Of a stretch of 64,000 bases of DNA, positions 1-64,000 are shown in pieces. Numbering within the stretch: position 1 is the stretch's first letter; the number at the start of each line of letters is the position of its first letter. The stretch comes from Cryoendolithus antarcticus. Its lineage: Eukaryota > Ascomycota > Dothideomycetes > Cladosporiales > Cladosporiaceae. The DNA lies in assembly GCA_002077065.1 (NCBI GenBank), contig NAJO01000003.1:1364001-1428000 (forward strand), written 5' to 3'. The position numbers were made by a program, and so were the translations under genes. The notes under the pieces were generated by a model that saw only the letters and a program-made list of their open reading frames with translations, had not been told where the DNA came from and did no database searches.

Positions 1-735
1 GGCCATGAGCTTCTCGGTTGGCACAACGCTCGATCGCCGCCTGTGCGACAGCCGACGCGCTGAGTCGCTAGTGTTGTGGTCTGTAGATACATCGTTAACG
101 ATGGTGCCGTACCTCATGGCCACGGTGAGCTGGACATATGAGTGATGGTGATGGTGCACGTAGAGCGAGGGATCAGATAAGAGGTTATCTGATCAGATGG
201 GTAGGACTTACGCTCCGATCTCGGTCCGGCCTCAGGCCCGGCATTTGTGGACGTGTCGTGTGATGGCAGAAGGGATAATTCATGACCGGAAGATGAATGT
301 GAGGCTGACCTACGGCTGCCAGAGCCGGCTCGTGATGAACGACGTACCTGGCCTGCATAGCTGCCGCTCTCCTGCATCAGGACCATCATGACTGGGTCTG
401 AACGAGTCTCGATTGGGCAGCTCAGTTGAGGCAGATCCTCGACACGTGCACGGTCTAAAACCGGCCCGCATTGTGGAGTTGATCCAATCGATCTCACGAC
501 CATGAGTACATAATGTCTTCTACTTTCGCTATGCTGCCATGCTTGCTTCGCCTCTTCTCGCTGGTCGATAATCGTCGGTCGAAGACTCTCCACGCTGGGA
601 GGAGTGATAACGTCCTGGCCCAAGCAGGCAGCTCCCCTCGCCTTGCCTTACAAGTCATAATCGCACTTCACTTCACGAACTCCCGCAGTCCAACCTCCTC
701 TCCCATCATGTGATTCCGACCATTGTCCCAGTGCG
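1..735. other. Unassigned left edge, no supported gene
   Basis: No open frame here resembles a known family. A 169-codon frame on the minus strand (114-623) is Arg/Ser-rich, lacks recognisable motifs and does not look like a conserved protein. The stretch may be the 5' flank of a gene beyond the window or the flank of the hypothetical gene at 736-1527. Confidence 0.4.
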
Positions 736-1527
736 TCAGATCAGTACACTCCCAGCACCCCTTTGGTGCACGACGCGCTCGCCCCTCCAGTTCACGAAGC
801 CTCTCAAGCCCGGTCGGGCTGAGACGCCGCGCGTCGTCTGGATCGGCTTACGCTTCTTCTCGATACGCTGCCTCCTCACTCTTGGATAGCGACACAGTAC
901 TCTGGAGGCTGGGGTAAGTGGTAGTCCCCTGGGTTCTGGCACGTTGTACGACGTAGCGCTGTTCGATTGCTCAGACTCCCCCGCGGAGAAGGGCATGGCG
1001 TTCAACTGTGCAGCGAAGGTCTGACTCATGGTGTTGTCCAAGGCCGGACCTTCTGGTCTCTCGCTTTGTTTGTTCTGTGCGAATTCGATCGGAGGCAAGA
1101 GAAATGGCCTTGGGGTTGTTTCTTCACGTCGAGTTGTTCCGCCGCGGATATTGTCGAAGATGTATGCTGCTCTCACTTGGCTTGTCTCTGCTTGCTTGAT
1201 GCTTGCATCTCCAACGCGACCAGTCTGCGCAGCAGACTTCCCTTCTAGCCCCTGGATCTTCACTTCTTGCTCGCGAAGCAGAAATCTCAGGACGAAGTTC
1301 TGAGTCGCCATGCCCGCGCTTGGCAGATGATCCTGCGCCGGAGCTTGGCCCATGATGCCCATTCGCCCACGCATGAATGTCTGCCTCGCCTCCTCGAGAT
1401 GAGTCTGAGCTGCATCGCGCTCCACTGGGCTTAGTGAAGTTGGTGTTGGCACGCGGAGCTCTGGCTGGGTGGAAGTGTCCATTCGGCGCGGACGCCAGGA
1501 CATTGGGGTGAGGTAAGTCTGATTCAT
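736..1527 (-). CDS. Hypothetical protein, 263 aa
   Basis: This is a long single frame on the minus strand. The frame is open further upstream (to a GTG at 1641), but the first ATG is at 1527 and gives 263 residues. I do not recognise the family. The N-terminal part has a charged, probably helical stretch (residues about 25-85) ending in a FVLRFLLREQEVKIQ-type segment. The middle is polar and Ser/Pro/Gln-rich. The C-terminal third is strongly basic, with RVRRQRIEKKRK near residue 220, which could be a nuclear localisation signal. There is no signal peptide or membrane segment. It could be an orphan regulatory or nuclear protein; a missed intron or a spurious frame cannot be excluded. Confidence 0.45.
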   Translation of the reverse strand: MNQTYLTPMSWRPRRMDTSTQPELRVPTPTSLSPVERDAAQTHLEEARQTFMRGRMGIMGQAPAQDHLPSAGMATQNFVLRFLLREQEVKIQGLEGKSAAQTGRVGDASIKQAETSQVRAAYIFDNIRGGTTRREETTPRPFLLPPIEFAQNKQSERPEGPALDNTMSQTFAAQLNAMPFSAGESEQSNSATSYNVPEPRGLPLTPASRVLCRYPRVRRQRIEKKRKPIQTTRGVSARPGLRGFVNWRGERVVHQRGAGSVLI

Positions 1528-1861
1528 GATGGTGAGTGCTTGTGTATTGTTGAAAGGAGGGGATGTAGTAGACGTACTGTATATTGTTGACGCTGATACC
1601 ACGAGCTTTTGTCGATGCCTGTATGGCGTCAGATCAGTCACTTGCTGGACTTGAATGGTAAGTGAGTCGCGCGCTCAATGCTGTGATGGTGAACCAGGCG
1701 CTGTCTCGAGGCGCTGGTGGGTGTACTGCACCTGGTGTAAGGTATGAGTGTCATTGCAATTGCAGTGGATACACCCTATACACAAACAGCAGAATCACAT
1801 GCTCGCTTGCCTCCGCCCCACCCCCCTCCCCTCGATTATCACGTGCTCCTCACTGCCACCG

Positions 1862-4000
1862 TCACTTCAACCTCAGTCCGCTTACATATTTCGAGTTCCT
1901 CATCAGCCACCCCGCCGCTACCGCCCCCACACTGAGCACGCTTAGGGCAGCAATAAGCCTATCACTGACCTGCGTTTCTTCCACTACCCTTCCTACGTTC
2001 ACTACGGGGTTCTTCTCCACCACTGCCTTGCCATCACCCTCAACCTCGTAATCTGATAGCTCGACTTTACTCAGCATGTCTTGGTATTCGATGACGGTAC
2101 CTGACCAGTTGTTTGTGATGAGCCCTGCTTCATTCTTATACCACGATTTGCAGGACGAGTCATTGAATGAGGAGTTCAGGAGTACTTTCTGGACCTTCTG
2201 GTTGTAGGCGACAATCTTAGCGGGTTTGGGAGAGAGGGACAGGGATTGCTGGTTGCGCCGAGCGTGCAGGACGGGCGAAATGAGGCCGTTGATGTAGCGG
2301 GATTGTGCCTCGATCATAAGGATGATACTGTTATGGCCCTGCGATTAATAGACATCAGCGGGTGTCTCCACATCTCCGGAAAACTTTTGAGGGGATTGTG
2401 CTGTGACCTCTGTGGCTGAAGCACTATGGCTTGTTGCTAATGCGTCAGCGAGAAAGCTAGCTTCGAGCGGAAGTAGTCCATTCTCGCAATCTGCGCTGAT
2501 CGACATTTCGCTGCAGCAAGGACATCGATCTTAGCGGGCAACCGCACAGAATTATCGGAGAGAGGGAGGCAGAAGATGGTGGAAATTACGCTCTGTGGAC
2601 GCGACTTACTAGATTTGTGTTTGGACCATAGAGCATCGCACAATTTGGCATGGCCTCGACCGTGACACCGTAGTACGCTTGCGCGCCAGTCTTCCATACA
2701 TCGGACAGCGTTCGGCCGTTCTTGCCAGTGAGTTCGATGGGGTGCAGAAACTCGGTCGTTTGGAAGCCAGTGGCGCACACGAGCAGGTCGAATTCAGTAC
2801 CCACATCTGCTGCCTCTCCATTTTTGTCCTTCACTGTTACGCCCGAAGCTGTGATTTTCACGATTGGCCTGGTCTCGAGCGAAACTTTAGGATTGGCGAT
2901 CGTGGGAAAGTAGTCGTCCGAAATTATGACTCTCTTGCACCCGGGGTTATACTTTGGCGTCAGCACCTCCCACAGGTCTTCTCTCCCAGGCAGCTGCGCC
3001 TGCATCATGGCCGTACTCTGACGTCTAATCTCCCCTGCGAGAGCCGACTGCCCATCAATGACAGCATCATAGAACGCCTCTCGGAAGTCCATCTGAGCTG
3101 CGCGCTTCCGCCAACGGATGGGCGGGACGAATTTGTACATGTTGCGCCAGAGTGATGAGACCGGCGCATCGCCACGCGGGATCACCCAGTTGGGCGTGCG
3201 CTGGAACACGGTGATGCTCTTGGCGACTTTGACGACTTCGGGGATGATCTGGGCGGACGTGCAGCCTAGCACAGTAAACGTTAGCCACAGCTGGACGAAG
3301 TACCGCCGTCACAGCACTGACCATTGCCCAAGACTGCAATCTTCTTGTCCTTCAGATCGTAGCTCCAATCCCACCTGGCCGAATGCATCACTCTCCCTTT
3401 GAATTCCTTGATCCCTTCAATCTCGGGCCACTTCGGTTGGTTCAGCTGGCCAACGGCGCTGACCAAGAAGTCCGTGACGATCTCGTACTCTGGATTGAAC
3501 TCGGCGTCCTTGCTGCCCTCCGCAGTCTTGACCTTCACCCTCCACTTCTTGGCCGCATCGTCCCACGTGGCGTTCTCGACAGATGTGTTGAAGCGAACAT
3601 GCTTGTAGAGCCCGTATTCTTGCGCGGTCTTGACCAGGTAGGCTAGGATCTCCTCTTGGCCGGGGTACTCTCGAGTCCAGTCTGAGTTCTGCGCGAAGGA
3701 GTAGGAGTAGAGCGTTGACCAGACCTGATGGAACGCATGTGCTTAGCTTGAGAGCTTTACTGGGAAACAAAAGGAAAGGATGCGCACATCACAGCAGCAA
3801 CCGGGGTACTTGTTGTCGTGCCAGGTCCCTCCTATGCCGCCACTCTTCTCGACAATGATGAAGTTGCGACATTTGTTGCGCTTAATAAGGTCTATGGCTG
3901 TGCACATGCCAGATAGTCCGGCGCCGATGATGAGCACTGCTGTGTTGGCATGGTTTGCGTTCCCAACGGCCACTTCGGGCCATGGCATATCGCCCACCAT
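1862..4000 (-). CDS. Flavin-containing (Baeyer-Villiger type) monooxygenase, 4 exons
   Basis: Class B FAD/NADPH monooxygenase that would insert one oxygen into a ketone, steroid or similar lipophilic substrate. The model is exons 4000-3788, 3724-3322, 3265-2610 and 2338-1862, joined by GT-AG introns of 63, 56 and 271 bp, giving 582 aa. Visible motifs are the FAD Rossmann GAGLSG (about residues 26-31), the BVMO-like fingerprint FKGRVMHSARWD (about 179-190), the second Rossmann GNGCTS (about 204-209), and the YGPNTNLGHNS signature that is completed only across the last intron. A hydrophobic stretch near the C terminus (LIAALSVLSVGAVAAGW) suggests a tail anchor in a membrane. ATG 4000 is the first in-frame ATG; a further upstream exon is possible because a GTAAGT donor lies near 4107. 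The substrate cannot be told from sequence. Confidence 0.88.
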
Positions 4001-4863
4001 CCTGTAGAGAGCTGGCCTACTGTGCTGACTTGAAGGACGGGTAGAGGAGGAAACTGGTACAACGTGGAGATGCAAAGGATGGACTCGACTGCAAAATCAC
4101 TTACCTCAAAGCACTCTATCGACGACCTCGGGCATCGAGACTCTACTGGAGCTCCACGGTCAAGCAGCGTCGCGTGGAACGGATCGAAGGAGGGTAGCAC
4201 GACTCGTGGGAATAAGAGGGGAAACATGTCGATGCAGGCGGGGAAGTGAGGTCTTGAGATCTGGTACAGCCGGCAGCCGAGATCGCGTTGCAGGCAATGT
4301 CGCGTTGCGGTGCAGATGTTGATGCGCGCGCGTTGAATGCGGACAACCTCGTGGAAGCTTGATGGTTGAGATTTGCAGAGCGTTGCTATGAGATGCACGA
4401 GAAGTATATTTGCCAAATCCAAATGAAGATGGGAATCTCATCGGGAAGATACGATCACAACATAGCGATGATGACCCTGGCTAGCGATGATCGAACCCAA
4501 CCGACGAGGTAACGATGGTGACAGACTGCGAACATGGAACAAACAAAGAATAGGACCGCATGATGTAAAGTGATTAGTCTATGCCATCTCTCATCGCGAC
4601 TGTATGGCTTTTAACGCTCAAAACTCTTATATATGCCAAATTATATACACGATAACGCGCGCGCCAACAATGGGGCTGCTAGAAAGGGGTATTGTAGACA
4701 ACCGCCCATTACCCCCAATTTTCCTTCTTTCCTCCACTCGATCGAACGTTACATCGCGATGATGCGCCTTGCATCACGTCCTTGTTCCAACTCCATCCCG
4801 ATGCGGAGAGCAGTTTAGCGCAAAGCATGTCGATGACTATCGTCTAGCTCATTGTCGGAAAAT
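4001..4863. other. Intergenic, AT-rich patch near 4.63 kb
   Basis: Between two minus-strand genes. It contains a TATATA-rich patch at about 4628-4650, and open frames on both strands that do not resemble proteins. A possible extra 5' exon of the monooxygenase could lie in 4100-4440. Otherwise this is promoter and terminator sequence. Confidence 0.4.
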
Positions 4864-5761
4864 CTATTGGAGGAGCACAAGGACACCGAGGAGGACTGCG
4901 GAAATGGCGGCGAAGCTCGACGTCAAAGACGAAGCAGCACCGGTGTACGCAGGGCCGGTGTAGGCAGGTGGCGACGAGGGCGAGGCAGTGCTGGATGGTG
5001 CGACAGCGGTACCGTTGCCAGTTGGGTATGGTGCAGGGGTGGCAGAGGGTGCGCCCGAGGAGCAAGCAGCAGTGGCCGTGAGACCAGTGGGTGCCTTGCA
5101 GATGCCGGCCTCAACCAAGTTCTGGAGCCAAGCGGCAGCGTCGAATTCAGAGTAGATGGTGTTGATAAGGTATGGGTATTGGTTGCCGGCTGGTGCCTCG
5201 TTGACCTCCATGGCGATCAAGCCCACAACGGGCTTCGGGTTGGGGATGGGCGCAGTGTTGGTAGTCTTCCAGCGGATGTTCACGCTGGTGCAGCTGTGCC
5301 AGATCTGGAGCTGCTCGAAGTTGATGGGTGCCTGCTGACCCTGGCCCATCTTGAAGGCTGCGAGGGTGGAGAAGGTAGGTTCGAGGAGAGGAAGAGTGAT
5401 GGCCGCAGCGGCGCTACCTTGCGGGCAGCCGTTGATCAAAGAGCTGTGAATGCTTGTTAGCCTTCTGCAACACATGCGACTGATGACGATGCGATCGAAC
5501 AGTGGCTTTGTTCTCGGCTGGCCGCAGAAACAATGCATTGTTCGGGTGCTTGCAGGATGCATGAACTAACCTGACGGACTCGGAGTAGTCCGTGAAGTTC
5601 TTCTCGAGAGCAGCATCAGCGAGCGAGTTGCTGTAGGTAGCGATCAGGTTGCCCCAGTTGGTGGCAACCTGCTGTGCCTCAGCATCGGTCAAGCAGAAGG
5701 CATTGGCAGTTGCTCCGAGAGCTGCGACAGTCGCGACAACGGTGTTGCGGATGGAAGGCAT
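4864..5761 (-). CDS. Secreted GPI-anchored protein, NTF2-like fold suspected
   Basis: Two exons (5761-5571 and 5443-4864) join across a 127-bp GT-AG intron to give 256 aa. The N terminus MPSIRNTVVATVAALGATANA is a typical signal peptide with probable cleavage before FCLTDAEAQ. The body has conserved-looking Cys residues (FCLTD, NGCPQG, WHSCTS, GICKAP), and its length and layout recall the fungal secreted NTF2-like proteins; that match is from memory and tentative. From about residue 185 the chain becomes Ser/Thr/Pro/Ala-rich. It ends in a hydrophobic tail (FAAISAVLLGVLVLL) after small residues, which is the pattern of a GPI-attachment signal. The likely location is plasma membrane or cell wall. 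No catalytic motif is visible. Confidence 0.8.
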
Positions 5762-8630
5762 TGTGGCAAATTTTTGGTAAACGGATTGGTGAGTGTCGGA
5801 AGAGAGTCTGCAAGTTGAGAGTAGTTGAAGGTGTCGTGGAACGGTGACTGCGGGTGGCGGCAGATTAACTTGGTTTTAAGGAGTGACTGGTTGGAAATAG
5901 ATAACAGAAGGTGGAGTGGCAGGGAAAGAGTCTTGCCCAACCTCCGCCACGGGAGTGATCTGTCTTATACAAACCCTTGCCACGCCGAGTTTCCAGCCCT
6001 GATAATTGGCTTATTTCTGGCCCCCTCCCCGTCGTTCGCGATGGTCCGGCCAGATTGGTCTGATTCAAAGACCTCATCACTTGGCGAAGTCTCCTATCCC
6101 ATCGCATCACCTAGCAACGACAGACGGCATGAGGTAGCTCTAAGCGGCATAGTTTGCCGGGATGTGCACAGAAGTGGGCGTGCATGGCCAGGAACAGGTT
6201 AAAGCAGCACCCTTTCGATTTCGCTTCGCTGCCAAGTGACGTGGTGGATATCACAAGGGTGAGAAGCAAGATTGCTGGGCGGCTATAGTGGCATGGCGCG
6301 GGCTTCATGCGGCTTGATGCAATTTCCGTCCGCTGAGCAGGCTGTTCTTGCGCATCTTTTCCAGCGTCGGCGTCACTTCACCAAGCATCCAAGACTGTAG
6401 TCAGGCTGGCCGCATGGTCATGATCGCGTGAGAGTGAACAACGACTTACGTCACTGCCCGGCGCGCCACCACAACGATCGCGGACAACCTCGCGTGCGGA
6501 GAGATTCGCTGGGAAATTTAGCGCTGACCTTATCTTGGTGGCTTTAGATGATCGCCTCGTCAAGTGGCGGGCCAATAGCGTTGCTCTCTACGGTCCTGCA
6601 GTGTATAATTGTGAAACACGAGCTGAGCTGAGTGGCTGCTCACTTCAGGCGCGCAGTCAGGCTCGTACTGGTGACACCTTGTACAGTGTGCTACCACACG
6701 CCGCGCCTTCTGGCTATACACGTGCGATGTCTCTCCGGTGTTCGCCCTGATGAGGGTTTTTAAGCCTGCGGGGGTGCTCGGATTTGCGACGCGCAGCCAC
6801 TTTCGCGCCACCCGGACCACGTGGCTTGGCGGAGGTCACTGCCCTGACAACCCAAGGACCCACTACCGGCATGGACGTCGATCTCGAACATGAACTAAAT
6901 CTTGGCTTCAATACTCAAGAGTACGTCAAGCGCTACAACTAGACAGCACATGACACTGCGTGAGAGACGTCCCAATCTCGGACGCAGCGGAGTCTCTTGG
7001 TTCGCCATCGAACGGAGCCTATGCACTCGGGATCGTTGTACTATTGCCGCGAATGTGAAGTCTCTTCGACGACTCCCCGGTGGCCTAAGATATCCGAGAC
7101 GTAACTGCGGACATGAAGTCGTTGGTCGGACCGGTCTATACCTCCACTCTTTCGCAAGTCTGAAGATGCCCATGGCGGGAACGGGTTGCTACAGCATCTT
7201 CGCCCTCCACGGCAACAATGATGAGTGGACGACCGATTTCCTATTGAGAATTACAGATCGCCACGCAGTCCCTCTTGAGCTAGGTAGAGCCAAGAACGGC
7301 ACCCGTGTTGTTGTGTTGTAGTAGCACAAGGTTCTTCAGACTCTCGACACTCCGCCTGCGACGTGGAGGAAAGGCAGGTCTCTCATTTATTGACTTCCCC
7401 GCATTCGCGGCTATGAACCATCGTTCATTTTGCAGGCGTAGTGCACAGCGCACGACTTCGGATTACTGGACACCTGGCCGCGTAGCCTCGTGCCTGGACT
7501 CTTGGGAGGCGATTCTTCGGGCGAGTCATTTCCGGACGACTTCGCATGTATCTAGTCTCAGCGCGGTGTGCGGGACCAGCGATGACTAGCATACTGTGCA
7601 ATCGATGCTCAAACATGAGCACCTTTGGATCAATTCACCTAGTATGGAACTCAGCATAGCTGCGGGTGGACGTACTAATGATGAGCATACGATCACAGAA
7701 ATCATGCCCCTCACGCATTGGGGCCTTCTGACAGCTGTGTGCTGAAGGCAGCTCTCTGGCATTGCCGATCGGCAGCGCTCATATGGACAGGAATGGCCAC
7801 TACCGGCAGGTGCGACCGCCCACCACTGTGTATCGCGGGTATCTTGTGATAGGGGACATATGCCGCTTGAGCGGAACAATTACATTCTTGGCGCATAGGG
7901 CTTCATTTTGACAATTCCTGCGATCCTGCGTACTTGTTGGCTCAAGATTCACACACACACACCTGGTCGCTCAAACGTATTTGTGCCGCACTTCCCAGAC
8001 GATTGGCGGCAGTTGTCGCACAGGCAAAGGTGATGTAGCGCATTGCGAGGTTCGGCAGATTCTCAACGTTGAAGCCACGTGGTACTGTAGGTAACCCGCA
8101 CGGCACGCACACTCATTATTACGTCGACACGGTACTGAAGAACTGCCAGGTGGTGCGGGGAGCAGAAAACCTCCCCGATTTGATATTGATGGACTTCACT
8201 CCATCGATGTCGTGGCTCCTTCTGCATGCGCCAGAATCCTCCATTCGCTCCGAATGGAGCCATCGACGGTCGATATGTGTATCATCAGATCGTTCATGCC
8301 ATTCCGTTCTACTCACAAACAACCAATGCCGTACTCATTCGTGGCCTTGAATGTCAGAACGTGCCGTTGCGCAGTGCATGCGCATTGCCGGCGCAGCATC
8401 GTGAATCTGATCAACTCACCAAGATTCCGATGGCGGAGACGGTGTGAAGGCCGTGGCACCACCTCCATCGTACGATGCGTACAGGATCGTTACCGCTTTG
8501 TCGGACTTGACTCCGTGATAGGTCGAGGGGTTCGCGACAGCCGCGAACGCATGGGGTTCCTCTACGTTCAACTCGGATATTGAATCTTCACGATGCTTAG
8601 CCATAGCATGCCGGACTGATTGACGATACG
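5762..8630. other. Gene-poor region of about 2.9 kb
   Basis: Both strands were read. Many short overlapping frames exist, none longer than about 140 codons, and none carries a motif I recognise. A short CA repeat occurs at about 7951-7962. The left part must contain the promoter of the GPI-anchored gene (minus) and the right part the promoter of the zinc-cluster gene (plus). I see no transposase, reverse transcriptase or RNA gene. Confidence 0.45.
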
Positions 8631-9551
8631 ATGGTGTTCAAGTTGAGACAGGGTGTTGAATCTCTAGAAGGCGAGGGGAGCTCGTCAACTCCTTCGATCA
8701 AGCAGGAGGAAGCTGTGTTGTCTATGCCGAAGAGCAGACGTGCACGCAGAGAGGGGATCACGCGCAACGCGTGTCGGCAATGCAGAGCGAAGAAGACGAA
8801 GGTCCGATCGGACAACCATCGGTCGTACCACTGCTGTTACTAACGAATGTTAGTGTGGTGGACAACATCCAATCTGCACACGATGTCAAGTTGCAAGCAC
8901 AGGCTGCACATACGACACATCCGAAGGAGTTACTAAGATGCAGAGCCTCAAGGACCAGCTCGAGACTTGCACGCAAGACCATGCGCGAGACGCGGCACTG
9001 TTGCGCATACTCGTCGAAGACAGCGATCAAGCGGCGACACAATTGCTGGCAAAGCTCAGATTGAACCACAACGAAGGGTAAGTCAATCACATTAAGGACC
9101 GATCGATTCACCATCGTAGTGGAGCACTGAGCGTTCGGCTCGTTGTCCACAGCGACGTCTCCTGTTCAGCGCGTTGCATTGGTGAGACCAGAACGTGTAC
9201 TGATCAATCTTCAGCACTGAATTCAACAATGCCCGTCGCGGATCTAACCCATCTTCCCTCCAGATACCAAAATTACCTGACAGACAGCCCGTACAATACG
9301 CCTATAGCGCATCTGGAGGACACAGCGCCTCGAGCTCAGTGTTTAGTAGCCAGTACCAGCAGCTCAGCCAACTGGATGCCTCCACCACGGCTGTTAGCTT
9401 TGACCTGAGCGCGTACCTGCCCTCTTCACTGCCACACGAGCGCTTCGCGCATTCCTTGACAGACATGCCGGAAGAATTGGCCGAAGAGTACTCGCACCAC
9501 ATGGACGATACGGACATCACGCCCATGCAACAGCAAACGCATGTTTGGTAG
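8631..9551 (+). CDS. Small Zn(II)2Cys6 transcription factor, 3 exons
   Basis: Exons 8631-8801, 8854-9077 and 9215-9551 with 52- and 137-bp introns give 243 aa. The first intron has a TACTAAC branch site and falls inside the DNA-binding domain. Splicing restores six cysteines at residues 48, 51, 58, 65, 68 and 75, with the canonical C-x2-C-x6-C-x6-C-x2-C-x6-C spacing. Basic residues precede the cluster (KSRRARREG). A heptad-like stretch follows (MQSLKDQLETCTQDH...ALLRILVEDSD), suitable as a dimerisation helix. The C-terminal third is Ser/Gln-rich and acidic at the end, compatible with an activation region. There is no middle-homology fungal-TF domain, so the protein is much shorter than most members. 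It is nuclear by inference; target genes are unknown. Confidence 0.82.
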
Positions 9552-10024
9552 ACGCACCCGATCTTACAGATTGACTTCAGAGGTCACAACCTGGGTGCAT
9601 GGAGACAGTGGTAGCAGGCGATGGACGCGGGCCACGCGGTGCACTTCACAGTATACATCTCGAAATGAGACACGATTAGAGATGGCGTTTGGGGACACGG
9701 GTATGATACACACAGACCAGGATGGGTCATGCCCATGCTCACGACTGGGTCTGGAGGCGAAGTGAGCGTTCAGCAATACTACGAGCACATGTTATGAGAC
9801 GATCAATACATCAACATACGACTGCTTTGTCGGCAATGCCACGCAGCCTGCGCAGGACCAGACTCCGGAACACTTTGCAGTGCGGCCAGGCCGCAGGCAA
9901 CTTGTGAGTCTGCGGTGAGCTGGAGTGAAGTTGCAAGTAGGTCCGGTCGTTCTTTCCTTGCCTGTCGAAACCTCAGCGCCTTCCCCATCAAGCACGCCGT
10001 TGTGCGGAGGTCTATCACCACTGC
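9552..10024. other. Intergenic between two plus-strand genes
   Basis: No supported gene. It holds the 3' flank of the zinc-cluster gene and the promoter of the CCCH gene; short frames on both strands are compositional shadows. Confidence 0.4.
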
Positions 10025-10796
10025 TTGATCACCACTCCTTTCAAGCGTTCATTTTCGACACCCCATAGCTCATCGCACGACATGGACACGCATCAGAGCT
10101 ATGCAATTCCGTCGAGATCAGCATCAGGCTTGTCCTTCCCAAATCGGATCGAAAAGCCCAAACGTGATCAAGTCACAGTCGACGGCAGATCATTCACCAA
10201 CTCTCGTTCAACCAAGCCACCCCGTTTCAGTCGACATGCCTTGCCTGCGAGACCGACCTTCTTACCCACGGACAACGGCGGGCTGTCGTGGCAGTTCACC
10301 AAGAACAACGTGACATGTTTCTATTGGGCTCGTGGTGGGTGTAAGAAGTCCGAGGTCAATTGCCAGTAGGTCCACTGTCCATTGGATGATGTTGAAGAGT
10401 GGAACGACTGACGATCACAGCTACGCCCACTTCCTCACCACGATCGTCGCCGACAGCCCGATGGCTTTCGGCCACGTGAGTGAGCGCAAAGCCCCCAGCG
10501 GCAAAGCTGGTCAGGCTATTATAAAGGACACCACCGCTCGCCACAACGAGTTGAGGGACCAGGAGACGCGATTCGCTGAGAGGCAGATGGCCTTAAATGG
10601 TGAAGTAGCGGTACTTGCGAGGAGGGTGAAGGAACAGGACGCAAGGCAGCAGGAACTGGAGTTGAAGGCCTATGAGTTGGATGTGAGAGAGCTGGAACTG
10701 GAGGCATTGGAGAAGGAACTTGAGAGGCGTGCACAAGAGCTCGACAAGGGTAAGAAAGCGCTTGAGAAGAGGGAGAAGGCGCTGGCAGGGCTGTAG
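10025..10796 (+). CDS. CCCH zinc-finger / coiled-coil protein
   Basis: Exons 10025-10365 and 10421-10796 (55-bp intron) give 238 aa. Splicing completes a single CCCH-type finger, Cys98-x7-Cys106-x6-Cys113-x3-His117 (CFYWARGGC...NCHYAH). It resembles the fingers that bind RNA in fungal proteins with an FYWARGxC core. The N terminus is basic and Ser/Pro-rich. From about residue 150 the chain is a long charged coiled coil (repeats of ELEL, LEKEL and REKAL). This is the layout of a small RNA-associated or scaffolding protein; no enzyme motif is present. An alternative start is ATG 10082 (MDTHQSY). Function is inferred only from the finger. Confidence 0.75.
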
Positions 10797-11264
10797 TCTG
10801 TGACAGTCTAAGGGCAGTGGCCTGGATTACATAGCAAATGGAAGAATCGGGCGAGAGGTCTTGGGAGCATGACCGGTCAGGCGTGAGTAGAGTCAGTAAA
10901 GGGCTTGGTGATGCGCTCATTGCCGGGGCTAGGGTCTTGTTTGATGAGCTGCACTCGGCTTATAGTCACCAGACAAACCTCCTCGGAGACATCTCTACCA
11001 AAGGCAGGTAGATTGGCGCACGGCTTAGTCCTCAGATAACAATAGTCGCCCTGTCGCTTAGAGGGTGCTTTTAGGTAAGAAAGGGTATGAAGAAATGCAG
11101 ATGGAAATCCCCCAAAATGGTCTGTGCACCCTCTCAAATGGCATCATCCCGAAGCTTTCGTGGGACCATATGCGCAAACATGATCGAGTCATACAGACAT
11201 ATAGATATGCCTGGAGAGCTGCGAAAGTGCATTGCTGATTCTGCAGTATCTTGACACTCTCGAC
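10797..11264. other. Intergenic, promoter of MET2
   Basis: No coding frame that can be supported. Two plus-strand genes flank it, so the right half should hold the homoserine O-acetyltransferase promoter. Confidence 0.4.
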
Positions 11265-12909
11265 ATGGCGACCATCAAGTCGAATGGCGTAGCGCCGACC
11301 CGCAACGGGGCGACTCATGAGTTCAGTAAGTGCAAGATCTCTCTGAGTTGATGTTGAATCGCACATCAACAACGAGCCTTGCACCTGCGTGCAGAGGTAC
11401 CCTAAGATTTGATGCTGATTATGGAACTCAGAACGCATCACACCAAACGATCAGACCGAGAATCCTTTCGTCCAGCTCATTCCGGAGCAGGACATTGCTA
11501 TCGTGCCATCATTCGAACTGGAGTCTGGCGTCACGTTGCACAATGTCCAGGTAGCATACAAGACTTATGGTACTCTGTCACCAGACGCAGACAACGCCAT
11601 GATCATATGTCACGCTCTCACCGGAAGTGCAGATGTGGGCGATTGGTGGGGGCCATTGCTCGGTGGTCCAGGTGAGCCGGGCAAGGAGCCACGAGCATTC
11701 GACATGAGTCGGTTCTTTGTTGTCTGCGTCAACAGTCCTGGAAGTCCGTATGGGAGTGCGAGTCCTGTCACGGCACGCGATGGCGATCCCAAGAATGAGC
11801 ACTATGGGCCAGAGTTTCCTCTCACTACGATCAGGGACGACGTCAATCTCTTCAAACTACTGCTTGACGACCTTGGGGTGAAGCAGATCGCTGCAGTCAT
11901 TGGTGGTTCGATGGGAGGTATGCTGGTGCTGGAGTTCGCCTACTTCGGCAAGGACTACGTTCGTTCGATTATCCCAATCGCTACGTCGGCTCGCTACAGC
12001 GCATGGGGAATCAGCTGGGGCGAGGCGCAAAGGCAGAGCATCTACAGCGATCCGAAGTACGATGATGGGTACTACGCATTTGACGAGCCACCATCGGCTG
12101 GTCTCGGGGCAGCTCGCATGTCTGCTCTGTTGACGTACCGAAGTCGAGACTCGTTCGAAACACGATTCGGCAGGAGTACACCCAACACGTCGCTACGACA
12201 GAACATCAACGGCTCAGCACGACCACACACGCCAAGTAATGACCACTTCGCGATCCACAACGAAGGCCATCGATTAGCAGGCTCTCCTCGACGATCGCGT
12301 GCTGCGTCGATGACCTCTTCGATAGACTCCCTCCAGGCACCACCAATCACGGTCCGGGATCCACAGTTCTCCGGAGCGGCAGAGACCACAATTAAATCTT
12401 CCGTGAACAGCCGCAAACCCATCTCGACCTACTATTCGGCGCAATCTTACCTCCGCTATCAAGGCGAGAAGTTCATCAAACGCTTTGACGCGAACTGCTA
12501 CATAGCGATCACGCGCAAGCTAGATACGCACGACGTCTCCCGTGGCCGTACGGACACCGACGATAACACAGCCGAGGAAGCCATCATAGCTGCTCTCAAA
12601 CTGATCGAGCAGCCCACGCTTGTGCTGGGGATCATGTCCGACGGGCTCTTCACGTTCGCCGAGCAGCAGGAGCTCGCCGCCGCGATCCCGAATGCCGAGC
12701 TGAAGACTATCGAGAGTCCCGACGGACACGATGCTTTTCTGCTGGAATTCCGGCAGGTCAATGGGTTCATTCTGGAGTTTTTAAGGAAGGCTTTACCTGA
12801 TATCATGGCAAGGGAGCCGAGAATTTGGCCGTCGGAGGAAAAGAAGGAAAGGGAGGTCAAGGCGAGCACGTTCGGGGAGGCGGAGGTGGAAGATATTACT
12901 GCATGGTGA
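11265..12909 (+). CDS. MET2: Homoserine O-acetyltransferase
   Basis: Transfers acetate from acetyl-CoA to L-homoserine, the committed step that feeds sulfhydrylation to homocysteine and methionine. A short first exon (11265-11325, MATIKSNGVAPT...) joins after a 106-bp intron to 11432-12909, giving 512 aa. The alpha/beta-hydrolase elements are plain: HALTGSADVGDWW, the substrate-pocket segment RFFVVCVNSPGSPYGS, the nucleophile elbow GGSMGG (about residues 177-182) and the His motif DGHDAFLLEF (about 451). A polar insertion (about 265-350, rich in Ser and Arg) between core and cap is usual in fungal MET2 proteins and absent in most bacterial ones. Cytosolic by inference. Confidence 0.95.
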
Positions 12910-13125
12910 GCCTGTAGGTAAGAACAAGGGACCTACACGGCATAATTACCCTGTACATCAGCTGGCTTAAATATCAGGCGGCGTCCGAGCGTCTGCACTG
13001 GTGGACAATCATGATGGGATTCTGCCACTGACGTTCAAAAGCAGTATCAGCAGCCGCGCAGCGACGAGTAGCGATATATTATATTAGACGTGCAGCATTG
13101 ACATCGTCAAGTCGGGGTAATCAGA

Positions 13126-14379
13126 TCACGCTGGTCGCCGCAGGTTGTCGGCATCCTCAGCGCACTGCCTAGCCATCTCAGTCTGCTCATCAGTCTGGCA
13201 AACCAACACCCGCCGATCCCCGTCTTTCTGCTTTCCGATGTCAACAACCTCGCCATCCTGCAGTTGCTCATTCGCTCCTCGGTCTATCTCAAATCCCAGA
13301 CACCCCACCCTCGCCACCACTTCTTCCCTGAAGTGGACTCCATGCTCCCCGATCCCGCCCGCAAACACCAGCGCATCCACCGTCCCTCCCAACTTGACAT
13401 AATAACTCCCCACGAAGCCCATGACTCGATCCACAAACACCTCAAATGCCAACTTCGCCGACTCATCACCCTTCTCAGCGCGCTTACTCACCTCCCCGAA
13501 ATCCGTCGTGCCCGTCAGAGCCTTCCAGCCACTTTCCTTGTTGAGAATCATCTCCGCCTGCGTGACGTGCATAGCCTCGGAGCTGCCAGGGCTGGGTTTC
13601 GATGCATCGTGCGTAAAGTGAAAGATCAGACTTGGATCCACGTCGCCGCTTCGGGTTGCGCCGGGGAGGCCGGACAGGGGCGTGAGACCCATGGTGGTGT
13701 CTATACTTTTGCCTCCTTTGATGGCGCAGCAGGAGGCGCCAGAGCCGAGATGCAGGGCGATGAGATTGGTTTCTTCGATGGGCTTTTGCAGGTGTGCGGC
13801 GACGGCGCGGGTGATGAAGGCGTAAGATAGGCCATGGAAACCGTACTTTCTTAGCCCAGTCTTCTTGGCTTTCGCAGGGTCGATCATGTACGTTCGTACT
13901 GGCTCTGGGATCGTAGAGTGGAAGGCTGAGTCGAAGAAGGCGACATTCGTGCATTTCGGGATGAAAGCGTGAACAGCTTTAACGATTTCCAGTGCGCCGG
14001 CATTGTGAAGCGGGGCGAGGTCCGAGAGTGCTTCGAGGTGATAGTAGGTATCTGAATCTATTCGAGTTGGGGCGGAGTAACCACCACCGTGAACTATGCG
14101 GTGGCAGGCGAAGGATACGTCTGACGGGTCCTTGAGTTGAGGGAGGGAGGAGTCCGAAGTCAGGTGGGACAGGATCGCAGAGAAGGCTTCGTTTGGCGTG
14201 GCGATGTTTTCGAGGGTTTTGGTGTCTTTGCCAGATGTGAGCTTGGTAGGTGGAGACGTGAGACCAGAGAGGGAGACGGAGGCGATTGATTTGGGTGTCG
14301 CATCTGAATCGGAGAAGGTGTAGACAGAGACCTTGACTGATGAAGAGCCGGCATTGATCGAGAGGATGATCTGCGACAT
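13126..14379 (-). CDS. ackA: Acetate kinase
   Basis: Single exon, 417 aa, the full length of the ASKHA-fold acetate kinase family. It catalyses acetyl phosphate + ADP to acetate + ATP, or the reverse. Seen are the N-terminal nucleotide/substrate loop ILSINAGSSSVK, CHRIVHGGG, the ...FFDSAFHSTIPE stretch, RKYGFHGLSY, HLGSGASCCAIKGGKS with DTTMGLTPLSG, and FAGGIGEHG near the C terminus. All catalytic blocks are present without gaps. In filamentous ascomycetes acetate kinase is known to work with phosphoketolase (Xfp) in a carbon-saving shunt; no phosphoketolase gene lies in this window. It is convergent with MET2, whose acetyl-CoA substrate is metabolically adjacent, but co-regulation is not shown. 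Confidence 0.95.
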   Translation of the reverse strand: MSQIILSINAGSSSVKVSVYTFSDSDATPKSIASVSLSGLTSPPTKLTSGKDTKTLENIATPNEAFSAILSHLTSDSSLPQLKDPSDVSFACHRIVHGGGYSAPTRIDSDTYYHLEALSDLAPLHNAGALEIVKAVHAFIPKCTNVAFFDSAFHSTIPEPVRTYMIDPAKAKKTGLRKYGFHGLSYAFITRAVAAHLQKPIEETNLIALHLGSGASCCAIKGGKSIDTTMGLTPLSGLPGATRSGDVDPSLIFHFTHDASKPSPGSSEAMHVTQAEMILNKESGWKALTGTTDFGEVSKRAEKGDESAKLAFEVFVDRVMGFVGSYYVKLGGTVDALVFAGGIGEHGVHFREEVVARVGCLGFEIDRGANEQLQDGEVVDIGKQKDGDRRVLVCQTDEQTEMARQCAEDADNLRRPA

Positions 14380-15000
14380 CTTGCTAGATGCTTGGATTCA
14401 TGAGCCGACGGCGAAGCCTCACTAAGAATGCTTTCAGAACGATATGATCACTGCAAAGGAGTGATTGAAGATAGGAATCGGTGAGTCACTCTGTAAATGC
14501 CAATGCTGTGACTTGATGTACCTGCGTCTACAACCAAATGCAAACACGAGGTGAGATTGGGTTTAACCTTCGATATGACGTTCGGCTTGCAGTATGGTGA
14601 GCTTGAAGCTCTGGCAAGCCGCGCGCTGCCGGCCGAAAATGCTCCGAAACAACTCTGATCGAATAAGGTGGTCGTGTGGTCGGCCAGCTGTATATCACCT
14701 GCCCATACATGCTGCGACTACGTTCTGCACCTCCCTGGCACGAACGTGCTTCGTTCGTCGCTCGCGCACGACTCTGTGGTCGCGTCAACGACGATTCAGA
14801 ACAATCGCCAATCTGGCCGCGTGAGCATTGGTGACTTTGTAGCAATGCCAGGCTTTAACATTGTCGCACGTTGGAAGCACATCGACTCCATCCCGCCATG
14901 TAGAATTGCAGGCCAGACATCCGGGTCCAGGAAGCTTTGCGGTCGTGAGTCGTCGATTGTGACCGTGATAACAGCCTCTCCTGTGCCTGACGCCCTCGCG
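14380..15000. other. Intergenic
   Basis: Between two minus-strand genes (acetate kinase and MFS transporter). No supported coding or RNA gene; it holds the acetate kinase promoter and the MFS 3' flank. Confidence 0.4.
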
Positions 15001-16547
15001 TCACGTACTAAGCTCATACTTCCCACTGCCCTTCACTCCCTTTCCCCATCTCCAGAACCCCCAAAGCCCAGCGGCCAGTACGATTGCCAAGAAGCCCAGC
15101 AGATCACCTGCCCAGCCCGCTCCCAGAACTCTGTAAAGCCTAAGACTGAACATCGGAAACGCAGCGCTGAAAGTGTACCGACACAGCATTGCAGCACCAC
15201 TTGCAGACGCGCCGTACAGCGGCCCATAGGCGTCGAGCATGTACAGGTTTACTGAGCCATAGACGACGATACTTGACAGCATGGCTAGGGCTTGGAAGAG
15301 CATCGGGACGACCCAGTGAATGGAGGCTCGTGCAGTCCAGGCGTAGGCGAATAAGCTTAGAGGGAGCAGGAGGGATGCAGGCAGGGCGGCAGAGAGTCTT
15401 TGTTCGGCTGGGAATGGGGTTGACGGTGGCGAAGTGGCGAGGTGGCGACGGAGCCGTGGCTGATAGATGTAGCGATCGGCTAGGACCTGGGGGATCGGAA
15501 CGAGGCAGACTCCAAGGGTCAGGCTGAGGAAGGATAATGATTGCGCTGCTGGACTGAAGGCGTAGTAATGCGACCAGACCCAGGGGGAGGCGACGACGAA
15601 GGTGTATGTTAGACCGAAGAGGAAGCCAGAGTAGACGCAGACGAGCGTTACGATGGGCTCGGTAAAGAGCATGTGGATTGGCCTGAAGAACAATTTGCGC
15701 AGGAAGTAGAGGAGCGCAGCTGATATCGATTTCTTGGGTTGCGCAGTTGCAGGATCAATTCCGAGCTTCTTCGCGCGTTGTTGGAGAAGTCGGACTTTGT
15801 ATGTCTCGGGCGTAAAGAGTACCGGGAGATATGCAGCTCCAATGAACATTAGAGTAACCCACTGCGTCCATCGCCAGCCCTTCCCGATAACCACGAAGCC
15901 ACCGACGAGCGGACCGAGCACGGCGCCGCAAGAAGGCACTGCGTAGCTACGCTCAATAGTCAGCATTAAGGCATCTCTTCGATCACACCACGGATGTTGT
16001 AGGAGCCAACTCACTAGATTCCAAGAGCGATACCTCTGTACCTCCCGTCCGTGATGTCCGCGATGGTAGCACTTGCATTGCTGATCGCCGGCGCCGCGAA
16101 TACACCCGCAATGAATCTACACACACATAGGCTCGCGACGTCTCTCGATAGTCCAGCTCCAAGGACAAGAAGGGCAAACACCGGTGTTGTCAACAAGAAG
16201 ACTGCCTTGCGTCCGTACACCTCACTCAACGGCGCGCCGACTAGGGGTCCGAAAGCGAGGCCTAGGTTGTAGAAGGAGAGAGGCAACAACGAAACTTCCT
16301 CGGAGACCTCAAACGTGTTCTGAACCTCTTCGATGGCGGGGCTGTAGATCGACGCGGCGAAGGCTGTGACGAAAGCCAGGAAGCTCACAGCCGCTGTGGT
16401 GTAGATCCGAGTAGCTAGGGGAAAGTTGCGAGGATTCTCCCGGTCGGTAGGTGACGTCCATTCCAGGCTCGTTGAAGGCTCAGCCTGGTAGGCGACGCTG
16501 TCTGGTGGCGAGACAGACGCACCGTCGATTGCAAAGTGTGCGGGCAT
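15001..16547 (-). CDS. MFS transporter, DHA1-like
   Basis: Exons 16547-16015 and 15946-15001 (68-bp intron) give 492 aa. The N-terminal cytosolic stretch ends in WTSPTDRENPRNF, typical of the fungal DHA1 drug/polyamine:H+ antiporters (usually 'DP.NP.NW'). It is followed by TM1 and the loop 2-3 motif GAPLSEVYGRKAVF (consensus G-x-L-a-D-r-x-Gr-k). Hydrophobic segments consistent with 12 TM helices follow. The motif-C region GAVLGPLVGGFV comes directly after the splice junction. Late loops contain Pro-rich DAYGPLYGASA, also usual in this subfamily. Plasma-membrane export of a small molecule is the likely role; the substrate cannot be read from sequence. No biosynthetic cluster surrounds it. Confidence 0.9.
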
Positions 16548-16899
16548 ATCTGGGGGCAGGCATATCTGCTGCGGAGCTGGCTATGAGTGTTATAGCACTA
16601 TACATCGATTTGCTTACAATGCAAGCCATCACGGCCGTTTACTTCGATGGAGGAAGTGCAGGGCGTGAGGTACCTGATCGACAGGCTTGGCACGAAGACT
16701 ATTCGGCTTCTCGGCAACAGCACTGGAAGGTGCGGCTCTGTCAACAATGTTCCTATAGAGTCGCAAAGGAGATGAAGTGAGTACCAGGTCTCGGGACCAA
16801 TAATGTGTGGGTATCTATGGCAATGTCTCTGCGCTTCCTGATGCGCCTCCGAGTTAGCAAATGCTGCTCAATATCTCAGCGCATACTTTGCTGGAGCGG
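16548..16899. other. Intergenic
   Basis: Upstream of the MFS gene (minus) and downstream of NSE4 (minus). Nothing coding can be supported. Confidence 0.4.
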
Positions 16900-18399
16900 T
16901 CACGCGTACCACCCTCTCGCTCCCATCTGAGTGCCTCGCTCTTCCTCGCGATGCGGTATCATAGGCTCGGTGATGTCGAACGCTTTGATGAGGTCCCGCC
17001 ATGTGCCGTAATCCAGCGAAAGGATTGCTTGATGTTTGCTCACGTCTTGTCCGCGTCCCTCTTCATCTGTACGAGCATTTGGTATGACTGTAGACTGTCA
17101 GCAATGCGGGTGTGAACTTGGCAGGTGTGTGTGACTTACGCAGCGATGGCAAGCCATTGTCGTCCATTTCAATGCCACAGCTACCTTCTTTGATCAGAAA
17201 GCTCACATAGAACAGATTCTCCACTGTCTGGCCGAAGCTGTGCGGATTGACCACATAATCGAAGACACTAGGTCCACCAGTATCTGTGATGCGTAGCTTC
17301 TTCATGAGAGCCTCTCCCTTAGGCGTTCGGAGCTGTTCGTAGCCAGTGATGCCTGCTCTGCCTAGCGCTGTTGAAGCATCGCGAGCCACCTTGACAAGAT
17401 GACTTCGTATTCTTGTGCAGATCGCTGTGAGTCCATTCCTATCAGACTGGTCAAGGTCTTCCCGCGTCAAAGCTTCAGGTCGTGATTCGCGACCAGCAGC
17501 CTCCCGGCCGTTTCGTGCTCTTCGCTGGGTCTCTTTGCGTTGCTTCTTCTGCACCGAGAGCGGGCCCAGCAGGAACGAAGGCACTGGTGGCCGTGAGTTT
17601 TTGGGCATGCATGCATGCCGTCCTAAAAGCTCCCAGTCTAGATCCACCGCTCCCACTTCATCCTCTTCGTCGTCATCCACATCGCTGTCGTCTGCACGTC
17701 GTGTCCGTCGCCGCTGTGTTGGCTGTGTGCTCGTAGCGTCCACAGGCCCGCCATTGCGCATGAAGGATATGCACTTCGAGAGGAACTCATCCACGTCAAT
17801 GCCCGTACTCTTGTCGCCTGCAGAAGCGTGTCCTGCCTGCTTGTTGGCAGCGTCAGAGAGATTGACCATCAACCTGGAGTCAATGGTCGCGTCATTCGTC
17901 TGCTTCACATGCTGAAAGTTGTCGTTTGCGCGCTTCACCAATTCTTGCAACTTCCCATCGTTACCACTGAGGATCTCGGCTCGATTTTCTGCGACTTGTC
18001 AGTAGGCGATCACCCTAGTCTCACACGGTCGCATAGCTCACCATTGAAGTCTCGCTCAAGCGCGCGACTTTTGCGCTTGATCTCTCTTCGCTCCTCAGGG
18101 TCTTGATTCGGATCAAAGTAGCGATTGAATTTCTGTTCATCGGTCTCTGCTGCGCAAGGGCTCGCAGCACTGTCGTCGCTGCCACGCTTCCGTTTCTGCC
18201 CCGACGACGCGCCATCACTATGGCGAGATGTGGGCGTTGGCAAGCTGCTTCGTGCGGGCGGATCCATGGCGCGACCCTTGCCCTCATCGCACGCGGTCGG
18301 GTTGGGATCGTTATTCTCTTGATCAGAGACTCCAGGTGTCGCGGAAGGGTATCGTGAAGAGGGTGCCATGGAAGACACGCGCTCATTCAGGCGTGCCAT
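16900..18399 (-). CDS. nse4: Nse4, kleisin subunit of the SMC5/6 complex
   Basis: Three exons (18399-18042, 17988-17140, 17087-16900; introns 53 and 52 bp) give 464 aa. Nse4 bridges the Smc5 and Smc6 heads and works in DNA repair and replication-fork processing in the nucleus. The C-terminal winged-helix signature is clear: GPSVFDYVVNPHSFGQTVEN, FYVSFLIKEG, and FDITEPMIPHREE in the last exon. The N-terminal kleisin helix region is seen in EQKFNRYFDPNQDPEERREI...ALERDFN and continues after the first intron. A long low-complexity acidic/basic linker (DDSDVDDDEEDE and the K/R-rich stretch after it) precedes the conserved C-terminal part. The last exon is needed for the diagnostic motif and is easily missed by gene callers. 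Confidence 0.93.
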
Positions 18400-19187
18400 C
18401 GTTCATTGGCAGCGCAGCGAGGCCGCAGACTGAAGACAGCGCCGTACCGATCGGAGGGCGAAATGCGGCGCGTGGTGAGAGGCAGTGCTTGCTTGCCTTG
18501 CGCGGTGATCTAGGCGGGAACTCGCAGCGCTTTGTGTCTCTGAGACCTGCGCAATCGTACTGATGCGGAGGGGTCAACGACGTGAGCAACACAGTTCAGA
18601 GGCAGAGTGATGAGGTGGTACTTTGAAATGGCGTATCATCTCAAGTCGCGTCCAAGGGCCAAAGAGCGTGTCAAAGTTTACTGGGCGGCTTTCCTAGACG
18701 AGCGATCCCGGACGTCACAGGCAGATGCACTTCTTCTGCGTAATGCGTGGTCACAAAGCAACCCCTTCAAAGGTATGCAGGGCAACAATTCAGAAAGTAC
18801 ATTCAGATGCTTAATTTGAGTACTCATTCGAAGACCGTCGTAATCTTCACTCACTGCCAACGCTGACCTCGCTGTCTGACTCACGCACGTGACATCACCG
18901 GATCCGGCACTTTCTCACACCCGAGACCTCTTATGTCATCCTCGCATCCACCTCGCATCGGCACTGAGATCTTTTCCCAGCCTTGCAGGAGCTTGGCAGA
19001 GCTGACCGCCGACTCGGCTCTGCGCGGAGAGAGTGTGACAGCATGCTTACGGATCTCAGGATCGTGCCATCCGCGGCAGCAAACAATATGAGTAGCAGTG
19101 ACTGCCCTGCGGTCAGCGCAAACATGGTTTGCTCTATTGACGCAGGCTCTGTGTGTACATCGCTAGCTCGTTGGCTTGCGTCAGAGT
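18400..19187. other. Divergent intergenic region between NSE4 and a TM protein
   Basis: About 0.8 kb that should carry two divergent promoters. A 70-codon plus-strand frame at 18607-18819 and a minus-strand frame at 18931-19125 have no family resemblance. No RNA gene is seen. Confidence 0.4.
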
Positions 19188-19891
19188 ATGGCGTTCAAGA
19201 TCGATGGTGGTAATGCGAAGCGGACGAGGTGAGCTTACTTGTCTTGCGATCTTTATAAGAGGAATTGGGACTGATGGAAGCACTGCAATAGTGACAGTCG
19301 GACATTTCTCCTACTAGCCTCTAGCCTGGCTGTGTTTAACCAGGCTCTAGCAGCACTGGCATGCTACTACCTACCGGCAGAGCCGAGTCTCATTGTACGA
19401 GTCGTAGCAAGCTATGCTGTCGCGGCATGCTTGATCAGTGGCCTTGGACTGTTAGGCATCTTGAGGGTATGCATCCCTCCGAGCTCGACATGCTGGACCT
19501 CCCAGCTGACTCGAACCAACAGGACCGTCCTGGCTTTCTCACAATGTTCGCCCACTTCCTCTGGATCGACGCTGTGCTTTCGTTTTTCGCCCGACTCCTC
19601 GTGCTCGACCTACTGTTCAGCACATTCGATGGACATGCCTTCTGCACCGACCTAGTGCAAAGCCTTTGGATGCCAGAGCCATCATTATTGCGTTCCCAGG
19701 ATCCGCTCGCGGGCGCTGATCTGTGGTGTGGTGTTTGTCTCAGTGCCATCCAGATCGCCAGCATCATGCTCGTGCTCTGTATGGGTGCTGCGCAGGCTGC
19801 TGTCGCGCTCGCAGTCCGCCAGTATCGGTACCAATTGACCAGGGCGGACTGCGCTGAGCAGCACGTTGAAATTGTGCTGGAGAAAGTATAG
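19188..19891 (+). CDS. Four-TM membrane protein of unknown function, 3 exons
   Basis: Exons 19188-19228, 19292-19466 and 19523-19891 (introns 63 and 56 bp, the second with a CTGAC branch site) give 194 aa. Without the second intron the frame breaks, which supports the model. Four hydrophobic segments are visible: about residues 18-40 (FLLLASSLAVFNQALAAL), 46-68 (IVRVVASYAVAACLISGLGL), 74-102 (PGFLTMFAHFLWIDAVLSFF) and 140-168 (CLSAIQIASIMLVLCMGAAQ). A loop with DLWCG sits between the last two, and the tail is charged and cytosolic. I recognise no named family. The layout suggests a small endomembrane protein. Confidence 0.7.
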
Positions 19892-20063
19892 CCATACTAA
19901 TATATATGGTCACAAGCTATAGCAGCTGGTCATCTCGCCGACGCACCAGTCATCATAGCTCAGATTCTGTTGAATGCCCGGGACAAATGACCACCAGGCT
20001 AATCCTGTGGGGAGGACCATTTGGTGAACGTCGATTACATGGGCGGGTATTGAGCCGACCGAC

Positions 20064-20621
20064 TCAAAACAATCCTGCGGCCTTCCCTACCATCCTGATT
20101 CGGCACTCTACCTCCAGAACGCCACAGCTCGCGCAACCGCATTGAGCCTCACACGGACATACATCGACGTTCCATCCGCGAATATCCTTGCAGTGCACAC
20201 AGAGTAGCCTCTTCACACTACGCGCGCCGCTTGCACTCTCGCCCACACTAGACACCTCCGGATCGACCTGGACGTCACTTGATCTCTTCTCGAATCGGGC
20301 ATCGTGCCATTTGCAGATCGGCCTGACCGGACTCCGAAAGAAGTTCAATGGCATCAAGCCATCGCAAAGCACGCAACGGCGCCTCCCACCTTCGGCCTCG
20401 CAACGTTCAGAGATGTAGCGACGATAAGCTTTCAACTCGCACGGTTCGATCTCGGTGGGCTTTTGTTGAGGAGGCTTAGGCAGCTGGACGTAGGCGATGC
20501 GAGATGCGAGTCTCAAGGAGACTTGAGAGGAAGGAGGGAGATGCGAGGCGACGAGATGGAGAAGCTCGACCGGGAGATCTTCAAGGTGTATGTGCTGCAT
20601 TCCGTGGGTGGATGCCTGCAT
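20064..20621 (-). CDS. F-box-like, cysteine-rich protein
   Basis: Single exon of 185 aa. Residues about 11-45 (IHLEDLPVELLHLVASHLPP, then SLRLASRIAYVQL) fit the F-box pattern, which binds Skp1 in SCF ubiquitin ligases. The rest is Cys-rich: CVLCDGLMPLNFF, CKWHDARF, CVHCKDIRGW and CPCEAQCGCASCG. It looks like a zinc-stabilised module, as in fungal F-box proteins that end in a Cys cluster instead of LRR or WD repeats. The substrate is unknown. The first residues are uncertain because a second Met follows at position 8. Confidence 0.72.
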   Translation of the reverse strand: MQASTHGMQHIHLEDLPVELLHLVASHLPPSSQVSLRLASRIAYVQLPKPPQQKPTEIEPCELKAYRRYISERCEAEGGRRRCVLCDGLMPLNFFRSPVRPICKWHDARFEKRSSDVQVDPEVSSVGESASGARSVKRLLCVHCKDIRGWNVDVCPCEAQCGCASCGVLEVECRIRMVGKAAGLF

Positions 20622-21598
20622 CTTGAGTTGTACTTGCGAGGTTCTTCAAGTAACCTTTAGAGCAATAACTTTGGGAAGCGGAGGATGAAGATCAACAATA
20701 GACAAAGAAAATATAAAAGAAAGCAACCCTTTGCTGTTACGTTCCTTTGAACAGTCACCGATAGAACAAACACGCGCCAACTGATTACCTTGTGCACCTC
20801 TATCCCATTGTCGAGGTCTTCGATCCTGGAAGAATGCTGTACACGTGAGCTACTGTGAGATGGACCCAGACCTGGAGGGTGTAGGGCCAAGTAAGAGTGT
20901 ACCGAACGCGAGGTACTGGAGTACGTCTCCTTCCACCGTTCCACTGGCGGACGAAGTAGCACATGGATTCCCACTACGCCGGCTGGTCTGTGAGACGCCG
21001 TTGGACCTCGAGCAGTTCGCATGATTTTGACCGCGCATAGTGCTGTTCCGCGATTGAGGCACAGAGGGGTAAGGTTACGAGACAGAAAGGCATGAGGTCG
21101 CAGAGCACAGACCGCGCCGTGACTGCCAAATGTGAGACGGCTGGCCTTACATGACCTGACCTCATGTGCTACACTTGACCAAGAAACGGATGACCTTTTT
21201 GGTGCGAGTAAAGCAGCTTGCCCTACCGACCCAGATACCTGCGCAATCCTCTCCCACGTCCTATACCAAATTGATCAGATCATGCATGACCAAACCAGCA
21301 AACCGATAAACGCAGCACCATTACCGTACCCAGCCTGGTATCCGCAGTGAGGCACGACACCCAAACCCAGTGGACGCGCCCAGAAACTTGGACCCGACCA
21401 CATCCCGTGATCCCAAACAAACACCTCCAGAATGCCACCATACCCCAAGCACACAATGCTACCGCGCAAACCCCATTTCCTGAGATACGCCACCGATTGC
21501 GATCACGGACATCCCGAACCCCAGCCGACCAGGAACCATCCGCATTGAGATGATGCGCTGCTTTCGAACCATTGCACGTGACGGCTAGGCACCGGTCC
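20622..21598. other. Intergenic of about 1 kb
   Basis: Separates the F-box gene from the next minus-strand gene. Open frames here (for example 20657-21022 minus) show no motif. The frame 21280-21786 on the minus strand overlaps the 3' end of the next gene in another frame and is treated as a shadow. Confidence 0.4.
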
Positions 21599-22810
21599 CT
21601 ATCCCCAGACACTAGCCTGCGCTCCCATGGCATTCCCAGTCTTGCCCCAAGCACCTCGGTCGCCTCCCCATCCGCCACCGAGTCCGCCAATAGCGTTCTT
21701 ATCAGCAGCCAATACCGGCGGATTCGCAACCGCGCTCGCAGATCTCTCATCCTTCGGCGCCGCCGACTCGGTACTCGAGAAGCCATAGCTCAGACTCGAC
21801 GGTGTCAGCGGTGTCGTAGACCGCTTGTTCAGCCCCGCTGCCGGTGTCTGCGCCGGTCGCGTACCAATGGGTGCAACGCTTGACGCTGCGCCCTTCTGAC
21901 CTTGTGGGAGCGGCGGAGAAGCACCAGGTGACGAAGTCGATGTCCGAGCTTGCGCGAGCTCGTTGATGTGCGCGAATTGCTGGCCTGGCACAGCAGCATT
22001 CGCGGGCGAAGCAGCACTCTCTGCGCGTTCACGAGGCGGCATCTTGACTGCGGAGTCGTCGGTTGAGGGGTCGAATTGTGAAGGAGATTGGTTCCGGACG
22101 TCGCCGCTGGCAGGTCGGGCGGCGGAGCCATCAGCGTTGTAGAGCGTTGAGCTCTCGCCGTAGAGCGCGCGGTGCTGGCGCGCGATCAAGTCGCGGCGAT
22201 CTTGCTCGTTCATTGTATTCGGGCTCATTGCGCGATCGGCTTTGGGTCCAGCTGCGCCTGCTTTACTGTCAGTATCCCGCTCTGCTGCGTCAGACTTGAC
22301 GACCTTGGCAAACTCACTCCTGTTATACTGCTGCTCCTGATGATAATTCCTCAGCTCCTTCTCCCTTTGCGCCGCCATCCGTCTCTTAGCCTGCAACATC
22401 TGCTCCGCCTCGCTCTGCCGCGGCGGAAACCTCTGGCCTGCATAGTACCCCTGCAGACCCGCTGATCCTGGCCTGCCGCTCTCATCTCCGCTTCCCGAGT
22501 GCTGTCTCGATGGACTGCCTCCACCCATCCTGGGGTCCTGGCCGAAGCCCGAGTTGCGACCAGGTGACGGTATGCTTTCCCGCCGCCCTGGCTGCATGGA
22601 ATGCTGCATGTGGCCTGGGAGCCACTTGCCTGATTTGAGGAGGTTGTCGGTTGCGCGGTCTATTTCCTCGAACTGCGATGCGAAGGCATTTGAATCGCTG
22701 TGTTGTGAGAGGCTCGACTCGGCGCCGGAGCGAGAGGGCGGTGGTGGCTGATCCCAGGATTGCTGGCGCGGTGGATTCGACCAGGAGGAGTCGGGATCGT
22801 AGAAGGACAT
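21599..22810 (-). CDS. Low-complexity Ser/Pro/Gln/Gly-rich protein, 403 aa
   Basis: Single long frame from ATG 22810. The family is not recognised. The N terminus (MSFYDPDSSWSN) is followed by polar Pro/Ser-rich sequence. A short ordered-looking block FASQFEEIDRATDNLLKSGKW (about 44-64) and a helical charged block EAEQMLQAKRRMAAQREKEL (about 135-155) stand out. DRRDLIARQHRALYGE (about 207-222) may be another conserved helix. The C terminus is Gly/Trp-rich (GGLGGGWGGDRGAWGK). No signal peptide or TM is present. The composition suggests an intrinsically disordered cytosolic or nuclear protein, perhaps RNA-associated; that is inference. Confidence 0.65.
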   Translation of the reverse strand: MSFYDPDSSWSNPPRQQSWDQPPPPSRSGAESSLSQHSDSNAFASQFEEIDRATDNLLKSGKWLPGHMQHSMQPGRRESIPSPGRNSGFGQDPRMGGGSPSRQHSGSGDESGRPGSAGLQGYYAGQRFPPRQSEAEQMLQAKRRMAAQREKELRNYHQEQQYNRSEFAKVVKSDAAERDTDSKAGAAGPKADRAMSPNTMNEQDRRDLIARQHRALYGESSTLYNADGSAARPASGDVRNQSPSQFDPSTDDSAVKMPPRERAESAASPANAAVPGQQFAHINELAQARTSTSSPGASPPLPQGQKGAASSVAPIGTRPAQTPAAGLNKRSTTPLTPSSLSYGFSSTESAAPKDERSASAVANPPVLAADKNAIGGLGGGWGGDRGAWGKTGNAMGAQASVWG

Positions 22811-22991
22811 GCTGAGATGTCTTGGGTTGGAGGCTCGTGGTCAAGGAGGAAGGTCCACTGGATCGCCGATAGCGCTTCGCGACGGCTAGATCGATCTGCA
22901 CCGACAACATGTTAGTCCATGTCTATGATCATATGCTTGCATGTGCATCTGCACATCCTCCACGTGCTATGCGCCTATCCGTGTCCATATC

Positions 22992-23665
22992 CTAATGTAC
23001 ATCCGACCAGCCGTTCCTCGGCCCAAAGGGATTTTTGACAAGTCCAGACGAAACACGACCGCCCGTTTCAGGATACACACCTTGTTGATCACCCTGCCCA
23101 CCACTACTCTGAATCAGTAGCAACAATGAGAGTATAGCGGCTATGCACGTACGCACAATGGAAGAGGTCGAAGATGTCAAACTGCAAAACGGTATCCCGC
23201 ACGCGCGCCGAGAGAAGGAGACAAGCTCGAAAAGAGCAATTTCCCAACTTCAACACCCAAAATGCTACTGCACCCCCGCTAGTGATTTTTAACGGGAGAT
23301 CTTGCGCATCGATACCGACTGCCCGCTTCTTCACAACATCCACGGCTCCTATCACGTAGTCTCCAGATACCTCAGCCATGTAAAGTCGCATTGGATGCAT
23401 GTACGACTTGTCTGCCATGGCATTTGCGATGCGAATACCATCTGGAAGAGCCAAAATCGTATCTGTAATTTCGACATGATCCGGCCAGCCACAGTAAAGC
23501 GGCAGGAGGAATTGCGAACGACGGGTAGCGGCAGCGGAGGAAAGAGATCCACTCTGGCTCCGCTTGACTCGCTGCCGCCGTTGAGTTGTCTAGGCCTTGG
23601 TAGCCGCGATGCGCGCTTAGCTTCTCGATATCTTGCCAACTACAGCATGGACATGTTCTGCTCAA
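22992..23665 (-). CDS. Possible multi-exon small membrane protein (uncertain)
   Basis: Three overlapping minus-strand frames look more protein-like than chance: one with ADKSYMHPMRLYMAEV and GAVDVVKKRAVGIDAQDLPL (23454-23104), and one ending with a TM-like stretch SSIVRTCIAAILSLLLLIQ and the tail GVYPETGGRVSSGL...NGWSDVH (to 22992). Several candidate donors and acceptors exist (for example TTTTGCAG before 23181), but I could not build one convincing spliced frame. Either a small gene with unusual introns or coincidental frames. The region 22811-23930 otherwise shows nothing. Confidence 0.25.
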
Positions 23666-23930
23666 TCGGGACTGTTGGTAGGGTCACAAGTCGACGAGCT
23701 AACATTATCAGCAGAAGGGGAATCGTGAGGTCGCATCTGCCGAGAGATCCTGCATGCATGAGCCGTGGTTGCATCGAAAAGCGCCGAGGGTGAAAGCGAG
23801 AGAGAGAGCTATGAGCTGTGTCGTGCAGCTATACTCCGTACAGGCCCACGGAATACAAGGTACCATATATATGCTATTGGCGCTTCGCGCGTGCTTCGCG
23901 GCCGATCATTTGCGACGAAACACATACATA

Positions 23931-25217
23931 TTACACATAGCTCACTTTCATACCCATACCCACCGTCCGCTGCACCTTTTGCCAGCTGTCAGCCAGCGCT
24001 CGCCGTAGTCTTAGCCGTATGTCTCGTCGCATAGCCAGTATCAGGAATGCCAGTATGAACATGATCAGCCGTGGCGAAGCGTTCAGGTTTTGTCGTGTGG
24101 TCGTTATCAGCGCCGTGAACTGCGTGTACATGCTCGCAGGCGGTGTTCGAGGAGTCGGAGCCTTTCTCACGGGTCGACCGTTCGTCGCGCTTCCAGGCAC
24201 AGGCGTCGGGGTAGGCTTCGCTGGACTGACAGTAGCCGTAGCCGCAGCAACAGCTTTCGCCTTCTCCCTCGCCATTCGCTCCTTCTGTTCTTGCTCCACC
24301 CGTAGCCTTCCGTCATCCAGGCGCCTTCTCTCGCGCTCAGCACTCTCCTCAGCCTCCTCCCGTTCCCTCCGTTCCTTAAGCTCCCTCTCCCTGACCACAA
24401 CCCCATTCTTCTCCTCCCTCAATCCCTTCAGCGCCTCCAGAAATGCCTCCCTTCTCTCCTCATCCAAGCTCCCACATCCCTCCAGGAACTCCCTAGCCTG
24501 CTCCCATTCCCCCACAGCAGGCAGCACATGCAGCGCATAGACCTCCAAGATCTTCTGCCGCACCTGCAGCGCCTTCGGGCTAGAGGTAGAATGCACGCTC
24601 ATAGGCGTGCTCATGCCATCATACGGTACCACCTCCTCGGCGCCTGCAAGCCAGACTTCCAGTCTCGCCTGATTGACCCTCTGATCAGGCATATGCTCCA
24701 GTAGCAACGTAGCCACATTCACCACGACCTCAGCATCAACTTCCGTTTCCACGCCGCCGTAACCCCGCGCAATGATATGACTCCACACCCCTCCCTCCTT
24801 CGCTGCCTTCGCGATAACTTTCCACAGCTCCCCGCCACACTCCGCTTTCCCTTCCTCAGTCCCGAGCTCAACGACGGCATGCACGAGGCTTAGCCAGAAT
24901 ACCCACACCTTGGTTCTCGTGCCATGACTACTCTGCGCTATCGGCGCCGGGTCCCCTGAACCCCCATCCTCAACTCCATCCTGCTTCCCGTTGCTGCCCC
25001 AAGTCTCGGCACCCACGGCCGGCGCGATAGCATCCCAGGCTTCCTTGAAGCGGCGCGTTAGATAGAGCTGCGTGGCAGCTTTGTAGGATTTGACGATGAA
25101 GGTATTTGTGCTTTTGGAGCGGGAGAGGGAGGCGAGGGAGGAGGAGATGTAGTCGGGGCTGTCGCTGTGGTTGGAGGGGGATGGAGAGGCAAGCAAGGTT
25201 TCTGTTCTGGATGGCAT
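23931..25217 (-). CDS. pex26: Peroxin 26, fungal type (Pex1-Pex6 anchor)
   Basis: Single exon, 428 aa. Filamentous ascomycete Pex26 is a tail-anchored peroxisomal membrane protein that recruits the Pex1-Pex6 AAA complex for receptor recycling. The sequence follows that family: an N-terminal helical repeat region (VKSYKAATQLYLTRRFKEAW near residue 43), a conserved-looking block KVWVFWLSLVHAVVELGTEE, VVNVATLLLEHMPDQRVNQ, and KILEVYALHVLPAVGEWEQA...LDEERREAFLEALKGL. A charged coiled coil (about 265-315) and a Pro/Ala linker follow. Then comes a single hydrophobic segment LIMFILAFLILAM (about 384-396) with a basic tail, as expected for a C-tail anchor. The assignment is from family memory. Confidence 0.83.
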   Translation of the reverse strand: MPSRTETLLASPSPSNHSDSPDYISSSLASLSRSKSTNTFIVKSYKAATQLYLTRRFKEAWDAIAPAVGAETWGSNGKQDGVEDGGSGDPAPIAQSSHGTRTKVWVFWLSLVHAVVELGTEEGKAECGGELWKVIAKAAKEGGVWSHIIARGYGGVETEVDAEVVVNVATLLLEHMPDQRVNQARLEVWLAGAEEVVPYDGMSTPMSVHSTSSPKALQVRQKILEVYALHVLPAVGEWEQAREFLEGCGSLDEERREAFLEALKGLREEKNGVVVRERELKERREREEAEESAERERRRLDDGRLRVEQEQKERMAREKAKAVAAATATVSPAKPTPTPVPGSATNGRPVRKAPTPRTPPASMYTQFTALITTTRQNLNASPRLIMFILAFLILAMRRDIRLRLRRALADSWQKVQRTVGMGMKVSYV

Positions 25218-26474
25218 ACTTGAAGTGGAGCGAGGGCAGCGTGACTGTTGTGGCCTGTTCTAGAGCATGCTACAGCCTCAGGACGAATGCAATCGCGATG
25301 TCGGTGGGAGTCGCATTCAATGATGCCAGCCACCAGGTGCATGGGTTACTGCATGAGGCAAAGCCGAGGTGATGACCATGGCACGCGCTAGGGGCTGCGA
25401 CTTCACTTCATCGCATAACTGTGTGGTATCGTGCTTCGAATATCGCGCGCATCTTCAGTATCCGTGTCGTGCGTCCGTCATGCGCATGGCGTAGCGTGTA
25501 GATGTTGGGCGACAGCATGTGATGGACAGACAGTGACAGGTAGCAGAAGCAAATGCAGCCACGGGCGCAATTTCCCTTGCTAAAGGCCTATCCAATTTCT
25601 TCTCCATATCCCGCCTCTCTAGGCAGTATAATGATGAAAAATGGAAAAAAGTTGTTGCAGGCCAGCACCGAAGTGCCAGCGCATCAACAGCCCCCAGACC
25701 CAACAACCGCCAAGGCTTTCGCAACAGAATCTCAAGCCAGCACTTCTATCGTTTCCACCCTCCCGCAGCCCACCACGACGCCGCACATCCGACTGACACA
25801 GAAGGAGGCAAGCGCCGCAGCAAGACGCCACTCACTGGATCCACCGGAACGCAGCTTGATCGAGCGGTCGGGTGAAGAGGGGATGTGACCCTCGTGGTCT
25901 TGCGGCGTCCGTTGCCCGAAGGCCCTGACGGCGGGATAACGTACTAGCACACAACGACCCCCGCAAATTGCGTAAGGGGCTGGCAGGTTCATCCTGAAAA
26001 CCTCATGGATAGACAGTACCCCCTGCCCGCCTTGACATACTGGTTCCGAAGCCGCCCGTCGGCAATGATGGCTGCTGAGGCCGGAGGCTGAGAAGCAAAA
26101 AACTGAAGAAGGAGTGGGAGTTGATGGGAAGTGGGATTGTAAGTGTTGAAATACTTCGAGGAACGGGAGCAGCCGCGGTCTAGTCACGGCTGCCTCGTTC
26201 ACTTGTGATCCCCAGGCCGCCACTTGGATCACAAATGTTGATTGCACGGGATCACACGCCTACCTCGAGTTGTGATTGCACGAGATCACACACCTGCCCC
26301 GTGCAGCCACGACACAACCTCGCCACGAACACATCACATGCAACCCCACCCATAATACATGCACAAGATGTCTTCACACGAGCCTGATTCGAGGCGCACG
26401 CACAGGTCGGTCATCGTAAGCACATGCAGCCATACTCTACCATGTGCCGCCCACACTGACACGTGACAAAACAC
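25218..26474. other. Gene-poor region with short inverted/direct repeats near 26.2 kb
   Basis: No supported gene. At 26202-26233 TTGTGATCC and GGATCACAA form an inverted repeat. At about 26240-26300 a motif GATTGCACGRGATCACAC occurs twice in tandem. Frames covering 25553-26247 on both strands are shadows without motifs. Confidence 0.4.
26202..26300. repeat. Cluster of GTGATC/GATCAC inverted and direct repeats
   Basis: The stretch contains TTGTGATCC...GGATCACAA (14-nt loop), then two near-identical direct units around GATTGCACG(G/A)GATCACAC about 33 bp apart. Each unit is itself partly palindromic (GTGAT...ATCAC). It lies in a gene-poor stretch upstream of a doubtful small gene. It could be a regulator binding array or a hairpin-prone relic; function not known. 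Confidence 0.6.
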
Positions 26475-26478
26475 TCCC

Positions 26479-26870
26479 TTGGCCGAGCTCTCGGTCAATC
26501 AGGCCTCGAAGCGCATCGCTTCGCAAGCCTTCGCCGCTCCACTCGTCCTCCTCACCAAGGCGACGGAATCACAACGTGCCGCTGAGAGCACAGAAGCGGT
26601 GGTCGCCTTCACCGGCCTATCGCTCGCCTCCACAGACGTCATCAAGGTATGCTTCACTTCACTCCCACACGTGCTTCCACGGGCTATGCGCTTCCTGCTC
26701 GTGCCTTCACAAGCCATACGCTTCGTCCTTGTGCCTTCACAAGATCATCGCCTCTGCCAACACATGCTCCACAGTGGCGCTGCACCAAGGAGAAGAAGGC
26801 AGCATACGCCTTCGAGTTTGCCGAGATGATGCGTGCGCAGACTGCGTACCTTGAGAGATTTGAGAACTGA
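26479..26870 (+). CDS. Doubtful small gene with one intron
   Basis: A frame reading LAELSVNQASKRIASQAFAA...STDVIK ends at a GTATGC donor (26647). It can be joined to 26775-26870, which begins WRCTKEKKAAYAFEFAEMMR and ends in a stop. That gives a basic, helical product of roughly 87 residues if no further 5' exon exists. There is no ATG at the left end of this frame, so an upstream exon would be required. The candidate intron contains three 30-bp repeat units that also read as open frame (LVPSQAIRFV-like decapeptides). It is weakly supported. Confidence 0.25.
26655..26762. repeat. About three tandem 30-bp units
   Basis: Imperfect units of the form GCCTTCACAAGCCATACGCT follow one another from about 26670 (GCTTCCACGGGCTATGCGCT) through about 26700 and 26730. 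The period is 30 bp, a multiple of three, so one frame reads repeated LVPSQ-type decapeptides. Confidence 0.6.
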
Positions 26871-27395
26871 GGGGCGGTGGTCTCCTGATGGCATGTTCGT
26901 GTACAGTGGTTGGTATTAGCGAGGGCGTTGAGGGCCTATGGGGAAGGCTCAATCGGGTCATGAGAGCATGAGCATGGCACAGCATGTGCATTGCATAGCA
27001 CGGAGCTTTCGGGTGTAGCGCACAGCATGCACATGGAATCGAAGCTCGTGATAGCACAACATCTGCATATATCTCTGCCTCCATGTCTTCACATGTTTGC
27101 ACCCTCTTCTCTCACGCCAGCACTACTTCGTCGCGATCACGTGCTCCCCCCACAGACTCCTTGTCTTCTCTCGACTCTCCTAAGAGTGCGGTCCGGCTCA
27201 TCTGCTGCCGTCGACGTGATCGCGACAGCGGTTCGAGCGACATACCAACACTGAGAGACTTGGTCAACCTCTTGCGGTCTAGGAACACTCAGACGCTGTC
27301 TCTTGTGCGTAGAGTGGCACGTTTTCAAGCAGCCGCAGTTATCTAGAATAGCTTCACCGCTGATCTGAGATATCGGACAACTCACTTCCCACCTC
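26871..27395. other. Intergenic
   Basis: Contains GCATG/CACAGCATG-rich sequence around 26965-27060 and no supportable coding frame. It lies downstream of the 2-oxoglutarate oxygenase gene (minus). Confidence 0.35.
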
Positions 27396-28600
27396 TCAAT
27401 CATAATACCTCACCTTCACCCCCTTGATAACCTCCTTCTCCTTCGCTCCACCCTCCACAGCCCGATCCAAGTTTCCCTTAACCCTAGCCCTAACCCAATC
27501 CCCCGCTTTAATCCCGTCCATACCCTCCTTCTGCCTAAACCCCAGTCGCTCCAACACAGGACTATCAAGTGCCTTCAACCGCAAATCATGCGCCGGTCGC
27601 AAGAAGTATAGGACTCCTACGCGATCTAGATGTGCCTGATCCTCCGGCGGCGCAACGACGCGATGTATGCTAGATTTGAGGTACCCAGCGGTCCAGAAAT
27701 CCAGAACGTCGGCGATGTTGACTGTGATAGAGCCGGGGAGAGGCTTGACCCACTTCCACTTCCCATCCGGCATGAGGACTTGCAGGGCCGCGATGGGTTG
27801 GCGGAAGAGCAGCGTCAGGGAGCCAAAGTCCGTGTGCCCGCGCGAGTAGAGGTTGTCGTACTTGGCGTTCTCCTCCGGAGTGCGGGCGTGGTAGATTATG
27901 TACCTTAAATGACAGTCGGAGACGTCGTTGTATTTGTGGCCGTTTGTTAGGGCGTCTTCGGGGAGCTCGAGGACGATGGCGATGAGCGTTAGCAATTTCT
28001 GCACCGTGTCTTCAGCTATGTGCCGTTGGAATGCCTCGATCTCGTCGCGGTGGTCGATGATCAACTGTGGATGCGAACATTCCAGCTCCGGAAGATACTT
28101 GAAGACATTGTACATCTCGACGTTATCGCGGAGGCCGGGAAAGAGTTCTATTGACCCCAAAGGCCGGTACCCGGAGTAGTGGCCGTGTTCTAGGTCGGCT
28201 CTGTGACGCAGCTTCTCTTCGGTAGGGAGGGCGAAGAGCTCTTTGGCGATGCCGAACTGGCGGTCGATCTGGGATTGCATGAGCCCGAAGTTGGTGATGT
28301 AGCTAAGGTGCCATCGTCAATGGCAATTCGCGGCTGGAGTATGTAGTAGACCCACAAGAAGCCGACATTTTGCACTGCGTCTCGAAGCTGGTTGGCAAGG
28401 CGTTGTTTGCCACCAGGTGCATCGAAGTGGGAGAGATCGAGGGTCACGAGTTCAGCCCAGTCCACTGGAAGACATTGTCAGCTTGATCGGATGTTATCGC
28501 TCGCGGTCTTTCGCTTACAGTCGTGCGTCGACTCTGCGACTTGTTGATACTGCAAAGGAGTCTTGCCGCGCGCCGACGTCGTCTGGGTCTGGGTAGCCAT
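27396..28600 (-). CDS. 2-oxoglutarate/Fe(II) dioxygenase, isopenicillin N synthase-like
   Basis: Three exons (28600-28519, 28464-28356, 28302-27396; introns 54 and 53 bp) give 365 aa. The second splice restores the family block VGFFYITNFG. The DIOX_N region (LVTLDLSHFDAPGGKQRLANQ) and the double-stranded beta-helix core follow. The iron facial triad is visible as His220-x-Asp222 (GHTDFGSLT) and His277 (SSIHRVV). The 2OG-binding Arg is expected in the RVGVLYFLRP strand just after. The reaction is hydroxylation, desaturation or ring formation on a small molecule; the substrate is unknown. Members of this group occur both in secondary-metabolite clusters and alone. Here no cluster partner is adjacent. 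Confidence 0.9.
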
Positions 28601-29007
28601 GGTTCGCACTGCGCCTTCGTTCGCTGTAGTGGTAAGTGGTGATGATATGAAGTCGGCACACGAAATATACTGCGGGTTCCGCTCCGAAATTGAGCTCCCC
28701 TCAAGTAATGCTTGGTGCTACCTCAATCGCTCCTCGTGTCCAAGCAGAAGTGTATTATATCCGAGGTGAGAGAGAGGTACGAAGGTACTTACACCTGCTT
28801 GTAGCATGCTGTAGCTACAGCTCTACACGGGCTATCTTCGGCCGCAGCTAGCACGCCATACCTACAGCTCACAGGCAGAGCGATGCCGGACTCAATCGTG
28901 TCCCTTGCTCGTAGCCGCCAGCACTGGTCGCAAGTCACTGTAAAGTCAGTCGCTCAATACGTGCACAGACTGCACACCCTCCCTGAACCTCACGTCTTTG
29001 CCCTGTT
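28601..29007. other. Intergenic, promoter of the dioxygenase
   Basis: Lies upstream of the dioxygenase ATG and downstream of SRP72. Contains GTAGCTACAGCTCTAC-like short palindromic sequence near 28810. No coding support. Confidence 0.4.
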
Positions 29008-30930
29008 TCACTTCTTCTTCCCCTTCTTCTTCGCGGGCGCTGGCGCCTTCCCCTTCACCACCTGACCCCCAGGTGTCCCGGGCCGCGAACTCTCCTTACT
29101 ATCATCCCCTCCAACAGCGCCCTGGGCAAGCATATCCCGCCTCCCCTTGCCCTTCTTTCCCTTAGGCGGTCGATACGTACTTCGGTCCTTCAATGGTAGC
29201 CAGCGCTCCGGATCAGGCGTCTTAGCTGGATCGTAGTCCTTCGGTAGCTTGCCGGGCCGGGGCTTTTTGTGCGGCTTAGGCGCTGCTGGAGTGGATGTCG
29301 GAGCTGGGCGTTTTGTGGATTGGGCTGTGGGGCAAGGGAGGGCGGCGATTCCGGCGGATTCGAGGGAGGAGGCGTCGATTGAGGCGAGGAGACGGGGGAG
29401 GGGTGTAAGGGATGATTTGTCGGCATCTGTTGAGCCGGATGCGAGGAGGCCGGCGGTAGCGTAGCGGTCTGTAGAATCGGCTTTGTGGAGGTCGGCGAAA
29501 ATTGCTTTGGCTAGCTTCTGGTGCTCGGGTTCTTCGGAATCGAGAAGGGAGCTGCCGACTGCTCTGAGGAGGTCTGCCACACCTGCCGGCCATTTGCTGC
29601 CTTTACTTCGCCAGTGCTCTGCTGCTCTGGCGAATGCTGCTCGTGCTGGATCTCGTCGGTTTTGCGAATTGTAGAGCGCTGTTGTGACGCCCACAAGTCC
29701 AGGCGAGTAGCGCACGTCGTCTGCGCTGTGGCCGCTTTGCTCCAGGCGGTCGGTGAATTTCTCCACCAGGTTGATGGCCGAAGGCGCATTGCCGGTCAGT
29801 ATATACAGCTGTACGATCGTCAGTAGCAATCCAACGTCATGCGGTCGCTTCTCCAGTAATGGCAGAATATGCTTCAGCGCCTCTTTTCCACTCTGACTCT
29901 TCGCATGAGCTGCGGCGTTGATCACGGCCAAGCTGTTGATCTTGCGATCTAATGTAGGCGCATCCTGCTTCCCAAGCACCGCCTGTGTCGAAGTCTTCAA
30001 CCCTCCAAATTTCATCATGCCCAGATCCAACGCAAATTGATTCTCGTTCAGCACGATCTTCTGATATCCGAATGGCTTGTCGGTACCATCCTCCTCGATG
30101 TCCTTACCCAGCATCCTCTCCTCCAAGAACGCATTACCCTCCCCCTTCCTCCCAGCCAACATGCCATTCATCCTCGCAACATGTACCGACGTTTCATCCT
30201 CCAGCGCCTCAGCCTTCACCTCCTTCGCCAGCGCCTCAGCCTCCGCCTTCTTCCCCAGCCGAAGCAGCACATACACCCTCTGCGCCCTGATTGGCCCGAT
30301 CTCAGCTTCCCTCTCCGCCTCGCTCAGATCCCCTGCAAGCGCCTCAGCGCGCTTCAACAGCACTTCAGCCTGTCCCAGCTCATTGCGCGCAATGCATCCG
30401 CACGCGGCGTTGTAAGCCGTCTCGAAAGCCTCCAGATCCTCACGCTCGACTTTTCGCTTCTTCGATGGTGCGCCGGTGAATTGTAGCTGCACTTCCGTCG
30501 CCCCAACATTAACTCGCAGATCTGCCTCCGCGTCTTCCTCCTGCGCTTCGCTGAGCTTTGAGTATAGTTCTCGTGCTCTCACGAAATCTTCAGCCCGATA
30601 CCGTGACTGTGCTTCGACATGTCTCAATCCTCTGCCCCCGTCTGAGCCCTTTGCGGCGATCTCCGCTGCTTCTGCTGGTCGTCCGGCTTTGTACAGCGTG
30701 TAGGCATACTCTAGCCGTGCCTCTTCTTTTAGCTTTGGGTAGGTGTCGACGAAGGCAACTGCTTCGGCGAAGCGATCGAGTTTTAGCAGGGCGACAAGGG
30801 CTGTGCGTTGGGCGTTGACATCCGAGGTCCCGCCTTTTGATTGTGTGATGCTCTTCTGAGCGGCGGAGAGGATCTCGGCGTGGTCCTCTATCGTGCTTTT
30901 CGAGAGGAGGGAGGTGAGTGTGGAGGCCAT
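29008..30930 (-). CDS. SRP72: Signal recognition particle subunit SRP72
   Basis: Single exon, 640 aa. SRP72 forms a heterodimer with SRP68 on the SRP RNA and is needed for ER targeting. The N-terminal two thirds is a TPR-type superhelix (e.g. RTALVALLKLDRFAEAVAFV, RLEYAYTLYKAGRPAEAAEI, FETAYNAACGCIARNELGQA, GLLLTIVQLYILTGNAPSAI). The C-terminal RNA-binding region has the family signature KDYDPAKTPDPERWLPLKDR followed by TYRPPKGKKGKGRR, then a Lys-rich end (KKKGKKK). Length and order match fungal SRP72. Cytosolic, with possible nucleolar assembly. Confidence 0.95.
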   Translation of the reverse strand: MASTLTSLLSKSTIEDHAEILSAAQKSITQSKGGTSDVNAQRTALVALLKLDRFAEAVAFVDTYPKLKEEARLEYAYTLYKAGRPAEAAEIAAKGSDGGRGLRHVEAQSRYRAEDFVRARELYSKLSEAQEEDAEADLRVNVGATEVQLQFTGAPSKKRKVEREDLEAFETAYNAACGCIARNELGQAEVLLKRAEALAGDLSEAEREAEIGPIRAQRVYVLLRLGKKAEAEALAKEVKAEALEDETSVHVARMNGMLAGRKGEGNAFLEERMLGKDIEEDGTDKPFGYQKIVLNENQFALDLGMMKFGGLKTSTQAVLGKQDAPTLDRKINSLAVINAAAHAKSQSGKEALKHILPLLEKRPHDVGLLLTIVQLYILTGNAPSAINLVEKFTDRLEQSGHSADDVRYSPGLVGVTTALYNSQNRRDPARAAFARAAEHWRSKGSKWPAGVADLLRAVGSSLLDSEEPEHQKLAKAIFADLHKADSTDRYATAGLLASGSTDADKSSLTPLPRLLASIDASSLESAGIAALPCPTAQSTKRPAPTSTPAAPKPHKKPRPGKLPKDYDPAKTPDPERWLPLKDRSTYRPPKGKKGKGRRDMLAQGAVGGDDSKESSRPGTPGGQVVKGKAPAPAKKKGKKK

Positions 30931-31313
30931 GGTTGCGGGGAGTGGTGGATGTCGCTATTGAGGGGGCATGCGAGGAGGAGACATCTGTGACTCGGAGTAG
31001 ATGTATAACTACGAGAACTGTCCTTCAAAGTACGGGTCACTATTGTTCAAAGATGCTCGCGTGCATGTAACGTCAACCTGTCCTCGCCTTGGCGGGGTGG
31101 ACTGGCAGAATTTCGAGTGAGGTGCCCCACTCATACACACTCTGGTCTCCTACGCTCACTTTGGACAGGCCTTGTTTCTGATCCTCTGTACTCATTATAT
31201 ACACTCCCTCGTAGACTTACATCTCCGTCCCAGCCCCTGCGCTCAGCGCGTGATGTCCTCTCGCCCCATAAACGCCTTCGCTATGCCCACCCAAACACAA
31301 CCTCCCCCTCGAC
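30931..31313. other. Intergenic, promoter of SRP72
   Basis: Upstream of SRP72 (minus) and downstream of the lysozyme-like gene (minus). Contains a pyrimidine-rich plus strand near 31200-31310 and no gene. Confidence 0.4.
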
Positions 31314-32418
31314 CTAATGACACAAACTCGTGGCATTCGCCCACCCCGTCAACCGATTCGCGATATCGTTAACATAACACTCCGTCGCCCCGCCCGCGGC
31401 ACTCAAATTCTTCTCGTCAGGAATGAAGCCCGAGTTGTACCCTCTCGCAGCCCAAAACAGATTTCCGTAGTAGTTGAGGTTCTGTACAAGTCCGTCGCCA
31501 TGCTGCGTCCCTTGAGTGCCATCCTGTACCATGGCGAATATGCTAGCATTGGGCGCGTTGGAGTTGAAGCCCGTGCCGTTGTGGGATTGCATGAGACCTG
31601 GGTTTGTGACCTGTGTGAGGTGGCCGTTGGAGACGGTTTCGCCTACTCTGACGCAGCCGGCGGATTCTTGCAGAATCACTGCCAGAATGAACCGGTGGTC
31701 GACGAAGGATTGGGCTGCAAGGGCTTGGACGGCGGCCCAGATTGCGTTTTGCTCGGCAGGTCTGTCACACACATATCAGTGATCAATCTCTCAACTGTTG
31801 CGTGGCTTTCAGCAGGACGACTTACGAATTATTCTTCCCCACCTTATTGACCTCACAAGCCGTCTCCATATTCGCCAGATTCCCATAATACAACCTCTCA
31901 AACGTAATCCACTTCTCCTTCTCCGGATACGCTGTCCAGTCCCCGCTGTACATCACATACTCGTCCTTTCCCGCCACCCCATCCTGATCCAGAATATTGT
32001 TCGTCGCGCTCCCATTCCCAAAAGCCAACGCGCTCGTGACCTTCGCGTCGGTCTTGAACGGCACGTATGTCCAAGGTCCGTTATCGCCATCGCCTTTCTT
32101 GCTCGCGCTTACGCCTCCCGCGATCGCCGCGATGATTAGGATTACGAGCAGCGCGACGCCGCCCCATATCACAATCTTGCGGCGCAACGACCAACCCCGG
32201 CCTTGCGATCTCCGCGGCGCGGTGGGCCGGGGAGGGAGATCAAAGTCATCGTGGTCTGGGTTTTGTTTCTGGTAGTTGGAGTAGTCTTCGTAGTCTGCGT
32301 CGTTGACTGCGGAGTGCACTGGGAGGGGTGTTGGGTGTGAGGGCGCGCTGTTGTTGGCAGGGTTGTCGACCAGGTCGTAGGATTGCGAGTAGTAGCGACC
32401 ACCGGAGGCCATTGTCAT
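31314..32418 (-). CDS. Type II membrane protein with lysozyme/SLT-like domain
   Basis: Exons 32418-31826 and 31761-31314 (64-bp intron) give 346 aa. A Pro/Tyr/Asn-rich cytosolic N terminus precedes basic residues (SLRRK) and one TM helix (about 82-103, IVIWGGVALLVILIIAAIAG). The lumenal or extracellular part ends in a region resembling soluble lytic transglycosylases. AVILQESAG has Glu230 at the expected catalytic position, followed by NPGLMQSHNGTG and ARGYNSG. Asn-linked glycosylation sites (NGS, NAS, NAT) fit secretion. In fungi such lysozyme-like domains are annotated but rarely characterised. It could act on chitin or bacterial wall; activity is inference. The frame is open beyond the ATG, but ATG 32418 starts the protein-like composition. 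Confidence 0.75.
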
Positions 32419-33241
32419 GAAGCAGAGATGGGTTGTCGGGGTTGAGTCCGGGTCCGTTATGCGCTCACTCAGCTCCTCTATGATGTGTTCTCCGTCGCAG
32501 TATTCTCCTCTTAGCGAGTGTGAGTTTCCAAATGTAAGTCCGGTGTATGTACAGATCGCCAACACACCGGGAGTGAGAGGACGTAGAGGAAACAAGCAGA
32601 TGTTTACCAACCCGGCAACGGTCCACGCAAGTGGCGGATCCTTGATGCAGCACTATTCCCACCCATGCAGGTACGACGCAAGATCTGCAGGGGTCCATAA
32701 GCCAAATCCGTCTCGGATGTTTGGCCCTAGCGGCGCGCGCGAGTCGGGATGGGCTGCCGCGTGGCGGGCAGGTTGACTTCAGTGTTGTATTCGGATGATG
32801 AAGTAGACGTACTAGCGGCTGGAACATCGGAGTGTGCTAGTGAGCCATATCTCGAGGATCACATTGTCTCTCTCCAAATTACTGTTGTAGTACCGCATGG
32901 CAGCAGAGATCACTACATCTCCGTGTGCTGTGTCGCGGCACGGTTAGAGAATCTGGTCGCGATGGTGTATCAGGTCGGGACTTGCGACTCGCAGCGTTCA
33001 TTGCGACGACCTCACCATGCTTGAGGTGCATATTTGCTGTGCTTCTTCTCCACGCGCCTGTCAAAAGGCCAGGGCAATGTGAAAAAGGTAGCATCAAGTC
33101 TCTGCATTAAACCAGGCATAACGTGAAGGTAGTGTGCCGTGACAGGCATAAGCCCAGGTCGTCTTTGTTAGGAGCGATCCACTTCAGCTGCATATCGAGG
33201 GGACTGATCTATTGCAGGAGTTGGCAGCAGGTGTCGAACAT
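32419..33241. other. Intergenic of about 0.8 kb
   Basis: Between two minus-strand genes. Frames such as 32749-33024 plus show no motif. The left half should hold the lysozyme-like gene promoter. Confidence 0.4.
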
Positions 33242-34807
33242 TTAACCCTCTTCACCTTCGCCCTCCTTCCCCACCCCCTCAGCCCTCTCCTTCCTCACCC
33301 TCTCCTTCTCCTTGGCACTCTTCTTCAACTCCTCCCACTTCGCATGATAAGCCCTAATTTTCCTCTCCTGCTTCTCCGCCATCTTCTCCAGCGCCACTCT
33401 CTGCTCGCCCTGCTCCCGCATCTGCGCTTCCAGCTCCTTTACTCTCGCCGCCGCATCCTGCTGCGGCGGGTGATGCGGTTGAGTAGGCGAGTTGTGCAGG
33501 GATGCCATGCTCATGGCCATCATCGAGGCGTCTTGGGCGTGGACTTCGAAGTTCTGCAGCCGCGAGGCGAGGTGCTCGAGCGTTGTTTTGAGAGTTGTGT
33601 TTTCGAGCTCGAGTTCCTCGGCTGTGCGGTTTTTGCCGAAGGAGCTGCGGCGTGCTGCTGTGGAAGCGCGACTGTGATGGGGTGAGGACGGCCGGGCCTG
33701 AGCTTCCCGGGCGTCTACGAAGGAGTCCTCGTCGTCTTCGCCGATGTTACTGAGCTGTGTGCGGGCTTTGGCAATGTCGGCGTAAGAATATGTGCCTCCT
33801 CCTGTCTGCACAACGTAGAAGCTTTCGGCTGGACCGAAGACGTGACCGGGCGTTCCACGCTCGCGGTGAGTGTCTTCGACAGCTTTGAGCGCAGCCTTTG
33901 AAATGAGACGCTTGACGTCGGGATCGTTGGTGGCGGTGACAGTGCGCTTGTCGGCCTTGCGTTTAGTCTCAGGTTCGGGTACATTCGCTTCTTCTGATGT
34001 CAGCGGTAGTCCTGCGTAGGCGAGCACAGACGACAGCTTCGACATAGTGCCATTTGTGATATTACTGTAGAAGCTCGCGAAGCCGTCCCCCTCATCAGGC
34101 TTGTGAGGTCTTCTTGGCAGCTTCCGTTGGCTTTCAATCACAGACGTCGGAATCTGAGGCGGCACATTGCCAGCAGCACGGCGTCGAGCATCGGGAGAAG
34201 TCTGCCGTACTGATCCTCCAGCAGCTGGGGTAAGATTGACCTTGCTCGGCTGTGGTATGCCCCGTCTGGAAGCAATTTCGCGAGCAAGACTTGGCGACGA
34301 CTCGCGATTGCGTGAGCTCAGTCTCGCTGCAGCTAGAGCTGATGTGGTCTTGGTTGCAGGCTTCGTGCTCGCAGTGACAGGCTTCTCGGTGATGGTCTCG
34401 GACGCTTTGCGGTCCTCGATCCGGGGCTTCGTAAGACTTGGCTCGGCCAGAGTAGCAGCGACTTCAGCAACATGCGCAGTAACCTGAGACTTGATAATTT
34501 GTGCCAGCTTCCGGTGTTGCGCCTCTAGCAGTCTCAACATGCGAAGAGCCTACATATGTCAGCATCCGATGACCGACCTCGACATCCAAACGTCTACCAA
34601 CCTCGTGGTCGCCTGTGTCTTTGATTGCTCGACCAAGATCGGATGCGGCGCGGCCGTGCTCATGAGCAGCCTCTTCCCACTGCGACGTCTTCGTAGATCG
34701 TGCCGCATTGCGTGCATGTGCATGTGCCTGTATATGCCGTTCAGCTGCAGGTCCACGTACAGATAGTTCGATTCACTTACTGATGTCAAGGGTGCTACTT
34801 CAGCCAT
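33242..34807 (-). CDS. MIT-domain protein with coiled-coil C terminus
   Basis: Three exons (34807-34781, 34679-34602, 34549-33242; introns 101 and 52 bp) give 470 aa. The two tiny 5' exons are needed to build the MIT three-helix domain: WEEAAHEHGRAASDLGRAIK, then DTGDHEALRMLRLLEAQHRK (about residues 10-50). MIT domains bind ESCRT-III tails or microtubule-linked partners. A disordered Ser/Thr/Pro linker follows, then a helical block around FASFYSNITNGTMSKLSSVL. The chain ends in a long coiled coil (TAEELELENTTLKTTLEHLA and VKELEAQMREQGEQRVALEK). Likely endosomal or cytosolic scaffolding. This is a fungal MIT protein without an AAA or kinase domain, so its exact pathway is unknown. Confidence 0.85.
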
Positions 34808-35399
34808 GTTGGACAAGTGAAGGAAAGATGTCTACCTTCAAGAGTCGATACACTCCATCATACTCCTACAGTGACACCGAGTCTCGCTTGACTCTGCGGC
34901 TCTCAGATCATGTGTGCTGCAGAGTCTCATACAATGCACTCTGTACAATTGCATCGCAACATAAAGTGGTGCATCGTGCCTGTCAACTGCAGAGCCGCAT
35001 GACGATCCCCACAAAGCTCGGACGCAAACGCGAACTCTCGCATCACGGGCAGGCTTTGGCGTGCCAACCTTGTCAACTTTCGTGACGTATCAGAGGCTCA
35101 CAGCGTTGCATTGGAATACCATGGTTCGTGTCTTTGGAACTGCTCCTTCAACCCTAGGATCCATCCACTGAACACTGTTGTCACTCACTAAATCGACTCA
35201 TACACCGCGCTGGCCGCGAAGTGTGGACAGCTGACCGTCAGACGCGAGTTTGGCAACACGACGCGCGAGAAAGCCTGGACGCTGTCGACACGGGACTAGC
35301 AAAGCTATTACCATCTGGCAAACGACCTGCGACTAGCCCTACTACAACTGTAACACACGGCCTTGGCGTAGTCACACCTGTCCCACTACAGTCCCTTCA
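34808..35399. other. Divergent promoter region
   Basis: Lies between the MIT gene (minus) and the LAM-type gene (plus). No coding frame is supported; it should hold both promoters and 5' leaders. Confidence 0.4.
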
Positions 35400-38300
35400 A
35401 TGCCCTCCTCTGAGCCAGACATCGGAAAGCCAAGAGGACTGTCCAGACTGCGCCGCAAAGATCTACCTAATGCCTCCACGAACTCCCTAGCAAGTGAGGT
35501 CTCTTCCAATGGCGGTGACTCTGGTGATGGATCCGGTCTGCGATCCTCCGTCGACGGTCTGCTAGAGAAGGTCAAGACTCGTGCCAAGAAGTCTGTTGAT
35601 GACCGACGCGATAGTGATGAGTCGACCACCGGCAGTCGCTTAGTAGCTTTCATCGACCGCAAACGCAGGAGCTCGAAGCAGAAGAACGGCACTGGGCCAT
35701 CTGACAGCAGAAGATCGAGCGTGCAGCATGGCGAGTCTGATAGTCTGGACTTGCCACGGAGTCGCTCGGATTTGTCGCTTGGAGATGGGAGTGGAAATAG
35801 CAGTCTGCTGACTGATGACTATTCAGATGAAGAATTGTGAGTGCTTTTCCTTCGCAAATTGCTCAGTGAGGTGTTCGTCATTTCGACATGGAGATGGCCA
35901 GACTCTCGGGCATCCTTGCCACGCGGATCCGGCTGGGCAGCCGAGCTTTAGGGTTTCAGCTCCATGCAGCATCATCAAAGCCACTCTGTCTAAGCAACAC
36001 ACGCGTTGGCGGCAGGCATTGGCTTTGTGGAGCACACGGTGTCTTTGCGGCCTTCACATCAAGCATTTTGATAAGCCCATGGTGGCTGGCGCACTTAGCT
36101 AATATCAATCTAGATCCAGGAAACCGACCCGACCGACCATCTCTCCACATCAATCTCACGCCGGGTACCTCACTCTCTCATCGCCGCAGTTGAACGCTCA
36201 GACTGGCACAGATTCATCAGGATCCCCTCACTCTGCAGGCTTGGACGGAACCAGCCCCGGCGCTTCAACGGGCAATCTGTCTCGAGTTGCTAGCCTCCCA
36301 CCACAACAGTCACTACCTGGTCCTGAAGTCGCCGAGCGCAGCGCATCCCCACTTCGCAAGAGTTTTACTGCTGAGCCTAGCACATCACACGACACTTCAG
36401 CAGACTTTGCTCCGACCGCGAGTGGTGTAGCGGGTCTACCAGGACCGAGCGGGCTTTTCAAGCCAAAGAGCCGAGGAAACAGCGTCAACCCTAAAGAGCA
36501 GAGGACAGATGCAGATTTGACTAGCGGAGCACCTACAATATCAGAAGAGCAAGAACATCCGGGTAGCCCAAGTGATCCACGACGGCAGCGTATCAATACC
36601 AGTACATTACCTCTCACCCCGCCAAGCCGCCCCGAAACGCCGACGACTCTCATTACACCGCCGACACCTACAGACCCGAGCGCACAGTTCCCGAAGGCTC
36701 CGACGTCAGGAAGCAAACAGCCTGCTGCTCGTCCGCTTTCTTCGATCGAGAGCATCCGACACAGGCGCGCGCAGTCTGCGAACCTGCCGAGTAAGCTATC
36801 AAACTCGACCGCCGCGCCTCTGACACCCACACTTGAAGAGACCAAAACACCAGGAGGGACACTCACGCAACCGATCGGTGCGACAGGATTCTTCACGTCA
36901 GTCTTCTCGGCTGCTCAGAAAGCAGCAGACTCGCTCAGCAGTAGCATTAACAACACACCGCTTGTGCCGAACCAGAAGAAGACCGATAGAAAGATCAGCG
37001 GAGGTGCCGAAGAGCCTGTTGGCGGGGTTGAGAACACAATCAAAGGGGCAGTGCTACAGCCAGCAGCAGAGACCATCGATAAGGGCATCCTCAGTGTCAG
37101 CAATTACGGCATAGCTCAAAGCCAGGACATCAGTCCGATGAACAGCACGGTTGATCTGTCGAGGCCACAAGATGGAATTGCAAACACCGCACAGGCAGAC
37201 AACTCAGAAGAGGAGGCAGCGGCAAGAGCTGTATCCGTCGCGTACGAGAAGCCGGTGAACTCAGCTGTCAGCCAGGCACTTGGCGATCGCCCCATGTCAA
37301 TCGCCTCGCAGGAGCACCTCACAACGAATGGCGAGCAGACACCAGAGAGACCTGCAAATGATCACGAAGGCATTGCGAGGTCAGGCAGTGTGCGCAGTCG
37401 CATTAGTGGGCGTCGACGAAGGCATCGCGCTAGTTCTGCGACGACTGGGACAACGAACACAATCGCAACGGCACTTCGAGAGTCGACGACAGGGCTTGCA
37501 AATGTCACGAGTAACCCACCCGGTCATCGCTTGACGGGCTTCGCAGTAGCCAGCAGCAAGCGCAACAAGGACTTTCATCAACTGTTTCGTAGTGTGCCGG
37601 ATGATGACTACCTCATTGAAGACTACAGCGCAGCACTGCAGAAGGACATCCTACTTCATGGACGACTGTACGTATCTGAGGGCCATGTATGCTTTTCAAG
37701 TAACATCTTCGGCTGGGTCACGAATCTCGTGATAGGATTCGACGAGATCTCCTCGATCGAGAAGCGAAACACAGCCATGATTATTCCGAACGGACTGGTG
37801 ATCTCAACACTGCAGGCACGGAACAGCTTCGCCAGTTTTGTTGCTCGTGACTCAACGTATGAGCTGCTGGTTGGCATTTGGAAGATTGCACATCCAAATT
37901 TGAAGAGCTCGCTCAACGGTGTGGCTGTCGACAAGGACGATGTCGCCACTAGCGATAAGACGGAGAAGGCAGAATCCCTCAACTCGGATGACGACTCGGA
38001 CGATGACGATGACGATGAGGTCTACGATGAGGATGCAGATGATGACGATATGGGGAGCTTCACCGAGCCTGACGCTGTTCGCAGTATTGCAGGCAGTGAA
38101 GTTGGCGAAGAGAGTGTGGTTCGCAAAACCTCGACTCAGCCACTCGCTGCTGCAGCACAGCTTAATGGCGGTACGATACCGAAAGGACTTGAGACTGCAG
38201 ATACTGCTGTCACTGGCGCTGCTGTTGGGCAAGACTTCCCTGGTCAGCCTACGCATGCTCCAACGGAGTGTACCGACACTGCCGAGCACTACGATCGTCA

Positions 38301-39404
38301 TCTCACAGACTGCACCATACCGGCACCACTCGGCAAAGTATATTCCTTGATGTGGGGACCAGCCTCGGGGGCTTTCATGAAGAAGTGGATGGTTGATGAC
38401 CAGAAGTCTCGAGAACTTGATTATCAAGATGATAAATTCGGACTGGACAACGACCACAAGACATTTACATTCTCTTACATCAAACCATTGAACGGCAGTG
38501 TTGGACCGAAGCAGACGAAATGCATCACCACGAACACACTCGAAGCGTTTGACCTTGAGAAGGCCGTCACAGTTGGCTGCAGCACGCAGACGCCCGACGT
38601 GCCCAGTGGCAGTGTCTTCACGACAAAGACGAAGTATTGCCTCATGTGGGGACCCAACAACACCACGCGTATGATAGCCAATTGCACGATCGACTGGACG
38701 GGCAAAAGTTGGCTCAAGGGTACGTGACCTCTGCTTTCATCACTGCAAAATAGGACTGACACTTCAACGCAGGTCCCATCGAAAGCGGTGCCCAGGGCGG
38801 CCAAGTCCAATATGTCAAAGACATCACCGCCGCGCTTAAAGCAGCCGTGACCACCAAGCCACCCGTCAAAGGCGCTCCTACCAAAAAGGGTAAGGGCAAA
38901 CGCAGCAAGCAGGAAGTCTTCGACGCCACTGCTGCGAACGAGAAGCGCGAAGCTGCTGTTAAGGAGCAAGAAGCGAACTGGGGTCTCTTCGAGCCTGTCC
39001 GGGGTCCACTCGAGCCGGTCGCGAACCTGGTGAAGCCATTTGTCTCTTCGCAGGTTGTGATCGCGGTGCTGCTTACCATGGTGCTGTACTCCTGGCTGTT
39101 CCCTGGTGCTGGGCGAGGCGGCACGGGTGTCGGCTACGCGCACCCGGATCGTGTTGCAGCTTACCAAGAACTTTGGAGGAGCGAGGAAGGCGAGCTGTGG
39201 GACTGGCTTGAAGATCGCGTGGGGCTGGATGGGATGTACGCTCCTAAGCTGGATGGTCAGGGAAGTGCGGCGGATGTCAAGGAGATGGGCAAGAGGCTAA
39301 AGGATGAGAAGATGAGTGAGCGGGAGGTGGAGGAGGCTATTCGCGTTACGGAGGAGAGGCTCGGGGCGTTGAAGCAGGCTGTTGAGAAGAAGAGGGGAAG
39401 GTGA
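35400..39404 (+). CDS. LAM/Ltc-type GRAM-VASt sterol transfer protein
   Basis: Exons 35400-35836, 36114-38719 and 38773-39404 (introns 277 and 53 bp) give 1224 aa. The family sits at ER contact sites and moves sterols between membranes. After a long Ser/Thr/Pro-rich disordered N terminus comes the GRAM domain (about 635-740; FRSVPDDDYLIEDYSAALQK, GRLYVSEGHVCFSSNIFGW, VISTLQARNSFASF). An acidic run of Asp residues follows. The VASt (StART-like) domain is at about 860-1035 (EHYDRHLTDCTIPAPLGKVY, FTFSYIKPLNGSVGPKQTKC, WTGKSWLKG). A single TM helix lies at about 1108-1125 (SQVVIAVLLTMVLYSWLF) and a helical tail ends the protein. One VASt domain is present, as in yeast Lam5/6; there is no BAR or separate PH domain. 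The long first intron is the least certain part. Confidence 0.9.
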
Positions 39405-39579
39405 TGTGGGTTATCGGCGCAGAGGACGGCATTGAAAGCATTGTCGAAGGCACGAGCGAGGGGGCATGTAGTTGTAGCGTTGTAGCGGTTCACTTGATCG
39501 TTATTACTCTTGCAGTGGAGATCCTAATTTTATATCCAACAGCCAGAACGCCTCGCTAAAATCACCACCGAGCCACATA

Positions 39580-41403
39580 TCATCTCCCTGCCCTCGCAAC
39601 GCCATGTTCCTCTACCTCGATCCCACTACTACTCCCACTCCCCCCGCCACCAATCCCTTTCTCGACATCCTCGCTTTCCCCTCCTTTCTCCCTGTCACTC
39701 TCCACATCGTCCACCGTTCTCGTCCGCATCACACCTCCCGCTCCCTCAGAAGCAACAGAAGCCTGTCTCTGGTCTTCCTCATCCTCCGGCGTACCTTCCC
39801 GACAAGCCCATCGATCCACGTGTCTAAGTGTCTCTTTACTCCAGATCCGGTTCATCGCGAGGAGTCGAAAGGGTACCAAAGCAATGATGATCACCGGGAA
39901 CGCCGGACCGGCTACTGTGAGCGTGACGATGAAAATGACAACCGTCATGATGATTTCGAAGAGAGTGTAAGCGTGTATAGCCCAGTAGCTCTTCACCCCG
40001 GCGGGCAGTTCGAGAAGTTCAGACGGTGGGGTGAGCATGTGAAACGTGCGCTTCAGAATGGGATTCGAAGCGAGGGACTGCTGGCCCATGAATATGAACA
40101 GCCCCGCCAGCACGCTTGTTGGTGTGAGACCAAGGACGAGCTGCAACGGTGGCGCGATGAAGGCTAGGATCGCACCGGCGTGCAGGAAGGAGGACCACCG
40201 CTGCTCGTAGACTCGTTGGACGGGCTCGTGGACCGTTCGCTCCAGGCCGTACTTGTCCAGGACCGTCTTTTCGACGTGCTCGTCTTTCGCTGTGTGCATA
40301 AGACTCTCTGAATGTAGTGGTGCTTGAGGCAGCAAGCCATTAGCTGGTGGGATCCCCAAGATCCCGCAGAGTGCTGTGGTCAGGCCGAGGAGGACTATAT
40401 CCAGCGCGTAGCCCGTCGGTTTCCTCGTCCCGAAGCGTTTGATCGTGCAGATAATACTGCTTATCTCGTGGTCGAAGAAGAACAAGACTGTGATGATCGC
40501 GCCGGGTACCATTGCCGCGGCGATCCATGGGCCGGGGAGCTCCCAGAACTTGACGTAGAAGTGCGTGCGGCCTGGGAGTGAGGGCTGGAAGGCTTTGCTG
40601 CTCACTGGCAATGTACCCTTGGGGATCCCTTCAAGCACGCCGACGTGCGGCATGCCGATGAAGAAGATGATGCTTATCGCTGCGGCGTACTCGCGGAGTC
40701 CCATGCGGATGTATCTATGGAATAAGGGTTCCCAAGACTCAGCGTAGGAGAGGAAGAGGGCAAGGACGAAAGTCCCGATCGCGCCTATGATGGCGTATAG
40801 GAATGAGGCTGTGGGGAGCTCGGTCTGCGCTCGTTGCAGCTCTTGCACTGCTTTGTGGAAGTAGATTATCGAATTCAGCAGACTGAAGATCTCGCAGCTG
40901 AATTCTGTGACGTAGAGCATGGTCCATTCGTGCGCGTTGAAGATGGCGAGGAGGATATGCATCCATCCCGAATGGATCAGCGCCCAGGCCATGAACGACA
41001 AGAAGTCGACATGAAGTGAGGTCTCGCATAGCGAGTAGATGTTCTCCGCCAGTACTGAGAACGGGCCAGTGACACCCAAGATCGTAAGCGGTTGTATCGA
41101 GAAGAGCGAGAAGATCACGCCGCAGAGACCCGTGCTGAAGACTACTTCAATCGTGCCCCAGTGCTTGCCCGTCTGGACGTAGAGATCTCCTGCGAACGTG
41201 AGCCCAGGCAGCAGGTTCGTGAAGAAGACGTAGACGGCGCTCGCGAGCACGATCTGGTTGAACACTGTCCAGTCAGAGGGGTACCGTCGAAGCCAGTTCC
41301 TGCAGTCTTGGTCAATGAGTCGGAATGGTCGGAGGGTGCCATCTTTGCGGAAGCGTCCTGCGGTTTTGGAGATCCAAGTTGATTTCTTCTGCGAAGTCGC
41401 CAT
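39580..41403 (-). CDS. BOR1: SLC4-family borate/anion transporter
   Basis: Single exon; ATG 41403 gives 607 aa (the frame stays open to a GTG at 41439). It belongs to the SLC4/BOR anion-exchanger family that exports borate and supports vacuolar protein sorting in yeast. Clear family blocks are RNWLRRYPSDWTVFNQ, YVFFTNLLPGLTFAGDLYVQ, LTILGVTGPFSVLAENIYSL, the helix pair around EFSCEIFSLLNSIIYFHKA, the substrate-site region GILGIPPANGLLPQAPLHSE, and VLAGLFIFMGQQSLASNPIL. Around 12 or more TM segments are visible, with an acidic Gly/Ser-rich cytosolic tail. It lacks the large N-terminal domain of animal anion exchangers, as expected for fungi. It is convergent with the LAM gene, 175 bp apart. 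Confidence 0.95.
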   Translation of the reverse strand: MATSQKKSTWISKTAGRFRKDGTLRPFRLIDQDCRNWLRRYPSDWTVFNQIVLASAVYVFFTNLLPGLTFAGDLYVQTGKHWGTIEVVFSTGLCGVIFSLFSIQPLTILGVTGPFSVLAENIYSLCETSLHVDFLSFMAWALIHSGWMHILLAIFNAHEWTMLYVTEFSCEIFSLLNSIIYFHKAVQELQRAQTELPTASFLYAIIGAIGTFVLALFLSYAESWEPLFHRYIRMGLREYAAAISIIFFIGMPHVGVLEGIPKGTLPVSSKAFQPSLPGRTHFYVKFWELPGPWIAAAMVPGAIITVLFFFDHEISSIICTIKRFGTRKPTGYALDIVLLGLTTALCGILGIPPANGLLPQAPLHSESLMHTAKDEHVEKTVLDKYGLERTVHEPVQRVYEQRWSSFLHAGAILAFIAPPLQLVLGLTPTSVLAGLFIFMGQQSLASNPILKRTFHMLTPPSELLELPAGVKSYWAIHAYTLFEIIMTVVIFIVTLTVAGPAFPVIIIALVPFRLLAMNRIWSKETLRHVDRWACREGTPEDEEDQRQASVASEGAGGVMRTRTVDDVESDREKGGESEDVEKGIGGGGSGSSSGIEVEEHGVARAGR

Positions 41404-42141
41404 ATTACTGGCGTCCCTTCCTTCACCTGAGCGAAACACAGGAAATTTCTGCCAAGGCAGAACCTCTTATACTCATCTACCTCTCACTGCCCAACGTACT
41501 ACTGCCACCTACGCGACGATACAGACGACGCGCCGGCAGATACGAAGTATACATGGCGAAGTTGTTTCAAGCGCCTTCTGACGGGCAGATACGGCGAAGC
41601 GTTGGCAGCGCAAGGCTTGTAGCGCAAACTCTCGAAGCCAAGATTAGACGTCACTTCGAACTTTCGCCGATTCACCCACGTGGTCGCGGCGTCACCTTGG
41701 CTGCATTGCCACCTGTTGGGGTGGAGGCGGGGGCGATGATCGGGAGACGCGACAGGAACAAAGGAAGATTGAGAAGTGTGCCACCTTGAGCAGAAAGTAT
41801 TGTGCAGAATTTGTGTGATGCAAAACGTTCCAGGTGGCACTCGTAAGCCCGGCGCGATCTGGAAGACGGCCTGGGGTGGAGCTCGCACACAGTACTCTCG
41901 TCTCATGGCTCGGATACTCGCGCCGCCATGGATGAATACAGAGATGTTTATATTGCGAAACGAGCAGTTGGAAGTACCTCTTCACTTGTTGCAAGCAATC
42001 TATGCTCTCACGTCGGCATTACTATGCTAGCCGTTCATAGCATATAGCATCCCGTAGTACGCCGCCCTCTCTCGATACCGATGCTGATACCCTCAAATGC
42101 CCGGACGCCGCGCTAAGTTCACATGCACCCCTTCAGACATC
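41404..42141. other. Intergenic of about 0.7 kb
   Basis: Upstream of BOR1 (minus) and downstream of HAT1 (minus). Frames at 41499-41906 and 41776-42030 have no family resemblance; no RNA gene is seen. Confidence 0.4.
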
Positions 42142-43698
42142 TTACTCGACCCTCGCCTTCTTCCCATTCGTTTTCCCCGGCCCGTTCTCCATCCCCATCT
42201 CCTCATCCTCCCCATCCTCATCGTCCTCCTCCACAACCTTCCGTTTCCTCACCCTCTTCTCCACAGCCGCACCCCCATTAACATTCCCCTCCTCCCCATC
42301 CCTCTGCAGCCTCTCCTCCGCCTTCAGCACCCTCTCCAACATCGCACTATACCCCTGCACCACACTCTCGAAAGCGCTATCCAGCGCCTTCGCCCTCTCA
42401 TCGCCCTCGACCTGTATCAATACATCGCGGTTGAAGATGTAGAGTCGCTGCTTCACGTAGAGCCGCCAGAACCAGTAGGTCTTATCCTGCTCGTTCGTGC
42501 TGTGCTCTTTCTTGGTTAAACGGGCTTTGGAGCGGTGCGTGGGTGGGATGAAAGAGAGAGTTTGTATTTCTACCAGGCGGTCGAATTGGCGGGATTGGAG
42601 TTTTGTTTCTTTGCGTATCCGCTCGCGGACGTCGAGGGGGACGATTAGGTGCGTGGGGATGTGGGCGGTGGATTTCAGATGGTCGGAGTGGATGTTGGTG
42701 TTTACGCGCAGGGCGCAGAACTCGGGTGAGGTTTTGCGAAGGCGGAGGAGGTCTGAGAGGTCGCGCAGGTCGTCGAAGGCTTCATTTGGATCCTCGACTG
42801 TGAGTTCAAGGACGCTTGGGGAGATTGTGAGATGGGTGTACATTGCGTGGTAGAGTTGGGAGCCGTGAGAAGAGCCTTGGTAGGGTGGTAGGATGAGGAA
42901 CTGCGAGATGCGTTCGCGACTTGGTGTATCTAGGAAGGACTCCAGGTGGGGAGAGTCATTGAGTAGCGTTGGAAAGACGTCGGCGCCACGTGACAGCAAC
43001 TGCTGGCGCATTTTCTCCGGGGATTGCAGCAGTGCCATGTGCTCCAGTAGAGGGTCCTTACGATCTGGTAGGGTGAAGATGCGGTAGGATGTGCCGAAGC
43101 CGATCAGGCTGTACGATGCCGTCGTTCCTCTGCACTCATACAGCAAGTGAAGCTTCCAGCGAGCGCCCTGTGTCTTGTCGCCTGCCGCGTCCACGATCGT
43201 GCCTCCCTCGATGAACATGGGTACAAGCGCCTGTGCATTCGCCAGTATGCGCCCTGCTAAACCTTCGTTCACATCCGAGACCCAGACCTCGTACTTTCCT
43301 CCATCCTTCGTATAGCTGTGCGTGAGCTCGCCAGGTGGCTGTGTCGGCACGTCGCTCTCCGTCAAATCAATTCCAGCGAACGCACACTCAGGCAGGAAGT
43401 CCTCGAGTGCGGCCTTGATGTCGGTAGGCTCCACTCCCGCAGATGATGGGAACTTCTCGTCCCATGTGACTTCGAGCTTCGGTTGGAGGTCGAAGTTGCG
43501 AAGGCGCACATCGATCGCAAGGCCTTGGTAGCCGAAGATCGATTCCTCTTCGCCGAAGATGGGGTATGTGAAGGCTGGCTTAAAGGTTTCATCGTGGCCT
43601 TCAAGGTGGAAAGTGAGGCATTCGTTACTGTTACTTGACCATTCCGCGACTTGCTCCTCGATCGTCTCCGAATCGACACCGCTGTCTTCCGCGTCCAT
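42142..43698 (-). CDS. HAT1: Histone acetyltransferase type B, catalytic subunit Hat1
   Basis: Single exon; ATG 43698 (MDAEDSGVDSETIEEQ) gives 518 aa. Hat1 with Hat2 acetylates newly made histone H4 (Lys5/Lys12) before deposition. The N-terminal domain shows NECLTFHL, FKPAFTYPIFGEEESIFGYQ and LAIDVRLRNFDLQPKLEV. The GNAT core has YRIFTLPDRKDP... and the acetyl-CoA loop FLILPPYQGSSHGSQLYHAM, then TVEDPNEAFDDLRDLSDLLR. The C terminus carries a basic/acidic tail with RVRKRKVVEEDDEDGEDEE, a likely nuclear signal. The same frame is open for another 149 codons upstream (to 44145) with no better start; family length supports 43698. Confidence 0.94.
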   Translation of the reverse strand: MDAEDSGVDSETIEEQVAEWSSNSNECLTFHLEGHDETFKPAFTYPIFGEEESIFGYQGLAIDVRLRNFDLQPKLEVTWDEKFPSSAGVEPTDIKAALEDFLPECAFAGIDLTESDVPTQPPGELTHSYTKDGGKYEVWVSDVNEGLAGRILANAQALVPMFIEGGTIVDAAGDKTQGARWKLHLLYECRGTTASYSLIGFGTSYRIFTLPDRKDPLLEHMALLQSPEKMRQQLLSRGADVFPTLLNDSPHLESFLDTPSRERISQFLILPPYQGSSHGSQLYHAMYTHLTISPSVLELTVEDPNEAFDDLRDLSDLLRLRKTSPEFCALRVNTNIHSDHLKSTAHIPTHLIVPLDVRERIRKETKLQSRQFDRLVEIQTLSFIPPTHRSKARLTKKEHSTNEQDKTYWFWRLYVKQRLYIFNRDVLIQVEGDERAKALDSAFESVVQGYSAMLERVLKAEERLQRDGEEGNVNGGAAVEKRVRKRKVVEEDDEDGEDEEMGMENGPGKTNGKKARVE

Positions 43699-44396
43699 GC
43701 TTGACAAAGCGGAGTGTGATGGGCGGGTTGTGTGTGTACAGTTGCTGTCGAATAACGTCGGGTAGTAGCTCAAGTAATCTGCACTATAGGCGCGTCGCGT
43801 GTCGGTGATTTGACGCGAAGAACGCTCATCTGTAAAAGTGTTGTCGCTGTTGCGCTCCGAGTCACCACGAATCCCCTCGGGTGCTTGATGACAGCCTGGT
43901 CTTCTCACTGTGAGTGCTCTTATCGCAGATATTCTCAGCGACCACTGCTCCCACAGATATGGTCTTAGATTCTGCCTCTCGTTGTCATGCGTAAACGCCT
44001 GATCGAGACTCGGAGGAACAATGAATGTATGTCTTGGCGGCATGGGCTTGTTTGCTGAGCGCTTCACGACTACATATGCATCAATCGCTTCACTTGTCGG
44101 AGAATGTCGGTAGAGTAGGAAAGGGGCATCTTCCTCACGAGTCAACTCTACTTGTTGTGCGTATGCTCTCGCTGGCCTAAGTCCCAGCTTTCACATATAT
44201 CGATATCAAGATCTCGAGTCCCTCCCAATCAGACTACGGCGAGGGCTTACTGGAGGGATCTCGTATGAGGCTGTAGCCGAGTGCTTTGGATTGCATATTG
44301 TACGCTGGAGCACGAACGAACATGCACTGAAGACTTCAAGAAGTCTGACTATCGGGGTAACGAAGCCTTGATCCTGGATTCGACGCAACTGCGACG
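43699..44396. other. Divergent promoter region of HAT1 and the ZIP transporter
   Basis: About 0.7 kb. The left 447 bp are an uninterrupted in-frame extension of HAT1 and could be a leader or alternative N terminus. The right part shows no gene. Confidence 0.4.
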
Positions 44397-45742
44397 ATGT
44401 GGAGCGGGTTCTTCACTCTCCTGCTGCTATGCCTGATCATGGGTGGCGCGTACGTTGCCCCAAGTCCTCTTCTCAATTCTACACATGGCTAAGATTCTGC
44501 AGATCATTTGGTGCTGGAATCCTGCCACTCACACTGTCCCTATCCCCACGACAACTACGACTTATTACTGCACTGGGCACTGGAGTCCTAGTAGGGACAG
44601 CACTGATCGTGATCATTCCCGAAGGCGTCGAGACGCTATACAGCGCTTCTCAGCTTGGTCATGCGCATAGCACGAGATCTTTGGCATCGAGTCCGGTCAC
44701 AGTGCGCGAAAGTATGCATCCCGCCATATGTCCAGCTCTCGTAAGGAGATCCGCTGAGAGCACCGCTGGACTCGACCTTCTTGCTCGTGTAGCGGATGAT
44801 GAGCCATTCATGGCTAAGTACCCGTTCGACGAGGGCGGCCCTTTTTATACCGGACCAGACGATGGCTTCGACTTCAAGACGGACCACCCTTCCGATGAAC
44901 ACGACGGTGGCGACGACCCCGTCGTCCCCCCTTCTCACGAAGACAAGACGAATCCACAGGCAGGCTCTGACCACGACAGTGATCCAAGTCACCACGACCC
45001 ACACACCTATCTGGCCTTCTCCCTAACCACTGGCTTCCTTCTGATGTACCTCCTCGACGTTCTCCCACAGCACATCCATCGCGCCTCAACCCCAACATCC
45101 CTGCAAATAAATCTCCCTCATCTCGGCCTCACGCGCACAGCCACCGAAGAACCCGAAACACCCACCATTCCTGGCTTCTCATCCTCGTCTGGACAATCAT
45201 CAACGTCAACAATAACCCTCGGCCTCCTAATCCACGCCCTAGCAGATGGCATCGCCCTCGGCGCCTCCTCCACCAACCCCTCAACCTCAAAACTAAAGCT
45301 CGTCATCTTCCTTGCGCTCATGCTGCATAAAGCTCCCGCAGCCTTCGGTCTCACATCCATCCTCCTCCGACAAGGCCTTAGCAAACGCGCCGTCCGCGCT
45401 CACCTGATCGCCTTTTCCGCGGCCGCCCCAGTCGGGGCCCTCGCGACTTTCGCCCTCTCGATGAGCTTCGGATGGGGAGACGATGAAGGCGGCTTGACGA
45501 CTGGGGTGCTGCTGTGTTTTAGCGGAGGCACATTTCTGTACGTTGCTGTGCATGCTCTTGGTGAGGTTGGGAAGGGCGGGCATGAGCATGGTTACGAGGC
45601 CGTGGGGTTTGGTGACTTTGGCATGGAGGGTGGGACGATGCCGACGAAGAGGGATGACGGAGGCGGGTTAGCGGAGATTGGAGCAGTGGTTCTGGGGATG
45701 GTGGTGCCTTTTGTGGCGCAGCTGGGTGGGCATGGACATTGA
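44397..45742 (+). CDS. ZIP-family (SLC39A9-like) zinc transporter
   Basis: Exons 44397-44449 and 44503-45742 (53-bp intron) give 430 aa. ZIP carriers move Zn2+ into the cytosol, and the ZIP9 branch sits in Golgi or vacuolar membranes. The short first exon encodes TM1 (MWSGFFTLLLLCLIMGG), continuing as SFGAGILPL after the splice. Next come TM2-TM3 (LGTGVLVGTALIVIIPEG) and a long His/Asp-rich loop (HDSDPSHHDPHTY). The metal-binding helices follow: TM4 LLIHALADGIALGASS and TM5 MLHKAPAAFGLTS, the two diagnostic His-containing motifs. The TM7-8 region is VGALATFALSMSFG, GTFLYVAVHALGE and VVLGMVVPFVAQ. The C terminus GGHGH is His-rich. Confidence 0.93.
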
Positions 45743-45888
45743 TGTAGGAGTACGCATAGACCAGTTGCGACTATTGAATTTAAAGGCGACTGCTTCATGG
45801 TAAAATACAGATGTCATGAGATCGTGAGTGATATGTACAGATCCTCCCATCTATGCCGCTCGACCCCTGCCAATGCATACCCCCATCA

Positions 45889-46855
45889 TCATTCCCGCCA
45901 CTCCTCCAGCTCAAGCCCACACACCTCCAGCCGTCGCTGCGCGAAATCCCCATACAACTTCGTCCATGTCCAATCCGCGTCCTTGTTCCTCGGCCGCGCA
46001 GCGAACTTCATACTCCACGGTGCGTCATATTCCGGCCCTGGTAGCAGCGGGTCCGAGAAGCGAATATATGCCGTATCCTCCAGCCAGGCCGTGTCGTTGA
46101 AAGACCCCTTCGAGATCTCGTGGAGGCCGCCGATCGATCGGACGAGCAAATTGTGCAGGGGTAAAGACGCGTTCTCTGATGCTGCCGAGCGAGACACAAG
46201 TGTAAGGTCGTCTGCCACTACGCCGGCGCCTTCGCTTATAGTCGCTGTCCCGTTCTTCAAATCGCCATACGCGAGTGCCTCGTCCAGCCTCGCAGCATCT
46301 ACCACGATCCCAGGACTTCGCAATATCATCACCCTTTCTAGATCGCCCATCCAGCCCCCATCATCTTCATCCTCTACTGGCCGTAGCTCGACTCCAAATC
46401 TCCGTGCCCCTCTTCTCATCACCCGTCTACTGATCTCGAGCTCAAAGTCCCCGCCCTTGCCCTCTCTCGCCCAAGATCGCGGAAAGACCAGAATCCGTCG
46501 CGCTGGTGAGCGTAAACGATGCAAGTCCGCGAATACCTGGATCGAGGAGCAGACCTCGAAGTGTGTGCGTGGGTGTTGGAGGTGCGCGAGGCGGGTCCAG
46601 TCGGGTGTATTGTCCGAAATGATCGGTTGTTGTGTAGGCGAGTGAGCAGTGGGATGTAGAGGTCGAAGAGAGGTCCGGAGGTTTGCGATTGTATGCTGCT
46701 GAAGTGTGTAGCCTGACAGGAAGAGGGCAAAGGTTACGAGGGAGACTGCGAGACTGTCACGATGGATTCGCCTAGCAAATCTGCGGTAGGGACTCACTGA
46801 TTACTGTGGTCAGGAGGACTGAGACTTGGGACTGAGATAGAAGGATGCGGCCCAT
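45889..46855 (-). CDS. Type II membrane glycosyltransferase-like protein
   Basis: Exons 46855-46798 and 46745-45889 (52-bp intron) give 304 aa. The frame lacks any ATG without the first exon, and splicing creates a continuous signal anchor (VSVLLTTVIISLVTFALFLS), so the model is well supported. The lumenal part begins with a stretch like the fungal GT8/glucose N-acetyltransferase group: EVCSSIQVFADLHRLRSPAR, then RILVFPRSW and a long helix pair. RRFGVELRPVE and LHNLLVRSIGGLHEI follow. A clear DxD metal-binding motif is not seen, so catalytic activity is uncertain. Golgi location is inferred. It is convergent with the ZIP gene, 146 bp apart. Confidence 0.62.
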
Positions 46856-47094
46856 TTTATATCAATTCGCGAAGCCATAGGCAGTCTGAACGTGCATGTA
46901 GGTGTTCGAAGAATATCGAGAGATGACGCAAGAGTGCAGTGTAATATCAACGTTGGTATGGCAACGGCGATCAAGCTTTGCGCCTTCCCTAACTTTAGCC
47001 ACTGCATCGGGTCCAGATTTCTACCTCAGGGCTCGATGCCGTTGTATAGAAAGACCAGCCAAGGACTGATGTGACGATCGACCTGACCGCCAGC

Positions 47095-47814
47095 ATGGCC
47101 CACGCCCCCGACGCCAAACGCGCCCTCGACGAGCGCGGCTACACCGGCACCCTCCTCCACGGCGACAACCCACTCAAACTCTTCGAGAAGCCCGTGCGCG
47201 ACCGCATAGTAGACTCCTACTACTGGAAAGAGCAGTGCTTCGGCCTCAACGCCGCCACTCTACTCGATCGCGCTGTGGAGCTGACGTTCATCGGCGGCAC
47301 ATATGGCATTGCGCAGAAACCGACACCCTTCTTGTGTTTGGCGTTCAAGATGCTGCAGTTGCTGCCGGAGAGGGAGGTGGTGATGTTTTATCTGCAGCAG
47401 GGCGGGGAGGAGTATAAGTATTTGAGAGCGCTGGCGGCGTTTTATGTGAGGTTGGCTTGGGAGAAGGATGAGGATGTTTATGTTACGTTGGAGCCTTGTT
47501 TGAGTGATGCGAGGAAGTTGAAGCGCAGGACTAGAGAGGGGTGGGCGTTGACGTATGTGGATGAGTTTGTGGATGATTTGTTGTGCAAGACGAGGGTTTG
47601 TGCTACTACGTTACCGAAGATCAATCCGAGGGGGTTCTTGGAGGATGAGGATAGGATTGAGGCGAGGGTTAGTGCGCTTGGGGAGGAGCTGGAGGAGTTG
47701 GAGGGGAGTGATGGAGAGGATGGAAATGGAGTGGAAGAGGTGGGTGAGATGAGGCTTAATGGCAATCACGGAGACGATGGCAGTGATGACGATGTTGAGA
47801 TGAACGGAGGTTGA
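47095..47814 (+). CDS. PRP38: Pre-mRNA splicing factor 38
   Basis: Single exon; ATG 47095 (MAHAPDAKRALDERGYTG) gives 239 aa. Prp38 joins the U4/U6.U5 tri-snRNP or B complex and is needed for spliceosome activation. The PRP38 domain fills residues about 10-165 with the signature SYYWKEQCFGLNAATLLDRA, then ELTFIGGTYGIAQKPTPFLC, LLPEREVVMFYLQQG, EEYKYLRALAAFYVRLAW and CLSDARKLKRRTREG...YVDEFVDDLL. The acidic, Gly-rich tail (ELEELEGSDGEDGNG) is typical of fungi. Base composition shifts in the 3' half towards G-rich, A/T-ended codons, but the frame is intact. Confidence 0.95.
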   Translation: MAHAPDAKRALDERGYTGTLLHGDNPLKLFEKPVRDRIVDSYYWKEQCFGLNAATLLDRAVELTFIGGTYGIAQKPTPFLCLAFKMLQLLPEREVVMFYLQQGGEEYKYLRALAAFYVRLAWEKDEDVYVTLEPCLSDARKLKRRTREGWALTYVDEFVDDLLCKTRVCATTLPKINPRGFLEDEDRIEARVSALGEELEELEGSDGEDGNGVEEVGEMRLNGNHGDDGSDDDVEMNGG

Positions 47815-47923
47815 GAGTTGGTGGACTAACGGGAGAGATGCTCAATGCGTCAGCAACCCTCCGTGGACCTGCCATACAAACTCAGGATCTCTGCAATGCG
47901 GCCGTGATTGAATACCTGCGCCT

Positions 47924-48788
47924 TCAGAGGTGCTGCTGGAACCAATGCAGCACCAGCTCATACCCACGCCAGAAATCGCGCTCAACCTCCGGACTTCCAA
48001 GATCGCCTCGTGCGGCCATCCAGCCGTGCACCATCTCAGGAAACTCATGGAACTCGTGCTCCGTCTTCAACGCTGGCTTAAACTCCGCATACTCGCTCTC
48101 GCGCTCGTCTTTGGAGCAGAGTGCTAGCACCGGCACGGTCACCTCCCCGGCAACCTTCGCTCCAGGAAAGCCGGGATGCAGCATTGCGCAAGCCTTGAAT
48201 TGCGTGTCTTTGCCGACGGCGTATGGTGCGATCTCAAGAGCAACGTGAGCAATGAACGGGTGATAGGGATCACTAAAGCACAGATCCGACTTACCCAGCC
48301 ACCCCAACAATACCCAACAGTCCCCCAACTCTCAAACTCAGGCCACTGCTGCTTGAATTGAACCATCAGCTCATCCATTTTTCCCAACGTCTTCTCCCGC
48401 CCTCCAGGGCCTGAACAAAACTCATCCATGGCATCCTCATCAGCCGGACCCTCCATTGGCATCCAGCTCAAGGGCGCTGGCTTGCCGTCGAAGAAGTCTG
48501 GCATAAAGACCCGGAAGTGCTGGGCTAGGAAGTCGGCGCCTTGGAGGATCTGGCCGCTGTAGCCGAAGATGTCGTAGAGGATCAGTAGGGCGCGTTTGGG
48601 AGGTTCCGGCGACAGCGACGCAGTGTCTGTGACGAGAGTCACGCCATGGACGTAGGATCAACGATGCGGGATACCTTACAGACTCTCGTTCCGGCGACTT
48701 CGATGAAGGTGCCTTTCGAGTCGTAGGAGGGGCCTACGATGGGAGGGTTTGAGCAGCACGCTGCTGAGGGAGTGAAGGAGGAGGTCAT
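47924..48788 (-). CDS. Dienelactone hydrolase-family protein, 3 exons
   Basis: Exons 48788-48680, 48626-48295 and 48232-47924 (introns 53 and 62 bp) give 249 aa. This is a small alpha/beta hydrolase with a Cys nucleophile. The elements are an N-terminal CCSNPPIVGPSYDSKGTF block (usual for fungal DLH proteins), ALLILYDIFGYSGQ, the nucleophile elbow GYCWGG with Cys143, CSKDE with Asp189 and MVHGW with His216, so the triad is complete. The likely reaction is hydrolysis of a lactone or ester in aromatic or metabolite degradation. Yeast-like homologues are often called AIM2. The last splice (W|IAPYAVGKD) is the least certain, but the reading frame requires an intron there. Convergent with PRP38, 109 bp apart. 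Confidence 0.9.
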
Positions 48789-49886
48789 TGTGAAACTACC
48801 TGTGGTGGACTGTGGGCTGACCTCATCCGGACTGCTGGTAACGACCGCTACACCTCATAAGATATATATGCATTTGCGTCGACCACTCCACCTATATGGC
48901 AATCGGGCAACACCAGGCAGCTGCTGCAAGCTCGCTGATCTGGAGAGAGCGTGGCGCGAGGTGCGCTCCGGCCCGTGTTTCCGAGGACTCCTCGACGACA
49001 GTGTTGCTCACGACGCACACTGCCACACTATGGACAGGAGAAGCGCGTCCCTCCAGAAATGCACGCGAGAAGCACTGCTAGCACACACTACACTGCGATA
49101 CAGTTTCGCTGTCAGTGAGACCCAGGCGAGTTCTCCTTGCATAGGTAGACAAGAAAACAATCTCTCAGATAATGTACAGAAGGTACTCACTGCTTTCATC
49201 AGCGTTTTTCATCACAGCGAGGCTCCGGGCAAACCGATGTCCCTGTCATCCGCGTGACTGCGCAGACCATCGCAGCATAGCCGTGCACATCGGTCTTGCG
49301 CACGGCACGAACAAGCAGCATGGCTGCAGCCCAGGTGCATATCAGTATCATCTTACACAAGGGGACGCCTCTAGACTACCCGCAGTACAGACACACTGCC
49401 CTATGGCTGCAGTCCTCAGATGGATCGCCGGCTCGTTTAGCAGAGATCGCTGGAGCGCACGGCTTCTTCGAGTATGAACACGCCGACCACGCGGATCCGT
49501 CTCTAAATCAGGACTGCGTTAGACTCATCGACGTAGGAGACTTGTCTCGCTTGTCCACGAGGGTGTCGATCGTGCAAGCTTTGTCGAGAGTCCTTGTCGA
49601 TCATGACGACCGCGAGTACGACTGTTAGCCTTGGGTCAAGCATGCCTCGGAAATGCTCGAGGCCATTGGAGACCTGTCTGAGAAGGACTACGAGAGAGGC
49701 GTCGACCTGATGGTGGATGTAATTGCAGAGGCGGAGGATTCGGAAGAGTAGTTCCAGATGTTGTCTTTCCTTGTTTGTCGAAAGTAAATTTGTGATATGT
49801 TTCCTTCGTCTACTGTGCTGCAACGAATCCACGATCTCACAACCCTCACGATCTTAGTCCTTGCCATTTATACTATCATTTCCGCC
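48789..49886. other. Gene-poor start of the 49-55 kb island
   Basis: No supported gene. It contains copy A (about 49075-49260) of a diverged direct repeat whose partner lies near 55.07-55.25 kb. The right end holds the 5' flank of the helicase gene. Confidence 0.5.
49075..49260 (+). repeat. Diverged direct repeat, copy A
   Basis: Matches copy B at 55066-55253. Two similar blocks, ACTACACTGCGATACAG... then GCTGTCAGTG (from 49087), and TTTTTCATCACAGCGAG... (from 49201), are 114 bp apart, and the copy B counterparts are also exactly 114 bp apart. Equal spacing argues for common descent, not chance. Confidence 0.6.
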
Positions 49887-52154
49887 ATGTCTTCTTCCGA
49901 TATCAACCCTCACAACAAAAAGCCATATAGCGTCAATTACAAGATTTTGCGCGAAAGGGCGAAGAAGCTTCTAGTATCGATTGATATTCCTCGTATACTC
50001 CGCGCATTGGAGGAGTATAACATTCTCATTCTGGTGAGCGAGACCGGCTCTGGCAAGACGTCGCAAGTGCCTCGAGCGGTCTTGAGCGTGACACCAGTTG
50101 GGAAGGTCGCTGTCACGCAAACAACGCGTATAGCAGCAGACCTGGTTCGTAATCGTTTTCAAACACTTTGGCAGGCTGATCACTAACGTTCCCAGGTCGT
50201 GAAGCGCATAGCGGCACTGGAGGATGTAGACGTTGGCGATCTGGTTGGCATCCGCCGCAAGGATAGCGTGAAAGTTGGCAAGGCCACAAGAATAGAAGTT
50301 GTGACGGATGGTTCGTCTGACTAGGCAGTTTTGGCTTCGTGTATAATGTGCTGACATTGTGCCAAGGTACCTTCGTCCAGACTGCGAAGAGCGACAGAAG
50401 CCTCTCAAAGTATGGCGCCATCATCGTGGACGAAGCGCACACGCACACCATCCAGACCGACATGGTCCTTGGTCATGTCAAGGAGCTCAGCCTGGAACGA
50501 CCCAAGAACCTCAAAGTGATCATCATGTCGGCCACGATCGATGTTGATCAGTTTCTGGACTTCTTTCCCGGTGCGGGGGCCATCAAAGTGCAAGGTCGGC
50601 CGTTCGAAGTCGGTGTGAAGTATCTCCCGCAGCTGATCCTGGACATTACCGACAGCATTGTCATGACTGTTATGCACGCACACTTGACCGAACCAAGCGG
50701 GAATACTTTGGTATTTGTAAGTGGCGTCAAGCAGATCCGTGCGATCATTGAGCAGATCAATAGGTATATGCTCGCACGCGAGGACCGGTCGCCTGTCTTC
50801 AGCCCGGATTATGTCGGACGTCTTGACTGCTATCCGCTGTTCTCCCAGCTTCCCCAACCTCAGCAGGACTTTGCGATAGAGGCGGTCCCGCCACCAACTC
50901 GGCTCAAAAGCCTAGTCGCAAGGTCATCGTTGCGACTAACATCGCGGAGACTTCGATCACGATTACTGGAGTAACCATCGTGATCGACTCCTGCAAAGTC
51001 AAGTCCAATGTCTGGCAACCTGAGGCCGAGTCGTGGGCACTGACGGAACGATCGGTTAGCCAAGCGGTTGCAACGCAGCGTACGGGCAGAGCCGGCCGTA
51101 CTCCCAAAGGCGTAGCTTATCGTATGTGCACCCAAACCGGGTTTCATGCGCAGTTGTCGGCGCATACTGTGCCGCAGATGCAAACCGGCGACATGGTTCA
51201 GGAGGTCCTCGACATCCTAAAGATCGATCGCAACCCGCTGACCTTCTCGTATCCGGCTAAGCCCGCTACTGAGACGGTCGTCAAGGCGCTTGGCATCCTT
51301 GTGCCAGTCCAAGCAGTAGAGAAGTGTCCTACTGGCTTGCAAATCACACCACGCGGTCTGGACATTGTGCGTCTTCCTGTCGACATCTATAGCGCCATCA
51401 TGCTCCTCGATAGCCCGATGTTCAACTGCCAGGATCAGGCCGTCTCCTTGGTCGCAATGATCGAAGCCAGCGAGAAGGGCAGCAATGTCTTTGTGAAGCC
51501 CAGTTCTAAAAAGGCTAAGGCCGCTATCGCACAACGCACATCTATCTTGCATACCGAGGCGCAAAGGATGTCGCCGCATTCTGCGAGGAGCATATGCTCA
51601 ATGCCCATGTGCTCAAAGTCGCCGATAACCTTCGCCTAACGCTGCTCTCGCATTTGACGCAACTCGAGGATGCTCAAGGCAGGAAGAGGTGGGTGGCTGC
51701 CTACGTTCCGTTGGACAATCGCTCGTTCTACACCAGCGTTCTCCGCATCATCGCCAGAGCCAATTTCTTGCGTGTGGCTAAGCGTGTTCCGCGTAAGGCG
51801 GATGCAAAGCCAAAGGACCCGGTCAAGTGGGAGATGGTGCGCAATGGTGAAGTGACCCCAGTATCGGACAAAGGCTGCATCCCCGCCGTCGGAAGTGACT
51901 GGATCGTCTTCGGCGAATACTCAGACCCTGCGCCTTTGCTGCGTCAATTGCGCATGGTGACTCCGATTCCTTTGGAGTTGATCGTGACCGCAGCGCCGTT
52001 TCACTGGTGTCAGCTCAACCTCGCTGGCACTGACCACGTTCAGGACGGACTAGTCGATGCCATCAGCAGACTCACGCAATGCAGCGAAGCCTACGTGCGC
52101 AGTGCCACGCCTCCCAATCCAAGCATGCCCAGCGACACGTCCGCTGCCGAGTAG
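49887..52154 (+). pseudogene. DEAH-box RNA helicase (Prp22/Prp43-like) with two frameshifts
   Basis: From ATG 49887 the frame encodes motif I (SETGSGKTSQVP) and, after two intact GT-AG introns (50145-50195 and 50311-50366), motif II VDEAHTHT and motif III MSATIDVD. It then leaves frame near 50900. The next frame carries motif V (ATNIAETSITI) and motif VI (QRTGRAGR) and part of the winged-helix/HA2 region. It leaves frame again between about 51517 and 51540. The third frame (HIYLAYRGAKDVAAF onward, OB-fold-like end) runs to a stop at 52154. Both breaks fit loss of one base; the first lies at an AAAA run (50908-50911). No nonsense codons occur elsewhere and the introns are good, so the damage is recent or a base-calling error. 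The family normally has essential single-copy splicing or ribosome factors; this divergent copy in a repeat-rich island looks accessory. Confidence 0.8.
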
Positions 52155-52184
52155 CTGCGCACAAGTCTCCCTGGCTTCCACCCA

Positions 52185-52449
52185 CTGCCCTTGATTAAGT
52201 TCTCTGGCTGCAAAATATCCCTGTCTTTGATTGAGTTCTCCGACCGCATCTGCCTTTGATTCAGTTCTCTGGCGTTCAACCTCCCTGACCTTGATTTACT
52301 TCTCTGGCGTTCCACCTCACTGTCGTTGATTGAGTTCTCCGACCGCAGTGCCCATGATTAAGTTCTCTGGCGTATAAACCACCTGCCCTTGATTGAGTTC
52401 TCCGGCGTTTCACCTGCCTGCCCTTGATTAGGTTCTCTGGCCTTGCCCG
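52185..52449 (+). repeat. Minisatellite, eight units of 28-36 bp
   Basis: Core TTGATTNAGTTCTCYGG recurs at 52191, 52227, 52256, 52291, 52326, 52354, 52389 and 52424, giving spacings 36, 29, 35, 35, 28, 35 and 35. Units 2 and 5 are a short type followed by CCGACCGCA, while the others carry GGCGTTNNACCTNC-like spacers. The short units are three apart, which suggests a higher-order period of about 99 bp. It starts 30 bp after the helicase stop. No coding frame follows the period. Confidence 0.9.
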
Positions 52450-54017
52450 TATGCTATGTGTGGGACCACGTCGCAGGGCTAGGTAGCTTGTGTACCAGAG
52501 CTTTACCTGAGATCTTCCACCGTGACACTGCTCTCACATGTCGTATGATGGCTGCCTTACCTTCGATGTCTCGTACAATATTAACACGTGCAGTCCGTAG
52601 CCCGGCCAGGAGTGCTGACGCTCACAGGTGGCGAAACGGGCATGCACCCAATATTGAATGCGGTGAAGGACACCACAGAAGCACGCGAGAGGCGACCATC
52701 GTATCTTGTCTATGCCAGTCAGTCACTGGAGCCCGTGCCCAGCTGTCGCGCGGCTTTCGACGCCGCAGTACTCTTATTTCGTCTCAATCCCCACAGATAC
52801 CAGCGAGAAAGCCATTTGTCAAAGCAGGCCACGAAGGAAGGAAAGTCCAGCAGCTTGTGAGAGGCGATGTGAATGGAAAAGCAAACAGTGTGTAACATAC
52901 TCGTTGATCTACCCATTCACTCCTCAAGCGTCGGGCTATGAGTTGTTTCCGGTATCTACGATCGTGCTAGTAATCTAGAGAGCTCATTCGCTAGCGTAAT
53001 GGCCGTGGCGCCGGTCAGCTTGCATGCTTCGACAGCAGCGGTGAAGTGAACGACGAGATGACTTACCGTCAACCTCGTCCCAAGCACACTCAGCGCAGGT
53101 CCACTCCTAGGATCCGTATTGAACACACCGGTCCCGACGTCGTGCTTGACCCTGCCGTCGACATGGGATGTCTCAAGATCTGCCCTCTCTTCAACCTCCC
53201 GCACGTACGGGGAGCGCACCTGTCATCAACCGTTCGGCCTAGATCTTGCACCTCACCGTCCGAAGCCGAGCGTCCACGCTTCCAACTCCAAGTCCGATCC
53301 GAAGCCTCATGAGACGAAGGTTGTACGCTCGACGTCAGCGACGCCTCAAGTTCCCATTCCAATCTTCATCCGCCAACCCCCAACAGCACCACGTAATTAT
53401 CTCGCCACCCTCCCAGATCTCGGGATTGGGATATTGCCAATCATCAGCTTGAGGCCAGCCCCGTCTCGATCATCGGTCGAAACTGCCTGGCCCGTGAGAT
53501 TACTCGCACAGCATTGGCGGAGTGGAGATGACGTTGAACAGCTGATGATAACAGACTGGTCCGAGTTGCTGTCGTCGCAATTGATCGTCTGTTGAATACA
53601 GGGTGCGTGATCGATGTTGCTGTTCGTGATCGGTGCGGAGTTCGAGCGCTGATGATGAAGGGGTACGGCGTAGCGTGTGCCTAGTGCCGTCGTATTACCT
53701 GGCGGCAGTTACTGTTGCCTAGCTGTTCCCAATTCCCTGGATGTTGCACCCCCGGCTGTGACGGAGGTCTGGCGGTGCGTGTAACGGTCGTGCTAGTTGC
53801 TATATTTTTCGTATTGGCGCGTGCAAGCGGCGAAGCTACTCAAACCCGATGAGAGGTCTTGTTCAGCGGTTCGGTTTCGAGGCATCGTAACGCACTTACA
53901 GGCCAAGTATGGTGAGAAGCAGATGCGGTCGCGATGCTCATCACCCCAACGAGTGCGCAAAGAGTGTAAACCGTTTCGAGGCAGCATCTACACGATATGT
54001 GGACATGATTGATTAGA

Positions 54018-54029
54018 TTATATAATTTT
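54018..54029 (+). promoter_or_regulatory. TATA-like element upstream of tRNA-Lys
   Basis: TTATATAATTTT ends about 25 bp before the first tRNA base (54055). Upstream TATA elements at about -30 guide TFIIIB at many fungal tRNA genes. This placement argues that transcription begins before the 5' acceptor strand and so includes the insertion. Confidence 0.5.
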
Positions 54030-54054
54030 CGGTCCGACATTTGTCATTCAATCA

Positions 54055-54182
54055 GCCCGGCTGTAAGTCCTCACGTTCTTCGCCCCGTGCAGTGAATAAT
54101 GCTAATTCTCTAATTAGAGCTCAATCGGTAGAGCGTAAGACTCTTAATCTTAAGGTCGCGGGTTCGACCCCCGCGTTGGGCT
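54055..54182 (+). tRNA. tRNA-Lys(CTT) interrupted by a 55-bp intron-like insert
   Basis: Removing 54063-54117 leaves a complete 73-nt cloverleaf. The acceptor strand GCCCGGC (54055-54061) pairs with GTTGGGC, then T8, A9, D stem GCTC/GAGC, anticodon stem TAAGA/TCTTA with loop CTCTTAA (anticodon CTT), a variable loop AGGTC, T stem GCGGG/CCCGC around TTCGACC, and discriminator T (54182). The insert lies between positions 8 and 9, not at the 37/38 site cut by tRNA endonuclease. It starts GTAAGT and ends TTAG. Box B (GGTTCGACCCC) is intact, while the first base of box A is separated. T runs at 54223-54226 and 54230-54234 can serve as pol III terminators. Confidence 0.9.
54063..54117 (+). other. 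GT-AG intron-like insertion inside the tRNA gene
   Basis: 55 bp with donor GTAAGT, a GCTAAT branch-site match (54101-54106) about 11 bp before the terminal TAG, and a length equal to the modal spliceosomal intron of this window. It contains no TTTT run that would stop RNA polymerase III. A 12-bp perfect palindrome, CTCTAATTAGAG (54108-54119), spans the 3' junction. Confidence 0.75.
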
Positions 54183-54222
54183 CACTCAACGCTATCGTCA
54201 CAGGCGATAATGAAGACCATCC

Positions 54223-54234
54223 TTTTGTCTTTTT
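54223..54234 (+). terminator. Likely RNA polymerase III terminator
   Basis: TTTT at 54223-54226 and TTTTT at 54230-54234, about 40-50 bp after the tRNA discriminator base. They are the first T4-or-longer runs downstream. Confidence 0.6.
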
Positions 54235-55065
54235 GCTTCATCTCATCTAGCGCAGGAAGCGGCGGATCAGCCTCAACGCAGGAGACGTTCTGGGCAAGTG
54301 CGGAGCTTGGCGACAGTTACTGACTGAATTGCTTTACTTCTACATGTACTCCGTGGATCTTCGCACTGATCACCAAGGACTCGCGCTGCGAGCGTCACCA
54401 GCGTTCATTGTTGCTCGTCAGAGGTTCTCTGACGATGTCTCCAACGGTTCAACCAGCACTGCCATCTCAGGTGACGCTCAGACTATTATTTCTCGCTCCA
54501 TGCTATCAAAGGGATGGCGATACTTTTGCTCTCCCAAAGGTCTGGAGATTTTAACGAGGAGTGTTGCCCGGCCATGCATTGGCTTCTTGCACTATCATAA
54601 CGAACAGTCTCGTAAAGCACTGTCGAGATGATGCTGCGAGCAGCAGAGTACTCTTCAGACCATTGAAACAGCTGAAGTCGGACGGCGTTCACGATCCACC
54701 GGCCGACCCGACAGCCTAGTGAGCGGCCACTATGCAGACGATACGTTACACATGGAAATCCTGAGCCTGTGCACCCAGCTTCAAAGCATGGACGCCATTC
54801 ATCTTGATCCTTCGACGATCCTCAGCTCAGCTGGAAGGCTTGACTACAACATACCACCGCGATCCTTGAGACAGGCCCTGGTCCTCGCGCGCGGCTGACA
54901 AACGCAATATGTTCTTACCCGGATCCTGGACAGTACGCGAGCCCTGCGACCTCGCATTGCGTGAATACAGTACGGCAAGCACGAATGGCTGGTGCGACAG
55001 CTGGGGTTGGGGCTCGCGCGGATAACAAAAGAAGCGGACTACTCGAGAAGTCTTCCCAAGTGGCA

Positions 55066-55253
55066 TGGCTAGTATATACTACACTCCGACAAGCTTTCTG
55101 CTGTCAGTGCGACCTAGGCAAGTCTCTAATGAAGACGTCACTCGTTCCAACAGCGCAGCTACTAATCAACTACCGAGGTGCTGCATGTTTTAGCATCTTT
55201 CATCACGACGAGTCGCTGAGAGGTTCGCTTCTTCTGCCATTCGCGTGGGGCTG
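55066..55253 (+). repeat. Diverged direct repeat, copy B
   Basis: Partner of copy A at 49075-49260, in the same orientation. ACTACACTCCGACAAGC... and GCTGTCAGTGCGACCTAGG begin at 55078, and the second block AGCATCTTTCATCACGACGA begins at 55192. The offset to copy A is a constant 5991 bp. Together the copies bracket the helicase, minisatellite and tRNA. Confidence 0.6.
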
Positions 55254-55570
55254 AAAGAAACCCAGCATTCGCATTCGGGCCCGGGCGCGTGCCGAATGCC
55301 ATACACTGGCTAGTGGTAATTTGCAACCAATGCACGCCATAACCCTGGATATGTCACGGCCCATGTTGGTGTTAGTGTGCCCGAGTCGGCCTTCAGGTCT
55401 GTATCCGAATCTTCTGCACCAGTATTCCTGCCATATCCTTCCTTACTTCACTCATTTCTTCTGTCCATTTGCGCCTCTCGTACGCCTAGTGAAGTCAAGC
55501 AACTGAATTCGGCATGGCCATGGCGGCGGGAAGTGTCTGAATTGCTGCACGCACACTGCTCGCCGTCTAC

Positions 55571-58500
55571 ATGTTGGTCATCAAACTCGCTTGGAATCTC
55601 TTTCGAGCACTTCGGATGAGCTCTCTGGCTTCCCAGCAACACAACAGACGACCACCACGCATCGGCAAGCCTCTACACACGATTCGTGACTCTTACGACG
55701 TCGTTGTCATCGGCTCAGGCTATGGCGGAGGTGTTGCGGCCAGCAGAATGGCGCGGGCCCAGCCAAAGCAGAGTGTCTGCGTGCTCGAGCGCGGTCTCGA
55801 GCGATGGCCTGGCGAGTATCCTAGTATGACTTTCTCGGTGCTACGAAATCTGTGTACTATGGGACATATCGACATTGCATGGCTGAAAGGAATCGCCATC
55901 CGCATTGGTAATCCGACTGGACTGTATCGGTGGTTTTGCGCTGGCTCCTCGAACGCCTTTGTTGGCAATGGTGGGTGACACTTGCGAGCATCGCAACACG
56001 CGGGATGGAGGCTCACTGACAACAGGTCTGGGTGGGACGAGCCTGATCAACGCGAATGTGTACCTACGGCCACGACCTGAGACCTTTACATCGCCTGCGT
56101 GGCCAGCCGAGCTACGTCAACCTGGCGAGCTAGATCCATGTAAGCGATTCCTTGCAGCCCCGCGCGATATACACTGACGATCGACAGACTTCGAGCGTGC
56201 AGCACGGATGCTCGAGCCACAGAGCTATCCCAAGAGCCGCGAGCCAATCCGCAAGTATTCAGTCTTCAAGGAAGAGGCTCACCTGGCAGGCCTGGGCAAT
56301 CGCTTTGTGCCTGCGAAGCAGACGGTTGCCTTCGAAGACAGGATCAATGCTGCAGGCGTGCAGTTGCGAGCTAGCACTCTCAGCGGTCAGGACAGTACTG
56401 GACTCAACGATGGCAGCAAGAATAGTGTGCTTGCTACTTACTTGGCCGATGCGTGGTGCTTCGGAGCAGAGATGTACGACTCCTCAGACTCAGCCATCAA
56501 TACCACGCTGACATGCGACCCAGATACTGCGGTTGCGACGTGCGATACGTCAAGAAGCATCCCAAGACTGGTTGGCTGATCTACTATCGACAACCCGAGT
56601 CCGAGAAATCCTGGCCATGGTCGCGACGAACACCTGAAAACCTTCGTTGGGTCCACGCAAAGAAGGTTGTCTTCCTTGGCGCTGGCTCACTGGGGTCCAC
56701 GGAGATCATCATTCGCAGCAATGCTCATGGTATACCAGTCAGTCCGATGGTCGGTAAGGGTCTCAGTGGTAATGGTGGCTTCTTGGGCTTCGGATATGGT
56801 CTTAATCGACAGGTAGATGCTATTGGGCAGCAAGGACTGAAGCACAATCCACCTGGCCCGACCATAAGCTGCATGATAGACTGCAGAACTAGCGAAGACT
56901 ACGAGGAAGATTACATCGTGCAGGATGGCACATTTCCCCTCGTCATGTCTGGCTTCTTCCGCCTCGTCAAACCCTCCTTGCGTAGGGTGTCTCCCCCACG
57001 ACAGAGCACGCTTCGCACACTCGGACGGTTCGTCGACATCCTGAACCCAGTTTCATCAGCAATGCAACGAAGCCAGGTCTATCTTGTGCAGAGCCATGAC
57101 AACGCAACCGGATCCATTTCACTAAAGCACGATACTGCTTTGCTCAACGTGGCAAATATCGATCGCAAAGCCAACCTCGCCCGAATCAAGACTGTCCTCA
57201 CCAAGATGACGCATGCTCTCGACGGCATCTTCATGGAGCAGGGCTTCAAGGTGATAGTACACCTCCTCGGAGGCCTTGGAATGGCGGGCGATGGCTCAGG
57301 CCGTACAGGCTCAACGACTCACGCGGGCGAGCTGTTCACAGGTTCTGGATCCGAAACTCACGCTGGACTGTGTGTCGTTGATGGTGCTGTGGTGCCTAGA
57401 TCACTGGGCGCGAATCCGTTTGCGACGATCACGGCGCTGGCGGAACGTAGTGTTGAGGCAGCGGCACTAATGTTTGGCTGCACGATTGATCTGGACTCAA
57501 GGGCGGACTTTGACAGAACCTGGAAGACATGTTGTGATGCAGTGCCCACCGAATTGTCCTTCTTCGAAACAATGACAGGCGAAGTCTATGTATCCGGCAC
57601 TAGGTCGCAGATCACTCTGAACGCTTTTATCGTCGTACAGCAATCATCCGATGTCTTTGAGGGTACAATCTTTGGCACTATTAAGTGCGACGGAACCTTG
57701 CACGAACAGCTCGTGATCAGGCAGGGTATATTCAAACCGTTCATTGTGGACGCTTCGGGGCCCGATCAGATGGTTATGGCGTACGATATCACTGCCCTGG
57801 ATAGCAGTGGCAAGATGTATGAGTTCCGGTGTCGGAAAGTCTTCAACTCGTCCACGGGAATGTCTGTACGCAAGCTCTGGCATGCATCTACCACGATGAC
57901 GGTCGATATAATTACAGCAGAGGGCATTTCGTATGCACGCGGCGACCTTCGAATCGATTTTCCTGGGGTCTTAAATACGGTGTCCTCGATGAAAGCAACC
58001 GGACGTACACATGCGGAACGCTGGAGAATCACGATGAAGTTCCTGTCACTCTTCCTCCGGAAGCTGTCGCTCGTGTTCTTCCCACGGCTAGCCCCTCTCC
58101 AGTACCCTTCCGAACCTCAAAGCAATGGTACTCTTTCAAGTAAGCGCCAAAGCGATGGAGATGCAGTACACACCATCACAGCTTCCGACGGTGTCACCTC
58201 GACCCTTCGAATGTGGAATTCCACAAATCATGCCTCGTCCGGTTCGCTACAGGATATCTTCTTCATGCCCGGGAGTGCAGTCAACCACCTCATCTTTGCT
58301 TCACCGTACATGAAGGAGAACGCTATCAGCTACTTCACGGGCAGAGGTTACCGCTGCTGGTGTATTACCACACGCTTCGGCCGAGACGAGGGCAATGCCA
58401 CGAAGCTCGAGTGTACGAGCTATAGTGCACGTCTTGATGTAGCGGCAGCACTGACAGAGTATCGGCGGCTGGTGGGACCAACAGCTCCGCGACCGTATGT

Positions 58501-59233
58501 AGTGGCGCACTGCGTCGGCTCACTCGCGCTGGCTAGTGGTCTGCTCGATGGGACGATTCCGGCCTCATGGCTTGCGGGCGTGACCGCCTCGGCGACTTTC
58601 TTCACGCCATGTCTTGATCCACTGAGTACCTGGAAAGCCCGACTTCCGCTCATTAGTCTATACCGCCTCATCACAGGCGATAAGTGGTATGCATGCGACT
58701 CACCACCAGACCCCAGGTGGATTCAGCGACTACTCGACAACGTCTTACGTTTCTATCCTCACTCTTCACCGCGTGAAGTATGCAGTTCCAACGTCTGTCA
58801 TCGCTGCAATCTAGTATTCGGCAGACTCTGGAACCACGCGAACCTCAACGAAGCGACGCACTCCCACCTCGACGAGTTCTTCGGTGGCATACACACCACG
58901 TGCCTGCAGCTACTCGCGGACATGGGTCGCAAGCAAGTCGTCACTGACGATCGTGGGCGTTCACTTGTGACGGAGAAGAATCTAGCCAGGCTGGCTGGGC
59001 TGCCTGTGCTACTGCTTTCGGGATCGGAGAATGTGGTGTATCCTCCAGTCACTACTAAGAAGACTTGGGAGCTACTTAGGCAGCGGTGTGGAGATGAAGT
59101 AGTGAGGAGACAGGTGATTGAGGGAGTTGGACACTTGGACCTGTGGATCAGTGACAACGCTGCTGAGAAGGGAGGGGCATTCGGGGTCGTGCTCGAGGAG
59201 ATCCGGCGGGCGACTGAGAGGGCGGGGCAGTAG
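55571..59233 (+). CDS. Fused cholesterol-oxidase-like GMC oxidoreductase and alpha/beta hydrolase
   Basis: Four exons (55571-55970, 56026-56139, 56188-56473, 56524-59233; introns 55, 48 and 50 bp) give 1169 aa. The N-terminal half is a GMC/cholesterol-oxidase-type flavoenzyme. It has FAD motif GSGYGG (about 48-53), GLGGTSLINANVYLRP completed by splicing, NSVLATYLADAWCFGAEI, VVFLGAGSLGSTEII, the His-bearing segment VHLLGGLGMAGDG (about 512) and GANPFATITALAE (about 562). From about residue 600 comes a middle domain. From about 780 there is an alpha/beta hydrolase with nucleophile elbow VVAHCVGSLA (Cys about 927 in place of Ser) and GVGHLDLW (about 1136). Such fusions are known in fungi and bacteria as large 'cholesterol oxidase' proteins. 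The substrate is probably a lipid alcohol or sterol, by inference. A Rieske oxygenase follows on the same strand. Confidence 0.9.
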
Positions 59234-59638
59234 CGCAGGCCACGAACAGTCTTATCAGATAAACACCGACGAATTTTCATTCACATGCCCGTGATAGCCA
59301 CTACAATGGTGTGCAATCGAGCAGAATAGTTGCACCATCGAGAAGATCCGTTAGGTAAGCATCAAGGAAAGTGATGCCGCTTTGGGAAGTAGTTCACGCT
59401 CCGTCCTCTTAGATCTTGTACTTAGTCAACGCCCATCTAGACCGATCGATGTTCACCACGCTGACCACCATAGCTCGACGCGTCTTGTAGACAGTGGTAG
59501 CATAGGACGATATGAACAACCAAGTCGCCTATGACAATGTAAGTCGATGGAGGTATAGCAGTCTCATACTCTCATCACCACCGTTTTCTCCTCTGCTCAG
59601 AGTTCATTCCGTTCTCCATCGTGATCAAGAGCCTCAAT
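59234..59638. other. Intergenic between the GMC fusion and the Rieske gene
   Basis: 405 bp with no gene; it should hold the Rieske gene promoter. Both flanking genes are plus strand. Confidence 0.5.
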
Positions 59639-60990
59639 ATGGCGACCTCGGTCTTGTCAATTGCTAGCAGCTACTTGGGCTTTCCTACCAAGTCGACCAT
59701 TGAGCCCTACAAACTTCGCGACGTCCCCAAAGGCGCCACTCAATATGATAGCAAAGCTACCGTTCGCGCCCTCCCTTCATCATGGTACACGTCTTCCGAG
59801 ATCTACGCCATCGAGCGACGCGCAATCTTCTCAAAGCGATGGCTCTTCATGACCCATCGTAGCCGATTCAAGCAACCCGGTGACTTTCTTCGATATGAGG
59901 TCGCTGGCTTCGATGTGAACATCGTCCTGGACCGGAGTGGCAAGATCAATGCCTTCCATAATGTCTGCAGGCATCGCGCGTACCCTGTGAACGAAGCGAA
60001 GAGCGGAAACAAGAAGATTCTCTCCTGTCGCTACCACGGCTGGTCCTATGGTCTCGATGGCAAGCTAGCAAAAGCACCAGGCTACCAGGACTTCCCCAGC
60101 TTCGATAAGTCAGCCAATGGTCTCCTGCCAGTGCACGTCCACATTGACGGCAACGGCTTCATCTACATCAATCTTGATGCCTCGTCCACGCCAATCCCTT
60201 GGACGAAGGACTTCGACTCTGTGGATCGACAGGCCCGCTTCCAGGACTTCAACTTCTCAGACTATGAGCTAGATCACACCTACGACCTACAAGGCCACTA
60301 CAATTGGAAACTCCTAGCAGACAACTTCAACGAATGCTATCATTGCAAAACAACCCACGCCGACGTCCCCACGTTCCTCACAATAGACTCCCATGACCTC
60401 GCCGCCAAAGACGGCCACATGCAGCACGACTCCGCCACGACCGAAGAACAGCGCCGCATGGGCTTAAGCGTGAACAGCACGTACTTCTTTCCCAACGCTT
60501 CCATGACGATCACGCCGCACTTCATGATGTTGCAGAAGTTTCTTCCCAGCTCTGCGACCGAGAGTGCGATGAGCTACGAGATCTATCGGAACAAGCACTC
60601 GAGTGAGGTGGACTTCAAGTTGATCAGTGAGGCGTATGCGAGAGTCATGGCGGAGGATAAGGAGCTTTGTGCGGGTCAGCAGCGGAACCTGGATGCTGGG
60701 GTATACGAGGCGGGGGAGCTGCATCCGAGGTGTACGTTTATATTCTTGATCTCCGTCGTCGTCTATCCTCATGTCAAGCCTTACTGACCGATATGGCAGG
60801 GGAGAAAGGACCACTGTACGTGCAGAGTCAGGTGCGAGAGGCGGTGACCGAGCACTTCGAGCTGGAGAAGCAAGCTGGAAATCAGATATGGCCGGCGAAC
60901 CATGTCTCTGCCGTTGAGACCGGTGGAGAGGAGGATATCTGTGCTGCGTTGGAGAAGTGTGCGGAGGATGGGAAGGTGTTGGCATGGTAA
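59639..60990 (+). CDS. Rieske [2Fe-2S] aromatic-ring/choline monooxygenase-type oxygenase
   Basis: Exons 59639-60731 and 60800-60990 (68-bp intron, donor GTACGT) give 427 aa. The splice yields GELHPRWEKGPLYVQSQ, the block expected in choline-monooxygenase-like proteins. Rieske ligands are Cys110-x-His112 (NVCRHRAYPV) and Cys130-x2-His133 (LSCRYHGWSY). The mononuclear iron site is seen in LLADNFNECYHCKTTH (His235, His240), with the bridging Asp in the same motif. The C-terminal domain ends in helices (ALEKCAEDGKVLAW). It hydroxylates or demethylates a small substrate and needs a reductase partner, which is not in this window. ATG 59639 is the first ATG; the frame is open slightly upstream. Confidence 0.93.
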
Positions 60991-61563
60991 TTTTTGCAAA
61001 TGTCTACCATTTCTGAGCGACTTGGTGGCTGGAATGTAGTGTAATTCCGAGATATGTCAGTTGCTGCTCAACCTGCTTTGGACAGTGGCTGGAGTAGATG
61101 CCGCTTTCGCCGATAGCTCAAGTACACATGTACGATCGCGGCGCTGCCTACCAGCCTTCTCCTAGTGGTATTTGCTGAGTAGGCCGCTTCGTCTGTCACT
61201 CGCGTGCCGAGTCAGCTGAGTCCAGAGGGCCAGCTGGTACGACCGTACGCGCTGGAGCAATTTGTTTCGCTGAGCGAAGGCAAGCAGCATTGAAGACGTA
61301 AAAGACACATCGAAGATTACTTTCGAACAACATTGGTAACTTGAGTTCGGAAGCAAGATCATTCGTTATGATGGTCAGTTTAGGAGAAATGGAAACCGAG
61401 TACTTCGCTGCGCTAGCGCTCATCAAGTGCAAGGCATACGTCGTTCGACCAACAAGCACATCGCGTGCGCCCGCTGTCATGCTCACAATCATCCATCATG
61501 CAAGATATCTCCTTGCTCATGCCGAAGCAGGCAGCTCAAAGTAGACCCTTCCAAAAGTCACAC
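60991..61563. other. Intergenic, convergent
   Basis: Between the Rieske gene (plus) and calmodulin (minus); it holds both 3' ends. Frames at 61341-61544 plus show no motif. Confidence 0.45.
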
Positions 61564-62308
61564 CTACTTCTGCATCATCAACTGCACGAACTCGTTGTCT
61601 GCACACCACAAGTCAGCACACCACCCCACACCCACCCAACAGAACTAGACAACTCACAATCAATCCTCCCATCCCCATCCTGATCCGCCTCCCGTATCAT
61701 CTCATCCACCTCATCATCCGTCAGCTTCTCCCCAATACTCGTCATGACATGCCTCAACTCCGCTGCAGAAATAAACCCATTGTTATCGCGGTCAAACACT
61801 TTAAAGGCCTCGCGGATCTCCTCCTCGGAGTCCGTGTCTTTCATCTTGCGCGCCATCATGGTCAGGAACTCGGGAAAGTCGATCGTGCCGTTGTTGTCGG
61901 CGTCGACTTCGTTGATCATGTCTTGGAGTTCGGACTCGGAGGGGTTTTGGCCGAGGGAGCGCATCACGGTGCCGAGCTCTTTGGTGGTGATTTGGCCTGG
62001 TGGGTTGTATTAGTCCAAAGCTTTCGTGTCTTCGAGGACTGTCAGGACATACCATCGCCGTCCTTGTCCTGGGATTTGTTGTCAGCTTTGCGATTGTGAG
62101 ATCGATGGGGCAGGCTTGGCAACGTACGAAGAGTGAGAACGCCTCCTTGAACTCCGACACTTGCTCTTCAGTCAATGAATCCGCCTGTGTAGTCCATCAC
62201 AGTCAGTAGAGTTCGCCGAGCCATGTTGGTCTTCCACGTGAGGCTTGTTTTCTTCGCTGCCTCATGGCGGGGCACGCAATGAAGCTCAGATGGGCGCGAT
62301 CATACCAT
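61564..62308 (-). CDS. cmd1: Calmodulin, 5 exons
   Basis: Exons 62308-62306, 62184-62128, 62068-62053, 61996-61658 and 61598-61564 total 450 nt, exactly the 149 aa of canonical calmodulin. The first exon is only the ATG, and the third is a 16-nt microexon encoding DKDGD plus one base. Introns are 121, 59, 56 and 59 bp. Four EF hands are present: the DKDGDGQITTKE loop, [24 protein letters not shown] and [12 protein letters not shown]. Flanks are the usual [17 protein letters not shown] and EFVQLMMQK. Ca2+ sensor for kinases, calcineurin and actin-myosin. The 5' intron-rich layout is the familiar fungal arrangement. Confidence 0.97.
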
Positions 62309-62682
62309 GGTGGATGTCGTGGGTAGATGGGGTGTTGGGTGGGTCTTGGTAGGAGCTGAGTTGGTTGGCGGTCAAGTTGGAGGCCAATTGGGTGTTCGTA
62401 GGACAAACGTCAAGAGCAAACAGAGTTCCGGTGAATGATTGCAGGGCAGTTCGTCACAAGCTGGCGCGAAGTGGGCGAGCGGGCGGTGCGGGTGCAACCG
62501 AGCAGGGCGAGACAAGGGCAGGCGTGACTGACTCGTGCAAATCGTGCATGACAACAGCTATGTCGGAGATGAGATAGATACATCTCTACTATTGCACACA
62601 GCCTCAGCGGCCACACGATGGGGACGCGTGAGAGGCTTCGATAGCACATGATGCTCTAGCCTCTACGCTACCTGATTTCGCC
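62309..62682. other. Divergent promoter of calmodulin and TLG2
   Basis: 374 bp shared between two divergent genes. No coding support; it contains purine/pyrimidine-biased GGTTGG and GGGTGGG patches near 62330-62380 on the plus strand. Confidence 0.5.
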
Positions 62683-63923
62683 ATGTCCACCGCCCACAAT
62701 CTGGGCGCCTGGCGTGACAGGACAAACCTGTACGCCCGGCTCCGCCTACTTGCCCTCATGCCTTAGACTGACCCAGTACCCTTAGCTTCATATCGTACCG
62801 CCAGTCCTACGCCCACCATCCCGCCAAGCGGCCCCGCTACAATGGCCCCAACAGCGACTTTGACTCCGAGTCCGCCGGCCTGCTCAACACCAACGACGGC
62901 GACGCGGTTATCGAGATGGATATCCTGCCTCCTCGCTGGCTAGATATCCAAGACGAGATCGCGCAGCACCTTACAGATGTCTCGACTCACATGCGGCGGC
63001 TGGATCAGATGCACGCCAAGCACGTGCTGCCCGGGTTTGACGATGAGAGCGTGAAAGCGAAAGAGGAACGTGAAATCGAGGCCCTGACGCAGGAAATCAC
63101 GCGCGGCTTCACGAGCTGTCAAGTCGCTATTCGGCGCGTGGATAAACTTGTCGCTGAGCAGGCGCGCACCCAGCAGTCGAGAGGCGGGCTGACGAAGGAA
63201 GACGAGACTATGGCGCGGAACCTGAAAATGAGTCTCGCTGCTCGGGTGGGCGAAGTGAGCACTACTTTCCGCAAGAAGCAGACGGCGTATTTGAAGAAAT
63301 TGCGTTCCTTGAATGGCTTGCCCTCGACTCTCGACTCCCGATCCGCGACACCTTCGCTGGCAGCAAACCCTTATACCGACCCAGCGATGCAAGACTCCGA
63401 GCTCGATCGTTCCTCCGCACAGTCCACGCTCCTGCAAACCGCGCAAGTCCGCCGTCGCACGGGCCTGCAAGACTCAGCTATCGAGCAGCGCGAACGCGAA
63501 ATCGAAAGCATCGCTCAAGGCGTAATAGATCTCTCCAACATGTTCCAAGAACTGCAAACTATGGTCATAGATCAAGGCTCGCTACTTGACCGCATCGATT
63601 ACAATGTCGAGCGCACGGTGGAGCATGTCAAGGCTGCGGATAAGGAGTTGACGGTTGCTACGGGGTATCAGAAGAAGAGCACGAAGAGGAAGGTGCTCTT
63701 GTTGTTGATTCTGTTGGTTGTTGGGATGCTTATCTTGTTGATGGTCAAGCCGAGGAGTCGGGGGAGTGCCGTAACGCCGCCGCCGCCGCCGGTGGACGCG
63801 CCAAAGCCGCCGGAAGAGTTGCCACCGAGCGCTGTGAGGGACGATGGCACAGTGACGAGACCACTGGAGTGGAAGCAGAGGCGACGGCGAGTGGGACATG
63901 GGCGAAGTGTAATGATAGTGTAA
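62683..63923 (+). CDS. TLG2: t-SNARE Tlg2 / syntaxin-16
   Basis: Exons 62683-62729 and 62786-63923 (56-bp intron) give 394 aa. The splice makes the family start MSTAHNLGAWRDRTNLFISY followed by RQSYAHHPAKRPR. Tlg2 is the Qa-SNARE for endosome-to-TGN fusion. The N-terminal Habc bundle covers about residues 80-190 (WLDIQDEIAQHLTDVSTHMR...). The SNARE motif at about 245-310 includes REREIESIAQGVIDLSNMFQ and VIDQGSLLDRIDYNVERTVE, with the zero-layer Gln in FQEL. One TM follows (KVLLLLILLVVGMLILLMV). A C-terminal tail of about 55 residues, Pro-rich then basic (PPPPPVDAPKPPEELPPS), extends past the TM into the lumen and is longer than in yeast. No membrane protein partner is encoded nearby. Confidence 0.94.
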
Positions 63924-64000
63924 GAACAGAAGTCTCCGAGATGGCCTTCGTCTTCGTTCCATGCGTTGTGGCGGTAATTTGGTACACGTGGAACGAACTG

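Follow-up and report, generated by a model that had tools for sequence, protein, structure and literature searches.

Working nuclear tRNA genes of Cryoendolithus antarcticus are probably interrupted by ordinary spliceosomal introns, and their precursors would be transcribed by RNA polymerase III and spliced by the spliceosome. The probability of this reading, which rests on the genomic sequence, is estimated at roughly 0.86. The spliceosomal nature of the inserts is strongly supported at the sequence level. Excision of the inserts restores complete tRNAs, and the mature sequences are conserved between related genes while the inserts vary.

The interrupted tRNA-Lys(CTT) gene

The window, that is the whole stretch of 64,000 nucleotides that was analysed, belongs to contig C73 of an assembly of 47 Mb in 149 contigs. 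A tRNA-Lys(CTT) gene occupies positions 54055..54182 on its plus strand. Exon 1 (54055..54062), read from the sequence, provides tRNA positions 1-8, which are the 5' acceptor strand and T8. It is followed by a GT-AG intron of 55 bp at 8/9 (54063..54117). Exon 2 (54118..54182) provides positions 9-73 according to ARAGORN and the sequence. ARAGORN was silent on the unspliced gene and recognised a full tRNA-Lys(CTT) with four paired stems once 54063-54117 was excised. The acceptor stem of the spliced tRNA includes two G-U pairs. The Rfam match in the window covers tRNA positions 9-63 only (54118-54174, 49.4 bits). The original prediction had described a Lys(CTT) gene split at 8/9, and its coordinates and anatomy hold. 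An SRP72 gene in one open frame was also seen in the window (29008-30930, minus strand); it matches Oleoguttula sp. CCFEE 5521 at 88% (partial), and further relatives are found in Saxophila tyrrhenica (55%) and Hortaea werneckii (51%). This similarity places the fungus in the Dothideomycetes, probably near Teratosphaeriaceae.

The insert has GTAAGT as its donor, ends in ATTAG with TAG as the acceptor, and carries a branch-like GCTAAT at 54101-54106. All three signals had been predicted and were confirmed, with a measured gap of 8 bp between GCTAAT and the final TAG. Its predicted likeness to protein-gene introns was borne out in length: the 12 mRNA introns predicted in the genome have a median of 55 bp, the same as this insert. 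The pattern GT...CTRAY...AG in window segments of five such lengths has a rate of 5.2e-5 even when tRNA restoration is not yet demanded. The flanking signals were also as predicted. A TATA-like element, TATATAATTTT, lies at 54019..54029 (+) and starts 36 bp upstream of the mature 5' end. The motif GGTTCGACCCC at 54161..54171 (+), which we take to be box B, is intact. The insert contains no TTTT; the first one 3' of the gene is at 54223..54226 (+), followed by TTTTT at 54230, and is the likely polymerase III terminator.

Four Lys(CTT) genes were found in the genome, namely the window gene and those on C94, C97 and C79. The C94 gene, which matches the window locus by its downstream side, is uninterrupted at 8/9 and has a 14-nt intron at 37/38. 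The genes on C97 and C79 have inserts at both 8/9 and 68/69, the second again of the GT-AG kind, in addition to a 37/38 intron. A single Lys(CTT) gene uninterrupted at 8/9 was thus found in the incomplete inventory. Because this gene exists, the window gene alone may be dispensable. The window gene is the only one of the four without a 37/38 intron, which was either lost or never present.

Interrupted tRNA and U6 genes in the genome

The genome search ruled out that the window gene is a single odd insertion. Among the 78 tRNA genes examined, 17 carry 19 GT-AG inserts at sites other than 37/38, and the genome total is at least 17. The 78 genes are a non-random sample from an incomplete inventory, made up of 53 Rfam matches (63 of 986 candidates scored) and 25 genes from motif searches, and include an odd locus (C90:144484) and a probable assembly duplicate on C108. 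An Ala(AGC) gene is found with identical flanks at C106:1260228, a contig end, and C108:45, a contig start, which is probably an assembly overlap. T-arm motif matches at C1:1382798, C62:427052, C83, C110 and C128:596552 were left out of the count. This incomplete inventory contains no gene recognised as Phe, His, Asn, Cys, Pro, elongator Met or Lys(TTT).

Ten isoacceptors are affected: Lys(CTT) on C73, C97 and C79; Ile(AAT) and Arg(TCT), both on C63 and C95; Arg(TCG) on C60 and C98; Leu(AAG) on C91 and C66; Leu(TAG) on C60; Leu(CAG) on C24; Asp(GTC) on C58 and C119; Thr(TGT) on C118; and Ser(TGA) on C35. The inserts occupy nine positions, numbered by us from the stems, none of which is 37/38. 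Three inserts are at 8/9, two at 51/52, one each at 56/57 and 57/58, two at 59/60, one each at 62/63 and 63/64, two at 65/66 and six at 68/69. Several genes have an ordinary 37/38 intron besides a GT-AG insert. Seven isoacceptors also have uninterrupted copies: Lys(CTT), Ile(AAT), Asp(GTC), Leu(AAG), Leu(TAG), Leu(CAG) and Ser(TGA).

ARAGORN was applied to 16 of the insert genes and called five of them unspliced and all 16 spliced. The seventeenth, the Ser(TGA) gene on C35, was called only after splicing. This locus had been regarded as degenerate, a view that was dropped when re-reading revealed an insert, GTGCGT...GCTAAC...CAG, followed by TG. Its exon 2 was expected to read as in a relative on C74, TGTTCGCAGCG, and the 26 bases then fetched were exactly the expected continuation, although the expectation was not recorded beforehand. 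Automatic GT-AG excision produced a tRNA in 8/8 insert loci tested. The corresponding control is of limited weight: 34 of 35 other D-arm matches, one place being counted twice, gave no tRNA, and only 17 of the 34 had an excisable segment (37 variants). The exception, L078, was called by ARAGORN already in its unspliced form. The anticodons TAA, TTA and TCA printed for Leu genes are AAG, TAG and CAG when the CTAGC/GCTAG stem is used, and one Asp gene labelled as Phe has the anticodon GTC; these errors arise from ARAGORN's choice of stem. A separate group of tRNA-like loci, L078 (C139:1000921), L052 (C90:144484), L142 (C139:983823), L129 (C2:1143008) and L140 (C60:387858), is marked by long inserts in the anticodon arm, estimated by eye at roughly 60-110 nt, and by unusual anticodon loops, in some of which T33 is absent.

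Only two Arg(TCT) genes were found, and both are interrupted. An uninterrupted Arg(TCT) gene was found neither by the anticodon-arm pattern nor by BLAST of the spliced sequence, within the incomplete inventory. A third pattern match, C96:34905, is no tRNA by ARAGORN. The locus L129 was considered as an intact Arg(TCT) gene and was taken as degenerate; its relative L140 reads GCT, with many exon differences. The tRNA-Arg(UCU) is the reader of AGA, a codon that occurs in all six long open reading frames of the window, which are mechanical calls, with 31 occurrences in total. Since both genes are interrupted, the decoding of AGA would depend on the removal of the inserts. It is likely, at somewhat lower confidence than the main reading, that the production of part of the tRNA set requires the spliceosome, and that this part includes the sole tRNA found to serve AGA codons.

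Two U6 genes were found, at C1:1237201 and C62:576785, in a search in which Rfam scored 47 of 2070 candidates. Both carry a GT-AG insert after GGATGACA. The insert is 56 bp long on C1, the one on C62 was read only in part, and a box-B-like AGTTCGAACCCC is present inside. The C62 copy had been considered uninterrupted until reading revealed the same kind of insert as on C1. The Asp(GTC) inserts (L099 and L103) likewise have a box-B-like stretch, GTTCGAT, near their 5' end.

Exon conservation, splice signals and transcription signals

Six pairs of related genes that share the same insert were compared, with gap columns excluded. The mature tRNA is changed at 0/441 positions and the inserts at 56/368 (p=6e-21). 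The corresponding values are 6/68 for 37/38 introns, 130/336 for the 60 bp upstream and 76/334 for the 60 bp downstream. Within the inserts, the GT, CT.A and AG positions are changed in 0/49 cases against 56/319 elsewhere (p=4e-4). Four of the pairs, C97/C79 (Lys), C63/C95 (Ile and Arg) and C91/C66 (Leu), have matching flanks or lie on contigs that pair elsewhere; the other two are C60/C98 and the Asp genes on C58 and C119, the latter being paralogues, each with another partner. The pairs vary: in the Ile pair only 1/57 insert positions differ, as opposed to 21/57 and 20/54 in the flanks, and recent conversion is a possible cause. Two single comparisons concern base pairs. The window gene has exactly two mature differences from both C97 and C94, at positions 28 and 42, which are partners: A28 (54137, +) pairs with T42 (54151), where the other two genes have G-C. 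The Leu(TAG) gene on C60 and its uninterrupted relative on C2 differ at 3 and 70, again base-pair partners, which flank the insert on either side. The mature sequences, unchanged in the six pairs, are under purifying selection, as is expected of functional tRNAs. Unchanged exons beside varying inserts mean that these genes are alive and that exact removal of the inserts is required. The spliceosomal-looking inserts lie in the acceptor stem, in the T arm or at the 8/9 junction, and in the ten isoacceptors they appear, from their sequences, to be kept and removed.

The inserts are uniform in anatomy. All 19 are 51-57 bp long, start with GT and end with AG, the GT-AG register being chosen where several junction registers were possible. 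A CTRAY branch motif occurs in 18/19; it lies 14-17 nt from the 3' end in 17 of 18 inserts and is present in the nineteenth, and the exception, in Leu(TAG), reads CTTAC. GT-AG ends, a length of 50-60 bp as a rule and the CTRAY motif are shared with the genome's spliceosomal introns in protein genes. What differs is the host RNA, here a tRNA that polymerase III most likely transcribes. The 12 predicted mRNA introns used for comparison, from 19 candidates, are a small, computed set partly selected by such signals. They are 41-68 bp long, and CTRAY lies 15-17 nt before the end in only 7/12. TTTT is absent from 18/18 inserts examined (P=0.0095 by mononucleotide and 0.04 by dinucleotide shuffling). 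Its absence is not diagnostic of polymerase III because the 12 predicted mRNA introns also lack it.

The transcription signals were compared with those of tRNA genes without inserts. A TATA-like hexamer (>=5/6) precedes 39/43 such genes with a median start at -34. Within -50..-20 it is found in 37/43 of them, where shuffles average 14.5, and in 12/16 insert genes. The three Lys genes with 8/9 inserts have it at -36 from the mature end despite a shift of box A by 51-55 bp. A good hexamer at the usual place is lacking in Arg(TCT) on C95, both Asp genes (C58 and C119) and Thr on C118. According to PMC3978253, TATA boxes upstream of tRNA genes are important in some fungi. The first T4 downstream lies within 7-48 nt in 16/16 insert genes; the Arg(TCG) genes have a TTTT within the mature sequence. 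Box B is unsplit in 12/16 genes and split in four, Leu(TAG), Leu(CAG) and both Arg(TCG), where the split falls after GGTTC, GGTTCG or GGTTCGAG and leaves the core. A split box B should hamper TFIIIC.

Competing explanations, origin of the inserts and meaning

The original prediction had left three options: a tRNA matured by the spliceosome, a newly dead gene and a mobile introner. The first gained support from the 17 genes, the 19 inserts and their conservation in related genes, and the other two did not. Uninterrupted copies for seven isoacceptors, from Lys(CTT) to Ser(TGA), are what could be expected if introns or intron-like DNA had struck dead tRNA genes. The class as a whole contradicts this by its unchanged exons; the compensatory differences at 28:42 and 3:70 point in the same direction, as does the failure to find an uninterrupted Arg(TCT) gene in the incomplete inventory. 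For the window gene in particular, whose only two differences are the partners of one pair, recent death is unlikely. Dead genes are the least probable of the explanations considered. Mobile introner-like elements now spreading in the genome have only a slightly better chance. Corresponding loci do differ in the presence of an insert, at C73/C94 (Lys), at C58/C139 and C119/C84 (Asp) and probably at C60/C2 (Leu(TAG)). A 141-bp query containing the window insert, however, had its only further matches in two other Lys genes, where they were confined to the tRNA portions, and no other copy of this insert was detected in the genome at the sensitivity of BLAST. By eye, the inserts of different tRNAs are also unlike one another; a likeness is seen where related genes carry an insert at the same site. 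Such shared positions indicate common descent.

Two further explanations concern the machinery. Ectopic tRNA introns could be cut by the tRNA splicing endonuclease and joined by a ligase, as in Cyanidioschyzon merolae or nucleomorphs. PMC4090602 and PMC9602550 describe D- and T-arm introns in eukaryotic tRNAs, and these together with PMC3978253 give non-canonical sites, including the T arm, and several introns per gene as points of likeness; the coexistence of 37/38 introns with the inserts in several genes fits as well. The inserts differ from those systems in their conserved splice-site and branch motifs, unchanged in 49 positions and unexpected for that class. They also differ in the bulge-helix-bulge: a strict central helix of 4 bp between the cut sites was complete in only 1/18 inserts, with 3/4 pairs in three and at most two in 14. 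This test covered the strict motif only, and many introns of G. theta reportedly form no defined motif (PMC3978253). This explanation is very unlikely. The inserts resemble canonical eukaryotic tRNA introns in interrupting tRNA genes, partly the same ones, and differ from them in position and splice signals. Group I and group II introns are usually well over 200 nt long. No ribozyme core of either group is indicated for inserts of 51-57 bp, and at the gathering score Rfam reported only the tRNA in the window. Spliceosomal removal could also follow transcription by polymerase II. Spliceosomal splicing normally follows polymerase II, and box B is split in four genes. The TATA spacing in most genes and the T runs in all 16, which resemble those of genes without inserts, and the unsplit box B in 12/16 make polymerase II transcription unlikely, if less so than the endonuclease route.

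Polymerase III combined with the spliceosome is thus preferred. Polymerase III would initiate 3' of the TATA element, close to the mature 5' end, and would transcribe exon 1, the insert and exon 2 as far as the T run beyond them. The spliceosome would then remove the insert via GT, the CTRAY branch site and AG, which would restore the acceptor stem or the T arm. End processing would follow, together with cleavage by the tRNA endonuclease where a 37/38 intron is present. The combination has a precedent in fission yeast, where U6 is a polymerase III transcript from which an mRNA-type intron is spliced out, according to PMC10484740. Both U6 genes found here share this feature; the difference is that U6 is not a tRNA, and ten tRNA isoacceptors are affected in C. 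antarcticus. The mRNA-type introns of fungal nuclear rRNA, known here from a 1993 title cited in PMC11782384, are likewise spliceosomal-type introns in a structural RNA, in another RNA and with another polymerase.

Many tRNA genes are paired on different contigs, and the genome therefore looks duplicated; four flank comparisons gave about 81-85% identity. The homology between C73 and C94 begins at exon 2 (54118). Since the upstream region of C94 has no match, C94 may have lost its insert by rearrangement. The uninterrupted Asp(GTC) genes at C84:346533 (L101) and C139:88832 (L104) have about 340 bp in common at 90%, while their further flanks match L103 and L099. This suggests conversion, which possibly removed the insert from C84. 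The inserts would form a set of datable intron gains or losses, for which the duplicated genome would be useful.

A search of PMC, which covers few subscription papers and no preprints, found no earlier account of nuclear tRNA genes with spliceosomal introns. The type of intron is known; its host, a tRNA, and the second route of splicing that it implies for tRNAs appear to be new. In a 2026 review (PMC13149111), tRNA splicing is presented as a process that does not involve the spliceosome. The search for non-canonical introns in tRNAscan-SE 2.0 is described for archaeal tRNAs in PMC8450103, so that genes of this kind could go unnoticed in other fungi.

If the spliceosomal reading is true, nuclear tRNAs have a second route of splicing, and several pre-tRNAs pass through two unrelated splicing machines. 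The spliceosome would also be put to the test on very short structured polymerase III transcripts, with an exon 1 of 8 nt plus any leader in the window gene. Translation in this fungus would then depend directly on the spliceosome, whose own U6 carries a like intron.
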